This document shows positions 1 to 53,384 of a stretch of DNA of 53,384 nucleotides, one piece after another (the stretch's first letter is position 1; each line of letters opens with the position of its first letter). The translations under genes were made by a program, and so were the position numbers. The stretch is from assembly GCA_020438445.1 (NCBI GenBank), contig JAGQUO010000003.1, positions 1 through 53,384 on the forward strand. Direction: 5' to 3'. Source of the DNA: Solirubrobacterales bacterium. GTDB lineage: Bacteria > Actinomycetota > Thermoleophilia > Solirubrobacterales > 70-9. The notes under the pieces were generated by a model. It did no database searches. It saw nothing but the letters and a program-made list of their open reading frames with translations, and was not told the origin of the DNA.

Positions 1-10
1 GCATCGCTGC

Positions 11-20
11 CCCTTCCTTG
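11..20 (-). promoter_or_regulatory. RBS of a minus-strand gene leaving the window
   Basis: Read on the minus strand the sequence is AAGGAAGGGG, followed 6 nt later by an ATG whose complement is at positions 2-4. This looks like the ribosome binding site and start codon of a gene that lies almost wholly outside the window. Nothing can be said about its product. Confidence 0.4.
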
Positions 21-86
21 ATCAGCGGGCTCTCCGCCTCGCGGTCGCGTGAGAGGGCCGCGGCTCGGCTCCCGAGGGACAGGCAA

Positions 87-92
87 TAGCCT
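87..92 (+). promoter_or_regulatory. -10 element, leaderless promoter
   Basis: TAGCCT lies 7 nt before the GTG at 100. The same hexamer and gap occur before several other genes here, which supports GTG 100 over the GTG at 49 as the start of the HAD-amidase gene. Confidence 0.6.
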
Positions 93-99
93 GCGGCAC

Positions 100-2337
100 G
101 TGGGCGGCACCGGCGCGGCCTTCTTCGATCTCGACCGGACCCTGATGTCCGGATCGAGCGGTGCCCAGTTCGGGCGCGCGGCCTACCGTGCCGGACTGGT
201 CGGGCGGGGCCAGGTGCTCCGCTGGGGGGTCGAGCACCTGCGCTTCCGGCTCCGCGGTGCGACCGACCAGGACACCGACGCGCTCGTCGCGGCGGTCAAC
301 GAGCTGCTTCGCGGCGTCCCGGCGCGGACCCTGCGGCGGATGCTCCCCGATCTCCTCGAGGGCATCCTGCCGCGCATCTACCCGCAGATGATCGCCGAGG
401 TCCGCTCCCATCAGGACGAGGGGCGGCCGGCCTTCATCGTCAGCGCCGCGAGCCACGGGGTCGTGGAGGTGCTCGCCCGCGTCCTCGACATGGAGGGCGG
501 GATCGGGACCCGTTACGAGGTCGACGACGAGGGCCTCTACACCGGGCGGCTCATCGGCGGGCTCAACTACGGGGAGCTGAAGGTCGAGCCGATGCGGCGG
601 TTCGCCGCGGAGCACGGGATCGACCTGGCCGCGAGCTGGGCCTATTCGGACTCGGCCTCGGACCTGCCGATGCTCGAGCTCGTCGGGCACCCGGTCGCCG
701 TCAATCCGGATGCGCCCCTGGCACGGATCGCCGCCGAGCGCGGCTGGCAGGTGATGCGATTCGAGACCCTCGGGCGGACGCTGGCGATCGCCGGGGTGCT
801 GGCGGTCGCCACTGCTGTCGGAGGCGGGCGCCTGGTGGCGCGGCGCCGGGGGACGGACCCCGTCGGCCGGGGGCGGCGCTGGGGGCGCTTGCGGGAGTGG
901 CGGGTAGGCGCGCGACCCATGAAAGCCTCCGAGCTCGCCTTCGCCGGGATCCACCGCCAAGCGGAGCTCCTGCGCGAGGGCGCGGTCACCTCCAGCGAGC
1001 TGGTTTCGGTCTATCTCGAGCGCATCCGCCGCTTCGACGGCAGGCTGAACGCGTTCCGGGTCGTCCTCGACGACCGCGCGATCGCCGCGGCCGAGGAGGC
1101 CGATCGCCGGATCGCCGCCGGTGATCCGGGGCCGCTTCTGGGGGTGCCGGTCGCCGTCAAGGACAACGTCGACGTCGCCGGGGAGCTCACGACCCACGGC
1201 ACCGCCGCCTTCGAGGAGCCGGCGCGCTCGGACGCCGCGCAGTACCGGCGGCTCCGCGAGGCCGGGGCCGTCCTGATCGGGAAGACCAACCTGCCCGAGC
1301 TCGCCATCTGGCCCTTCACCGAGACCCAGACCTGGGGGCGGACGCGCAACCCCTGGGATCCGGAGCGCAGCCCCGGCGGCTCGAGCGGAGGCTCGGGAGC
1401 CGCGGTCGCGGCCGGGCTGGTCGGCGCCGCGTCGGCGTCGGACGGCGGCGGCTCGATCCGGATCCCGGCGGCCCACTGCGGCCTCTTCGGCCTGAAGCCG
1501 CAGCGGGGACGGATCAGCCTGATGCCCGACCACGAGCACTGGCTCGGGCTCTCGGTCACGGGGTGCCTCACCCGCAGGGTCATCGACACGGCCCTCTGGC
1601 TCGACGTCACCGCGGGGCCGGAGCCGGGCGACGCGGACACGCCGCCGCCGCCGGAGCGTCCCTACGTCGAGGCGGCGCGGACGGAGCCGGGGTCGCTTCG
1701 GATCGCGGTCACCACCGAGATGCCGCGCGCCGCCGCGTCACCCGTCGTCAGCGCCGAGGTCGAGGCGGGCATCGCGCGGATGGCGGCGGTCCTCGGCGGA
1801 CTCGGGCATGCGGTCGCCGAGCGCGGGCCCGACTGGGGCGGCGCGGGCAACGACATCACGCCCAGGTACCTCGCGGGCATCGCCGGCGAGGGCGTGAACG
1901 TGCCACGGCCGGAGCTGCTCGAGGCGAGGACGCGCGGGATGATCCGGATGGGCCGGTTGCTGCCGGCCGCCGTGGTCCGCCGGTCGCGCGCGGCCGAGGC
2001 GGGCCACGCGGAGCGGCTGAACCGGGTGTTCGAGGACTTCGACGTCCTGATGATGCCGACCGTCGGCATCCCGCCGCCTCAGTCGGGGCGGTGGGCGGGC
2101 CGCGGCGCGCTGCGGACGCTCCTGAGCATCAGCCGCGCCTATCCGGGGACGATTCCCTGGAACTACACCGGCCAGCCCGCGGCGTCGGTGCCCCTGCCCC
2201 CCGACTCCGCGGGAGGGCTGCCGCTCGCCGCTCAGTTCGTCGTGCCGCCGAACCGGGAGGACCTGCTGATATCCCTTGCCGCCCAGCTCGAAGCCGAGAT
2301 CGGATGGCCCGAGCGAATCCCGGAGGAGTACGCGTGA
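100..2337 (+). CDS. HAD-IB phosphatase fused to amidase-signature enzyme
   Basis: One uninterrupted reading frame joins two enzymes. Residues 1 to about 255 are a HAD-superfamily IB (SerB-like) phosphohydrolase, with FDLDRTL near residue 8 (nucleophile Asp10, Asp12) and a late acidic motif SDSASDLPM. A hydrophobic, Arg-rich stretch follows. From the ATG at 919 comes a full amidase-signature domain of about 472 residues. Numbered from that ATG, it has Lys81 in PVAVKDN, the GGSSGG loop at 153-158 (cis-Ser) and Ser179 in DGGGSIRIPA, so the Ser-cisSer-Lys triad is complete. The substrate cannot be predicted. The two domains are normally separate proteins; no stop separates them here, so this is either a real fusion or two genes joined by loss of a stop. 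The start is GTG 100, chosen from the -10 spacing. The stop overlaps the next start. Confidence 0.75.
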   Translation: MGGTGAAFFDLDRTLMSGSSGAQFGRAAYRAGLVGRGQVLRWGVEHLRFRLRGATDQDTDALVAAVNELLRGVPARTLRRMLPDLLEGILPRIYPQMIAEVRSHQDEGRPAFIVSAASHGVVEVLARVLDMEGGIGTRYEVDDEGLYTGRLIGGLNYGELKVEPMRRFAAEHGIDLAASWAYSDSASDLPMLELVGHPVAVNPDAPLARIAAERGWQVMRFETLGRTLAIAGVLAVATAVGGGRLVARRRGTDPVGRGRRWGRLREWRVGARPMKASELAFAGIHRQAELLREGAVTSSELVSVYLERIRRFDGRLNAFRVVLDDRAIAAAEEADRRIAAGDPGPLLGVPVAVKDNVDVAGELTTHGTAAFEEPARSDAAQYRRLREAGAVLIGKTNLPELAIWPFTETQTWGRTRNPWDPERSPGGSSGGSGAAVAAGLVGAASASDGGGSIRIPAAHCGLFGLKPQRGRISLMPDHEHWLGLSVTGCLTRRVIDTALWLDVTAGPEPGDADTPPPPERPYVEAARTEPGSLRIAVTTEMPRAAASPVVSAEVEAGIARMAAVLGGLGHAVAERGPDWGGAGNDITPRYLAGIAGEGVNVPRPELLEARTRGMIRMGRLLPAAVVRRSRAAEAGHAERLNRVFEDFDVLMMPTVGIPPPQSGRWAGRGALRTLLSISRAYPGTIPWNYTGQPAASVPLPPDSAGGLPLAAQFVVPPNREDLLISLAAQLEAEIGWPERIPEEYA
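905..921 (+). promoter_or_regulatory. possible separate start of the amidase
   Basis: A TAGGCG hexamer at 905-910 ends 8 nt before an ATG at 919 that fits the usual N-terminus of an amidase. The arrangement resembles the leaderless promoters elsewhere in the window, although the sixth base is G instead of T. The TAG in this hexamer would also stop the HAD gene if the frame were shifted by one base. The amidase may therefore also, or only, be made on its own. Confidence 0.35.
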
Positions 2338-3326
2338 AGGTCGTTGCCGTCGGTCCCGAGATGACCCTGGAAGTCCGCGAGGTCCTCGACCCCGAGCCCG
2401 AGGAGGGTCAGGTCGTTGTCGACGTCGCCGCCTGCGGTATCTGCGGGTCCGACCTGCACATGCTGCCCTCCGGCGTCCTTCCCGAGGGCTCCGTCCTCGG
2501 GCACGAGCTGGCCGGGACGCTCGCGAGGGTCGGAACCGGTGTCGAGGGCTGGTCGGAGGGGGACCGCGTCTGCGTCTACCCCTTCGCCCCGGTCGACCGG
2601 GTAGACATCCCGCTCGCGATGGCGAGCGGCATCGGCCTCGGGACCCACGATGGGGGCTATGCCGAGCGGATGGTCTGCGACGCCGAGATGCTCTGGCGGC
2701 TGCCGGATGAGATCGAGCTCGAGCACGGCGCGCTCGTCGAGCCGCTCGCCGTCGGCCTGCATGGAATCGACGTCTCCGGCGCCGAGCCCGGGCAGCCGGT
2801 CTGTGTGCTCGGCTGCGGGCCGATCGGCGCGATGACCCTGGTCGGCCTGCTCGGGCGCGGCTTCGAGGACGTGGTCGTCGTCGAGCCGAACCCGCAGCGC
2901 CGTGAGCTTGCGAGCCGGCTCGGGGCGCCCCGGGTGGCCGCCTCGAGCGAGAACGTGCACGAGGCGGTCCTCGAGGCCCTGGGCGGGCGCGCCCCGGAGG
3001 TGGTCATCGAGTGCGCCGGGCACGTCTCCGCTCCCGGTCTCGCGGTCGAGCTCGTCGCGCCGGAGGGAACGATCGCCCTGGTCGGGATGCTGGAGGAGCC
3101 GGTGCCGATCTCTCAACTCAACGTGATGCTGAAGGAGGCGGTCCTGCGCGGCTCGTTCGCCTACCGGCCCCGGGACTTCGACGAGGCGGTCGCGATGATC
3201 GCGGCCGGGAGCGTCCCGGTGGAGCAGCTCGTCACCTCGCGCCACCCGCTCGAGGACGCCGCTGCGTGCTTCGCCGAGCTGGTCCGGCCGGGCACCGAAG
3301 AGCTGAAGATCCTGCTGACGCCCTGA
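2334..3326 (+). CDS. medium-chain zinc-dependent dehydrogenase
   Basis: This is a 330-residue member of the zinc alcohol dehydrogenase superfamily that oxidises an alcohol or sugar alcohol with NAD(P). The N-terminal GroES-like half has the catalytic-zinc motif ACGICGSDLH and the VLGHE motif. The nucleotide-binding half begins at VLGCGPIGAM. The four-cysteine lobe that holds a structural zinc in many relatives is absent, as in single-zinc sorbitol-dehydrogenase-like enzymes. The start is a GTG that overlaps the amidase stop (GTGA) and is preceded by GGAGGAG 5 nt upstream, so the two genes are translationally coupled. The substrate is unknown. Confidence 0.85.
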   Translation: MKVVAVGPEMTLEVREVLDPEPEEGQVVVDVAACGICGSDLHMLPSGVLPEGSVLGHELAGTLARVGTGVEGWSEGDRVCVYPFAPVDRVDIPLAMASGIGLGTHDGGYAERMVCDAEMLWRLPDEIELEHGALVEPLAVGLHGIDVSGAEPGQPVCVLGCGPIGAMTLVGLLGRGFEDVVVVEPNPQRRELASRLGAPRVAASSENVHEAVLEALGGRAPEVVIECAGHVSAPGLAVELVAPEGTIALVGMLEEPVPISQLNVMLKEAVLRGSFAYRPRDFDEAVAMIAAGSVPVEQLVTSRHPLEDAAACFAELVRPGTEELKILLTP

Positions 3327-3327
3327 G

Positions 3328-3342
3328 CGGCTGTCGCAGCCG
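3328..3342. terminator. hairpin between convergent genes
   Basis: CGGCTG and CAGCCG form a perfect 6-bp stem around a 3-nt loop. It lies between the converging stops of the dehydrogenase and the pyridoxamine-oxidase-like gene and could serve both strands. There is no T-tract, as is common in GC-rich actinobacteria. Confidence 0.4.
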
Positions 3343-3350
3343 AAGGGCCC

Positions 3351-4277
3351 TCAGGCCAGACCGCGTTCACGGGCCTTGCGGATCCCGAGCCTCGTCGACG
3401 CCCCGCTGCCGAGCATCATCAGCGCGTTCGAGGCCGGCAGCCGGTAACCGGCGCGGGTGTGGGGCGCGTAGACGGCGCGGTCGCCGTCGACCTCGAGCCA
3501 GCCGGTGTAGATCCGCTGCTCCTGGCCGACCATCCGCGGCTCGAATCGGTGCGCGGTGAGCCCGGCCCGGCGGCCGCCCTCGGGCCGCACCGACGCCGGG
3601 ACGATCAGCTCGGCCCCGGCGGCGCCGGCGCCCCTCGCCGATACGGCCGTGACCATCGGCAGCCCATCACCGCCGGCCCATCCGAGCAGCGAATGCGGAA
3701 GCCGTCCGACCTCACCCACCAGACGGTCGACGTCGGTCCGTGGACCGGTCCCGTTCCTCGGCGGCGACTGGGAGGCGGGCGGATCGGGCAGCGGCTCGCC
3801 GTGGACGATGGGCACACCGGCGCAGTCGAGGGTCGGCCAGACCACGATCCGGCGAACCGCGACCGTGATCGCGACCCGCTCGTAGTAGTAGACGCGTTGC
3901 CAGCGTCCGAGCAGCCCGCCCTTGCGCTCGCCGAGGAAGTGCGCCCACTGCGACCCGATCGAGTCGAGCCAGGCCCGGTCGGGCGCCGGCTGGACGGTCG
4001 CCTCGCCCTGGACGAGGACGAACTCGGGCCGGTCGGTGTCGGCGTGATCACGGGCGTGGAACGCGACGGCGACGCCGGGGTTGGCGCGGATCCGCTCGAG
4101 CTTCTTCCAGAGCCCGAGCGACGTCGTCACGGTCACGGTGCCCGCGTCGCGGTCGCGGAGCCCGAGCGGTGCCATCGGGGTGATCACCACACCCCTGGCC
4201 GGGGTCAGATAGGCGAGCCCGGCCGCGAGGTCGCCCCCCAGCACCGCGTCCACCTCGTCGGGCCACTCGATCCCCAT
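3351..4277 (-). CDS. pyridoxamine 5'-phosphate oxidase-like flavin-fold protein
   Basis: The 308-residue protein has the features of the split-barrel FMN/F420-binding family (PNPOx-like). The N-terminal part carries a typical beta-barrel segment that includes LWKKLERIRANPGVAVAF, a region that in relatives packs near the flavin phosphate. The C-terminal half looks like a second, more divergent barrel. No signal peptide or membrane segment is seen, so it is probably cytosolic. It could be an F420- or FMN-dependent reductase or a flavin-binding protein of unknown role. The ATG at 4277 is 6 nt downstream of TAGATT on the minus strand, consistent with a leaderless mRNA. It is divergent from the mutase gene. 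Confidence 0.65.
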   Translation of the reverse strand: MGIEWPDEVDAVLGGDLAAGLAYLTPARGVVITPMAPLGLRDRDAGTVTVTTSLGLWKKLERIRANPGVAVAFHARDHADTDRPEFVLVQGEATVQPAPDRAWLDSIGSQWAHFLGERKGGLLGRWQRVYYYERVAITVAVRRIVVWPTLDCAGVPIVHGEPLPDPPASQSPPRNGTGPRTDVDRLVGEVGRLPHSLLGWAGGDGLPMVTAVSARGAGAAGAELIVPASVRPEGGRRAGLTAHRFEPRMVGQEQRIYTGWLEVDGDRAVYAPHTRAGYRLPASNALMMLGSGASTRLGIRKARERGLA

Positions 4278-4283
4278 GGCGGC

Positions 4284-4289
4284 AATCTA
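4284..4289 (-). promoter_or_regulatory. -10 element, leaderless promoter
   Basis: TAGATT on the minus strand ends 6 nt before the ATG at 4277. Confidence 0.5.
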
Positions 4290-4325
4290 ACGGCGGGCGC
4301 CGCGATCAGGGAGGCGGCCCGCCGG

Positions 4326-4331
4326 TAGCCT
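4326..4331 (+). promoter_or_regulatory. -10 element, leaderless promoter
   Basis: TAGCCT ends 7 nt before the mutase ATG at 4339. No Shine-Dalgarno sequence is present. Confidence 0.6.
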
Positions 4332-4338
4332 TCCGGCC

Positions 4339-5997
4339 ATGGCGATCGACCCCGGGTCGGAGCGGCGAGCACATCAGTGGCTCGAGGAGCGGTACTCGCG
4401 CGAGCGTGAGCGCGAGGTGCCGTTCGAGACCCTCTCCGGTCACCCAGTCGCCCCGCTCTATACCCCCGAGGACCTCTCCGGCCACGACGCGGAGCGCGAC
4501 GAGGGGTTTCCGGGATCGTTCCCCTACACCCGTGGCGTCTATCCGTCGATGTACAGGGGCCGCCTGTGGACGATGCGCCAGTTCGCCGGCTTCGGCACGG
4601 TCGAGGAGACCAATGAGCGATTCCGCTACCTGCTCGACCACGGCCAGACCGGGCTCTCGACCGCTTTCGACATGCCGACGCTGATGGGCCTGGACTCCGA
4701 CCACGCCCGCTCCCTCGGCGAGGTCGGGGTGGAGGGCGTCGCGCTCGACACGGTGGACGACATGGCGACCCTCTTCGACGGGATCCCCCTCGATGAGGTC
4801 ACGGTGTCGATGACGATCAACGCCCCGGCGGCGATCCTGCTCGCCTTCTACGTCGTTGCGGCCGAGGAGAATGGGATCGCGGCCGGGAAGCTCGGAGGGA
4901 CGATCCAGACCGACATCCTCAAGGAGTACATCGCCCAGAAGGAATGGTGCTTTCCGATCGAGCCCGCGATGCGCCTGGTGACCGACATGGTCGAGTGGTG
5001 TTCCGGCGAGATGCCGCGCTGGCATCCGATCTCGATCTCCGGCTACCACATCCGCGAGGCGGGCGCGACCGCCCAGCAGGAGCTCGCGTTCACCCTCAAG
5101 GACGGCCTCACCTACGTCGAGCGGGCCGTCGAGCGCGGGCTCGACGTCGACGAGTTCGCGCCGCGCCTCTCGTTCTTCTTCAACGCCCACATCGACTTCT
5201 TCGAGGAGATCGCCAAGTACCGCGCCGCACGCCGGATCTGGGCTCGGGAGCTCCGCGACACGTTCGGGGCCAAGGACCCGAGGTCGATGCTGATGCGGAC
5301 CCACACCCAGACCGCCGGCGTCAGTCTGACCGCACAGCAGCCGCTCGTGAACATCATCCGGACGACGATCGAGGCGCTCGCCGGCGTCCTCGGCGGCACC
5401 CAGTCGCTTCACACCAACAGCTTCGACGAAGCGCTCGCGCTGCCGACCCCCGACGCGGTCCGGATCGCGCTCCGCACCCAGCAGGTGATCGCTCACGAAT
5501 CCGGAGTCCCCAACACCGTCGACCCGCTCGGGGGCTCCTACTTCGTCGAGAAGCTGACCGACGAAATGGAGGCCGCCGCCTACGACTACTTCGCCCGGAT
5601 CGACGAGCTCGGGGGCATGGTCGCCGCGATCGAGTCCAACTTCCCCCAGCGCGAGATCTCCGACGCCGCCTTCGAGCACCAGGCCGCGCTCGAGCGCGGG
5701 GACCGGATCATGGTCGGGGTCAACGCCTTCGAGGTGGCCGACGACGAGCTGACCGAGATCCACCGCCCCGACCCGGCCGCGGAGGGACGGCAGAGGGAGC
5801 GGTTGGCCGAGACGATGGCTCGGCGCGACGAGGACGCCGTGCGCACGGCGCTCGGCGCGCTCGAGCGGGCGGCGGCCGAGGACCGCAACCTGATGCCGCT
5901 GCTGATCGACTGCGCCCGCGCCCGCGTCAGCGAGGGGGAGATGGTGGCGGCGATGCAGAGGGTCTTCGGGACCTACACCGAGACTCCCGTCTACTAG
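4339..5997 (+). CDS. methylmalonyl-CoA mutase family, large (substrate-binding) subunit
   Basis: The 552-residue protein is the TIM-barrel subunit of a B12-dependent acyl-CoA mutase, which rearranges the carbon skeleton of methylmalonyl-CoA or a related acyl-CoA. Family motifs are present: [16 protein letters not shown] near residue 70, the [14 protein letters not shown] segment with His237, and [15 protein letters not shown] near residue 320. The length matches stand-alone large subunits that lack the C-terminal cobalamin domain. That domain is encoded separately at 7872-8276. The Tyr in SMY favours methylmalonyl-CoA over isobutyryl-CoA, whose mutases have Phe there, but specificity is not proven. 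A leaderless start is supported by TAGCCT 7 nt upstream. With the nearby ETF genes it suggests propionate, branched-chain or fatty acid catabolism. Confidence 0.9.
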
Positions 5998-6082
5998 ACG
6001 ACGGCGCGACTCGCGCCGGGCCACGGGCGATGTTCCCGGTGCTCCTGGATTGAGGAGTCGGCGGGCCGGGTAGGGGTGCGGC

Positions 6083-6403
6083 ATGAGCGATTTCGAGGTC
6101 GTCCGCAGTGATGTCGAGGGCTGGGACGTGCGCCGGACCGGCGAGGCGCAGGCGCTCTCCAACTATCCGACCCGTGAGCTCGCCGAAGCGGCGGCCCGCA
6201 AGCAGCAGGAGGCGGAGCACCGGAGCGGCGGCACGGCCGATCCGATCGACGTCCGCCAGGACGTCTTCAGCGAGGGTCCCGACGAGGAGCTCCACATCAA
6301 GAGGACGCTGTTCGGCACCGGGACGGTGCTGGTCGCCGTCATCGCGCTGATCGTTCTCGCTGCGTTGTTCGTGGTGATCACGGGCGTCACGAACGGGCCG
6401 TAG
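6083..6403 (+). CDS. DUF2188-like N-terminus with C-terminal membrane anchor
   Basis: This is a 106-residue protein. The first 50 residues resemble DUF2188 (pattern W-D-V then repeated Ala/Glu, with AEAAARKQQEAE as the helix). The last 30 residues form one strong transmembrane segment (VLVAVIALIVLAALFVVITG). The N-terminus probably faces the cytosol. Function is unknown. The start ATG lies 6 nt after TAGGGG, a weak match to the -10 elements seen elsewhere. It separates the two mutase subunit genes but no functional link is evident. Confidence 0.6.
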   Translation: MSDFEVVRSDVEGWDVRRTGEAQALSNYPTRELAEAAARKQQEAEHRSGGTADPIDVRQDVFSEGPDEELHIKRTLFGTGTVLVAVIALIVLAALFVVITGVTNGP

Positions 6404-6522
6404 GCGCGGGGCGGACGGGGGCGTCGGCGCGACGGCGCCGCCTCCTCCATCTGGGCGCGATCTTGCAGAACCGGGTCGAGGGTTAACGCTTCGCTAACGG
6501 GATCCTTAGGGTGCCCGGCTTC

Positions 6523-6915
6523 ATGCTCATGGCACCGAACCGAATCCTCGCGGGCCTGCTCGCCCTCCTCGTCGCCCTCGCGGTCACCGCCGCTGGAGCC
6601 GCCACGACAGCGGCGAAGCCGCACGCCCCCGGGACCCACAAGCGTCCTCTTGACGGCGTCTTCGAGCGCCACGTCTCGAAGAAGAACAAGAAGTGGGCCA
6701 AGCGGGTCGCGACCTGCGAGTCGGGCGGCAACCCGAACGCGATCGGCGGCGGCGGCACCTATCGCGGCGCCTTCCAGTTCATGCGCTCGACCTGGCGCAC
6801 CTCGCCCCGCTCACCGGGCGGCGATCCGATCGACTACAGCTACAAGACCCAGGCGTTCGTCGCGGTCCGGCTGAAGATGCGCTCCGGCTCCTCGCCCTGG
6901 CCGAGCTGCGGCTGA
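6523..6915 (+). CDS. secreted Rpf/transglycosylase-like protein
   Basis: The roughly 130-residue protein has an N-terminal signal peptide (ILAGLLALLVALAVTAAGA, with cleavage probable at the following Ala-rich site). A small lysozyme-fold domain of the resuscitation-promoting-factor (Rpf) type follows. The motif ATCESGGNPNAIGGGG contains the likely catalytic Glu, and the later GAFQFMRSTWRTS and SPWPSCG segments match the end of such domains. It probably cleaves peptidoglycan outside the cell. Start choice is uncertain: ATG 6523, ATG 6529 or GTG 6511 are in frame. A TAGGGT hexamer at 6507-6512 overlaps the GTG, which argues for one of the ATGs. Confidence 0.75.
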   Translation: MLMAPNRILAGLLALLVALAVTAAGAATTAAKPHAPGTHKRPLDGVFERHVSKKNKKWAKRVATCESGGNPNAIGGGGTYRGAFQFMRSTWRTSPRSPGGDPIDYSYKTQAFVAVRLKMRSGSSPWPSCG

Positions 6916-7192
6916 GCCTTCAGGTCCAGTGGGTCCGCCGAAAGCGGATCTCACGGTCGCTCCGGTTTCGCAGCCGACGACTGCTTGCATCCCCAGCATC
7001 CGATGCGGATATGCTTGCCCCAGCAGGAGGAGGGTTGCACCGATTGGGGCAGGCGCTAATGAAATGGCGCTTTGCTGCCGATTGTGTCGGACGGCTATGA
7101 ACCAATACGAGGAGAGCCATTTCAGTCGAGTTGCACCCGCCGGCGCCGAGCTGCGGCGGCCGGTGGCCGCGACTTCTCCGGGCGCCCCGATC
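6916..7192 (+). other. intergenic region with possible structured leader
   Basis: No convincing gene is seen in these 277 bases, and the base composition is more AT-rich than its surroundings. A TCCGC/GCGGA hairpin at 6934-6948 follows the Rpf-like gene. Then GCTTGCCCC (7013-7021) can pair with GGGGCAGGC (7046-7054) with one G-U. TGAAATGGC (7060-7068) pairs perfectly with GCCATTTCA (7116-7124). A TATGCT hexamer at 7010-7015 could be a promoter. The element would sit in the leader of the downstream membrane protein gene. It matches no riboswitch class that I recognise. Confidence 0.3.
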
Positions 7193-7828
7193 ATGCCTCG
7201 CCGCCAAGTCACACTGCTCGCGATCCTGGTCGGATTCGGCCTGCTGCTCGTCGGCGGGATGGCGATACTCAGCGAGCTGCGCGACGAACCGCTGTCGGTC
7301 CTGACGAAGGATCCGACTGCGGTCAAGGGTCTCGACTTCGAGACCGGGATCCTGACGCGGATCGAAGTCGTCGTCTGGGTGGCGGCTGCGGCCGCCGCCC
7401 TCACCGCCGCCTTCCTCGCTCGCCGGCTCCGGCGGCAGGAGGAGCCGATCCTCTTCGGCTTTGGGTTGCTCGGCCTCGTGATGGCGGTCGATGACAGCCT
7501 GACGGTCCACGAAGCCGTTTCCTCGGTGGTCGGAGTGCCGCTCATCGAGCTCGGATACGTGGTGGCGCTCGGTTGGTTGCTCTGGCGCTTTCGCGATCGG
7601 CTTCTCACGTCGACGCCGGTGTTGCTGCTCGCCGGCGCGCTCATCGGGATGGGCCTCTCGGAGGCGGTGGACCTACTCGACGACCACACCGCGCTCGAGG
7701 CGGGGGCGGCGCTCGAGGACATCTTCAAGTTCCTCGGGATCATCCTCTACTCGGGCTTCCTCGTTCTGATCGCTCAGGCGGTGATCGACAGCGTCGGCCG
7801 AGAGTCGAGCGCGAGCGAGCCGCGCTGA
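7193..7828 (+). CDS. multi-pass membrane protein of unknown function
   Basis: From the ATG at 7193 the protein has 211 residues and about five to six hydrophobic segments, starting with LLAILVGFGLLLVGGMAIL. Conserved-looking acidic motifs lie between segments: VDDSLTVHEA near the middle and LEDIFKFLG near the end. I do not recognise the family. The frame stays open far upstream, but that extension has atypical codon use and the start at 7193 places the first membrane segment normally. No clear ribosome binding site or -10 element supports this start. It sits just before the mutase small subunit gene. Confidence 0.55.
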   Translation: MPRRQVTLLAILVGFGLLLVGGMAILSELRDEPLSVLTKDPTAVKGLDFETGILTRIEVVVWVAAAAAALTAAFLARRLRRQEEPILFGFGLLGLVMAVDDSLTVHEAVSSVVGVPLIELGYVVALGWLLWRFRDRLLTSTPVLLLAGALIGMGLSEAVDLLDDHTALEAGAALEDIFKFLGIILYSGFLVLIAQAVIDSVGRESSASEPR

Positions 7829-7857
7829 TGTGGGGACGCCGCGGTGACGGCGCCGGA

Positions 7858-7863
7858 TACGCT
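7858..7863 (+). promoter_or_regulatory. -10 element, leaderless promoter
   Basis: TACGCT ends 8 nt before the ATG at 7872. Confidence 0.55.
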
Positions 7864-7871
7864 TCCGGGCG

Positions 7872-8276
7872 ATGAGCGAACGGAAGATCAGAGTGGTGGT
7901 CGCCAAGCCCGGCCTCGACGGACATGACCGCGGCGCCAAGATCATCGCCCGCGCACTGCGCGACGCCGGCATGGAGGTCATCTACACGGGCCTCCACCAG
8001 ACGCCGGAGCAGATCGCCGCTACCGTGATCCAGGAGGATGCCGACGCCGTCGGCCTCTCGATCCTCTCCGGCGCCCACATGACGCTGGTGCCGAAGGTGG
8101 TGGCGATGCTGCGCGAGCAGGGCGCCGAGGACGTGCTGGTGACGGTCGGAGGGACGATTCCCGCCGACGACATCCCCGAGCTGAAGCGTCTCGGCGTCGC
8201 CGAGGTCTTCACGCCCGGCGCGCCGACCGACGACATCGTCGAGTTCCTGCGCGACCACGTGGCCGCTCCGGCCTAG
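7872..8276 (+). CDS. B12-binding (small) subunit of methylmalonyl-CoA mutase family
   Basis: This 134-residue protein is a stand-alone cobalamin-binding domain. The DxHxxG motif is present as GLDGHDRG (His near residue 18), which supplies the lower axial ligand to B12. The SILSGAH and VGGTIP segments match the later cofactor-binding loops. It should assemble with the large subunit encoded at 4339-5997 to form an active mutase. Separate genes for the two halves are known, but here three unrelated genes lie between them. The TACGCT hexamer 8 nt upstream suggests it has its own leaderless promoter. Confidence 0.9.
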
Positions 8277-8428
8277 GCACCGTTCGACTGGCGCTTCGAC
8301 TGCGAGAAACCGTGCCCTGGCGGGGGTAACTTGCAGTTCGCGCCCTGACTCCAGCTCCCCTTGCCGCAAAATGACGGTTCGCCCCGGACCACGGCCGCGG
8401 CGCGAGCCGTCGCGGTGGCTGTGCCGGC

Positions 8429-8463
8429 ACCGATTGACCAGTCAGTCAGTCGCCTGAATCGGT
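8429..8463 (+). promoter_or_regulatory. candidate operator upstream of etfBA
   Basis: ACCGATT (8429-8435) and AATCGGT (8457-8463) form a perfect inverted repeat. Between them lie three tandem CAGT units (8439-8450) and a TGAC/GTCA pair. The layout resembles operators of TetR-type regulators of fatty acid genes, but no such regulator is encoded next to it. It ends 38 bases before the etfB start. Confidence 0.35.
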
Positions 8464-8501
8464 ACCATTCCGGACCGCAGTCCCCCAAGGAGGCACCCAC
8501 T

Positions 8502-9293
8502 TTGAAGATCTGTTGCCTAGTCAAGGAGGTCCCGGACGCGGCCGTGCAGAAGCGGCTCGATCCGGCCACCAAGCGGCTCGACCGCTCGGGCGAGAAGACC
8601 TTGAACCAGTTCGACACCCACGGCATCGAGGCCGCGATGCAGATCCGCGAGGGCGGAGCTGTCGACGTCGACGAGATCGTCGCCGTCACGATGGGCCCGG
8701 AGAGCGCCCAGCGCGCACTCCACAAGGCCGTCGCGCTCGGAGCCGACCGCTCCGTCCACCTGACCGACGGCTCCCTCGCCGGCTCCGACGTCTGCGCGAC
8801 CGGTTACGCGCTCGCCAAGGTCCTCGAGAGCGAGTCCCCGGATCTGGTCCTGCTCGGCCAGCAGTCCGACGACGGCGAGTGCTACACGATCGGCGCCGTC
8901 GTGGCCGACCACCTGAAGATGCCGTCGCTGACGCAGGTGATCAAGATGGACGTGACCGACGGCAAGCTCCGCTGCGAGCGTCAGGCCGAGTACGGGTACG
9001 ACACCGTCGAGATCCAGCTCCCGGCCGTGATCAGCGTCGGCGACGCCATCAACGAGCCCCGCTACCCGTCGCTGAAGGCGATCATGGGAGCGAAGAAGAA
9101 GCCGCTCGACACCAAGGCGGCCGGCGAGGTCGGAATCGATTCCGGCCAGGTCGGCGAAGCCGGCTCCCAGACCCAGGTCCTCGCGATCAACCCGCCGCCC
9201 GAGAAGGAGGCCGGCGAGGTGTTCGAGGACGAGGACACCAACGAGACGGTCGAGAAGATCGTCGCGTGGCTCGACGAAAGGAAGCTGATCTAG
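8502..9293 (+). CDS. etfB: electron transfer flavoprotein beta subunit
   Basis: The 263-residue protein is EtfB. Together with EtfA it accepts electrons from acyl-CoA dehydrogenases and passes them to ETF-quinone oxidoreductase. The N-terminus KICCLVKEVPDA, the middle LLGQQSDDGE segment and the later VISVGDAINEPRYPSL region are typical; in the family they bind AMP and contact partners. The start is a TTG at 8502, fixed by AAGGAGG at 8487-8493 with an 8-nt spacer. An in-frame extension upstream lacks family similarity. The stop TAG is immediately followed by the etfA ATG. Confidence 0.93.
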   Translation: MKICCLVKEVPDAAVQKRLDPATKRLDRSGEKTLNQFDTHGIEAAMQIREGGAVDVDEIVAVTMGPESAQRALHKAVALGADRSVHLTDGSLAGSDVCATGYALAKVLESESPDLVLLGQQSDDGECYTIGAVVADHLKMPSLTQVIKMDVTDGKLRCERQAEYGYDTVEIQLPAVISVGDAINEPRYPSLKAIMGAKKKPLDTKAAGEVGIDSGQVGEAGSQTQVLAINPPPEKEAGEVFEDEDTNETVEKIVAWLDERKLI

Positions 9294-10271
9294 ATGGCGG
9301 ACATCCTGGTCTACGCCCTCCACGACGACGAGGGCAACTTCAACAAGAACTCGCTCGGCGCCATCTCCGAGGCTGCGAAGCTGGCCTCCGAGACGGGCGG
9401 CACCGCCGCCGCCGTTGTCGTCGGCGACGTCTCCGACGACGCCGCCGCCGGACTCGGCGGCTACGGCGCCGCGAAGGTCTACCGGGCCAAGTCCTGCCCG
9501 GAGGGCCTCGCCCAGCCGATCGTCGACGTGATGGCGAAGGTCATCTCCGACAACGGGTTCGGCTACGCGCTCTTCGGCGGCGGCCTGCTCGGGTTCGAGA
9601 TCGGTGCCGGCCTGACCGCGCGCCTCGGCGCCGGCGTGACCATGGAGGTCACCGCGGTCAAGGCGGCCGACGGCAAGCTCGTCGCCGAGCGCCCGGTCCT
9701 GCAGGACTCGGCGATCGTCGACGTCGGCTACGTCAGCGAGCCCGGCATCATCATCGGCCGGCTGAACGCGTTCGACGTCAACGAGTCCGGTTCGGGCTCG
9801 GCCGAGGTCGAGGACGTCGAGGTCGAGCTGTCCGAGTGGTCGACGAAGGCGACGATGGTCACCCGCGGGGAGGCTCGCGGCGAGGACGTCAACATCGAGG
9901 ACGCGGAGATCCTCGTCGGTGGCGGCCGCGGCCTGGGCGAGAAGGAGAACTTCAAGCTCGCCGAGGACCTGGCCGAGTCGATGGGCGGTGCCGTCGCGGC
10001 GACCCGTGCGGTCGTCGACGCCGGCTGGTACCCGTACTCGACCCAGATCGGTCAGACCGGCAAGACCGTCGCGCCGAAGCTGTACCTCGCGGCCGGCATC
10101 TCGGGTGCGATCCAGCACAAGGTCGGCATGCAGAGCTCCGAGAACATCCTCGCGATCAACAAGGACCAGAACGCGCCGATCTTCGAGTTCTGCGACCTCG
10201 GCGTGGTCGGCGATCTGCACAAGATCATGCCCAAGCTGACCGAGGCGATCAAGGCCAAGAAGGGCGGCTGA
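9294..10271 (+). CDS. etfA: electron transfer flavoprotein alpha subunit
   Basis: The 325-residue EtfA binds the FAD of the heterodimer. The C-terminal FAD domain shows [13 protein letters not shown], then [26 protein letters not shown] and [13 protein letters not shown], all family signatures. Its ATG directly abuts the etfB stop, so the two are co-translated. A GC hairpin follows before the ETF-quinone oxidoreductase gene. Electrons probably come from beta-oxidation or amino acid oxidation, whose dehydrogenases are not in this window. Confidence 0.95.
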
Positions 10272-10301
10272 GCGGGTCCGCTCAGCCGCAGGCGAAGCCA
10301 C

Positions 10302-10327
10302 GCGGGCGCCCTCCGCAGGGCGCCCGC
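10302..10327 (+). terminator. strong GC hairpin after etfA
   Basis: GCGGGCGCCCT and AGGGCGCCCGC form a perfect 11-bp stem around a CCGC loop. There is no T-tract. It may terminate etfBA transcription or act as a processing or stability element before the ETF-quinone oxidoreductase gene. Confidence 0.55.
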
Positions 10328-10362
10328 TTCGCCGCAGAGATCCGAAAGGAACCACAAGCAGG

Positions 10363-12060
10363 ATGTCCGTAGCCCCCTCACAGTTCCCGCCGCCGTTCGA
10401 CCCGAGCAAGCACGTCGGGCCGCCGACCGATCCCGAGGAGGAGCGGCTCGAGGCGGGCGTGGTGATCGTGGGGGGTGGGCCCGCCGGGCTCGCCTGCGCG
10501 AACCGGCTGATGCAGCTGCTCGAGGACGAGCCGGAGCTGACCGAGCAGCTCGGTGAGATCCCGGTCGCCGTCATCGAGAAGGGCAAGGTCTGCGGCGCCC
10601 ACAACCTGAGCGGGGCCAACATGGTCCCCTCGGCGATGGAGAAGCTCTTCCCCGACCTCGATCCCGACGACTGGCCCGTCTACCAGAAGGTCGAGAAGGA
10701 CGCCGTCTACCTGCTGACCAAGTCCAGGGCGATCCCGCTGAAGCCGCCCCCGCCCAACTTCCGCAACCACGGGAACTACGTGACCTCGGTCTCGAAGCTC
10801 AGCCGCTTCCTGGCCGAGCGGGCGGAGGAGGCCGGCGCCTACCTGCTGACCGAGACCGTCGCCGACAAGCTCCTCGTCGAGGACCGCATCGTTCGCGGCG
10901 TCCGATCGGGCGACAAGGGACGCGGCAAGGACGGGGAGGAGCTCGGGAACTTCGAGCCGGGCTCCGACCTGATGGCGAAGGCGACGGTGCTCGCCGAGGG
11001 CACGCTCGGGCACCTGACCGACTGTGCGATCGACTACTACGACCTCGCCGGTGACTCGAAGCGCTGGGAGATCGGCGTGAAGGAGATCTGGGAGGTTCCG
11101 AAGTCCCTCGACCGGGTCATCCACACGATGAACTGGCCGCTGCGCAAGTCGCCGAAGTACAACGAGTTCGGCGGTTCGTTCATCTATCCGATGGGCGAGG
11201 ACAAGCTCTGCATCGGCATGGTCGCCGGGCTCGACACGTCCGACGCGACCTTTTCCTGCCATGACCTCCTGCAGCAGTTCAAGACGCACCCCTTCGTCCG
11301 CGACCTCCTCGACGGCGGCAAGCGGGTCGGCTGGGGTGCGAAGACGATCCCGTCCGGCGGCTACTGGTCGATGCCGAAGAAGCTCGCCGTGCCGGGAATG
11401 ATGATGTGCGGCGACAACGTCGCGATGGTCAACGTCCCGTACCTGAAGGGCATCCACCTCGCGATGCACGCCGGCATGTACGCGGCCGAGGCGATCGTCG
11501 AGAGCCTGAAGGCGGACCCCGAGTCGGTCGACTTCTCCGGCTACGAGGCGAGAGTCCGCAGCTCCGAGATCGAGAAGGACCTGTACCGGTCCCGCAACGT
11601 GCGCCAGTACGGCGACAAGGGCTTCGTCGCGTTCGGCGCGATCGCCAACGCGTGGCTGCTGTCGGGTGGCGCCCTGCCCCCGGGCCACAAGGAGAGCGAG
11701 CCGGATTCCGAGGTCGAAGTACACATCGGCGCCGCCGCCGACCACTATCCGGAGCCGGACAACGAGCTCACCTTCGACAAGCTCGGATCGGTCTTCCTCA
11801 GCGGCAACGCGACCCGCGACGACGCACCGAACCACGTCCGGATCCAGACCCACGTCCCTCGCGAGGTGGCCCAGACCTGGGTCTCGATGTGCCCGGCTCA
11901 GGTCTACGAGATCCCCGAGGACCAGCTCGAGAACGGCGCCGCCGAGGTCGACGTCCACGTCACCGCCTCCAACTGCGTGCAGTGCGGCGCCATCAACGCC
12001 AAGGGCGGGCGCCTGACCATGCCCGAAGGCGGGGACGGCCCTCTCTACCAAGAGGTCTGA
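10363..12060 (+). CDS. electron transfer flavoprotein-ubiquinone oxidoreductase
   Basis: The 565-residue flavoprotein should pass electrons from ETF to membrane quinone. It starts with an FAD motif ([17 protein letters not shown] near residue 33), continues with [12 protein letters not shown], and later shows [20 protein letters not shown]. The C-terminus corresponds to the [4Fe-4S] ferredoxin-like domain, but the cluster ligands are incomplete. The Cys in CPAQVY and the two in NCVQC are present, while the place of the last Cys of the usual CxxCxxC is Ile. AAAGGA at 10345-10350 serves as ribosome binding site. It lies directly after etfBA. Confidence 0.93.
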
Positions 12061-12108
12061 GTACGCCGCGACGATGATCCAAGCCCTCGGCGCGACGGTC
12101 CCGGAGCA

Positions 12109-12558
12109 GTGAGCGGCGCCCGCGCTGCGGGGCCCGGGGACCTCGGCGCGGCCGGGGCGCTGCTGCACCGGTTCAACGCCGAGTTCGGCGAGGCGAGCCC
12201 GGGTGCGGAGCGCCTTGCGGCGCGGGTTGGCGAGCTGACCGCGTCGGGTGACACGGCGGTGCTGCTCGCCGGCGATGGGCCGGCGGGGATCCTCGTCATC
12301 CGCTTCCAGCCGTCGCTGTGGTCGCAGCTCGACGAGGCCTACATCGCCGAGCTGTACGTGGTTCCCGAGGCACGGCGGCGCGGGTTCGGAGGTGAGCTGA
12401 TGACGGCGGCGCTCGAGCTCTGCCGGGCTCGCGGCTGCGACTACGTCTTCATCGGGACCGACGAGGGGGATGCCGATGCGCACCGGCTCTACGAGCGGTT
12501 CGGCTTCACGAACCGGAGCGGCGACGAGCTCATGTACGTCTACGAGCGCGAGCTCTGA
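12109..12558 (+). CDS. GNAT-family N-acetyltransferase
   Basis: The 149-residue protein is a GNAT acyltransferase that uses acetyl-CoA on an unknown amine substrate. The acetyl-CoA loop is visible as VVPEARRRGFGGELM (R-x-x-G-x-G/A pattern), followed by CDYVFIGTDEGDADAHRLYERFGF, here cited only for its end motif LYERFGF that closes the fold. The GTG start overlaps the stop of a 12-codon reading frame beginning with ATG 12074, which might couple its translation. It lies in a run of small same-strand genes. Confidence 0.8.
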   Translation: MSGARAAGPGDLGAAGALLHRFNAEFGEASPGAERLAARVGELTASGDTAVLLAGDGPAGILVIRFQPSLWSQLDEAYIAELYVVPEARRRGFGGELMTAALELCRARGCDYVFIGTDEGDADAHRLYERFGFTNRSGDELMYVYEREL

Positions 12559-12575
12559 GCGGCCGCCCGGTTGTC

Positions 12576-12581
12576 TACGAT
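12576..12581 (+). promoter_or_regulatory. -10 element, leaderless promoter
   Basis: TACGAT ends 7 nt before the GTG at 12589 and supports that start over a TTG at 12571. Confidence 0.55.
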
Positions 12582-12588
12582 CGGGCCC

Positions 12589-13101
12589 GTGGCCGGCGGC
12601 TATCTCACCGACGACGAGTACTCGTTCGTCACGTCCGTCGTCCCGACCCTCTGCGTCGACGTGCTCCCGCGATTCACCGACCGGGAGGGACAGCCGTTCC
12701 TGCTGATCAAGCGTCTCGACTATGCGGATCGGCCGGGCTGGTGCACCGTCGGCGGCAGGGTCCGGTTCGACGAGCCGATCGCCGACGCCGCCGCGCGCCA
12801 CATCCGCGCCACCCTGGGGCCGGACGTCCGCTGGACCGACCCGGACTGGGCGCGACCCGATCTCGTCATCGACTTCAAGCGGGAGGCCGATCTCGCCACC
12901 CCTCACGATCCGAGGAAGCACTCGATCTCGCTCGAGTGGGTGGTCGATTTCGAGGGACGCCCGATCGCGTCCGACGAGGCGGAGGAGATCGCCATGTTCC
13001 CGCTGGAATCGCTCCCGGCGGCGCACGAGTTCGCCTTCGGGCTCGGCGAGGTCCTGCCACGGATGGCGGCGGGCGCGGGTCACCGGTCGCTGACCGGATG
13101 A
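12589..13101 (+). CDS. Nudix-related DUF4916-like protein
   Basis: The 170-residue protein has the shape of the Nudix-related DUF4916 family. The segment PGWCTVGGRVRFDEP leads into a degenerate Nudix box. Gly, Glu, Arg and Gly fall at the canonical positions 1, 7, 15 and 22, but the metal-binding REuxEE core reads RHIRAT, so the catalytic Glu residues are missing. It may bind a nucleotide without hydrolysing it, or use other ligands. GTG 12589 is chosen because TACGAT lies 7 nt upstream. The stop overlaps the next start as ATGA. Confidence 0.6.
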   Translation: MAGGYLTDDEYSFVTSVVPTLCVDVLPRFTDREGQPFLLIKRLDYADRPGWCTVGGRVRFDEPIADAAARHIRATLGPDVRWTDPDWARPDLVIDFKREADLATPHDPRKHSISLEWVVDFEGRPIASDEAEEIAMFPLESLPAAHEFAFGLGEVLPRMAAGAGHRSLTG

Positions 13102-13604
13102 GGGCGATCCTGATCACGGGCCCTCCCGGCGCCGGCAAGAGCGAGGTGGCGGCCTCGCTGCTCGACCGGTTCGGGGAGACGTCGGTGGACTCGGCGGTGG
13201 TCGAGTGCGACGACGTCGAGCGTTCCCACCCGCCGCTCGGCAGGAGCCGCTCGGTGGAGCACCTGCGCCTGCTCGCGGGCTCGTACGGCGAGTTCGGTTA
13301 CTCGACCCTGGTTGTGACCGCGACCATCCTCGACGAGGACCACCTGCGCACGGTCCTGGCGGCCACGGGGGCGGAGGTGACGTTCGTGGTGGCACTCGAG
13401 GCCGACCCGCAGACGCTCCGGGACCGGATCCTGGCGCGCGAGCCGGAGGGGTGGCAGGGCCTACCCGAGCTCCTCAACGCCTCGCGGCGCCTGGCGGAGT
13501 CGACGAAGTCCCTCCCCGGGGTCGACCTCGTTCTCAGCACCGAGGGTGAGCGACCGGCGGCGGTGGCGGCCCGGATCGAGGAGGAGTTCAGCCGAGCGGG
13601 GTGA
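13098..13604 (+). CDS. P-loop kinase-like AAA ATPase
   Basis: The 168-residue protein starts at once with a Walker A motif (LITGPPGAGKSEVA) and has the size and layout of small P-loop nucleoside or metabolite kinases (AAA_33/zeta-toxin-like). A conserved Asp pair occurs in VVECDDVE. A late LAREPEGWQGL segment could be the lid. The substrate is unknown. It overlaps the preceding Nudix-related gene by 4 nt, which suggests a two-gene operon with a joint role in nucleotide or cofactor handling (inference). Confidence 0.65.
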   Translation: MRAILITGPPGAGKSEVAASLLDRFGETSVDSAVVECDDVERSHPPLGRSRSVEHLRLLAGSYGEFGYSTLVVTATILDEDHLRTVLAATGAEVTFVVALEADPQTLRDRILAREPEGWQGLPELLNASRRLAESTKSLPGVDLVLSTEGERPAAVAARIEEEFSRAG

Positions 13605-13633
13605 GGGCCCGGCCGAGCCGGCGCAGCGCGAAC

Positions 13634-14488
13634 CTAACCGGTGACGAAGGCCTCGATCGCGGCCGCCAGCTCCCGCGGCCGGTCGAGCGAGACGAACGTC
13701 GAGGCGCCGGCGATCTCGACCATCTCGGAGCCCGGGATCGTCGCCGCGAGCCGCCGGCCCTGCTCGACCCTGAAGAACCGGTCCTCGACGCCCCACGCGA
13801 TCAGCGCCGGGATCGTCAGTGCCGGCAGCTTCGCTGAGGCGGCCAGGGTGTCCTCCGGGCGCATCGCGGCGACGAACCGCTTCCCGTCGTTCCGGATCCC
13901 CGCATCGCGGATCTGGGGCTCGGTGAAGGCCCGCAGTAGCTCGTCGTCGGCCGGGCCGCTCGTCAGCATCCCGTAGGCGAGGGGGGACGTGCGAACGGCG
14001 CGAAGGCGCATCGCGTTGACGAGCGCCGCATATCCTCCCGGCGCCCGCGCCATCCAGACCATCGCCTTGAAGAACCCCGGAGGGAAGTGCTCGAAGCTGT
14101 CGCAGTTGGTCAGCACCAGCCCTCCCACCCTCGCCGGCGACTCGGTGACCAGGATCTGGCTGACGGCGCCGCCGGAGTCGTTGCCGACGATGGTCACGTC
14201 CTCGAGGTCGAGCGCGGCCAGGAAGGCGCTGATCAGCCGCGCCTGCCCGCGCGGGGTGAGGTCGGCGTCGGCGTGCATGGCCTCCGGGTGGGAGCCCATC
14301 GGCCAGTCCGGGAGGATGCAGCGGCACGCGTCCGACAGCCGCGCCGCGACGCCGTCCCACAGCCGGCCGTTCGCGATCGCCCCGTGGACGAACACGACGG
14401 GCCGCCCGGAGCCGCGCTCCCGATAGTGGATCGGTCCGTCGCCGAGCATCACCCTGCCGGTCTCGAATCCGTCATCGATCGCGCTCAT
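13634..14488 (-). CDS. alpha/beta hydrolase with Asp nucleophile
   Basis: The protein of about 284 residues is an alpha/beta-hydrolase-fold enzyme. The oxyanion motif VFVHGA is near residue 34. The nucleophile elbow reads VGNDSGGAV, so the nucleophile should be Asp, as in haloalkane dehalogenases and epoxide hydrolases. The acid loop is IAWGVEDRFF. The place of the catalytic His reads GASTFVSLDRP, with no His. Two adjacent ATGs (14491 and 14488) can start it; AAGGAG at 14497-14502 fits the second better. It is divergent from a TetR regulator and shares an operator region with it, so it is probably that regulator's target. Confidence 0.8.
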   Translation of the reverse strand: MSAIDDGFETGRVMLGDGPIHYRERGSGRPVVFVHGAIANGRLWDGVAARLSDACRCILPDWPMGSHPEAMHADADLTPRGQARLISAFLAALDLEDVTIVGNDSGGAVSQILVTESPARVGGLVLTNCDSFEHFPPGFFKAMVWMARAPGGYAALVNAMRLRAVRTSPLAYGMLTSGPADDELLRAFTEPQIRDAGIRNDGKRFVAAMRPEDTLAASAKLPALTIPALIAWGVEDRFFRVEQGRRLAATIPGSEMVEIAGASTFVSLDRPRELAAAIEAFVTG

Positions 14489-14529
14489 CATCGAGGCTCC
14501 TTGCTGCGGCGTCTGCCGCCGGGTAGATT

Positions 14530-14572
14530 ACATACGAACGCCATGTATCTAACATACGAACAACCTGTATGT
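14530..14572. promoter_or_regulatory. two tandem TetR operators
   Basis: Two 21-bp sites, 14530-14550 and 14552-14572, share the start ACATACGAAC. The second is a perfect inverted repeat, ACATAC-N9-GTATGT; the first has one mismatch (GTATCT). Their centres are 22 bp apart, about two helical turns. They fill the gap between the divergent hydrolase and TetR genes, and the second covers the TetR start codon. This is the layout of an autoregulated TetR system. Confidence 0.7.
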
Positions 14573-15183
14573 CAACTCGGGCCGTGCCGGTGACGGCACG
14601 GCGCACCCAGGCCGAACGGCGGGAGGCGACGCGGGCGGCGCTGCTCGAAGCCGCCCGGCCCCTCTTCGCCGAACGCGGTTACGAGGCCGTCAGCAGCGAG
14701 GAGATCGTCGCCGCAGCCGGCGTCACGAGGGGGGCCCTCTATCACCACTTCGACGGCAAGCGGGGCTTGTTCGCGGCGGTGTTCGAGGAGGTCGAGGCCG
14801 AGCTGACCGCGAGCTTCGACCTCTCCGGCCTCGACGCCGGCGATCCGCTCGGCGTCCTGCTCGCGGCCGTCGACCAGTTCCTCGATCTCAGCCTCGATTC
14901 GCCGATGCAGCGGATCGTGCTGATCGATGGCCCCGCCGTGCTCGGCTGGGAGGCCTGGCACGAGGTCGAGCGCCGCTACGGTCTCGGGCTGATCGAGGCC
15001 GGCCTGACCGCCGCCGTCGAGGCCGGCCAGATCCCGGCGCTGCCGGTGCCCGAGCTCGCGCTGATGCTGCTCGGTGCCCTCACCGAGGCCGGCCTTCAGC
15101 TCGCGCGGGCGGAGGATCGGGAGGACGCCCGCGAGCGGGCCGCGGCGGGCCTGCGGGCGCTGCTCGGCGGCCTCGCCGGTTAG
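14569..15183 (+). CDS. TetR-family transcriptional regulator
   Basis: The 204-residue protein is a TetR repressor. The N-terminal helix-turn-helix spans about residues 15-60, with VSSEEIVAAAGVTRGALYHH as the DNA-reading part and FDGKRGLFAAV as the following helix. The C-terminal all-helical part should bind a ligand and dimerise. The start may be ATG 14569, which lies inside an operator copy, or GTG 14584 or 14590; the DNA-binding domain is complete in all cases. It probably represses itself and the divergent alpha/beta hydrolase through the two 21-bp sites between them. Confidence 0.9.
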   Translation: MSTRAVPVTARRTQAERREATRAALLEAARPLFAERGYEAVSSEEIVAAAGVTRGALYHHFDGKRGLFAAVFEEVEAELTASFDLSGLDAGDPLGVLLAAVDQFLDLSLDSPMQRIVLIDGPAVLGWEAWHEVERRYGLGLIEAGLTAAVEAGQIPALPVPELALMLLGALTEAGLQLARAEDREDARERAAAGLRALLGGLAG

Positions 15184-15203
15184 TGCCTGTCCGGCCCCGC
15201 CCG

Positions 15204-15209
15204 TACCTT
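15204..15209 (+). promoter_or_regulatory. -10 element, leaderless promoter
   Basis: TACCTT ends 7 nt before the GTG at 15217. Confidence 0.5.
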
Positions 15210-15216
15210 CCCGGCC

Positions 15217-15738
15217 GTGGCGGAATTCGCGATTCGGGCGCCTTCGATCGACGACCTGTTCGACCCGTTCAGCACCGAGCCGCTGGAGGATCGGCCACTC
15301 CGGGAGGAGGTCAGGGAGCGGATCCTCCGCGTCTGGATCGACACCCGGGAGGAGCGTCCCGAGTACCTGACCGTGGAGCTGCCGGAGGGGCAGCGGCGCG
15401 ACGACCTCGCCCCGCACGTCAAGGAGGCGATTCGCAACGACCTCCGCTCGGCCTACGAGGCGGCGAGCAGGTTCCTGATCTTCCCGGCGCGCAGCCAGCG
15501 GCGGGAGGCCTACGTGGCGTTCGCGTTCCTGGTCGGCTGTCTGATCGCATCGAGCCTCTTCGACAAGTGGACCGAGAACGAGACCCTCTTCGTCGGGATC
15601 TCACAGGGGCTCGTGGTTCTCGGCTGGGTGGCGATGTGGCAGCCCGCTCAGCAGCTCTTCCAGGCGGTGTCGCTGTGGCTGAGCCGCAGCCGCTACCGCG
15701 AGCTCGCAGAGGTGCCGATCGAGGTCAGCTGGGTCTGA
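15217..15738 (+). CDS. membrane protein of unknown function, two TM segments
   Basis: The 173-residue protein has a charged N-terminal half (LREEVRERILRVWIDTREER) and two membrane segments near residues 107-125 and 128-146 (FAFLVGCLIASSLF and LFVGISQGLVVLGWVAMW). The end is again charged and includes RSRYRELAEVPIEV. Both ends probably face the cytosol. I do not recognise the family. The GTG start follows TACCTT by 7 nt, so the transcript is probably leaderless. Confidence 0.6.
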   Translation: MAEFAIRAPSIDDLFDPFSTEPLEDRPLREEVRERILRVWIDTREERPEYLTVELPEGQRRDDLAPHVKEAIRNDLRSAYEAASRFLIFPARSQRREAYVAFAFLVGCLIASSLFDKWTENETLFVGISQGLVVLGWVAMWQPAQQLFQAVSLWLSRSRYRELAEVPIEVSWV

Positions 15739-15750
15739 CACCATGACCCG

Positions 15751-16575
15751 ATGCGCGCCCTCAGGATCCTCGTCACCGGGTTGACGCTCCTCGGTGGCGC
15801 GATCCTTCCGGCGGCGGCCGGCGCCTACTCGCCGCCGCCACCGGACGCCGGCTTCGACTACCAGATCGGCGGCGACTATCCGCTTCCCGCCGGCGTCTCG
15901 GTGGTCTCGCGGGACTGGTTCAGCGGCCGCCCGGCCGGGGGTGCGTACTCGATCTGCTACGTGAACGCCTTCCAGACCCAGGCGAACGAGCGCGGTACCG
16001 ATCGGCCCGACGAGCGGTCGAACTGGCCGCGCGGGCTCGTCCTCCGGCGACTCGGCGACGACCCGCACTGGGGCGGTGAGTACCTGATCGACATCGGGTC
16101 AGCGAAGAAGCGCCGCCGCGCTTCCCGCTGGGTCGCGCAGATGATCCGCAGCTGTGCCGACTCCGGATACGACGCGGTCGAGTTCGACAACCTCGACTCC
16201 TGGACGCGGTTCAACGGCACCCCGCTCGCGCCCAGGGTTCCCTTCGGCAAGCGCCAGGCCCTCGCGTACGCGCGCCTGCTCGCCGCCCGCTCGCACGCGC
16301 TCGACCTCGCCGTGGGACAGAAGAACACCGCCGGCATCACCCGCGCCGAGTCGGATCGGGTGGGGTTCGACTTCGCGATCGCGGAGGAGTGCGGGCGCTA
16401 CCACGAGTGCGGGCGCTACAGGCGTGTCTACGGGGACGAGGTCGTTGCGATCGAGTACCGCCGCAGGGACTTCCGGAGCTCGTGCCGGGCGGTGGGGGAC
16501 CGCATCGCGGTCGTGCTCCGCGACCGCCTCGTCAGCACCCCGGCGAAGCGCCGGTACGTCTTCGAAGCGTGTTGA
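15751..16575 (+). CDS. secreted GH114-like glycosidase (polygalactosaminidase-type barrel)
   Basis: The 274-residue protein has a signal peptide (ILVTGLTLLGGAILPAAAG) and a small TIM barrel typical of GH114, the family of endo-alpha-1,4-polygalactosaminidases. The motif GYDAVEFDNLDSW near residue 140 holds the likely catalytic acidic residues, and DIGSAKKRR and AVGQKNTAG follow in the expected order. It would cleave alpha-linked galactosamine polymers outside the cell, or act in exopolysaccharide turnover. Six cysteines in the mature part may form disulfides. It begins 12 nt after the preceding gene's stop. Confidence 0.7.
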   Translation: MRALRILVTGLTLLGGAILPAAAGAYSPPPPDAGFDYQIGGDYPLPAGVSVVSRDWFSGRPAGGAYSICYVNAFQTQANERGTDRPDERSNWPRGLVLRRLGDDPHWGGEYLIDIGSAKKRRRASRWVAQMIRSCADSGYDAVEFDNLDSWTRFNGTPLAPRVPFGKRQALAYARLLAARSHALDLAVGQKNTAGITRAESDRVGFDFAIAEECGRYHECGRYRRVYGDEVVAIEYRRRDFRSSCRAVGDRIAVVLRDRLVSTPAKRRYVFEAC

Positions 16576-16600
16576 GGCGCCGGGCCGGGAGCGGGCGGGA

Positions 16601-16912
16601 ATGACCTTCGACGACGCGCTCACGGGACTGCTCGCCCTCGTCGGGCGGCGCGTTGACGTCCACGTCGTCTCGGCCGGGGAGAGCCCCTATCTCGTGGCGA
16701 CCTTCGGCGGGGTGCTCAGGGCCGGGCACTCGATGACGGGCGGCGAGCCGACCGAGAACGAGTCGATCTTCGTCCGGATCGACGCTGAGCCCGAGACGGG
16801 TTCGATCAGCCTCAACCGCGAGGTCTATCGCGGCGGCATCTCCCACGAGGACGGCTCGCTGACCCTGCAGCTGGGCGGGGTCGAGATGCTGATCGCGGTC
16901 CGCGGGGAGTGA
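16601..16912 (+). CDS. small protein of unknown function
   Basis: From the ATG at 16601 the protein has 103 residues with no signal peptide or membrane segment. It looks like a compact beta-rich fold: VDVHVVSAGESPYLVATFGG, then IFVRIDAEPETGSISLNREV, and a closing VEMLIAVRG. I do not recognise the family. GGGAG at 16587-16591 fits as a ribosome binding site. It follows the GH114-like gene at 25 nt and may be co-transcribed with it. Confidence 0.55.
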   Translation: MTFDDALTGLLALVGRRVDVHVVSAGESPYLVATFGGVLRAGHSMTGGEPTENESIFVRIDAEPETGSISLNREVYRGGISHEDGSLTLQLGGVEMLIAVRGE

Positions 16913-16937
16913 CGGAGTGAGGACCGCCGCGGTCCCA

Positions 16938-16943
16938 TAAGCT
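16938..16943 (+). promoter_or_regulatory. -10 element, leaderless promoter
   Basis: TAAGCT ends 8 nt before the P450 GTG start at 16952. Confidence 0.5.
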
Positions 16944-16951
16944 CGTCGCCG

Positions 16952-18307
16952 GTGCCCGCAGCGGCGACATCGGTGGCTCCGGTCCCGGTCCGCGGGGGGA
17001 TGCCCCCTCGCCCCGACCTCTCGAACCTGATGATGAGCGTCGGCTTCATGCTCACCCCGACGCGCTTCCTCGACGCCTGCCGGGACCGCTGCGGCGACTA
17101 CTTCACGCTCCGGCCGACCCCCGATCGCGAGCTCGTCGTGACCAGCGACCCCGCCGCCGTCAAGCGGATCTTCACCGGCGATCCCGACCTTCTGCACGCC
17201 GGCGAGGGCAACGTCACCCTCGCGCCGCTCCTCGGGCCGAGCTCCGTGCTGCTCCTCGACGGACCCGAGCACCTGCGCCACCGGCGCCTGCTCCTGCCGC
17301 CGTTTCACGGTGAGCGCATGCGGGCGTACGGGCAGATGATGGAGGAGGTGGCCGAGCGGCGGGTCGCGGAATGGCCGGCGGGCCGCGCGTTCGCCGTGCT
17401 CCCGAGCATGCAGGCGATCACGCTCGAGGTGATCATGCGGGCGGTCTTCGGCTTCGAGGACGAGGAGCGGCGCGAGCGGATCGGGGCGCCGCTGCGCCGG
17501 CTCCTGGACACCGTGGCCAGCCGCCCCAGGGTCCTGGCGCTTGCGCTCACCGCCGGCCGCAACGGGCCCCTGAGCCCATGGCGGCGGTTCGCCGCGATGC
17601 GCGCCCGCGCGGATGCTCTGCTCTTCGAGGAGATCCGCGCCCGCCGGGAGGATCCGCGAGGTGCCGAGGGCGAGGACATCTTCTCGATGCTGCTTGCGGC
17701 CCGGGATCCCGCCGGGCAGCCGCTGAGCGACGCCGAGTTGCGCGACGAGCTGATGACGCTGCTGCTCGCCGGGCACGAGACGACGGCGACCGCCCTCGCC
17801 TGGACGTTCGAGCAGCTGACCCGGAACCCGGAGGTTCTCGGGTGCCTGCTCGCGGCCGAGCGGGACGGTGAGGAGGACTACCTCGACGCGGTCGTCAAGG
17901 AGAGCCTCAGGCTCCGCCCGGTGATCCCCGCCGTCGTCCGCTGCCTGCAGGCGCCGATGGTCCTCGGCGGCTGGGAGCTGCCGGCGGGGGTGAACGTGGC
18001 GCCGTCGATCTACCTGATGCACCGCCGTCCCGACATCTACCCGGATCCACTCTCCTTCCGCCCCGAGCGCTTCCTCGAGAACCCTCCGGGCACCTACGAG
18101 TGGATCCCGTTCGGCGGCGGGATCCGCCGCTGCCTCGGTGCGAGCTTCGCCGCATTCGAGATGAAGATCGTGATCCGGGCGGTGCTCGCGTCGCGCCGGC
18201 TGCGGATGCGTCCGGGGGCGCGCCCGGAGGGCGTCACCCGGAGGGCGATCACGTTCGCGCCGACCCGCGGCGGGCGGGTCCGGGCGGATCGGGCCGCCGC
18301 CGGCTGA
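16952..18307 (+). CDS. cytochrome P450
   Basis: The 451-residue heme monooxygenase has all core P450 motifs: the oxygen-binding I-helix LLAGHETT near residue 272, the ExxR motif in KESLRLRP near residue 315, and the heme-thiolate loop FGGGIRRCLG with the axial Cys near residue 391. No membrane anchor is seen, as expected for a bacterial soluble enzyme. Redox partners are not encoded nearby and the substrate is unknown. TAAGCT 8 nt upstream of the GTG suggests a leaderless mRNA. It converges with the stress protein gene, leaving 6 bp between stops. Confidence 0.93.
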   Translation: MPAAATSVAPVPVRGGMPPRPDLSNLMMSVGFMLTPTRFLDACRDRCGDYFTLRPTPDRELVVTSDPAAVKRIFTGDPDLLHAGEGNVTLAPLLGPSSVLLLDGPEHLRHRRLLLPPFHGERMRAYGQMMEEVAERRVAEWPAGRAFAVLPSMQAITLEVIMRAVFGFEDEERRERIGAPLRRLLDTVASRPRVLALALTAGRNGPLSPWRRFAAMRARADALLFEEIRARREDPRGAEGEDIFSMLLAARDPAGQPLSDAELRDELMTLLLAGHETTATALAWTFEQLTRNPEVLGCLLAAERDGEEDYLDAVVKESLRLRPVIPAVVRCLQAPMVLGGWELPAGVNVAPSIYLMHRRPDIYPDPLSFRPERFLENPPGTYEWIPFGGGIRRCLGASFAAFEMKIVIRAVLASRRLRMRPGARPEGVTRRAITFAPTRGGRVRADRAAAG

Positions 18308-18313
18308 ATGGAG

Positions 18314-19225
18314 TCAGGCTGCTGCGGCCGCCTGCTGACGCCGCAACCCGAGCGGGTCCATCGAGGTGCCTCTGGGCACGACCAGCAGCGGCGAGCGCGC
18401 CGACGACATCAGGGCCCGCGAAGTACTGCCCAGCAGCGTCCGGCGCAACGGGCCGTGCCCGCGTGACCCGACGACCATGAGGTCGACCTCGGAGGAGACG
18501 TCGGCCAGGAGCGCCCCCGGCGAGCCCGTCATCAGCCGTCCTTCGGCCTTGACGCTGTGGGGGATGCGGCCGAGCGCCAGCTCCTGGGTGCGCTGCATCT
18601 CCTTGCGTTCTGCGTCCTGGAACTCGCCCGCGGTCATCACGGTCCACACGGTCGCGTATCCGTACTTGGGGTAGTCGGCCACGCTCAGCACCAGCAGCTC
18701 GCCGTGGGTCCGCTCGGCCAGGGCGATCGCGGTCTCGAGCGCGGCCCACGACTCGGGCGAGCCGTCGAAGCCGACGCCGATCTTCAGCAGCGAGTTCTCC
18801 GGGCGTTCCGCATAGCCGCGAGGGGCGACCATCACTGCGCACGGCGCACCGTGCAGCAGTGAGGCGCCAGTGCTCCCGAGAACCGTCTCACCGACCTTGC
18901 CGCGGTGGCAGGAGCCGACCACGAGCACGGTGGCGTGACGATCCTCGGCGAGCTTGCCGAGCGCATTGGAGATCGACTGCTCGGCAACCGGCACGGTCTC
19001 GACGCTGAGACCCGGGAGTAGGTCTCGCACCTTCTTGAACGTGTCGGCACTCTCGACCGCCAGGGCGTTCGAGAGATCCTCGTGGGTCATCAGGCCGCGA
19101 GGCCAGGGGTAAACCATCGCGACCGTCAGGCTTCCGCCGGAGACCTCGGCAAGGACGCGCCCGAGAGCCAATGCGTCGCGGCCTTCGGGACTATCCTGAT
19201 AGCCGATGAGAATCTGGCGGTCCAC
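18314..19225 (-). CDS. tandem universal stress protein
   Basis: The 303-residue protein has two UspA domains. Each ends with the ATP-binding pattern G-2x-G-9x-G-S/T: VGSCHRGKVGETVLGST in the first and VGSRGHGPLRRTLLGST in the second. Such two-domain proteins are hallmarks of the dormancy (DosR) regulon in mycobacteria. The start is GTG 19225, since TAGATT lies exactly 7 nt upstream and the protein then begins with the usual beta strand (QILIGYQDS); ATGs at 19252 and 19261 are also in frame. A box shared with cydA and the response regulator gene lies 46 bp upstream of the -10. Confidence 0.88.
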   Translation of the reverse strand: MDRQILIGYQDSPEGRDALALGRVLAEVSGGSLTVAMVYPWPRGLMTHEDLSNALAVESADTFKKVRDLLPGLSVETVPVAEQSISNALGKLAEDRHATVLVVGSCHRGKVGETVLGSTGASLLHGAPCAVMVAPRGYAERPENSLLKIGVGFDGSPESWAALETAIALAERTHGELLVLSVADYPKYGYATVWTVMTAGEFQDAERKEMQRTQELALGRIPHSVKAEGRLMTGSPGALLADVSSEVDLMVVGSRGHGPLRRTLLGSTSRALMSSARSPLLVVPRGTSMDPLGLRRQQAAAAA

Positions 19226-19232
19226 GTGCCGG

Positions 19233-19238
19233 AATCTA
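19233..19238 (-). promoter_or_regulatory. -10 element, leaderless promoter
   Basis: TAGATT on the minus strand ends 7 nt before the GTG at 19225. Confidence 0.55.
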
Positions 19239-19284
19239 CGGTCGGTGTCCATGGCGAACATCCGAACAGACTTGCGAACCGACT

Positions 19285-19299
19285 CGGTAGTCAACCCCC
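19285..19299. promoter_or_regulatory. CTCGGTAG box, stress protein/kinase intergenic copy
   Basis: CGGTAGTCAACCCCC keeps the CTCGGTAG half-site of the boxes at 23548 and 24301 but has a poor second half. Its edge is 46 bp from the stress protein -10 element. It lies 31 bp before the divergent kinase start, so it could act on both genes. Confidence 0.5.
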
Positions 19300-19330
19300 A
19301 TAAGCCCCCGTCCCGGAGGGGGTGCAGGCG

Positions 19331-21016
19331 ATGAGCACCGAAGCCGCGGGCCTCGAGCGCGAGCAGCTCGAGCGGCTCCTGGAGGTGGGCCGCAGCCTGG
19401 TCGCCGATCTCGACCTCGACACCGTGCTGATGAACGTGCTCGACGCCGCGCGGCAGCTGACCGGGGCACGCTACGCAGCGCTCGGGGTGCTCGACGCCGA
19501 CAAGACCGAGCTCGAGCGCTTCCTCTACGTCGGGATCGACGAGGAGACGCGGAAGCGGATCGGCCCGCTGCCGCGCGGCCACGGGATCCTCGGCGAGCTC
19601 ATCACCGACCCGCGGCCGCTCCGGCTGGACAGCCTCGGCGATCACCCGCGCTCGTACGGCTTCCCCTCCGAACATCCGAAGATGACGACCTTCGTCGGGA
19701 CGCCGATCACCGTCCGCGGCGAGGTCTTCGGGAACATCTACCTGACCGAGAAGGAAGGGGGCAGCCCGTTCGAGGAAGGGGACGAGCATCTGTTGACGGT
19801 CCTGGCGGAGTGGGCCGCGGTCGCCGTCAACAACGCCCGCACCCACGAGAAGCTGCGCCGGGGCCGCGCCGATCTCGAGCGCCTGGTCCAGGGCCTGCAG
19901 GCGACTGCCTCGCTGAGCCGGGAGCTCGGCGGTGAGTCCGACCTCGGCCGGGTCCTCGAGCTGGTCACCAAGCGGGCCCGTGCGCTCGTCGAGGCGCGCT
20001 CGAGCTACGTGTTGCTCAACGAGGGCGCCGAGCAGGTGGTCCGGGGCGCGGCGGGCGAGTGCGGCGCCCGCACGGTCGGCGGGTCGTTCGGCCCCGGGTC
20101 TGCTCCCGCGGACTTCATCGGGATGGAGGCGAGCCAGCGGATCGGCCCGGCCGGGGCGGAGTCGCTGCGAGAGATCGGGATCGAGGCGAGCGCCGGACTA
20201 GCGGTGCCGCTGCGCTCGCGGGGCCAGGGTCTCGGCGTGCTGGTCGTCGTCGACCATCTCGGTGAGGACCCATCGTTCTCGGCCGACCAGCAGCTGACGC
20301 TCGAGTCGTTCGCCACCAGCGCGGCGAACGCGATCGCCGCCGTCCACGCGATCGAGGACGAGAAGGCGAAGCTCGCGATCGCCTCGTCGGAGCGGGAGCG
20401 GGGCAGGTGGGCGCGTGAGCTCCACGACGAGACGCTGCAGGAGCTGGGAGCGCTGCGGATCATGCAGGAGAACGCCGCCCGCGCGGGCTCCCTCGAGCAG
20501 GCGCGCGACTACCTGGCCCAGGCGAACGAGCAGGTCGAGCGAACCGTCGCCGGGCTCCAGGGCCTGATCGCCGAGCTGCGACCGGCGGCGCTCGATCAGC
20601 TCGGCGTGCCGGCGGCCATCGACGCCCTGATCGAGCGGCTCGCTTCGCGGTCGGAGCTGACGTTCGAGACCGACATCGATCTCGCCTTCGAGCGCGGCGA
20701 CGCAGCCACCCGCCACGAGCCCGAGCTCGAGTCCACGATCTACCGGCTCGTCCAGGAGAGCCTGACGAACGCGATCAAGCATGCCGACGCCACCCGCGCG
20801 AGGGTGGCGATCGAGGAGCGCGACGGCTTGATCACCGTCCGGGTCGAGGACGACGGCAACGGCTTCGACCTCGGGTCCGTGTCCCGCGGCTTCGGCCTGA
20901 CCGGGATGCGCGAGCGGGTCGAGCTGGCCGGCGGGGAGCTGACGGTCGAAGGCCGGGAGGGAGGGGGGACCCTGATCAGGGTCAGCCTCCCCACAAACCG
21001 CGCCGACGGCGGCTAG
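19331..21016 (+). CDS. DosS/DevS-like GAF-domain sensor histidine kinase
   Basis: The 561-residue kinase has no membrane segment. Two GAF domains cover about residues 20-170 and 195-340. A HisKA_3 dimerisation helix follows with the phospho-acceptor in RELHDETLQELGAL (His365). A HATPase_c domain ends the protein (NAIKHADA, VEDDGNGFD, GFGLTGMRERVELAGG). In the first GAF domain, EHPKMTTFVGTP (His115) and GNIYLTEK (Tyr137) align with the heme-ligand His149 and distal Tyr171 of mycobacterial DosS, with the same 22-residue spacing. It may therefore sense O2, NO or CO through heme. ATG 19331 is preferred because GGAGG lies 12 nt upstream. Its partner is probably the NarL-type regulator at 23586. 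The stop abuts the cydB stop on the other strand. Confidence 0.9.
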   Translation: MSTEAAGLEREQLERLLEVGRSLVADLDLDTVLMNVLDAARQLTGARYAALGVLDADKTELERFLYVGIDEETRKRIGPLPRGHGILGELITDPRPLRLDSLGDHPRSYGFPSEHPKMTTFVGTPITVRGEVFGNIYLTEKEGGSPFEEGDEHLLTVLAEWAAVAVNNARTHEKLRRGRADLERLVQGLQATASLSRELGGESDLGRVLELVTKRARALVEARSSYVLLNEGAEQVVRGAAGECGARTVGGSFGPGSAPADFIGMEASQRIGPAGAESLREIGIEASAGLAVPLRSRGQGLGVLVVVDHLGEDPSFSADQQLTLESFATSAANAIAAVHAIEDEKAKLAIASSERERGRWARELHDETLQELGALRIMQENAARAGSLEQARDYLAQANEQVERTVAGLQGLIAELRPAALDQLGVPAAIDALIERLASRSELTFETDIDLAFERGDAATRHEPELESTIYRLVQESLTNAIKHADATRARVAIEERDGLITVRVEDDGNGFDLGSVSRGFGLTGMRERVELAGGELTVEGREGGGTLIRVSLPTNRADGG

Positions 21017-22093
21017 CTAGGCCTTCTCGCCGGCGCCGAGCTTCTGCTCGATCACGTCCATCGGCGTCGGCTGCTCGTCGAAGTCGTCGGCGCCGATCCG
21101 GTGCCTGAAGACCCAGTAGGTCCACGCCTGGTAGAGCAGGACGACCGGGACGAGAAGCGCCGCCACGACGGTCATCACGGTCAGCGTGTAGTCCGAGGAC
21201 GATGCGGCATTCAGGGTCAGGTCGAAGGCCGAGCTCGTGCTCGAGACCATCGCGTTCGGGAAGAGATCCGCGAAGAGGCTCGTGAAGAGCAGGACGATCC
21301 CGCCCGTCGTCGCACCGAACGCCCAGCCCGCGACTCCGCGGCGGGTGAGCAGCACCGCTGCCCACAGCGCCGCCGTCGCAGCGACCGCGAGGATCGCCGA
21401 GACGACCTCGATCCCGCCGGCGTCGGACTGGTTGACGAGCGTCCAGGCGAGGAACGCGGTCCCGATCGCTGCCGCGATCGGCATCGAACGCTTGGCGAGC
21501 GCGCGCGACCGCTCCTCGACCTCGTCCTTGGTCCGCAGCGCCAGGAAGTTGGCGCCGTGGGCGAAGAAAATCGTCAGGGTCGCGAGACCGCCGAGGATCG
21601 CGTAGGGGTTGAGCAGCGTGAACAGCGTGCCGGTGAACTCGCCGTCCGCACCGATCGGCACGCCGTTGACGATGTTCGCCCAGCCGACCCCCCAGAGGAG
21701 GGCGGCGAGGCCGCTGGAGATGATCATCGCCCACTCCCAGCGGCCGCGCCAGCGACGGTCCGGCCGCTTGCCCCAGAACTCGAAGGCGACGCCGCGGACG
21801 ATCAGGGCGGCGAGGATCAGGAACAGCGCCAGGTAGAAACCCGAGAACAGCGTCGCGTACCACTGGGGGAAGGCGGCGAACGTGGCGCCGCCGGCGACGA
21901 GGAGCCAGACCTCGTTGCCGTCCCAGACGGGCCCGATCGTGTGGATCACGGCGCGGCGCTCGCGGTCGTCGCGGCCGACCAGCCGCAGCAGCATGCCGAC
22001 GCCGAAGTCGAAGCCCTCGAGCACGAAGTACCCGAGCCAGAGGACCGAGATCAATACGAACCAGAGGCCCTGGAGGAAGGTCACGTCGTCCAT
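21017..22093 (-). CDS. cydB: cytochrome bd oxidase subunit II
   Basis: The 358-residue integral membrane protein has about nine hydrophobic segments and the N-terminal family signature WFVLISVLWLGYFVLEGFDFG, of which EGFDFG is diagnostic. IGPVWDGNEVWL also matches the family closely. It pairs with CydA to form the quinol oxidase that reduces O2 with high affinity and without proton pumping. Its ATG lies 1 nt after the cydA stop, so the two are translated together. The cydDC genes for assembly are not in this window. Confidence 0.95.
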   Translation of the reverse strand: MDDVTFLQGLWFVLISVLWLGYFVLEGFDFGVGMLLRLVGRDDRERRAVIHTIGPVWDGNEVWLLVAGGATFAAFPQWYATLFSGFYLALFLILAALIVRGVAFEFWGKRPDRRWRGRWEWAMIISSGLAALLWGVGWANIVNGVPIGADGEFTGTLFTLLNPYAILGGLATLTIFFAHGANFLALRTKDEVEERSRALAKRSMPIAAAIGTAFLAWTLVNQSDAGGIEVVSAILAVAATAALWAAVLLTRRGVAGWAFGATTGGIVLLFTSLFADLFPNAMVSSTSSAFDLTLNAASSSDYTLTVMTVVAALLVPVVLLYQAWTYWVFRHRIGADDFDEQPTPMDVIEQKLGAGEKA

Positions 22094-22094
22094 G

Positions 22095-23486
22095 TCAGTA
22101 GGCGAGGCCGAAGTCCGGCTCGCCGGCCTCCTTTTCGGTGTCGTCGTCGGAGTCGGGTCCCTTGCGCGCCTTCTCGAGGAAGATGCGACCGGCGATCACG
22201 GCGAGCACGCCGTAGAGCAGCGTGAACCCGACCAGGGTGATCAGGACCTCGGCGGTGCTGACTGCGGGCGAGCCGGCCTCGTTCGTCTTCAGCATCCCGA
22301 AGACGACCCAGGGCTGGCGCCCCATCTCGGTGAAGATCCAGCCCGCCGTGTTCGCCACGAAGGGGAGGACCCCTGCGAGGACCATCAGCTTCAGGTAGCG
22401 GGTCGACGCGACGAGCTTGCCCTTGCGGACGAGCCACCAGCCGGCGAAGCCGAGGACGGCGGCGAGGAAGCCGATTCCCAGCATCGCCCGCCACGACCAG
22501 TAGGCGATGGCCACCACCGGCGCGTACTCACCGGGACCGTACTTCTGCTGGTACTCGGCGTTGAGGTTGTTGATCCCCTGGATCTCGCCCTGCGGATAGC
22601 CGGTGCTGATGAACGAGAGGAGGTTGGGGATCTCGACGTTGCGGTTCAGGCCTTCGGGGTTCGACTTGAAGTCACCGGTGGCGAAGAGCGAGAGCCCGGC
22701 GCCCTCCTTCGTCTCGAAGACTGCGTCGGCCGCGGCCATCTTCATCGGCTGCTGCTCGCTCATCAGGACGCCGTTGAAGTGACCGACGATCACCGTCACC
22801 AGCGCTGAGACGGCGAGCACCGGGAGCGCGACCCTGATCGAGCGGGTGAAGACCTCGGTCTGGGTCCCGCGCAACAGGTGCCAGGCGGAGATCGCGATGA
22901 CGATCATCGAGGCCGTGATCAGGGCCGCGAGAATCGTGTGCGCGAAGGCGTACAGCGCCGTGTTGTTGCCGAGCACGGCCCAGATCGACGTCAGCTCGGG
23001 CCGGCCGTCGACCATCTCGTAGCCGACCGGGTGCTGCATCCAGGAGTTGGCGGCGAGGATGAAGAAGGCCGACAGCGCGGTCGATCCGGCGACCAGCCAG
23101 ATCGTCGCCAGATGGAGCTTCGGCGACAGGCGGCCCCAGCCGAACAGCCAGAGCCCGAGGAAGGTCGATTCGACGAAGAACGCGGCCAGGCCCTCCATCG
23201 CGAGCGGGGCGCCGAAGATGTCGCCGACGAACCGCGAGTAGTTCGACCAGTTCATGCCGAACTGGAACTCCTGGACGATGCCGGTCACGACGCCGAGCGC
23301 GAAGGAGATCAGCATCAGCTTGCCCCAGAAGCGGGTGGCGCGGCGCCAGTGATCGTCGCCGGTGCGGTACCAGCGGGTCTGGAAGTAGGCGGTGAGGGCG
23401 GCGAGCCCGATCGTCACCGGCACGAAGAGGAAGTGGTAGACGGTCGTGATGCCGAATTGCCAGCGGGCGAGTTCGAGGGAGCTCAT
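22095..23486 (-). CDS. cydA: cytochrome bd oxidase subunit I
   Basis: The 463-residue subunit carries the three hemes. The N-terminal RWQFGITTVYHFLFVP contains the heme b595 His ligand region. APLAMEGLAAFFVEST holds conserved Glu residues. GHFNGVLMSEQQPMKMAAAD begins the quinol loop, and PWVVFGMLKT is the Met-containing segment near the end. The quinol loop is of the short type. It is first in the cydAB transcript. A TACCGT hexamer lies 8 nt upstream of the ATG. A palindrome shared with the response regulator gene lies 47 bp further upstream, so bd oxidase is probably controlled by that regulator. Confidence 0.95.
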   Translation of the reverse strand: MSSLELARWQFGITTVYHFLFVPVTIGLAALTAYFQTRWYRTGDDHWRRATRFWGKLMLISFALGVVTGIVQEFQFGMNWSNYSRFVGDIFGAPLAMEGLAAFFVESTFLGLWLFGWGRLSPKLHLATIWLVAGSTALSAFFILAANSWMQHPVGYEMVDGRPELTSIWAVLGNNTALYAFAHTILAALITASMIVIAISAWHLLRGTQTEVFTRSIRVALPVLAVSALVTVIVGHFNGVLMSEQQPMKMAAADAVFETKEGAGLSLFATGDFKSNPEGLNRNVEIPNLLSFISTGYPQGEIQGINNLNAEYQQKYGPGEYAPVVAIAYWSWRAMLGIGFLAAVLGFAGWWLVRKGKLVASTRYLKLMVLAGVLPFVANTAGWIFTEMGRQPWVVFGMLKTNEAGSPAVSTAEVLITLVGFTLLYGVLAVIAGRIFLEKARKGPDSDDDTEKEAGEPDFGLAY

Positions 23487-23494
23487 GCCCGTGA

Positions 23495-23500
23495 ACGGTA
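23495..23500 (-). promoter_or_regulatory. -10 element of cydAB
   Basis: TACCGT on the minus strand ends 8 nt before the cydA ATG at 23486. Confidence 0.45.
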
Positions 23501-23547
23501 TGACCGCGGGGGGTGCCGTCGGTCGGGACCGGCTTCTGGATTCGGCT

Positions 23548-23562
23548 CGGTAGGGACTACCG
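23548..23562. promoter_or_regulatory. perfect palindromic box upstream of cydA
   Basis: CGGTAGGGACTACCG is a perfect 6-bp inverted repeat with a 3-nt centre. It lies 62-76 bp upstream of the cydA start and 47 bp from the -10 element. The same box, slightly degenerate, is found at the same distance from the response regulator start and, as a half-site, from the stress protein start. It is the best candidate for a NarL/DosR-type binding site. Confidence 0.65.
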
Positions 23563-23585
23563 ACACCGCCTGCAGACGACCGCTG

Positions 23586-24239
23586 TCAGCGGTCCACGAG
23601 CTCGTTGTCGATCGCGTAAGCGATCAGCTCGGCGCGGGTCGAGAGCCCGGTCTTGCGCTGGATGTTGGCGCGATGCGTCTCGACGGTGCGGACGCTCAGC
23701 ACGAGCCGCTCGGCGATCTCGGGATTGACGTATCCGAGCGCCAGCAGGCCGAGGACCTCGACCTCGCGCGGGGTCAGCTCGTCCGGAGGTCCCTCCGGCT
23801 TGTCCGGCTCGGCCGCCAGCCGGGCTCCGAGCTCGGGGTTGATGTAGGTGCCGCCGCCGATTACGGCGCGGATCGCCGTCACCAGCTCGCTCGCCGCCGA
23901 GTGCTTGATGACGTAACCCTTCGCACCACCCTGGAGCGCCTTGCGGGCGAAGGCGGGCTCGTTCTGCATCGTCAGGACGACGACGGCGGTCCCGGGGGAT
24001 GCCTCGAAGACCTTCGGCAGGGCCTCGAGGCTCGGTAGCCCGGGCATGCTGAGGTCGAGGACGAGCACCGACGGCTTGTGGCCGAGGACGTAGCGGGCCG
24101 CCGTCTCGGCGTCGCCGGCCTCGGCGACGACCTCGAAGCCCGGTTCGTCCTCGAGGACCTTGCGGATCCCCGCCCGCACCAGCTCGTGGTCGTCCGCGAG
24201 GACGATCGTCACCCTGTCTGCCTCGGTCTCGGCTCCCAC
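23586..24239 (-). CDS. NarL/LuxR-family response regulator
   Basis: The 217-residue protein has a receiver domain (residues about 10-125) with acidic DDHE near the start, the phospho-acceptor Asp in VLVLDLSMPG, and a late Lys in GYVIKHS. A LuxR-type helix-turn-helix follows at about 150-215 (LTPREVEVLGLLALGYVNPE, then VRTVETHRANIQRKTGL). It is the likely partner of the GAF kinase at 19331, the two genes flanking cydBA. The GTG start lies 9 nt after TAGTCT. A box at 24301-24315, 46 bp above that -10, suggests it controls its own gene. Confidence 0.9.
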   Translation of the reverse strand: MGAETEADRVTIVLADDHELVRAGIRKVLEDEPGFEVVAEAGDAETAARYVLGHKPSVLVLDLSMPGLPSLEALPKVFEASPGTAVVVLTMQNEPAFARKALQGGAKGYVIKHSAASELVTAIRAVIGGGTYINPELGARLAAEPDKPEGPPDELTPREVEVLGLLALGYVNPEIAERLVLSVRTVETHRANIQRKTGLSTRAELIAYAIDNELVDR

Positions 24240-24248
24240 TCGGCGAGA

Positions 24249-24254
24249 AGACTA
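24249..24254 (-). promoter_or_regulatory. -10 element of the response regulator gene
   Basis: TAGTCT on the minus strand ends 9 nt before the GTG at 24239, implying a leader of at most a few bases. Confidence 0.45.
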
Positions 24255-24300
24255 CTTCCGGCGCCTGCGGCCCTGATCCGCGCCCGGCCGCAGCGGCTCT

Positions 24301-24315
24301 CGGTAGTGGCTACGG
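24301..24315. promoter_or_regulatory. palindromic box upstream of the response regulator gene
   Basis: CGGTAGTGGCTACGG is an inverted repeat with one mismatch. It lies 62-76 bp above the start codon, exactly the same offset as the box upstream of cydA. It points to autoregulation. Confidence 0.6.
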
Positions 24316-24353
24316 AGGCCCGGGCACACCGGCCCGGCCGCTCCGGGTCCGGG

Positions 24354-25310
24354 CTAGGGAACGATCACCGCCGCGCCGAGGAAGCGCCCGGCGCGAAGGT
24401 CCTCGAGCGCCTCGTTCGCCGCCTCCAGCGGATAGGTCGTGACCGCGGTCTCGACCGGGATCTCCGGCGCGAGCGCCAGCATCTGCTCGCCGTCGGCGCG
24501 GGTGAGGTTGGCGACCGAGCGGATCGTGCGCTCGCCCCAGAGCAGGTCGTAGGAGAAGGCGGGGATCTCGCTCATGTGGATGCCGCCGCAGACGACCGTG
24601 CCGCCGGGCACGACGGCCGCGAGCGCCGCCGGGACGAGCGCGCCGACCGGGGCGAAGATGATCGCGGCGTCGAGCTGCTCGGGCGGGGCCTGATCCGAAG
24701 CGCCGGCCCAGGCCGCTCCGAGTCCGCGGGCGAACTCCTGTCCTTCCTCGTCCCCGGCCCGCGTGAAGGCGTAGACCTCCCGCCCCTCGGCCACCGCCAC
24801 CTGGGTCAGGATGTGGGCGGCCGCCCCGAAGCCGTAGAACCCGATCCGCCCGGCGTCCCCGCACATCCGCAGCGAGCGATATCCGATCAGCCCGGCGCAG
24901 AGCAGCGGCGCCGCCTGAGCGTCGGGGTAGCCGGCGGGGATGGGGAAGCAGTAGCGCTCGTCGGCGACCGCGTACTCGGCGAACCCGCCGTCGATGTCGC
25001 AGCCGGTGAAGCGGGCGTCGGGACAGAGGTTCTCCCGGCCCGAGAGGCAGTAACGGCAGCGGCCGCAGGTCCAGCCGAGCCACGGCACGCCGACCCGGCG
25101 ATTCTCGCCGACGACGTCGGCGACGATCTGATGCCCGAGGACGCGCGGAGGGTCGGACACCGGCACTTCGCCGTCGAGCAGGTGCAGGTCGGTCCTGCAG
25201 ACGCCACAGGCACGGACGGACAGCAGCAGCTCGCCCGGGCCGGCTGCCGGCCGGCCCAGTTCGACCGGCCGCAGCGGCCGGCCGGGAGCCTCGAAGACCA
25301 TGGCCCTCAT
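24354..25310 (-). CDS. zinc-dependent alcohol dehydrogenase
   Basis: The 318-residue enzyme belongs to the AdhP-like zinc alcohol dehydrogenases. The catalytic zinc motif ACGVCRTDLHLLDGE is near residue 34, with VLGHQ in place of the more common GHE. The structural zinc lobe is complete: TCGRCRYCLSGRENLC supplies four cysteines. The NAD-binding site begins FYGFGAAAH. ATG 25310 fits the usual N-terminus (RAMVFEAPG) and has GCGGAG 6 nt upstream; an in-frame GTG at 25325 is the alternative. It follows the small gene at 25338 closely and is probably co-transcribed with it. Confidence 0.9.
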   Translation of the reverse strand: MRAMVFEAPGRPLRPVELGRPAAGPGELLLSVRACGVCRTDLHLLDGEVPVSDPPRVLGHQIVADVVGENRRVGVPWLGWTCGRCRYCLSGRENLCPDARFTGCDIDGGFAEYAVADERYCFPIPAGYPDAQAAPLLCAGLIGYRSLRMCGDAGRIGFYGFGAAAHILTQVAVAEGREVYAFTRAGDEEGQEFARGLGAAWAGASDQAPPEQLDAAIIFAPVGALVPAALAAVVPGGTVVCGGIHMSEIPAFSYDLLWGERTIRSVANLTRADGEQMLALAPEIPVETAVTTYPLEAANEALEDLRAGRFLGAAVIVP

Positions 25311-25337
25311 GGTCGGCTCCGCCACCGGCGGCCCCCG

Positions 25338-25544
25338 CTACTCGTCCCTCGGCGTGATCCTGAAGATCGAGACCACCTCGGCCTGATGCGCCTCGGGATG
25401 GACGACGTACGCGCTCGGGCCGCCCCCGAACCAGCCGGCGCTCTCGTTGTCGCCGACGAAGATCCCGGGATGGTGGCGTCCGTCGCCGTCCTCGACCCAG
25501 ACCTTGTCCCCCTCCTTGAAGCCGTGCGGCGAATCGTCGCTCAT
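25338..25544 (-). CDS. small protein, SH3-like barrel likely
   Basis: This is a 68-residue acidic protein. FKEGDKVWVEDGDGRHHPGI looks like the first strands of a small SH3-like or KOW-type barrel, and EVVSIFRITPRDE ends it. No family is firmly recognised. The ATG lies 6 nt after TACGCT on the minus strand, so the transcript is probably leaderless. It is divergent from the SnoaL-like gene, with only 32 bp between the two starts, and is followed by the alcohol dehydrogenase. Confidence 0.55.
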   Translation of the reverse strand: MSDDSPHGFKEGDKVWVEDGDGRHHPGIFVGDNESAGWFGGGPSAYVVHPEAHQAEVVSIFRITPRDE

Positions 25545-25550
25545 TCCCGG

Positions 25551-25569
25551 AGCGTATCGCCGTTAGCCT
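25551..25569. promoter_or_regulatory. back-to-back -10 elements of a divergent leaderless pair
   Basis: TACGCT on the minus strand (25556 to 25551) serves the gene starting at 25544. TAGCCT on the plus strand (25564-25569) serves the SnoaL-like gene. They are 7 bp apart, so the two promoters overlap and each -35 region lies in or near the other gene. Confidence 0.5.
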
Positions 25570-25576
25570 CCGCCGC

Positions 25577-25984
25577 ATCGGATCGCTCGACGCGAACAAG
25601 CAGCTCGTCCGCGACTTCTACGAGCAGGCGATCAACGGCCGCGACCTCGGGGCCGTCGAGCGCCTGCTGACCGACGACTTCCGCCACGACGGCGAGCTTC
25701 GCGGGCGGGACGGGCAGCGGTCTGCGGTCGCCGCGTTCCTGGACGCCTTCCCGGATCTCGAGCACCGGATCGACCAGATCCTCGCCGAGGGCGACCTCGT
25801 CGCCGCCCGGCAGACCTGGCGCGGGACCCACGCCGGCGAGTTCGCCGGGGTCCCGGCCTCGGGCCGCAGGGTCGAGTTCGGCTCGACCGCCGTCCTCGAG
25901 GTGCGCGACGGGCTCATTGCGGCGGCCTGGGACCGGGTGGACGTCGCCGGCCTGATGGCCCAGATCACCGGCGCGGACGACTGA
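25577..25984 (+). CDS. SnoaL-like polyketide cyclase-type protein, non-canonical AUC start
   Basis: The 135-codon frame encodes a complete SnoaL-like domain (NTF2 fold). It begins NKQLVRDFYEQAINGRDL, continues with AFLDAFPDLEHRIDQILAEG, then TWRGTHAGEFAGVPASGRRV, and ends DRVDVAGLMAQI. The order and length fit the family, which includes ester cyclases and many proteins of unknown role. No ATG, GTG or TTG precedes the conserved core; the frame is open from a TGA at 25517-25519. TAGCCT at 25564-25569 places a leaderless start exactly on the ATC at 25577, with the 7-nt gap used by neighbouring genes. It is either a true AUC start or an ATG that has mutated. Confidence 0.7.
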   Translation: MGSLDANKQLVRDFYEQAINGRDLGAVERLLTDDFRHDGELRGRDGQRSAVAAFLDAFPDLEHRIDQILAEGDLVAARQTWRGTHAGEFAGVPASGRRVEFGSTAVLEVRDGLIAAAWDRVDVAGLMAQITGADD

Positions 25985-26009
25985 CGGTCCCGGCCCTGGA
26001 CAGGCTCTC

Positions 26010-26015
26010 TAGACT
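26010..26015 (+). promoter_or_regulatory. -10 element of rpmE
   Basis: TAGACT ends 8 nt before the rpmE ATG at 26024. Confidence 0.5.
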
Positions 26016-26023
26016 CGGTGGAG

Positions 26024-26230
26024 ATGAAGACCGAGATACATCCCGAGTACGGCCTCTCCCACGTGCGCTGCGCGTGCGGCAACGAGTTCTACACCCGCTC
26101 CACCAAGCCCGAGATCCACGTCGAGATCTGCTCCGAGTGCCACCCCTTCTACACCGGCAAGCAGAAGCTGGTCGACACCGGCGGCCGCGTAGAGCGCTTC
26201 CGCCGCCGCGCCGCCAAGCGGTCGGGCTGA
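26024..26230 (+). CDS. rpmE: ribosomal protein L31, zinc-binding type
   Basis: The 68-residue protein is L31 of the large ribosomal subunit. The N-terminus [10 protein letters not shown] and the ending [10 protein letters not shown] are family signatures. The zinc-binding form is shown by CAC near residue 16 and CSEC near residue 37, four cysteines in all. The ATG at 26024 matches the usual N-terminus; a GTG two codons upstream is also in frame. It opens the block that leads to prfA and the ATP synthase genes. An inverted repeat begins over its stop codon. Confidence 0.95.
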
Positions 26231-26313
26231 GAGCCCGCCGGTCGGCGTCCTCGTCGGCTCACGGCCCGCCGGCCGCTTCGCCTCCTGCGTCCTTGACCGG
26301 CGGGCTCTCAGCC
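26225..26313 (+). repeat. long inverted repeat over the rpmE stop codon
   Basis: GGCTGAGAGCCCGCCGGTC (26225-26243) and its exact complement GACCGGCGGGCTCTCAGCC (26295-26313) form a 19-bp stem around 51 nt. The first arm includes the rpmE TGA. It could act as a terminator or attenuator before the DUF1385 gene. Confidence 0.6.
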
Positions 26314-26386
26314 GCGACCGGCCTCCCGTCCTCGTCGGCTCACGGCCCGCCGGCCGCTTCGCCTCCTGCGTCCTTGACCGGCGGGC
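26247..26386 (+). repeat. 59-bp direct repeat, two copies
   Basis: The same 59 bases occur at 26247-26305 and 26328-26386 without mismatch; the offset is 81 bp. Each copy begins GTCCTCGTCGGCTCACGG and ends TTGACCGGCGGGC. The end of copy 1 lies in the second arm of the inverted repeat at 26225-26313. The repeat fills the gap between rpmE and the DUF1385 gene and ends 16 nt before the next start. Confidence 0.8.
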
Positions 26387-26402
26387 CCGGGGCTCGCGCG
26401 CG

Positions 26403-27371
26403 ATGAGCGAGCTGCACGAGGCGGCCCAGCCGATGCCCGACGGCAAGCCCGTCGCGTCGCGGGACGCGCCCGTCGGCGGTCAGGCGATCCTCGAGGGGGT
26501 GATGATGCGCGGCGTCTCGACCTGGGCCGCCGCCGTCCGCACGCCCGAGGGCGCGATCACGATCACCTCCGAGCCAGTCGTCTCTTGGGCCAAGCGGCAC
26601 CGCATGCTCCGCCTGCCGGTCGTCCGCGGCGTCGTCGCCCTCGCCGAGTCGCTGAAGATCGGGTTCCGCGCGCTCGCGTTCTCCGCCAACGCGCAGATCG
26701 CCGACGAGGAGGAGCAGGAGCCGATCGGCGGCCTCACCTGGGGGCTGACGGTGGCATTCTCGCTCGCCCTGGCGGTCGGCCTCTTCTTCGTCGTGCCGGT
26801 CGGGCTGACCAGCCTGATCAAGGACCAGCTCGGCTCCGCCGTCGTCTTCTGGCTCGTCGAAGGCGTGCTGAGGACCGCGATCTTCATCGGCTACATCGCC
26901 GCGATCAGCCGCCTGCCCGACCTGCGGCGGGTCTTCGAGTACCACGGCGCCGAGCACAAGACGATCTCCTGCTTCGAGGCCGGCGATGAGCTGTCCCCCG
27001 AGCGCGCCGCGCGGTACTCGCGCCTGCATCCCCGCTGCGGCACGAGCTTCCTGTTGATCGTCATGGTCCTCGCGATCTTCGTCTTCGCCCCGATCGGGCT
27101 CCCCGCCTGGTACTGGCTCGTGATCACGCGCATCGTCGGCATTCCGCTGATCGCCGGGCTCTCCTACGAGGTCATCAAGTGGGCGGGAAGGAACCGGGGC
27201 CGCGCCTGGGTCCGCGGCCTGATGTGGCCCGGCCTGATGCTGCAGAACCTGACGACCCGCGAGCCCGATCACGAGCAGCTCGAGGTCGCGATCGCATCGC
27301 TCGGGGAGGTCCTCGCCGTCGAGGGAGCGGTGCTCGACGGCCGCGAGAGCCCGATCGAGATAGTCGCGTAG
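26403..27371 (+). CDS. DUF1385 membrane protein
   Basis: The 322-residue protein has the DUF1385 signatures in order: VGGQAILEGVMMRG near residue 24, RRVFEYHGAEHKTISC near residue 180, RLHPRCGTSFLL and, at the end, PGLMLQNLTTREPDHEQLEV. Several hydrophobic segments lie in the middle (TVAFSLALAVGLFFVVPVGL and FLLIVMVLAIFVFAPI), so it is an inner-membrane protein. Function is not established; the conserved His and Cys residues suggest metal binding. It is commonly found between rpmE and prfA in Gram-positive genomes, as here. Confidence 0.9.
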   Translation: MSELHEAAQPMPDGKPVASRDAPVGGQAILEGVMMRGVSTWAAAVRTPEGAITITSEPVVSWAKRHRMLRLPVVRGVVALAESLKIGFRALAFSANAQIADEEEQEPIGGLTWGLTVAFSLALAVGLFFVVPVGLTSLIKDQLGSAVVFWLVEGVLRTAIFIGYIAAISRLPDLRRVFEYHGAEHKTISCFEAGDELSPERAARYSRLHPRCGTSFLLIVMVLAIFVFAPIGLPAWYWLVITRIVGIPLIAGLSYEVIKWAGRNRGRAWVRGLMWPGLMLQNLTTREPDHEQLEVAIASLGEVLAVEGAVLDGRESPIEIVA

Positions 27372-27374
27372 CCT
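27369..27374 (+). promoter_or_regulatory. -10 element, leaderless promoter
   Basis: TAGCCT ends 7 nt before the GTG at 27382 and overlaps the DUF1385 stop codon. Confidence 0.55.
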
Positions 27375-27381
27375 CCGCGAC

Positions 27382-28317
27382 GTGGCCCATTCCCACGATC
27401 ACGGCCATGAGGGGCACTCGCACGGCATCTCCGCCGATGCCGACCGCTCGAAGCTGAGGATCGCCCTCGCCCTGATCGTCGGCTTCATGGCGGTCGAGGT
27501 GGTGGTGGGCATCGTCGCCAACTCGCTCGCGCTCCTCTCCGACGCCGCTCACATGCTCACCGACGCCGGCGCCATCGCGCTCGCCCTGGTCGCGATCCGG
27601 CTGGCGAGGCGGCCGGCGGCCGGGTCGATGACGTTCGGCTGGAAGCGCGCGGGGATCCTCAGCGCCCAGTTCAACGGTGCGACGCTGCTCGTCCTCGGGC
27701 TCCTGATCGTCTTCGAGGGGGTTCGCCGGATCATCGATCCCCCTGCCGTCGAGGGCGGGGTTGTGCTGGCCGTCGCGATCCTCGGCATCTTCGTCAACCT
27801 CGCAGCGACCTGGACGCTGTCGCGTGCCAATCGCGAATCGCTCAACGTCGAGGGGGCCTTCCAGCACATCCTCACCGACCTGGCGGCGTTCGTGTTCACG
27901 GCGATCGCGGGCTTCGTGATCCTGACGACCGGCTTCGACCAGGCCGACGGGATCGCGTCCCTGATCGTCGCCGCGATCATGCTCCACGCCTCCTACGGGC
28001 TGTTGCGCGAATCCGGCCGGGTCTTCCTCGAAGCCGCGCCGCGGGGAGTCGATCCGGACCGGATCGGCGTCGCGATGGCGGCGGTTCCGGGCGTCGAGGA
28101 GGTCCACGACCTCCACGTCTGGGAGGTCACCTCCGGCTTCCCGGCCCTCTCCGCGCACGTGCTCGTCGGGCCCGACGACGACTGCCACGCGATCCGGCTG
28201 GCGCTGGAGCACGACATCCACGAGCGGTTCGGGATCGACCACACGACGCTCCAGGTGGACCATCACCGTCCCGCGGAGCTCCTGCAGGTCGAGCTCCCGT
28301 CAGACTCCCGGCGGTGA
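27382..28317 (+). CDS. cation diffusion facilitator (zinc/cobalt efflux)
   Basis: The 311-residue CDF transporter exports Zn2+ or a similar divalent ion in exchange for protons. It has a His-rich N-terminus (HSHDHGHEGHSHG). Six membrane segments follow, with metal-binding HxxxD pairs in SDAAHMLTDAG and AFQHILTDLAAF. The C-terminal cytoplasmic domain includes VPGVEEVHDLHVWEVTSG. The GTG start follows TAGCCT by 7 nt, so it has its own leaderless promoter. Its stop overlaps the prfA GTG, linking it to the translation genes. Confidence 0.93.
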   Translation: MAHSHDHGHEGHSHGISADADRSKLRIALALIVGFMAVEVVVGIVANSLALLSDAAHMLTDAGAIALALVAIRLARRPAAGSMTFGWKRAGILSAQFNGATLLVLGLLIVFEGVRRIIDPPAVEGGVVLAVAILGIFVNLAATWTLSRANRESLNVEGAFQHILTDLAAFVFTAIAGFVILTTGFDQADGIASLIVAAIMLHASYGLLRESGRVFLEAAPRGVDPDRIGVAMAAVPGVEEVHDLHVWEVTSGFPALSAHVLVGPDDDCHAIRLALEHDIHERFGIDHTTLQVDHHRPAELLQVELPSDSRR

Positions 28318-29381
28318 TCGAGCAGCTCGTCACCCAGATCGAGGAGCGGTTCGCCGGCCTCGAGCGGGAGATGTCCGACCCCGCGGTCATCTCCGACCGC
28401 GACCGCTACGCGGCGGTCGGGCGCGAGTACCGCGAGCTCGAGCCCGCCCATGAGCTCGCCCGCCGCTGGCGCACGCTCAGCGACGACCTCGAGGGGGCCC
28501 GCGAGCTGCTCGCCGAGAGCGACGACGAGGAGCTCCGGCGCCTGGCGGCCGAGGCTCCGGCGCAGCTGGAGGAGCTCGCCGAGGAGATCCGCCTCGCGAT
28601 GGTCGAGCGGGACCCCAACGACGACAAGAACGTGCTCGTCGAGGTCCGCGCCGGCGCCGGCGGCGACGAGGCGGCCCTGTTCGCCGGCGATCTCTTCAAG
28701 ATGCTCACCCGGTACGCGGAGCTGCGCGGCTTCAGCACCGAGGTGATCTCCGAGAGCCCGGCCGAGGTCGGCGGCTTCAAGGACGTCACCTTCGCGGTCA
28801 AGGGCGACGGCGCCTATTCGATCTTCAAGTACGAGGGCGGGACGCACCGCGTCCAGCGCGTGCCGAAGACCGAGTCGCAGGGGAGGATCCACACTTCGAC
28901 GGCGACGGTCGCCGTGCTACCCGAGGCCGAGGAGGTCGACGTCGACATCGATCCCAACGACCTCCAGGTCGACGTCTACCGGTCCTCGGGGCCCGGCGGG
29001 CAGTCGGTGAACACGACCGACTCGGCCGTGAGGATCACCCACGGGCCGAGCGGGATCGTGGTGTCGATGCAGGACGAGAAGTCGCAGCTGCAGAACCGCG
29101 AGAAGGCGATGCGGGTCCTGCGCGCTCGGCTGCTGGAGAAGGCGATCGCCGACCAGCAGGCCGAGATCTCGGCCGAGCGCAGGTCGCAGGTCGGAACCGG
29201 CGAGCGCTCGGAGAAGGTGCGAACCTACAACTTCCCGCAGGGACGGGTGACCGACCACCGGATCAAGCTCACGAGCCACGCCCTCGACGAGGTCCTCGGA
29301 GGCGACCTGCGCGAGTTCAGCGACGCGCTCTCGGCCGAGGAGAAGCGCCGCAAGCTCGAAGCTCAGGCCCTCGCGGAATGA
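28314..29381 (+). CDS. prfA: peptide chain release factor 1
   Basis: The 355-residue RF1 ends translation at UAA and UAG. The catalytic GGQ is in SSGPGGQSVNTTDSAVRITH near residue 228. The stop-codon-reading tripeptide, usually PAT or PVT, reads PKT here (RVPKTESQGRIHTS). The N-terminal helical domain and the C-terminal RVTDHRI segment are complete. The GTG start overlaps the transporter stop. The downstream ATGA overlap with prmC is typical, since PrmC methylates the Gln of the GGQ motif. Confidence 0.97.
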   Translation: MIEQLVTQIEERFAGLEREMSDPAVISDRDRYAAVGREYRELEPAHELARRWRTLSDDLEGARELLAESDDEELRRLAAEAPAQLEELAEEIRLAMVERDPNDDKNVLVEVRAGAGGDEAALFAGDLFKMLTRYAELRGFSTEVISESPAEVGGFKDVTFAVKGDGAYSIFKYEGGTHRVQRVPKTESQGRIHTSTATVAVLPEAEEVDVDIDPNDLQVDVYRSSGPGGQSVNTTDSAVRITHGPSGIVVSMQDEKSQLQNREKAMRVLRARLLEKAIADQQAEISAERRSQVGTGERSEKVRTYNFPQGRVTDHRIKLTSHALDEVLGGDLREFSDALSAEEKRRKLEAQALAE

Positions 29382-30226
29382 CGCCGGCCGCAGCCGCGAC
29401 CGTCGGGGAGGCGCTGGCGGCGGCGACCGACGCGATCGCCGCGTCTGGGTCCGCCTCGCCGCGCCTCGACGCCGAGCTCCTGCTCGCCGCCGCGACCGGG
29501 TCCCGCCGGGAGAGCTTCGCGACCGAGCCCGAGCGGTGCCTCGACGGGCCCGAGGCGCGTGCGTTCGGGGCGCTGGTGCGACGACGCGTCGGTCACGAGC
29601 CGGTCGCCTACATCCTCGGTCATCGGGGATTCCGGCGGATCGAGCTCCGGACCGACGCCCGGGCGCTGATCCCGCGGCCGGAGACCGAGGAGCTGGTCGA
29701 TCTGGCGCTCGAGCTCGAGCCGGAGCGGGTCCTCGACATCGGCACCGGCAGCGGGGCGGTCGCCCTCGCCGTCGCCGACGAGCTGCCCGGAGCCGAGATC
29801 GTCGCGGTCGACGTCTCCGCCGCGGCGGCCGCGCTCGCACGCGAGAACGCGGCGATGCTCGGCCTCGCCGACCGGGTCCGGGTCGTGGACGGCCCGGTCG
29901 CGAGCGCCGAGGGCGAGTTCGACCTCGCGCTCGCCAACCTGCCATACGTGCGCGAGGACGAGCGCGGATCGCTGCCGCCCGACGTCGTCGACCACGAGCC
30001 GCATGCGGCGCTGTTCGCCGGCACCGACGGGCTCGGGGTGATCCGGGACGTCCTGGTGGCTCTCGCCCCCGGGGGCGCTGGGCCCCGCTGCGCGGCGGTC
30101 GGGCTCGAGGTCGGGGCCGGGCAGGCGCGGGAGGTCGCCGGACTGGTCGGGGCAGCCGGCTATCCGGCCGTCTCGATCCGCCCCGATCTCGCCGGGATCG
30201 AGCGGGTGGTGGTGGGGCGACGGTGA
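29378..30226 (+). CDS. prmC: release factor glutamine N5-methyltransferase
   Basis: The 282-residue enzyme methylates the GGQ glutamine of release factors with SAM. The N-terminal helical domain contains EPVAYILGHRGFRRIEL, and RPETEELV follows. The SAM-binding motif is LDIGTGSGAVALAVA. The substrate-binding motif, normally NPPY, reads NLPY here (LALANLPYVRED). It overlaps prfA by 4 nt upstream and the tsaC GTG downstream. Confidence 0.93.
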   Translation: MTPAAAATVGEALAAATDAIAASGSASPRLDAELLLAAATGSRRESFATEPERCLDGPEARAFGALVRRRVGHEPVAYILGHRGFRRIELRTDARALIPRPETEELVDLALELEPERVLDIGTGSGAVALAVADELPGAEIVAVDVSAAAAALARENAAMLGLADRVRVVDGPVASAEGEFDLALANLPYVREDERGSLPPDVVDHEPHAALFAGTDGLGVIRDVLVALAPGGAGPRCAAVGLEVGAGQAREVAGLVGAAGYPAVSIRPDLAGIERVVVGRR

Positions 30227-30864
30227 GCCGGAGGGTCGCGCTGGCCGTCGACGGGGCGGGCGCCGCGCGCTCCGCCCTCGACGGGTGCGTCCTCGCCGGC
30301 GGGGTCGCGTTGTTCCCCGCCGACGGCCTCTACGGCCTCGCCTGCGACCCGCTGCGCGCCGACGCGATCGCGCGCATCCACGGGATCAAGGGACGCGACG
30401 ACGGCAAGCCCTCCGCGGTCATGTACTTCTCGCCACTCGCGATGCGCGAGCTGCTGACCGGGCTGGGTGAGCGCAGCCGCGCCGCGGTCGCGGCCCTTCT
30501 CCCCGGCCCGCTGACCCTGGTCCTCGCCAACCCCGAGCACCGCTACCCGCTCGCCTGCCGCGATGATCCGGGCCGGATCGGAGTCAGGCTCCTCGACGGC
30601 CCGCTCTCCGGCGCCTCCTGCGCGATCTTCCAGACGAGCGCGAATCGGAGCGGCGAGCCGCCGCCGTCGCGCTTCGCCGACGTCGACCCGGCCATCGTCG
30701 CCGCCGTCGACCTCGCCATCGACGGCGGCGAGCTCACCGGGATGCCTTCGACGGTCGTCGACCTCACCGGCCTCGAGGCCGGTGGCGGGTGGAGCGTCCT
30801 CCGCGAGGGCGCGGTGAGCGAAGCGGACCTGGCCGAGCGCCTGCGGGAGGCCGGGCTGGGTTGA
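30223..30864 (+). CDS. tsaC: threonylcarbamoyl-AMP synthase (YrdC/Sua5 domain)
   Basis: The 213-residue protein makes L-threonylcarbamoyl-adenylate from Thr, bicarbonate and ATP for the t6A modification of tRNA. The YrdC motifs are FPADGLYGLACDPL, KGRDDGKPSAVM (Lys and Arg of the nucleotide site), LLPGPLTLVL, IGVRLLDGPL and TSANRSGEPPP. There is no C-terminal Sua5 domain, so it is the short TsaC form. The GTG overlaps the prmC stop. Confidence 0.9.
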   Translation: MSRRVALAVDGAGAARSALDGCVLAGGVALFPADGLYGLACDPLRADAIARIHGIKGRDDGKPSAVMYFSPLAMRELLTGLGERSRAAVAALLPGPLTLVLANPEHRYPLACRDDPGRIGVRLLDGPLSGASCAIFQTSANRSGEPPPSRFADVDPAIVAAVDLAIDGGELTGMPSTVVDLTGLEAGGGWSVLREGAVSEADLAERLREAGLG

Positions 30865-30907
30865 CGCCCGGCACTGCTCGGGATATTGCCGCTATGTGGG
30901 CAATATC
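30861..30907 (+). promoter_or_regulatory. promoter overlapped by a palindrome
   Basis: TTGACG (30861-30866) and TATTGC (30884-30889), with a 17-bp spacer, look like a sigma-70-type promoter. The -10 lies inside a perfect 9-bp inverted repeat, GATATTGCC (30882-30890) and GGCAATATC (30899-30907) around 8 nt. This is the layout of a repressor operator. The downstream gene is rpiB. The regulator is unknown. Confidence 0.45.
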
Positions 30908-30961
30908 GCGATCGGTGGCCGTTGAGGCTCTTCCGGCTTCCGTCTCGTCGACCCGATCGCG

Positions 30962-30967
30962 TAGGCT
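30962..30967 (+). promoter_or_regulatory. -10 element of rpiB
   Basis: TAGGCT ends 7 nt before the GTG at 30975. Confidence 0.55.
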
Positions 30968-30974
30968 CGCTGAG

Positions 30975-31436
30975 GTGCGCATCGCGATCGGATCCGACCA
31001 TGCCGGCTACGAGCTGAAGGAGGCTGTCGCCCCCTCGCTCGCCGCTGCCGGGCACGAGCTGATCGACGTGGGAACCGACTCGACCGAGTCGGTCGACTAT
31101 CCGGACCCGGCCGTCCGTGCAGCCCGGATGGTCGCCGAGGGAGCTGCCGACCGGGGGGTGATCGTCTGCGGCTCGGGGGTCGGGGTCGCGATCGTCGCGA
31201 ACAAGGTCGACGGCGTCCGCGCGGTCAATGCGCACGACGCCGAGGAGGCCGAGATGAGCCGGCGCCACAACGATGCCAACGTCCTCACGCTCGGCGGCAG
31301 GCGCCTCGATGCCGAGGCGGCCGATCCGATCGTCGAGACGTTCCTCGGGACCGAGTTCGAGGGCGGAAGGCACGCGCGCCGGGTCGAGAAGATCGCAGCC
31401 GTCGAGAGCGGTGCCGAACTGCTGGAGAACCGATAG
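30975..31436 (+). CDS. rpiB: ribose-5-phosphate isomerase B
   Basis: The 153-residue enzyme interconverts ribose 5-phosphate and ribulose 5-phosphate. [15 protein letters not shown] at the N-terminus, [17 protein letters not shown] in the middle and the ARRVEKIA ending are family signatures; the Cys in VCGSG is the likely catalytic base. GTG 30975 is chosen because the protein then starts as usual and TAGGCT lies 7 nt upstream. A longer in-frame version begins at 30789 but its extra part is not conserved-looking. It is followed by glyA after 14 nt. Confidence 0.93.
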
Positions 31437-31450
31437 AGAGGCTTGACCCG

Positions 31451-32731
31451 ATGACCGAACTCCCCGAGGACTTCCAGAACGCTCCGCTGAGCGCCGTCGA
31501 CCCGGACATCGCCCGCGTGCTCGATCGCGAGCTCGAGCGCCAGCAGAACACCCTCGAGATGATCGCCTCCGAGAACTTCGTCCCGCAGGCCGTGCTCGAG
31601 GCGGCGGGATCGGTCCTGACGAACAAGTACGCGGAGGGCTACCCGGGCAAGCGGTACTACGGCGGATGCGAGGAGGTCGACGTCGCCGAGCAGCTCGCGA
31701 TCGACCGTGCCAAGGAGCTCTTCGGAGCCGAGCACGCGAACGTCCAGCCGCACGCCGGCGCCCAGGCGAACAACGCCGTCTACTCGGCGCTCCTCGAGCC
31801 CGGCGACACCTTCCTCGGCCTCGCCCTCGACCACGGCGGCCACCTCTCGCACGGGATGAAGCTCAACGTGTCGGGGAAGCTCTACAACCCGGTTCCCTAC
31901 CACGTCGATCGCGACGACTACCTCGTCGACATGGACGAGGTCGCCGCGCTTGCGAAGGAGCACCGGCCGAAGATGATCGTCGCCGGATGGTCCGCCTACC
32001 CGCGGCAGCTGGACTTCGCCGCCTTCCGCGAGATCGCCGACTCGGTGGGGGCTCTGCTGATGGTCGACATGGCGCACTTCGCCGGGCTCGTGGCGGCCGG
32101 CGAGCACCCGAACCCGGTCGAGCACGCCGACGTCGTCACGACCACCGTCCACAAGACGCTCTGCGGGCCCCGCAGCGGGATGATCCTCTGCCGCGAGGAA
32201 CACGCAAAGGAGATCAACCGCGGGATCTTCCCCGGAAACCAGGGCGGCCCGCTGATGCACGCGATCGCCGCCAAGGCGGTCGCGATGCGGATCGCTGCGA
32301 CCGAGGAGTTCCGGGCTCGCCAGCGGCAGACGATCGCCAACGCCCGTGCATTCGGGGACGAGCTGATCGCCGGTGGCCTCGACGTCCTCACCGGCGGCAC
32401 CGACGTCCACCTCGTGCTGGTCGACGTGACCGCCGCCGGCTACGACGGCAGCACGGCCGAGCAGCGCCTGGAGGAGATCGGTATCACCGTGAACCGCAAC
32501 GCGATCCCGTTCGACGAGCGCCCGCCGATGAACCCGTCGGGCCTGCGGATCGGGACGCCGGCGCTGACGACTCGCGGCCTCGACGAGGACGACATGCGTG
32601 AGATCGCCAAGGTCATCTGCACCGCCCTCTCCGACGACTACGAGGGCGAGCGCGAGTCGCTGCAGGCGCGGACCCGCGCCCTCGTCCACGACCACCCGCT
32701 CTATCCGCAGCTCTCGGCAGCCACCGTTTGA
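31451..32731 (+). CDS. glyA: serine hydroxymethyltransferase
   Basis: The 426-residue PLP enzyme converts serine and tetrahydrofolate to glycine and methylene-tetrahydrofolate. The cofactor lysine is in [16 protein letters not shown] near residue 235. [30 protein letters not shown] and [14 protein letters not shown] mark the N-terminal half, and [13 protein letters not shown] the C-terminal half. The length is normal. It is followed by a DUF354 gene whose TTG start overlaps the stop. Confidence 0.97.
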
Positions 32732-33771
32732 GGGGCTGGAGCGTCTGCACCGCCGCGGCACATCCGGTCGTGCTGCGGCCGGTGGTCGCGCTGCTCCGGG
32801 ACCGGGGCCACGAGGTCTCGATGACCGCTCGGGCCTACGGGCAGACGGAGGGGATCCTCGAGCGATTCGGCCTCGACTACGAGTCGTTCGGAACCCACGC
32901 CGGAGGCGGCACCGGCTCGAAGGCCGCGGCGGTCGGGCGCCGCAGCGCCGAGCTCGCCCGCTGGGCGCGGGGTCGCGGCTTCGACCTCGCCATCGCTCAC
33001 GGCTCCGTCGACGTCGCCGTCGTCGGAACGGCCCTGCGGATCCCGCAGGCGCAGATGCAGGACTACGAGTTCGCGGGCCTGCAGCGCAAGCTCGCCTGGC
33101 GTTCGGCCCGGCGGGTCATCGTCCCCGATGCGATCCCGATCGAGCGGCTCGAGGCCGCCGGAGCGAAGGCGTCGAAGCTGGTCCGCTACCCGGGCCTGAA
33201 GGAGGACTACTACCTCGCCGACTTCACCGCCGACCCCTCGGTCCTCGCCGGGCTCGGCCTCGGCGAGCTCGGGATCGGCGCCGACCGCGCCGCCGACGAG
33301 CGCGTGCTCGTCGTCGTCCGGCCGCCCCCGGAGACTTCCGCCTATCACGCCGACAATCCCCTCTACGAGCGGCTGATCGACCGGCTCTGCGGCGATCCTG
33401 CCGTCGTCACCGTGCTGATCCCGAGAACCGAACGCCAGCGAGCCGCCGCCGACGAGCGCGGTGACGACTCGCTGATCGTCCCCGGGCGGGCGATCGACGC
33501 GCAGAGCCTGATCGCCTACTCCGATCTCGTCGTCAGCGCCGGCGGGACGATGAACCGCGAGGCCGTCGCCCTCGGCGTCCCGGTCCTGACCATCTTCAGC
33601 GGCCGGATGGGGGCCGTCGACGAGCGCCTGATCGCCGACGGGCGGCTCGGCGAGCTCCGCGATGCCGACGACCTCGAACTCGTCAAGCGGACCGGGAAGG
33701 TCGGCCCCGTCGACCCGCGCGACCCGGCGATCCTCGCCGACGGAGCGCTGGAGGCGGCCGGAGAGGCCTGA
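32728..33771 (+). CDS. DUF354-family protein (glycosyltransferase-like)
   Basis: The 347-residue protein fits DUF354, a GT-B-like family related to UDP-sugar epimerases and glycosyltransferases. The N-terminal [20 protein letters not shown] is the first nucleotide-binding half. [13 protein letters not shown] starts the second half, and [20 protein letters not shown] is the donor-binding loop. The product is unknown. The TTG start overlaps the glyA stop (TTGA), and a WecA-like transferase follows 1 nt after the stop. This suggests a role in lipid-linked glycan synthesis (inference). Confidence 0.75.
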
Positions 33772-33772
33772 C

Positions 33773-35014
33773 GTGCCCGAGACCCTGGACGCCCTCTTCG
33801 CGTTCGCGGCGGCGGCCGCGATCGCGTGGCTGCTCGTTCCCGTCGCCGAGGCGTTCGCCTGGCGGATCGGCGCGATTGACCTCCCCAGCGAGCGCAGCCT
33901 CCACGTCGTCCCCACGCCGCGGCTGTCGGGCATCGCGATCCTGATCGCAGTCTGCGCGTCGGGCGCGATCTTCCTCCCCTGGGACGAGCAGACGCGGGCC
34001 ATCCTCCTCGGCGCGATCGTGATCGCGATGGTGGGCATGGTCGACGACGTCTTCGACCTGCCGCCGCTGGTCAAGCTGCTCGGGCAGATCGTCGCCGCGG
34101 TCATCCCGGTCAGCGCCGGGGTCACGGTCGACGTCTTCACCCTCCCGTTCGTCGGCGGCGTCGACCCCGGCGGCACCGAGCTCTTCGAGCTGCCGCTGGT
34201 CGGTCACGTCGACCTCGGCGAGCTCGGGACCGTGATCGGGATCGTCGCCATGGCCAACGTCGTCAACCTGATCGACGGCGTCGACGGCCTCGCCTCGGGC
34301 GTGTGCCTGATCAGCGCGGCGACCCTCGCCATCATCGCCCTCTCGCTCGAGCGCAACCCGGCGGGCATCCTCGCCGCGATCACCGCCGGCGGCGCCCTCG
34401 GGTTCCTCCGCCACGGCTTCCCGCCGGCCTCGAGCTTCATGGGCGACACCGGCTCGAACCTGCTCGGCTATCTGCTTGGGGTGGCGGCGGTCCAGGGCGC
34501 CCTGAAGACCAACGCCGTCGTCGCGCTCGCCTTCCCGCTGCTCGTGCTCGCCGTCCCGATCCTCGACACGGGCTTCGTCGTCGCCAAGCGGCTCAAGTAC
34601 CGGCGACCGATCTACGAGGCGGACGCCTGGCACTTCCATCACCGGATGGCGAACATCGGCTTCTCCCAGCGCCGCACCCTCGCCTATCTCTACGGCTGGA
34701 CCCTGGTCATGGCCGGCGTCGCCCTCGCGCTCCGCTTCGTCCCCTACAGCGACGATCGCGGCAACTTCGATCCACTCTGGACCGCGGTGATGGTGGCGAT
34801 CCTCGCCTTCGCGGTCGGCGCCAGCTTCTATGTCATCTACGTGCTCGAGATCCTGAAGCTGCGGCGGTTCCGGTTCCGCCAGGTCGCCGCAACCGGAGCG
34901 CCGCCGCTCGCCGACGCCGTCGATCGCGAGGTCGAGCACGAACTCGAGACCGGCGAATTCCGCGAACCGAATCCCGAAACGGGCGAGTTCGAGCAGGTCG
35001 ATCCCTCCGCCTGA
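33773..35014 (+). CDS. WecA/MraY-family polyprenyl-phosphate sugar-1-P transferase
   Basis: The 413-residue membrane enzyme has about ten hydrophobic segments. It moves a sugar-1-phosphate, probably GlcNAc-1-P, from UDP to undecaprenyl phosphate to begin a cell-wall glycan. The Mg-binding motif is GMVDDVFDLPP. NVVNLIDGVDGLASG and SSFMGDTGSNLLGYLLG are family signatures, and the substrate motif is HFHHRM. The C-terminal 60 residues are acidic and probably cytosolic. GGAGAGG at 33760-33766 with a 6-nt spacer supports GTG 33773. It is the last gene before the ATP synthase leader. Confidence 0.9.
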   Translation: MPETLDALFAFAAAAAIAWLLVPVAEAFAWRIGAIDLPSERSLHVVPTPRLSGIAILIAVCASGAIFLPWDEQTRAILLGAIVIAMVGMVDDVFDLPPLVKLLGQIVAAVIPVSAGVTVDVFTLPFVGGVDPGGTELFELPLVGHVDLGELGTVIGIVAMANVVNLIDGVDGLASGVCLISAATLAIIALSLERNPAGILAAITAGGALGFLRHGFPPASSFMGDTGSNLLGYLLGVAAVQGALKTNAVVALAFPLLVLAVPILDTGFVVAKRLKYRRPIYEADAWHFHHRMANIGFSQRRTLAYLYGWTLVMAGVALALRFVPYSDDRGNFDPLWTAVMVAILAFAVGASFYVIYVLEILKLRRFRFRQVAATGAPPLADAVDREVEHELETGEFREPNPETGEFEQVDPSA

Positions 35015-35358
35015 CGACCGGTTCCGGCGGCGGCCCGTGGATCGCTCCCCTATCGGGTATATTCGCGGACCCCGCGCCCGAGTCGCCGGCCTGAAAGAGA
35101 AGTTTCATCCGCCGGCAACGTCCAGACTCGGATCGCACCTGACGTGGAAAGCCCCTACTTCGACAACCCCGGAGACCGCGACCCCTCTCGGCACCGCCGT
35201 GCCGAGGGTCCTTCGTTCGAAGGCGCGAGGGTCGAGCGGCCCCGCAAGCGCGACGAGCGCTGCCCTGCCGGGCTCTACGCCGCTCCCGGCGCGTCCGGGG
35301 GGTGGAGCCGTGCTCGCCTCCGGCCTCTGAAGTGCCGGTAGCAGCGCGCCCCCTGAAC
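35015..35358 (+). promoter_or_regulatory. ATP synthase operon promoter and structured leader
   Basis: The 344 bases hold a good -10 element, TATATT at 35058-35063, with no clear -35. A transcript from there would carry a leader of about 290 nt. It contains two clear hairpins: CTCGGCAC/GTGCCGAG with a 4-nt loop at 35187-35206, and CCTTCG/CGAAGG at 35210-35223. These could control expression of the operon. A short reading frame (35144-35341) crosses them. Confidence 0.45.
35144..35341 (+). CDS. possible 65-residue leader protein
   Basis: A GTG at 35144 opens a 65-codon frame that ends 17 nt before the AtpI-like gene. The first codons have the GC-ending bias of real genes here, and the protein is charged and disordered (ESPYFDNPGDRDPSRHRR). 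There is no ribosome binding site and no family match that I know. It may be a short regulatory frame or chance. Confidence 0.2.
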   Translation: MESPYFDNPGDRDPSRHRRAEGPSFEGARVERPRKRDERCPAGLYAAPGASGGWSRARLRPLKCR

Positions 35359-35739
35359 ATGGACCTGATTCGAAACATCGATCTGCTCGTGCTGCTCGCG
35401 GCGCTCCCCGTCTTCGTCCTCGTCGGCGCGCCGCTGGTCGCCTGGCTGGTGGCGGGAGCCGCCTGGATCGCGGGTCGCGTCGGCATGGAGCTCGCCGCCC
35501 GCAGGCGCCGGAGCGCGCTCGCCGCCTCGAATCGCAACGCGGCGCTCGGAGTGACCGCGATGGCGGTGATGGGCCGGGTCTGGATCCTCGCTCTGGCGAT
35601 CCTCCTCGTCGGCCTGCTCTACGAGCGTGAGGCCGGCCTCGCGGCGGCGGTCCTCGCGCTCGTCCTGGTCACCGCCCACCTCGGCGCGTCCTTCCTCGAC
35701 CATCTCCTGCACCCCGAGGCCGACGGGAGCCTGCGATGA
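35359..35739 (+). CDS. AtpI-like membrane protein
   Basis: The 126-residue protein has three to four hydrophobic segments (LLVLLAALPVFVLVGAPLVA, then VWILALAILLVGLLYE and AAAVLALVLVTAHLGA). Its place just before atpB and its size suggest an equivalent of AtpI (UncI), which aids assembly of the c-ring. Sequence similarity to known AtpI is weak by eye. The stop overlaps the atpB ATG. The start ATG 35359 has no clear ribosome binding site. Confidence 0.55.
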   Translation: MDLIRNIDLLVLLAALPVFVLVGAPLVAWLVAGAAWIAGRVGMELAARRRRSALAASNRNAALGVTAMAVMGRVWILALAILLVGLLYEREAGLAAAVLALVLVTAHLGASFLDHLLHPEADGSLR

Positions 35740-36644
35740 GCACCGGCAAGAAGCTCGGCCTCGTCTTCGGCGGCTACGCCCTGCTGCTGATCGCGATCGG
35801 CCTGATCTTCGGCAGCGACGGCAAGAACGAGGAGTTCCAGCCGCAGAACGAGTTCAAGCTCGACAACTGGGTCCCGATCCACATCGGCGGCATCGACCTC
35901 TCGATCAACAAGGCGGTGCTCTACATAGTCCTCGCCTCGGTCATCACCTGCTTCGCGATGATCTGGATCGCGCGGCGGATGCAGGACCGGCCGAACAGGA
36001 CGCAGGTCGCGGTCGAGGGCATCTACGACCTGATCCGCGGTCAGATCGTCAACGACAACCTCGACTCGAGGATGGCCGCCAAGTACTTCCCGTTCCTGGC
36101 GACCCTCTTCTTCTTCATCCTCTTCTCGAACTTCATCGGCCTGATTCCGTTGCCGACCAACACCGAGCATCCGGTCGACGTCTTCGGCATCTCGGTCCCG
36201 AGCTTCGCCCTCTACGCGGCGACGGCGAACATCTCGATTCCGCTCGTGCTCACGATCGTCGTCTGGATCGGCTACAACGCCGAGGGCGTCAGGGCGCACG
36301 GCTTCATCGGCTACATGCGGACGCTGCTGCCGGCCGGGATCGAGGACATGCCGGGAGCCTTCAAGGCGTTCGTCTTCGCCATCGAGGTCGTCTCGAACGT
36401 CGTCCGGCTCGTCTCGCTCTCCGTCCGACTGTTCGCCAACATCCTCGCCGGCCACCTGCTGCTGCTGTTCATGGGCGGCGGGCTGGCGGTCCTGCTCGGG
36501 ATCTCGGCGCTCGGCGTGCTGACCTTCCCGATGGCGTTCGCCTTCTACATCTTCGAGATCGTCATCGTCGCCGGTCTTCAGGCATTCATCTTCGCGATTC
36601 TCACCGCAATCTATCTCGGGGGCGCGACCTCCGAGAGTCACTAG
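35736..36644 (+). CDS. atpB: F-type ATP synthase subunit a
   Basis: The 302-residue membrane subunit forms the proton half-channels of FO. The essential Arg is in LSVRLFANILAGHLLL. About six membrane segments are visible, including FPFLATLFFFILFSNFIGLI with the usual N-F-I-G-L-I-P. The N-terminus carries one extra segment and a hydrophilic stretch (DGKNEEFQPQNEF). It overlaps the previous gene by 4 nt and is followed by GAAAAGGAG for atpE. Confidence 0.96.
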   Translation: MSTGKKLGLVFGGYALLLIAIGLIFGSDGKNEEFQPQNEFKLDNWVPIHIGGIDLSINKAVLYIVLASVITCFAMIWIARRMQDRPNRTQVAVEGIYDLIRGQIVNDNLDSRMAAKYFPFLATLFFFILFSNFIGLIPLPTNTEHPVDVFGISVPSFALYAATANISIPLVLTIVVWIGYNAEGVRAHGFIGYMRTLLPAGIEDMPGAFKAFVFAIEVVSNVVRLVSLSVRLFANILAGHLLLLFMGGGLAVLLGISALGVLTFPMAFAFYIFEIVIVAGLQAFIFAILTAIYLGGATSESH

Positions 36645-36662
36645 GAAAAGGAGTCAACTGAA

Positions 36663-36938
36663 ATGGATCTAGTGCTTCTGGCACAGGCCGCGGACGCGGT
36701 TACCGACACCGGCGTCACCGACGCCGGCAAGGCGATCGCACTCGGCGTCGGTGCCGGGCTCGGTTCGATCGGCGCCGGCATCGGCATCGGCGTGATCTTC
36801 GGTTCGGAGATCCAGGCCGTCGCCCGCCAGCCGGAGATGAAGGACGAGCTTCAGAGCATCCGCTGGCTCGGCTTCGCGCTGACCGAGGCCGTCGCCTTCT
36901 ACACGTTCATCTTCGGCCTGATCGCGTTCTTCCTCTAG
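36663..36938 (+). CDS. atpE: F-type ATP synthase subunit c
   Basis: The 91-residue hairpin subunit forms the rotor ring. The first helix is Gly-rich (GVGAGLGSIGAGIGIGVIFG), the loop is ARQPEM, and the second helix carries the proton-binding Glu in ALTEAVAFYTF. The residues around the Glu do not match the Na+-binding pattern, so protons are the likely ion. GAAAAGGAG 9 nt upstream of the ATG is the strongest ribosome binding site in the operon, in line with the high copy number of c. Confidence 0.97.
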   Translation: MDLVLLAQAADAVTDTGVTDAGKAIALGVGAGLGSIGAGIGIGVIFGSEIQAVARQPEMKDELQSIRWLGFALTEAVAFYTFIFGLIAFFL

Positions 36939-36942
36939 GCCC

Positions 36943-37545
36943 GTGGAGTTCGCCGGCGACATAACCGCCCTCGTAGTCACCGCCGCCACCGAAGGCGGCG
37001 AGGAGGGAGGCGGCAGCTTCCTCGTCCAGCCGGGCATCGGCCTGATGATCTGGACGCTGGTCGCGTTCGTGCTCACGATGTGGGTGCTCTCGAAGTTCGC
37101 CTTCCCGCGGATCCAGCAGGCCCTCGAGGAGCGGGCGGAGAAGGTCAACCAGAACATCGACGAGGCCGAGCGCCTGCGCGCCGAGGCCGACGAGCTGCTC
37201 ACCGAGTACCGCGAGCGGCTGAAGGAGGCTCGCGAGCAGGCGGACGACATCGTCGCCCGCGCCCGCAAGGCGAGCGATGCCGCGAAGGCGGAGGCCACCG
37301 CCGAGGGCAAGACGAAGCACGACGAGCTCGTCGCCGCCGCCCGCAAGGACATCGAGGCGGAGACGAGGCGCTCGCTCGATCAGATCCGCAAGGAGGTCGC
37401 GGACCTGACCGTCCTCGCCACCGAGAAGGTCGCACGCAAGTCGCTGACGCCCGACGACCAGAAGCGGCTCGTCGAGGACGCCCTCTCCGAGGTCGACTTC
37501 ACGGCGCTCGCCGGCGACGAGGCGAGCGGGGCGTCGAGGAACTAG
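36943..37545 (+). CDS. atpF: F-type ATP synthase subunit b
   Basis: The 200-residue stator subunit has one membrane segment (GLMIWTLVAFVLTMWVLSKF near residue 30) and a long charged coiled coil (EERAEKVNQNIDEAERLRAE onward). A Gly-rich extracellular stretch precedes the membrane segment. The GTG start lies 4 nt after the atpE stop. One copy only is present, so the stator is a b homodimer unless another copy lies elsewhere. Confidence 0.93.
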   Translation: MEFAGDITALVVTAATEGGEEGGGSFLVQPGIGLMIWTLVAFVLTMWVLSKFAFPRIQQALEERAEKVNQNIDEAERLRAEADELLTEYRERLKEAREQADDIVARARKASDAAKAEATAEGKTKHDELVAAARKDIEAETRRSLDQIRKEVADLTVLATEKVARKSLTPDDQKRLVEDALSEVDFTALAGDEASGASRN

Positions 37546-37549
37546 GGCG

Positions 37550-38083
37550 ATGGAAGAGGTAGCCCGGGTCTACAGCGAGGCGTTGTTCGACGTCGCCAGG
37601 GAGCACGGCTCGCTCGACGAGATCCGTGACCAGCTCGGCGAGGTCGCCGACGCCGTCGCGGCCGATCAGGACCTGCAGGTCTTCTTCTTCAGCCCCTACT
37701 TCTCGTCGAACGAGAAGCGGGACGGGATCCGGAAGACGATCTCGGGGGCCAACCCCGAGCTGGTCAACTTCCTCGAGCTGCTGGCCGAGAAGCACCGGAT
37801 GCCCGCCCTGTTCCGGATTCGCAGGCGCTTCGACGAGCTCTGGGACGAGGAGAACCAGCGACTCGAGGTCACGCTCACGAGCGCGATCGAGCTCGACCCC
37901 TCCGTGGTCGAGTCGGTCGGTGCCGAGATCGAGCGCAAGACCGGGAAGACGATCGAGCTGAAGAGCGAGGTCGACGAGTCCATAATCGGAGGGCTGGTCC
38001 TCCAGGTCGGCAACCGGGTCCTCGACGCCAGCATTCGTCACCGCCTCGAGAAGCTGCGCCGCGAGGTGGCGCAGGCGGCCTGA
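37550..38083 (+). CDS. atpH: F-type ATP synthase subunit delta
   Basis: The 177-residue subunit links the b stalk to the top of the alpha3beta3 head. The N-terminal VARVYSEALFDVAREHGSLD and the C-terminal KSEVDESIIGGLVLQVGNRV are family signatures. It starts 4 nt after atpF and ends 54 nt before atpA. Confidence 0.95.
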   Translation: MEEVARVYSEALFDVAREHGSLDEIRDQLGEVADAVAADQDLQVFFFSPYFSSNEKRDGIRKTISGANPELVNFLELLAEKHRMPALFRIRRRFDELWDEENQRLEVTLTSAIELDPSVVESVGAEIERKTGKTIELKSEVDESIIGGLVLQVGNRVLDASIRHRLEKLRREVAQAA

Positions 38084-38137
38084 TCCGAACACCGGACTTC
38101 GACACGAACTTCCAACCCACAAGGAGCGTTAGAGCAG

Positions 38138-39799
<1,662 letters not shown>

Positions 39800-39805
39800 G
39801 CACCC

Positions 39806-40732
39806 ATGGCTACCCAGAAGGAAGTCAAGAACCGGATCACCTCCGTCAAGAACATCCGCAAGATCACGCGGGCGATGGAGATGGTGGCCGCTGCGCGGCT
39901 GCGCCGGGCCGAGCAGCGGATCGACCGGATGCGGCCCTACGCACAGGCGATCCGCCGGATCACGCAGCAGGTCGCCGACGCGGCGGCGCAGGCCGGCAAC
40001 CGGGTGGCGCTGCTCCAGCAGCACGACGAGGTCCGCCGGGTGGGGATCATCCTCGTCACCGGCGATCGCGGGCTCGCGGGCTCCTTCAACACGCAGATCA
40101 TCCGCGCCGGCGGGCAGCTCCAGCGCGAGCTCGAGGCCGAGGGCAAGGAGGTCCTGTACTACGTGGTCGGGCGCCGCGGCAACTCGGCCCTGAGCTTCCG
40201 CGGCGAGACGATCGAGGGCTCCTTCACGGGCTTCACCGATCAGCCGTCCTTCGCGAACGCGCGTGAGATCGGCGACCGGCTCGCCGCATCGTTCGTCGAC
40301 GAGGAGGTCGACCGCGTCGAGCTGATCTACAACCGTTACGTCTCGCCGCTGACGCAGTACGTGCGTCGCCATACCCTGCTGCCGCTGGCCGAAGCGGAGG
40401 TGTTCGGCGAGGGCGTGCCGGAGCCGGAGAAGCCCGAGGACCCGGAGCTGGCCGAGGCCCATCAGCGCGCCGAGTGGATCTACGAGCCCGAGCCCGAGGA
40501 CGCGCTCAGGGACCTCTTCGAGGAGTACGTGAACCTCTCGGTCTACCGGGCGCTGCTGGAGTCGGCGGCCTCCGAGCACGGAGCCCGGATGACCGCGATG
40601 CGGAACGCCGCCGAGAACGCGGGCGACATGATCGACCGGCTGACGCTCGAGATGAACCGGGTTCGCCAGGCCGAGATCACCCAGGAGATCCTCGAGGTGG
40701 TCGGCGGCGCCGAGGCCCTCGGAGCGGGCTGA
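39806..40732 (+). CDS. atpG: F-type ATP synthase subunit gamma
   Basis: The 308-residue subunit is the rotating central shaft. Both ends form the coiled coil: EVKNRITSVKNIRKITRAME at the N-terminus and ASEHGARMTAMRNAAENA at the C-terminus. An acidic, Pro-rich insertion near residues 200-230 (GEGVPEPEKPEDPELAEAH) makes it longer than E. coli gamma. It begins 6 nt after atpA. Confidence 0.96.
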   Translation: MATQKEVKNRITSVKNIRKITRAMEMVAAARLRRAEQRIDRMRPYAQAIRRITQQVADAAAQAGNRVALLQQHDEVRRVGIILVTGDRGLAGSFNTQIIRAGGQLQRELEAEGKEVLYYVVGRRGNSALSFRGETIEGSFTGFTDQPSFANAREIGDRLAASFVDEEVDRVELIYNRYVSPLTQYVRRHTLLPLAEAEVFGEGVPEPEKPEDPELAEAHQRAEWIYEPEPEDALRDLFEEYVNLSVYRALLESAASEHGARMTAMRNAAENAGDMIDRLTLEMNRVRQAEITQEILEVVGGAEALGAG

Positions 40733-40744
40733 TCACCGACTTGA

Positions 40745-42277
<1,533 letters not shown>

Positions 42278-42281
42278 TCCG

Positions 42282-42719
42282 ATGGCCGACGCGACGACGA
42301 CATTCAGGGCCGAGGTCCTGACCCCGAACGGGAAGGTCTACGACGGAGAGATGTTCCAGGTCTCCGTCCGCACCGTCGTGGGTGAGGTCGGCATTCGCGC
42401 GCGCCACGCGCCGATGCTGGCCCGCCTCGTCCCGCACGAGATGCGCCTGTTCGAGTCCGAGTCCGATTTCGGCTCATCCGGTGGCGCCAGGCGCTACGCG
42501 GCCGCCGAGGGGTGGCTCGAGGTCTTCGCCAACAAGGTCACCGTGCTCGTGACGGAGGCGATCGATCCCGACCAGCTCGACGTTGCCGATCTCAAGGCCC
42601 GGATCGAGGATGCCGAAGGAAGGCTCGAGAGCGCCGACGAGGAGTCGGCCGCCCACCGGACGGCAGAGCAGGACAAGGTCAGGGCCGAAGCATTCCTGGA
42701 GATCGCAAACGGAAGCTGA
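42282..42719 (+). CDS. atpC: F-type ATP synthase subunit epsilon
   Basis: The 145-residue subunit regulates rotation. The N-terminal beta sandwich shows FRAEVLTPNGKVYDGE, then GEVGIRARHAPMLA, and the C-terminal helices are LDVADLKARIEDAEGRL and later RAEAFLEIAN. ATG 42282 starts 4 nt after the atpD stop. Its end overlaps the presumed start of the lipoprotein gene in another frame. Confidence 0.94.
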   Translation: MADATTTFRAEVLTPNGKVYDGEMFQVSVRTVVGEVGIRARHAPMLARLVPHEMRLFESESDFGSSGGARRYAAAEGWLEVFANKVTVLVTEAIDPDQLDVADLKARIEDAEGRLESADEESAAHRTAEQDKVRAEAFLEIANGS

Positions 42720-43933
42720 GCAGCGCCGCAATCGCGGTACTGACAGCACTTGCCGTCGCAGGATGCGGCGGCGGCGACTCCGGCAAGGTCTCGATCAGCA
42801 GCGACAACGGCCCGGAGGGGGATCCCGGCCTGGTCAAGGGCGATGCGGCCTCGGCGACCCAGAACCAGCGCGTCCCGGTCACGCGCTCGGGCACGCCGGT
42901 GGCCGTCTACAGGGCCCCGGTCCGCGAGCTCGAGGAGGGCATGCGGCTGCGTGCGATCGCGAACGTGACCCTGACGAAATGCGCGATCACCGACTACATC
43001 CCGAACAACCGCGAGCACACCGCCTGCCAGGGAACGCGGGAGTATCACTACGACCCGGTCGACGTCGAGACCAGCTTCGTGCTCGTCGGCGGTGAGAAGG
43101 AACCCGATCTGACCGGGCCGCGCAAGGTCCTCGGCAAGCCGCTTCGCTATCGCTGCACCACCGCCGTCCATCACTGCACCGTCTCCCAGCAGGAGGAGAT
43201 CGTTCTCGGGTCCGGCGACGTCGCCGACGCGAGCAGGTGGAAGTGGATCGTGTTCGAGACCCGCGCCACATCGCCGCAGGCCGTCGGCTGCCGGCCGCCG
43301 TCACCGCGGAGCTGCAACGTCCTCGCCGTCGAGACCCAGAAGGGAACGGCCATGTACTGGGTCCAGGCCGATGACGACGTGCCCGAAGCGAGCCCGCCGG
43401 AACCGGCCCGCACCGCCGCGGTGAAGACGCTAGACGTGCTCCCGAACAAGAGCAACAAGAACAAGGTCAGGCGCGTGATCTACAGCGTCGACCTCGCGCC
43501 GGACGGCGACACCGAGGCGATCGAGGGCCGCCAGTACGAGCTCGACGCGAAGGGGAGCATCCGCGAGCGGCTGCCCGACGCGCCCGACATCGCCTCCTAC
43601 ATCGTCCTCAGCGACAGCCCGACCGGGATCAAGGGGCGCTTTCTGATCAGTGACACCTACGACCCGGACAAGACCGGCAACGCCGGTGGCAACTGCGACC
43701 GCCGCTGCTCGGCGGAGGCCGGCGCGGCGATCACCACCATCCTCACCTGCGACGTCGAGGCCGGCCGCCGCTACGTCAACGTCGTTTCCGCCGCCTCGCG
43801 CATGGCCGCCAAGCCCGGAGAGGTCGTTCACGTGCTGCCCGGCGGATTCCTCGAGATCACCCACGCCTACCCGGCGGACGCCGGCGACGACCCGCCGGGC
43901 CGGCGGACCGACTGCTCGCCGACCGACCGGTAG
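42692..43933 (+). CDS. lipoprotein of unknown function, no canonical start codon
   Basis: The frame encodes a lipoprotein signal peptide: a basic n-region (DRKRKL), a hydrophobic core (SSAAIAVLTALAVA) and lipobox VAGC. A soluble domain of about 385 residues with about ten further cysteines follows. No family is recognised. No ATG, GTG or TTG lies near the signal peptide; the nearest in-frame one is at 42512, deep inside atpC. ATT 42692 would give a normal 25-residue signal peptide. CTG 42716 overlaps the atpC stop (CTGA) but would drop the basic residues. It is probably co-transcribed with the ATP synthase genes and exported to the outer face of the membrane. Confidence 0.65.
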   Translation: MPGDRKRKLSSAAIAVLTALAVAGCGGGDSGKVSISSDNGPEGDPGLVKGDAASATQNQRVPVTRSGTPVAVYRAPVRELEEGMRLRAIANVTLTKCAITDYIPNNREHTACQGTREYHYDPVDVETSFVLVGGEKEPDLTGPRKVLGKPLRYRCTTAVHHCTVSQQEEIVLGSGDVADASRWKWIVFETRATSPQAVGCRPPSPRSCNVLAVETQKGTAMYWVQADDDVPEASPPEPARTAAVKTLDVLPNKSNKNKVRRVIYSVDLAPDGDTEAIEGRQYELDAKGSIRERLPDAPDIASYIVLSDSPTGIKGRFLISDTYDPDKTGNAGGNCDRRCSAEAGAAITTILTCDVEAGRRYVNVVSAASRMAAKPGEVVHVLPGGFLEITHAYPADAGDDPPGRRTDCSPTDR

Positions 43934-43949
43934 GAGCTCCTGACGCTCG

Positions 43950-43996
43950 GTCAACCCGACGAAAGCCACCGTACGGGTGGGTTTCCGCGGGTTGAC
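43950..43996 (+). terminator. nested hairpin after the ATP synthase operon
   Basis: GTCAACCCG (43950-43958) pairs with CGGGTTGAC (43988-43996). Inside it, GAAAGCCACC (43961-43970) pairs with GGTGGGTTTC (43976-43985) with one mismatch around GTACG. There is no T-tract. It is the probable end of the atp-lipoprotein transcript. Confidence 0.5.
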
Positions 43997-44072
43997 GACG
44001 GGTCGTGATCGCCCGCCCGCACCCGCCTGCGCGCTCCGCCGTGCTCGGCCGCCCGCACGTCGCCGGGCGTTC

Positions 44073-44078
44073 TACCCT
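44073..44078 (+). promoter_or_regulatory. -10 element, leaderless promoter
   Basis: TACCCT ends 6 nt before the M20 peptidase ATG at 44085. Confidence 0.5.
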
Positions 44079-44084
44079 TTGCGG

Positions 44085-45185
44085 ATGCAGGAGCGCCTGC
44101 TCACGGAGAAGCTGATCGGCTACGACACCTCGACGCCCGAGGGGGTCCGGCTCTGCGCCGGGTTCATCAAGGGCTGGTTCGAGGCGCGCGACATACCCAC
44201 CCGGCAGCTGACGGTCCGCGATCTGCCGATCGTCGTCGCCGAGGTCGGCCCGCCGGAGCTGCCGCCGATCATCTTCCACGGCCACATCGACGTCGTGCCG
44301 GGACGTCCCGGGCAGTTCGACCCGCTGCTCGACGGCGACCGCCTCTACGGCCGCGGCGCCTACGACATGAAGGGCGCAGCAGCGGCGATGATGCTGGCGC
44401 TGGCCGATCTGCGTGAGCAGGACGACGTCAGGGTGGTGCTCGCGCTGGTTCCCGACGAGGAGACCGAGGAGGAGTTCGACCGCGGGACCGAGATCCTCGT
44501 CGACGCCGGGTACACGGGACAGTTCGCGATCACCGGCGAGCCGACCGACATGCTCATCGGGGTCGCCGCCAAGGGCGTGCTCGCGCTGCGGATCGAGGTC
44601 GCGGGGCGCGCCGCGCACAGTTCGACGCCGTGGAAGGGGGACAATGCGATCATCAAGGCGATCTCGGTGTTCCGCGGGATCGAGTCGCTACCGTTCTCAC
44701 TGCAGTCTTCCGAGCTCTTCGACCGCCCTTCGATCAACCTCGGCCGGATCATGGGCGGGGACGCCTTGAACAAAGTGCCCGACACCTGCGTCATCGACGT
44801 CGACATCCGTTACCTGCCTGAGCAGGAACCCGAGGAGATCCTCGAGCAGATCGCCTCGATCCCCGACACCGACGTCGTCTCGACCTTCCGCTGGCCGCCC
44901 GTCGACGTCGATCCCGCGTCTCCGTTCGTGCGGGCGCTCGGCGACGCCGCCCGGCCCAACCACGCCGACGAGGTGACGAGCATCGGCCGCGACGGCGCCT
45001 CGGACGCCGTCGCCTTCATCCGCGCCGGCACGCCGGCGGTGGAGTTCGGCCCGGTCGGAGCCGGCCACCACGGACCGGAGGAGTGGGTGTCCGTCGCCTC
45101 TCTCGCCTCCTACCGGGCGACGCTCTGCGATTTCGCCCGCTCGGCTCCGGTCGACCGCAGCGCCGCCGGGAGGGTCGCCGGATGA
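44085..45185 (+). CDS. M20-family metallopeptidase/deacylase
   Basis: The 366-residue zinc enzyme belongs to the M20 family (ArgE/DapE/carboxypeptidase G2 type). Metal-binding motifs appear in order: FHGHIDVVPG near residue 65, GRGAYDMKG near residue 90 with the bridging Asp, and PDEETEEE with the catalytic Glu. The dimerisation part includes GRAAHSSTPWKGDNAI. It could be succinyl-diaminopimelate desuccinylase or an acetylornithine deacetylase; sequence alone does not decide. The ATG follows TACCCT by 6 nt. The stop overlaps the LCP gene's ATG. Confidence 0.88.
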   Translation: MQERLLTEKLIGYDTSTPEGVRLCAGFIKGWFEARDIPTRQLTVRDLPIVVAEVGPPELPPIIFHGHIDVVPGRPGQFDPLLDGDRLYGRGAYDMKGAAAAMMLALADLREQDDVRVVLALVPDEETEEEFDRGTEILVDAGYTGQFAITGEPTDMLIGVAAKGVLALRIEVAGRAAHSSTPWKGDNAIIKAISVFRGIESLPFSLQSSELFDRPSINLGRIMGGDALNKVPDTCVIDVDIRYLPEQEPEEILEQIASIPDTDVVSTFRWPPVDVDPASPFVRALGDAARPNHADEVTSIGRDGASDAVAFIRAGTPAVEFGPVGAGHHGPEEWVSVASLASYRATLCDFARSAPVDRSAAGRVAG

Positions 45186-47251
45186 GCGACGAGGAGAGGC
45201 GCGACGAGGGCGCAGGAGGCGCCGGCCCCCCGGAGGAGCGGGAGGAGAAGGGCCTCGGCCTGACCGAGGAGTTCGCCAGGCTCGAGGAGGAGATCCGCCG
45301 CGAGGTCTCGGGTGGGCCCGAGGCGAAGACCGCGGGTGAGGACGCCCCCGCGCCGGACGGGGGCCCGGCGGCGGAGTCCGGCGACCGCCCCACCGACCTC
45401 GACGACGACGCCGGGCCCGCAGCCGGAGAGTGGACGTCGCCCGCCGACGAGGCTCCCGGCGGCGAGACCGAGGAATGGGCGATGGGAGATGCAGCCGACG
45501 CGGGCGAAGGTGCCGCGGCTGCGGCCGCTGAGGCCGGTGATGACCGGGAGGAGCCGGAATCCGGGACCGTCGCCGAGGACGGGGAGGAGGTGCAACCCGG
45601 CCCCGGGGACGACGAGGTGCCTCTCGAGGCCGAGGAGGCACCGGAGGACGACGTGGAGCACACGGTCGTCCGCCGGGGGCCGCCGCCGGTCCCGCTGACC
45701 GCCGCCTACGCCGAGGAGGAGGATCCCGAGATCAAGACGCCGGCGCTGTGGTGGCGCTTCCTGATGGCGTCGGTGCTGATCGTCGTCTCCGTGGCGACCG
45801 CCGTCTCCGTCTCCTCGCTCCTGCTGCTCACCGACGTCGCCGCGAAGCTGCAGCCGATCCCGGGGCTCTCCGACAAGCTGGCCGAGCTCGGCACCGGGGA
45901 CCCGCAGACGATCCTGATCGTCGGCTCCGACAAGCGCACGAACATCAAGGGCGATCCCGGTCGCTCCGACACCACGATGCTGCTCCGGGTCGATCCGGAG
46001 AAGCAGGTCCTCTCGCTGTTCTCACTGCCGCGCGACCTCAAGGTCGACATCCCGGGTTACGGGACCGCGAAGCTCAACGAGGCGTACGCCGACGGCGGCG
46101 TCAAGAAGACCCTCGAGACCGTCAAGGACCTCACCGGCCTGCCGATCAACCACGTCGTCAACGTCGACTTCTTCGGGTTCGCCGAGGCCGTCAACGCGAT
46201 CGGCTGCGTCTACGTGGACGTCGACCGTCACTACTACAACGACAATTCGACCGCGCTGAGCTCGCTCGACACCTACGCCGAGATCAACGTCAACGCCGGC
46301 TACCAGCGACTCTGCGGGCAGAACGCGCTCGACTACGTCCGCTACCGGCACACCGACACCGACATCGTCCGCGCCGCCCGCCAGCAGGACTTCCTCCGCA
46401 ACGCCCGCCAGCAGGTGCCGATCAGCGAGGTCCTGCCGATCGTCGGCGGCGACACGGGAAGCGACCTGATCGACATCTTCACCAAGTACACGTCATCCGA
46501 CATCAAGGATCCGGCGCAGATGATCGGGGCGCTGAAGGCATTCCTCGCCGTCAAGGACGTGCCGATCAACCAGATCAGCTTCGATGGAGAGCTGGGGCCG
46601 AGCTACGTGACGGCGACCCCCGAGCAGATCCAGAAGGCCGTCGACGAGTTCCTCAACGGCAAGGACACTCCGGGACCGAGCGGCGGCAAGAACGCCACCA
46701 AGCCGGAGAACGGCTCGGGCGGCGGCTCGTCGAAGGGGGGAGGCTCGAAGAAGAAGGACGAGGACCCGACCGACGGAGCGAACCTGATCCCGACCTCCGA
46801 GGTCCTCGACCTCAACACGGGCATCAACAAGTTCGAGGCGTTCGGCAAGACGTCGGCGCGGCGGCTGCCGTTCCCGGTCTGGGTGCCGACCGAGGTCGTG
46901 CCCGGGTCCCAGTACAGTGCCGATTCCCGCCAGTACGACATCAAGGACGAGGACGACAAGAAGCAGGCGGCCTACAAGCTCGTTATCGAGTACACGGCAC
47001 CCGACCGCCTGCCCGAGTACTACGGCGTGCAGGGCACGACCTGGTCCGATCCGCCGATCCTCCGCGACAGCCACGACACCGAGACGATCGACGACCGCGA
47101 CTTCGACATCTACTGGGACGGCGACCGGATCCGCCTGATCGCCTGGCACGACGATGACGGGAACTCCTACTGGATCAGCAACACCCTGGTCCAGACCATC
47201 GACAACTCGGACATGCTCGCGATGGCCGCGAGCATGAAGGAGGTCAAGTGA
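45182..47251 (+). CDS. LytR-CpsA-Psr (LCP) family protein
   Basis: The 689-residue membrane protein probably attaches wall glycans to peptidoglycan from a polyprenyl-linked donor. Residues 1 to about 185 are an acidic, disordered cytoplasmic region. A membrane segment spans about 193-216 (FLMASVLIVVSVATAVSV). The LCP domain begins near 243 with ILIVGSDKR, then RSDTTMLLRV, SLFSLPRDLKVDIP and ALDYVRYRHTDTDIVR, including the Asp and Arg residues that bind pyrophosphate. A Gly/Lys-rich linker leads to a C-terminal domain of about 150 residues that I do not recognise. It overlaps both neighbours. Confidence 0.9.
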   Translation: MSDEERRDEGAGGAGPPEEREEKGLGLTEEFARLEEEIRREVSGGPEAKTAGEDAPAPDGGPAAESGDRPTDLDDDAGPAAGEWTSPADEAPGGETEEWAMGDAADAGEGAAAAAAEAGDDREEPESGTVAEDGEEVQPGPGDDEVPLEAEEAPEDDVEHTVVRRGPPPVPLTAAYAEEEDPEIKTPALWWRFLMASVLIVVSVATAVSVSSLLLLTDVAAKLQPIPGLSDKLAELGTGDPQTILIVGSDKRTNIKGDPGRSDTTMLLRVDPEKQVLSLFSLPRDLKVDIPGYGTAKLNEAYADGGVKKTLETVKDLTGLPINHVVNVDFFGFAEAVNAIGCVYVDVDRHYYNDNSTALSSLDTYAEINVNAGYQRLCGQNALDYVRYRHTDTDIVRAARQQDFLRNARQQVPISEVLPIVGGDTGSDLIDIFTKYTSSDIKDPAQMIGALKAFLAVKDVPINQISFDGELGPSYVTATPEQIQKAVDEFLNGKDTPGPSGGKNATKPENGSGGGSSKGGGSKKKDEDPTDGANLIPTSEVLDLNTGINKFEAFGKTSARRLPFPVWVPTEVVPGSQYSADSRQYDIKDEDDKKQAAYKLVIEYTAPDRLPEYYGVQGTTWSDPPILRDSHDTETIDDRDFDIYWDGDRIRLIAWHDDDGNSYWISNTLVQTIDNSDMLAMAASMKEVK

Positions 47252-48516
47252 GAGAAACGGTCGGTGTCGTCGGGGTCGGATGGGTCGGCCTCGTGACGGC
47301 AGCATGCTTCGCGTCGCGGGGCCACGATGTCTGGGCGATGGACGTCGACGAGGCCAAGGTGGCCGAGTTGTCCTCGGGCGAGGTGACCTTCCACGAGCCG
47401 GGCCTCGCCGAGCTCGTGACCGAGCACGCCCGGCGGCTCCACTTCACATCCGACATGGACGAGGTGCTCGCGAACTCGCGACTGCTCTTCTGCTGCGTCG
47501 ACACCCCTCCGACCTACTCGGGCGATGCCGACCTCTCCCGGGTCATGACCGTGGTCGAGCGCCTTCCCGACGACGCCGAGCACGCGCTGGTGATGAAGAG
47601 CACGGTGCCCTCGGGAACCGGGTCCTCGATCCGCCGTGAGATGCCCGGGCTCGCGTACGTCTCCTGCCCCGAGTTCCTCAAGGAGGGGTCGGCGGTCGCC
47701 GACTTCCTCAATCCCGACCGGGTCGTGATCGGGGCCGATCCGGGGGACGAATGGGCCGCCGACGCGGTCACGGCGCTCTACGAGCCGCTCGGCGGCGAGA
47801 TCGTGCGCACCGACGTCTCCAGCGCCGAGATGATCAAGCTCGCGTCCAACGCCTTCCTCGCGACGAAGATCTCGTTCATCAACGAGATCGCGAACGTCTG
47901 CGAGGAGGTCGGCGCCGACGTCACCGAGGTCGCCCGCGGCATGGGTCTCGACGAGCGGATCGGCGGCTCCTTCCTCAAGGCGGGAATCGGCTATGGCGGG
48001 AGTTGTTTCCCGAAAGACGTTTCTGCTCTTAAGCAACTCGCCGGCAACTCCGGCTACCACTTCCAGCTCCTGAACTCGGTAATCGAGGTCAACGAGCTCC
48101 AGAAGCGACGGGTGATCGGCAAGCTGACCAAGCACCTGGGATCGCTCGTCGGCAAGCGGATCGCGCTGCTCGGCCTCGCGTTCAAGCCGAACACCGACGA
48201 CATGCGGGAGGCCTCGAGCCTCGTGCTCTCGGCCCGGCTGCAGGGCGAGGGGGCCGAGGTCGTCGGCTACGACCCGGTCGCGAAGGACGCCGCCTCGGGC
48301 CTGCTGCCCTCGATCGAGTTCGCCTCCAGCCCCGGCGAGGCCCTCGCCGGGGCCGACGGAGCGATCCTCGTCACGGAATGGAGCGAGTTCGCCGATCTCG
48401 ACTGGCCCGCGCTCGCCGCCGAGATGACGAGCGCGGTGATCGTCGACGGCCGGAACTTCCTCGATCCCGAGCGGATGCGGGCGGCGGGCTTCGCCTACGA
48501 GGGCGTCGGCCGCTGA
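47248..48516 (+). CDS. ugd: UDP-glucose 6-dehydrogenase family
   Basis: The 422-residue enzyme oxidises a UDP-hexose to the uronate using two NAD+. The Rossmann motif is VGVVGVGWVGLVTA, and CPEFLKEGSA is the substrate segment. The catalytic Cys is in GYGGSCFPKD near residue 255. The C-terminal domain includes GLAFKPNTDDMREASS. UDP-glucose is the usual substrate, but UDP-ManNAc or UDP-GlcNAc dehydrogenases share these motifs. The GTG start overlaps the LCP stop. Confidence 0.88.
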   Translation: MRETVGVVGVGWVGLVTAACFASRGHDVWAMDVDEAKVAELSSGEVTFHEPGLAELVTEHARRLHFTSDMDEVLANSRLLFCCVDTPPTYSGDADLSRVMTVVERLPDDAEHALVMKSTVPSGTGSSIRREMPGLAYVSCPEFLKEGSAVADFLNPDRVVIGADPGDEWAADAVTALYEPLGGEIVRTDVSSAEMIKLASNAFLATKISFINEIANVCEEVGADVTEVARGMGLDERIGGSFLKAGIGYGGSCFPKDVSALKQLAGNSGYHFQLLNSVIEVNELQKRRVIGKLTKHLGSLVGKRIALLGLAFKPNTDDMREASSLVLSARLQGEGAEVVGYDPVAKDAASGLLPSIEFASSPGEALAGADGAILVTEWSEFADLDWPALAAEMTSAVIVDGRNFLDPERMRAAGFAYEGVGR

Positions 48517-48595
48517 GCCCGCTTAGCGGCCGACGGGGCGACCGCCGGACCTTGTAGAAACCCCCTTCCATGGACGCGGCTAAGAAGGAGATCCG

Positions 48596-49681
48596 GTGCA
48601 GGCGCTGATCCTCGTCGGCGGGCACGGAACGCGCCTGCGCCCGGTGACGCTGACGCTGCCGAAGCCGGTCATCCCGCTGGTCGACCGGCCGTTCCTCCGC
48701 TACATGATCGACTGGCTCGGTCGCCACGGGGTGGACGACATCGTCATGGCCTGCGGATTCCGTCCCGACGACATCCGCGAGGTGCTCGGCGACGGCATCC
48801 CCGGAGGGGCCCGGCTGCGGTACGTCGAGGAGCCGGAGCCGCGAGGGACGGCGGGAGCGATCAAGTTCGCCGAGGACCTGCTCGACGACCGCTTCTTCGC
48901 CCTCAACGGCGACGTGCTCACCGACCTCGACCTGACTGCGCTGCTGGACCAGCACGACGCGAGCGGCGCCCGTGCGACCCTGGCGCTCCATCCGGTCGAG
49001 GACCCGACCAACTACGGCCTCGTCCGCCGCAAGCCCGACGGTGAGATCACGGAGTTCCTCGAGAAGCCCGATCCGGCCGACATCGACACCGACGAGGTCT
49101 CGGCGGGCGCCTACGTGCTCGAGAAGTCGATCCTCGACATGGTCCCGGCCGGCATGGACGTCTCGATCGAGCGGTCCGTCTTCCCCGAGCTGGTCGGCAA
49201 GGGCCTCTACTCCCTCCGGCTCGAGGGCTACTGGATGGACATCGGAACCCCGGAGCGCTACCTCGATGCCTGCTGGGACATCCTCGAGGGCGAGGTCGAG
49301 TCCGAACCGGGCGAGATGGTCGACGAGCGCGGCCGCTACGTCGCCGAGAGCGCGATCGTCGACCCGACCGCCGAGGTCGCGGCTCACAGCTTCGTCGACG
49401 ACAACGCGAACGTCGGCCCCGATGCCGAGGTCGGCCCGAAGGCGGTGCTCGGCATGGGCGTCCAGGTGGGCTCCGGCGGCCTCGTCGAGGCATCGGCGCT
49501 CCATCCCGGCTGCTTCGTCGGCGACGGTGCCGTCGTCCGCGGCTCGATCCTCGCGGCGGATGCGGTCGTCGAGGCGGGAGCGCTCGTGCCCTACGGCTCG
49601 GTCATCGGCGCCGGCGCGACGGTGACGGCGGGCGCGGAGCTCGAGCCGGGTGCCCGCGTCCAGCCCGGGGAGCGCGCATGA
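48596..49681 (+). CDS. sugar-1-phosphate nucleotidyltransferase (GDP-mannose pyrophosphorylase-like)
   Basis: The 361-residue enzyme activates a sugar phosphate with NTP. The nucleotide site is LILVGGHGTRLRPVT, with LPKPVIPLVDRPFL after it and the Mg-binding FFALNGDVLTDLD. EFLEKPDP and GYWMDIGTPERYL follow. The C-terminal hundred residues form a left-handed hexapeptide-repeat helix. The whole resembles mannose-1-phosphate guanylyltransferases of actinobacteria, but glucose-1-phosphate is also possible. AAGGAG lies 5 nt upstream of the GTG. It overlaps the next gene by 4 nt. Confidence 0.88.
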   Translation: MQALILVGGHGTRLRPVTLTLPKPVIPLVDRPFLRYMIDWLGRHGVDDIVMACGFRPDDIREVLGDGIPGGARLRYVEEPEPRGTAGAIKFAEDLLDDRFFALNGDVLTDLDLTALLDQHDASGARATLALHPVEDPTNYGLVRRKPDGEITEFLEKPDPADIDTDEVSAGAYVLEKSILDMVPAGMDVSIERSVFPELVGKGLYSLRLEGYWMDIGTPERYLDACWDILEGEVESEPGEMVDERGRYVAESAIVDPTAEVAAHSFVDDNANVGPDAEVGPKAVLGMGVQVGSGGLVEASALHPGCFVGDGAVVRGSILAADAVVEAGALVPYGSVIGAGATVTAGAELEPGARVQPGERA

Positions 49682-50700
49682 GCGACCTCGCCGACAGGAT
49701 CGGTGCGATCGACTCGGGCGATCAGCTCGACGCCGCGCTCTCGCTTCCCGACTTCCTCCGCGACGCGCTCTGGCGGTTCGGCTCGGCCGACCTCGATCCG
49801 ATCGAGGCGAGCGGTCTGATCGTCTGCGGGATGGGGGGCTCCGCGATCGGCGGCGACCTCGCCGCAGCGGCGCTCGGCTCGCGGCTCTGCAAGCCGCTCG
49901 ACGTCGTCCGCGGATACGGGGTGCCCTCCTGGACACCGCCGGACCGCGCGATCTTCTGCTCCAGCTACTCGGGCAACACCGAGGAGACCCTCGGCTGCTA
50001 TGCGGCCGCCGAGGCCGTCGGCGCGCAGCGGGTGGTCGCCACCACCGGCGGCACGATCGGCGAAGCGGCCCGCCGGGACGGTGTGCCGGTGATCGGCATG
50101 CCGGCGGGGCTGCAACCCCGGGCCGCGGTCGGCTACACGTTCGCGATCGCCGCCGAGGTCGCGGCGCTGGTCGGAGCCGGACCGGGCCTGCGGACGGAGA
50201 TCGACACGGCCGCAGCCCACCTCGAGGCGGCGCGTGACTCGCTGCTGGCCCGGGCCGAGGAGATAGCGGGACGGGTCCACGGCTCGGTCCCGCTCCTGTA
50301 CGGATGCGGCCTCACGGCCCCCGTCGCCTACCGGTGGAAGTGTCAGATCAACGAGAACGCGAAGCTGCCGGCGTTCGATCACTCGCTGCCCGAGCTCGAC
50401 CACAACGAGATCGTCGGCTGGGCCGGGGGAGCGCCCGGCGCGTTCAGCGCCGTCTTCCTCGAGGACCAGGACCAGCATCCACGCGAGCGCCAGCGGGTCG
50501 AGCTGACGGCCGAGCTGATCGCCGACCGGGCTCGGGACGTCGTCCGGGTCGAGACGGTGGGGGAGACGCGGACGGAGCGGCTGCTCTGGGCCGTCATGCT
50601 CGGCGATCTGATCTCGCTCGAGCTCGCCGCTCGCGAGGGCGCCGACCCGACCCCGGTCGACGTGATCGAGAACCTCAAGGACCGCCTCGGAAGACCATGA
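49678..50700 (+). CDS. bifunctional phosphoglucose/phosphomannose isomerase family
   Basis: The 340-residue protein has two SIS folds, as in archaeal and actinobacterial PGI/PMI enzymes that convert fructose 6-phosphate to glucose or mannose 6-phosphate. VCGMGGSAIGGDLAA and CSSYSGNTEETL bind the sugar phosphate. The C-terminal domain shows NENAKLPAFDHSLPELDHNE, whose Glu and His are catalytic in the family. Its place between two nucleotidyltransferase genes fits supply of mannose 6-phosphate to GDP-mannose synthesis. Confidence 0.88.
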   Translation: MSDLADRIGAIDSGDQLDAALSLPDFLRDALWRFGSADLDPIEASGLIVCGMGGSAIGGDLAAAALGSRLCKPLDVVRGYGVPSWTPPDRAIFCSSYSGNTEETLGCYAAAEAVGAQRVVATTGGTIGEAARRDGVPVIGMPAGLQPRAAVGYTFAIAAEVAALVGAGPGLRTEIDTAAAHLEAARDSLLARAEEIAGRVHGSVPLLYGCGLTAPVAYRWKCQINENAKLPAFDHSLPELDHNEIVGWAGGAPGAFSAVFLEDQDQHPRERQRVELTAELIADRARDVVRVETVGETRTERLLWAVMLGDLISLELAAREGADPTPVDVIENLKDRLGRP

Positions 50701-51710
50701 GGGCGATGGTCATGGCAGCGGGGCTGGGGACCCGACTGCGGCCGATCACCCACGCGATCCCGAAGCCGGTCGTGCCGGTCGGCAACGTCGCGATCGTCGA
50801 GCAGCTCGTCCGTCTGCTCGCGGCCGCCGGCGTCGGCGAGGTGATCGCCAACCTGCACTGGTTCCCCGACCAGGTGCGCGGCCGGCTCGGAGACGGATCG
50901 GAGCTGGGCGTCGAGATCACCTACCGCGAGGAGGAGGAGCTGCTCGGCACCGCCGGCGGGGTCCGCAACGTCGCCGACTTCCTCACGGCGCCCGGAGAGG
51001 ACTTCCTGGTCCTCGCCGGCGATGCGCTGACCGATGCCGATCTGACCGCGCTCGCCGCGGCGCACCGGGCCAACGACGGCGTCGCCACGCTCGGGGTCAA
51101 GAAGGTGAAGGACGTGAGCGAGTACGGCGTCATCGTCACCGGCGCCGACGGCCGAATCCAGGGCTTTCAGGAGAAGCCGGACCCGGCCGAGGCGCTCTCC
51201 GATCTCTGCAACTGCATGATCTACGCCTTCAGCCCCGAGATCTTCGACTACTTCCCGCGGGGCGAGATGCCCGATCCGGTCGACTTCGCCAACGACGTCT
51301 TCCCGGCGCTGCTCGACGGCGACGTCCCGTTCTACGTCCACGAGATCGAGACCTACTGGAACGACGTCGGGACCCTGCCGGAGTACCTGCAGGGCAACCT
51401 CGACGCGGTCGACGGCGAGGTGCAGCTGCCCGAGCTCGCCGGCGATCTCGGGATCGACGGCCCGCCCGGAGAACTCGCGATCCCGGCCGACGTCGAGGTC
51501 TCCGGCCGGGTCCTGTTCGGCTCGGGCTGTGAGATCGGCGCCGGGGCGGTGCTCACCGGTCCACTCGTGATCGGCGCGGGCTCCCGCATCGGCGCCGGGG
51601 CGCAGGTCAAGGAGGCATTGCTCCTGCCCGGCGCCCTGGTGCCCGACGGCGGCGTCCTGGCGCGTGGGATCGCCGGTGATTCCGCCCGGCTCGCGTCGGG
51701 CGACTGGTGA
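50697..51710 (+). CDS. second sugar-1-phosphate nucleotidyltransferase
   Basis: The 337-residue enzyme is a paralogue of the one at 48596. MVMAAGLGTRLRPITHAIPK is the nucleotide site, FLVLAGDALTDADL the metal site, and GFQEKPDPAEAL and ETYWNDVGTLPEYL follow. A hexapeptide-repeat tail ends it. Glucose-1-phosphate and mannose-1-phosphate are both possible substrates. ATG 50697 overlaps the isomerase stop. Confidence 0.88.
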   Translation: MRAMVMAAGLGTRLRPITHAIPKPVVPVGNVAIVEQLVRLLAAAGVGEVIANLHWFPDQVRGRLGDGSELGVEITYREEEELLGTAGGVRNVADFLTAPGEDFLVLAGDALTDADLTALAAAHRANDGVATLGVKKVKDVSEYGVIVTGADGRIQGFQEKPDPAEALSDLCNCMIYAFSPEIFDYFPRGEMPDPVDFANDVFPALLDGDVPFYVHEIETYWNDVGTLPEYLQGNLDAVDGEVQLPELAGDLGIDGPPGELAIPADVEVSGRVLFGSGCEIGAGAVLTGPLVIGAGSRIGAGAQVKEALLLPGALVPDGGVLARGIAGDSARLASGDW

Positions 51711-51717
51711 GGGACGC

Positions 51718-52605
51718 GTGAGCGGGCGGCGGCGGATCGTCCGGGTCCCGGCCTCGACTGCGAACCTCGGGCCCGGCTACGACGTCCTCGGAGCCGCGCT
51801 CGCGTTCGAGCTCGAGCTCGAGGTGGCCGAGACCGGGTCCTTCGGGGTCGTCTCCGAAGGGATCGATGCGCCGGTGGACCGCAGCAACCTGATCGTGCGT
51901 GCGTTCGAGGACCTCCATCCCGCCGACGGGATCTCGTTCCGGGTGCGCAGCCCGATCCCTCTCGCCCGCGGTCTCGGGTCGAGCGCCTCGGCGATCCTGG
52001 CCGGCCTGCTCGCGGCGGATCACATGTTCGAGCTCGCCAACGACCGCGAGCAGATCCTCGCTCGGGCGACCGAGATCGAGGGCCATCCCGACAACGTCGC
52101 CGCGGCGCTCTACGGGGGCGTCACGCTCTGTCCTCCGAGGGAGGCGGGCCGCCCCCAGCCGCCGCCCGTCCGGCTCGCGCCGCCGGAGGGGGTCGAGGGC
52201 ATCCTCGTGATCCCCGGCGAGGAGGTCTCGACCGCCGCCGCCCGCGCCGCCCTTCCGCCCGAGTACCCGCTCGCGGACGTCACCCGCAACGTCGCGGCGG
52301 CCGCTCAACTCGTCCTCGGCATCGAGCGCTCCGATCTCGACCTGATCAGGGCCGGGCTCGCGGATCGGATCCATCAGCCGCACCGCGCGTCGCTCTACCC
52401 GCGCTCGATGGAGCTGGTCGAGCGGGCAGCTGAGATGGGCGCCCTCGGCGCGACGATCTCGGGTGCGGGGCCGACCGTCCTCGTCTGGGCCTACTGGCAG
52501 TCGGGAAGGGCGCTGCTGGACCGCCTGCACGAGTTCGCCGACGGCTGGGCCGAGGTCCGGAGGGCGCAGTTCTCTCCGCGCGGCGCCCGCGTGGAGCTGA
52601 GCTAG
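51718..52605 (+). CDS. thrB: homoserine kinase
   Basis: The 295-residue GHMP kinase phosphorylates homoserine in threonine synthesis. The N-terminus has VRVPASTANLGPGYDVLG, the ATP loop is PLARGLGSSASAILAGLLAA, and the third motif is LGATISGAGPTVLVW. EIEGHPDNVAAALYGG is also typical. The rest of the threonine pathway is not nearby. GTG 51718 gives the usual N-terminus. Its stop overlaps the stop of the convergent MarR gene (CTAG). Confidence 0.92.
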   Translation: MSGRRRIVRVPASTANLGPGYDVLGAALAFELELEVAETGSFGVVSEGIDAPVDRSNLIVRAFEDLHPADGISFRVRSPIPLARGLGSSASAILAGLLAADHMFELANDREQILARATEIEGHPDNVAAALYGGVTLCPPREAGRPQPPPVRLAPPEGVEGILVIPGEEVSTAAARAALPPEYPLADVTRNVAAAAQLVLGIERSDLDLIRAGLADRIHQPHRASLYPRSMELVERAAEMGALGATISGAGPTVLVWAYWQSGRALLDRLHEFADGWAEVRRAQFSPRGARVELS

Positions 52606-53063
52606 GAGCCCGGGACGGCGGACGGCTCAGCGGCCGTCGCCTTCGCCAGGAGAGCGGCCAGCTGCTCGACCTCATCCGGATCCAGGGCCGCGAACTCGGG
52701 CGGCGGCTCGAGCAGCGCGGCGAGGGCATCGTTCCTGACGCCGTCGCCCTTCTCGGTCAGGGCGATCAGGGTGACCCGGCGGTCCTCGGGGTCCGGGCGG
52801 CGCTCGATCAGGTCGTCCTCCTCGAGGCGGTCGACCATGTTCGTCATGAACGAGGCGTCGCAGGAGAGGCGGTCGCCCATCGCCCGCATGGACATGGTGC
52901 TGCCGGGCGGCAGGCGCCAGAGCAGGACGAGCTGCTTGGGGGAGAGTCCGAACTGCTGGGCGACGGCCGGGATCCGCGGCTGCCGGCCGGGACCCCAGCC
53001 GGCGAGGGTCATGACGGACCGCCAGGCTGCCGCCGCGGCCTCTTCGCTCGTCCGTGTTCCCAT
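52602..53063 (-). CDS. MarR-family transcriptional regulator
   Basis: The 153-residue protein is a winged-helix MarR repressor. The recognition helix region is [20 protein letters not shown] and the wing is [24 protein letters not shown] 53063 is preferred; an in-frame extension to 53180 would cross the operator and promoter. TAGAAT lies 11 nt upstream. It is divergent from the ABC transporter gene and probably represses it. MarR proteins beside ABC exporters often respond to toxic small molecules. Confidence 0.9.
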
Positions 53064-53105
53064 CGCCGGTGACGATTCTATTGTGTTCCACCGATATTTG
53101 CAACT

Positions 53106-53119
53106 CACCAATAATGGTG
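53106..53119. promoter_or_regulatory. candidate MarR operator
   Basis: CACCA-ATAA-TGGTG is a perfect 5-bp inverted repeat around 4 nt, in an AT-rich gap between the MarR gene and the ABC ATPase gene. It ends 19 bp before the ABC gene's -10 element. Confidence 0.5.
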
Positions 53120-53138
53120 GTGCTACAAGGATCTGTGC

Positions 53139-53144
53139 TAAGGT
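53139..53144 (+). promoter_or_regulatory. -10 element, leaderless promoter
   Basis: TAAGGT ends 7 nt before the ABC ATPase ATG at 53152. Confidence 0.5.
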
Positions 53145-53151
53145 GCCGCGG

Positions 53152-53384
53152 ATGCTCAGGGGTGAAAGCGAGCGGGCCATCCAGGTGGAGGGCCTGACTC
53201 AGAAGTTCAGGAAGGGACCGCTTGCGGTCGACGGCATCGATCTCCACGTCGATCCGGGTGAGATCTACGGCTTTCTCGGGCCCAACGGCGCCGGGAAGAC
53301 GACCTTCCTCCGCCTCCTCGCCGGGCTCCTGGAAAGGGACCGGGGGGAACTCTTCTTTGACGGCGCCTCCTACGACCGGTTGGA
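53152..53384 (+). CDS. ABC transporter ATP-binding protein, cut by window end
   Basis: Only the first 77 residues are present. The N-terminus is typical of drug-export ABC ATPases ([10 protein letters not shown], then [19 protein letters not shown]). The Walker A motif is [18 protein letters not shown]. The signature and Walker B motifs lie beyond the window. The permease is presumably downstream. It is divergent from a MarR repressor. Confidence 0.9.

Follow-up and report, generated by a model that had tools for sequence, protein, structure and literature searches.

The window, that is, the whole stretch of 53,384 nucleotides that was analyzed, carries a sensor kinase gene beside the genes for a stress protein, a bd oxidase and a response regulator. 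The kinase gene (19331..21016, plus strand) encodes a sensor histidine kinase with GAF-GAF-HisKA_3-HATPase architecture as judged by Pfam and NCBIfam, and its GAF-A domain is of the DosT/DosS type. On the minus strand lie the gene for a tandem-domain universal stress protein (Usp x2; 18314..19225; Pfam PF00582, E 2e-39), cydB for bd oxidase subunit II (21017..22093; PF02322, E 3.5e-103; TIGR00203), cydA for subunit I (22095..23486; PF01654, E 3.6e-164) and the gene for a NarL/LuxR-type response regulator (23586..24239). The receiver and GerE helix-turn-helix domains found in the latter by Pfam (PF00072, PF00196) agree with the NarL-type assignment made in the initial annotation. No Rfam elements were found within the window.

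The promoters of the stress-protein gene, cydA and the regulator gene each have a box on the minus strand. The boxes are 17-mer dyads of the form TCNGTAG-N3-CTACNGA, with only one good half in the stress-protein copy. Box 1 at the stress-protein promoter (19284..19300) reads TCGGTAG-TCA-ACCCCCA on the plus strand, and its single strong half-site is oriented, as CTACCGA, toward that promoter. Box 2 at the cydA promoter (23547..23563) is a perfect dyad, TCGGTAG-GGA-CTACCGA, while box 3 at the regulator promoter (24300..24316) is the dyad TCGGTAG-TGG-CTACGGA and is predicted to be an autoregulation site of the regulator gene.

Predicted -10 hexamers were located on the minus strand behind all three boxes. 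For the stress protein, TAGATT (19233..19238) lies 45 bp from box 1 and 7 nt before a GTG; for cydA, TACCGT (23495..23500) lies 46 bp from box 2 and 8 nt before the ATG; for the regulator, TAGTCT (24249..24254) lies 45 bp from box 3 and 9 nt before the leaderless GTG start at 24239. The 15-mers described earlier at 19285, 23548 and 24301 were found as quoted, and the distances of 46, 47 and 46 bp to the -10 given for them are right, being 45, 46 and 45 bp when counted from the edge of the 17-mer. Since the TANNNT hexamer ends 7-9 nt before the start codon, leaderless mRNAs would be expected at the three promoters. For the same reason the start of the stress-protein gene was moved to a leaderless GTG at 19225 in preference to the alternative ATG at 19252; the leaderless GTG composite of this gene is also found in G001 and G002. 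No clear promoter for the kinase gene was seen behind box 1.

Frequency, spacing and conservation of the box

Counts of the half-site or of the palindrome alone were not significant. The half-site CTCGGTAG occurs at 19283, 23546 and 24299 and also at 24031 inside the regulator coding sequence, giving four occurrences versus 1.1 expected, a number reached by 5 of 100 shuffles. With two mismatches allowed, the palindrome count was reached by 20 of 100 shuffles, and with one mismatch it occurred 6 times genome-wide versus 14 times in the reversed control, so that no enrichment was seen. As these counts are near chance, they were not counted as evidence; the half-site is indeed present at all three promoters, as the initial annotation had it, but its count by itself is not significant. 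The composite CTACNGA-N43-47-TANNNT-N5-9-RTG was found three times in the window versus 0.017 times per dinucleotide shuffle, and none of 300 such shuffles gave more than one. The whole own genome (2.69 Mb) was scanned by pattern with the reversed pattern as control: the composite occurred four times, three of them at this locus, and the control gave none. Within the genome the composite is all but confined to these promoters, and the spacing is, as had been argued, too regular for chance.

For the relatives, a motif search was run on 75 regions that precede orthologues of cydA and of the stress-protein, kinase and regulator genes, with the window excluded and coding sequence removed. The de novo motif, TCnGTAGTTnCCCGCGA (printed as its reverse complement), had an LLR of 193.6, compared with 69-101 in 36 dinucleotide-shuffled sets. 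Eighteen cydA upstream regions fetched after the motif was defined served as a held-out test and were scored against their own shuffles. Eleven contained the motif at p<=0.03, a twelfth (from G152) contained TCCGTAGTTCGCCGC at p 0.06, and six were without a box. Behind the twelve held-out sites, the eight TANNNTs found lay at 22, 43, 43, 44, 44, 44, 44 and 65 bp (8/8; 1000 shuffles gave 0.49 sequences on average and never more than 4). In the first set, 24 of 38 sites of relatives had a -10 at 20-23, 42-47 or 64-68 bp (1.9 on average in shuffles, and at most 8); these distance windows were set after the first set had been inspected, the held-out set being the fair test, and orthologous promoters are only partly independent of one another. 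The 22-bp steps equal two helical turns.

The initial annotation had made its proposal depend on conservation of the box in relatives with the same gene order. When this comparison was run, the box was found before stress-protein, cydA and regulator orthologues with unchanged or helically equivalent spacing, for cydA across the class. It precedes the stress-protein orthologues of all three genus members, box 1 being kept in both of the others, G001 (L080) and G002 (L293). Regulator promoters with equivalent sites were found in G005, G011, G006 and G053; in G001, the nearest relative, this promoter is without the box. Over the 61 relatives together the half-site composite showed no enrichment (53 versus 63 in the control); within the genus it was found 10 times versus 0 in the control. 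The asymmetric form of the composite gave 10 versus 2.

The kinase and regulator genes are adjacent in nearly all relatives examined. Most of these have a regulator orthologue with at least 53% identity, usually beside the kinase, and the named matches put the orthologues in Solirubrobacterales/Thermoleophilia. The gene order P450, Usp, kinase, regulator and alcohol dehydrogenase is the same in G001 as in the window, without cydBA; the oxidase operon of the window therefore sits between the convergent kinase and regulator genes with a boxed promoter of its own. cydAB lies a few kb from the kinase-regulator pair in G036, G032 and G028, and by coordinates cydA is at most 10 kb from a kinase match in G391, G187, G309, G236, G403, G214 and G142; in all, cydA lies no more than 10 kb from the pair or its kinase in roughly ten further genomes of the class.

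Further candidate targets

A looser GTAG composite gave ten matches in the own genome versus 11 and 10 in the reversed control and, being at control level, was used as a source of candidates only. Four of its matches are preceded by TCN. Besides those of cydA and the regulator, these are TCAGTAG-CCA-GTACCGA at the gene for a CBS-domain protein (C226) and TCCGTAG-TGA-CAACCCA at the gene for a 2-oxoacid:ferredoxin oxidoreductase gamma subunit (C219). The C219 box also lies about 22 bp from the leaderless -10 of a divergent pyruvate phosphate dikinase (PPDK) gene. Matches in which the TCN flank is absent (L201-L204, L209 and L210) were dismissed as chance. Sites at MoxR (C248) and trehalose-synthase-like (C252) genes have one half only.

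In G001 the CBS orthologue is preceded by TCGGTAG-CGA-GTACCGA, with TANNNT and ATG behind it, and in G020 by CTGCGGACGACTACGGA; the distance to the -10 is about 45 bp in both. Boxes were also found at the POR genes of G005, G019 and G053, and the composite at stress-protein genes of G001, G002, G047 and G053. The sites newly found by pattern are functionally coherent, with boxes at their orthologues too, and more than three genes probably belong to the regulon.

The kinase and the regulator

The GAF-A domain of the kinase matched those of DosT and DosS at E 1e-43 to 1e-40, the next GAF structures following at about 1e-7. DosS and DosT have a proximal haem His149/147 and a distal Tyr171/169, with residue roles as described (PMC4082495). 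In the window kinase, His115 aligns with the DosS haem ligand His149 and Tyr137 with the ligand-discriminating Tyr171, and both are invariant in 18 kinases (the window kinase and 17 relatives) plus DosS. The position of DosS Glu87 is Gly, likewise in DosT. Both the GAF-GAF-HisKA_3-HATPase_c architecture and the GAF-A haem domain with proximal His and distal Tyr, by which the DosS/DosT family is recognized, are present, and the earlier description of the kinase as DosS-like was upheld. Because GAF-A is DosT/DosS-like with both haem residues kept, the kinase likely responds to low oxygen, NO or CO.

Among solved structures, to which this comparison was confined, the regulator matched DosR at E 3e-24, below VraR and NarL (1e-28), and its DNA-binding domain scored 30 bits with DosR versus 41 bits with the best VraR-type match. 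With VraR and NarL closer than DosR among those structures, a DosR orthologue was rejected. Weaker homologues of the regulator include staphylococcal relatives (about 38-40%).

The proposed regulon and its alternatives

Computation provided the box and its conservation, the rule of spacing, the set of candidate genes and the conservation of the haem ligand. We propose, at a probability of about three in four, that the locus encodes a two-component system by which Thermoleophilia activate genes at low oxygen, DosRS-like but with a separate box and with cydAB under direct control. The identity of the regulator that binds, the activation and the gas signal are what we infer. The haem-GAF kinase of DosT/DosS type and the neighboring NarL-type regulator would form the two-component system, and low oxygen (or NO or CO) would cause the kinase to phosphorylate the regulator. 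The phosphorylated regulator would dimerise on TCNGTAG-N3-CTACNGA and recruit RNA polymerase to mostly leaderless promoters; the box lies about 22, 44 or 66 bp upstream of the -10, equal to two, four or six helical turns, with its centre near -43, -66 or -87. The genes switched on would be those for CydAB, the universal stress protein, the regulator itself and the CBS-domain protein, and one shared box would serve both the pyruvate:ferredoxin oxidoreductase gamma subunit and PPDK. The conserved box and the DosS-like kinase support the original suggestion of a DosRS-like system directly controlling bd oxidase, with the qualifications that by sequence the regulator is not a DosR orthologue and that the regulon probably exceeds three genes.

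The box could instead be a real conserved promoter element bound by another regulator, NarL-family or unrelated, with the neighboring two-component system only its target. In each genome there are several NarL-type regulators related to this one (G000 has 6 matches at E<=1e-25), which would allow this, but we regard it as unlikely, since many genomes have the box before a gene for the regulator, the kinase or a stress protein, even where cydA sits elsewhere (G053) or on another contig, and the box subtype tends to follow the recognition helix of the regulator. Regulators with the helix RTVETHR tend to adjoin dyad boxes and those with RTVESHR the form GTARTT-N-CCCGCA, and of the two paralogous systems of G006 one has each helix type, each with the matching box. 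This covariation is suggestive only, because G042 and G044 break the pattern; together with the box before the regulator gene in several families, it suggests that the neighboring regulator may read the box. It is improbable that the system represses its target genes, or both activates and represses them. NarL-family regulators can repress and the sequence does not reveal the direction, but the boxes lie upstream of the -10, helically phased and without overlap in the modal classes, which is the usual activator geometry.

The proposed activator system resembles Mycobacterium DosS/DosT-DosR (DevS/DevR) in the GAF-A haem His and distal Tyr, the GAF-GAF-HisKA_3-HATPase kinase, the NarL-type regulator and universal stress proteins as targets. 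Control of stress proteins together with the two-component genes, a mark of dormancy-type systems, is predicted here from the shared box. CBS proteins (Hrp1) are targets in the Mycobacterium DosR system, as predicted here for the CBS candidate. Differences lie in the DNA box, in a regulator that is not closest to DosR and in cydAB as a direct predicted target. Staphylococcus NreB/NreC likewise has a NarL-type regulator in an oxygen-linked two-component system; NreB, however, is an Fe-S sensor, unlike the predicted haem-type GAF kinase here. The NreC site, GTAGGG-N4-CCCTAC, has at least four mismatched positions to these boxes, and no NreC box was retrieved by literature search. In M. smegmatis, CRP was reported to control cydAB in hypoxia (PMC7719681), and CO tolerance needed bd oxidase, not DosR (PMC8125079). 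OsdK/OsdR of Streptomyces coelicolor also pairs a DosS-like kinase with an adjacent NarL-type regulator, with USP-domain genes nearby, but the OsdR box is AGGGCCGATCGGCCCT, unlike the motif TCNGTAGTTNCCCGCGA of the relatives, and the OsdR paper makes no mention of cydA (PMC5069765).

These comparisons leave very little probability for a regulon of the usual DosR/OsdR type that employs the standard box. GGGACT is present in the cydA box, which matches a simplified DosR core with one mismatch, and the kinase GAF is of DosT/DosS type; however, GGGACT was not seen in the cydA boxes of relatives, the stress-protein and regulator promoters gave no DosR-like match (3 mismatches), the OsdR box had no match at the target promoters, and among solved structures VraR/NarL came nearer to the regulator than DosR did. 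Apart from GGGACT in the cydA dyad, the boxes of DosR, OsdR, Rex, CRP, FNR and NreC were rejected as an explanation by pattern test; upstream of cydA the best Rex palindrome match had 6 mismatches and the best CRP match 3. Chance likeness of the three sequences, with which the half-site and palindrome counts alone would agree, is least probable of all in view of the rarity of the composite, the de novo rediscovery in relatives and the held-out conservation of box and spacing.

Having a DosS/DosT-type kinase, a regulator nearer to VraR and NarL than to DosR and another box, the proposed activator system would therefore work like DosRS with a different code and with the oxidase added. We consider it fairly probable that this represents a class-wide hypoxia regulon of Thermoleophilia, in which a DosT-like haem kinase, acting through a non-DosR NarL regulator with a separate box and strict spacing in 22-bp steps (-10 at 22/44/66 bp), couples gas sensing directly to bd oxidase, 2-oxoacid:ferredoxin oxidoreductase and PPDK. 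No comparable regulatory study in Thermoleophilia came up in a full-text literature search. DosS/DosR is the model for actinobacterial dormancy, and the same sensor type occurs here with another regulator and DNA code. In this little-studied soil class of actinobacteria, the sensor appears to be linked directly to a high-affinity oxidase. A defined regulon and its spacing rule follow from the proposal as predictions, and the system would exemplify the rewiring of a conserved gas sensor to a different box and other targets.

Sites elsewhere in the genome of the window

A single box (here TCCGTAG-TGA-CAACCCA) was found near position 6150 of contig C219 in the genome to which the window belongs, between the divergently oriented genes for pyruvate phosphate dikinase and the gamma subunit of pyruvate (2-oxoacid):ferredoxin oxidoreductase (loci L207 and L233). 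Of the two -10 hexamers of this pair, one is separated from it by about 22 bp, the second by about 45 bp. Composites of one half-site, a spaced -10 and a start codon precede a trehalose-synthase-like glycosyltransferase gene (C252:7407, L234) and a MoxR-type AAA ATPase gene (C248:20059, L200); these two sites are possibly further targets, or else they arose by chance.

Kinase-regulator systems in relatives

The relative G006 carries two paralogous kinase-regulator systems, on contigs C188 and C107 (L093 and L112), each adjoining its own box subtype, which matches the recognition helix of that system. About 12 kinase matches, mostly from one family (the f7 genomes), have one TGA within the matched frame.

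Gene order in the window

An exact 60-bp direct repeat occupies 26246-26386, with copies starting at 26246 and 26327 (offset 81 bp), on the upstream side of the ORF starting at 26403. The bd oxidase genes cydBA (21017-23486) sit between the kinase and regulator genes, whereas they are missing from the same-genus relative G001 at a locus (L080) whose gene order otherwise equals that of the window. This comparison suggests a recent gain or loss of cydBA.
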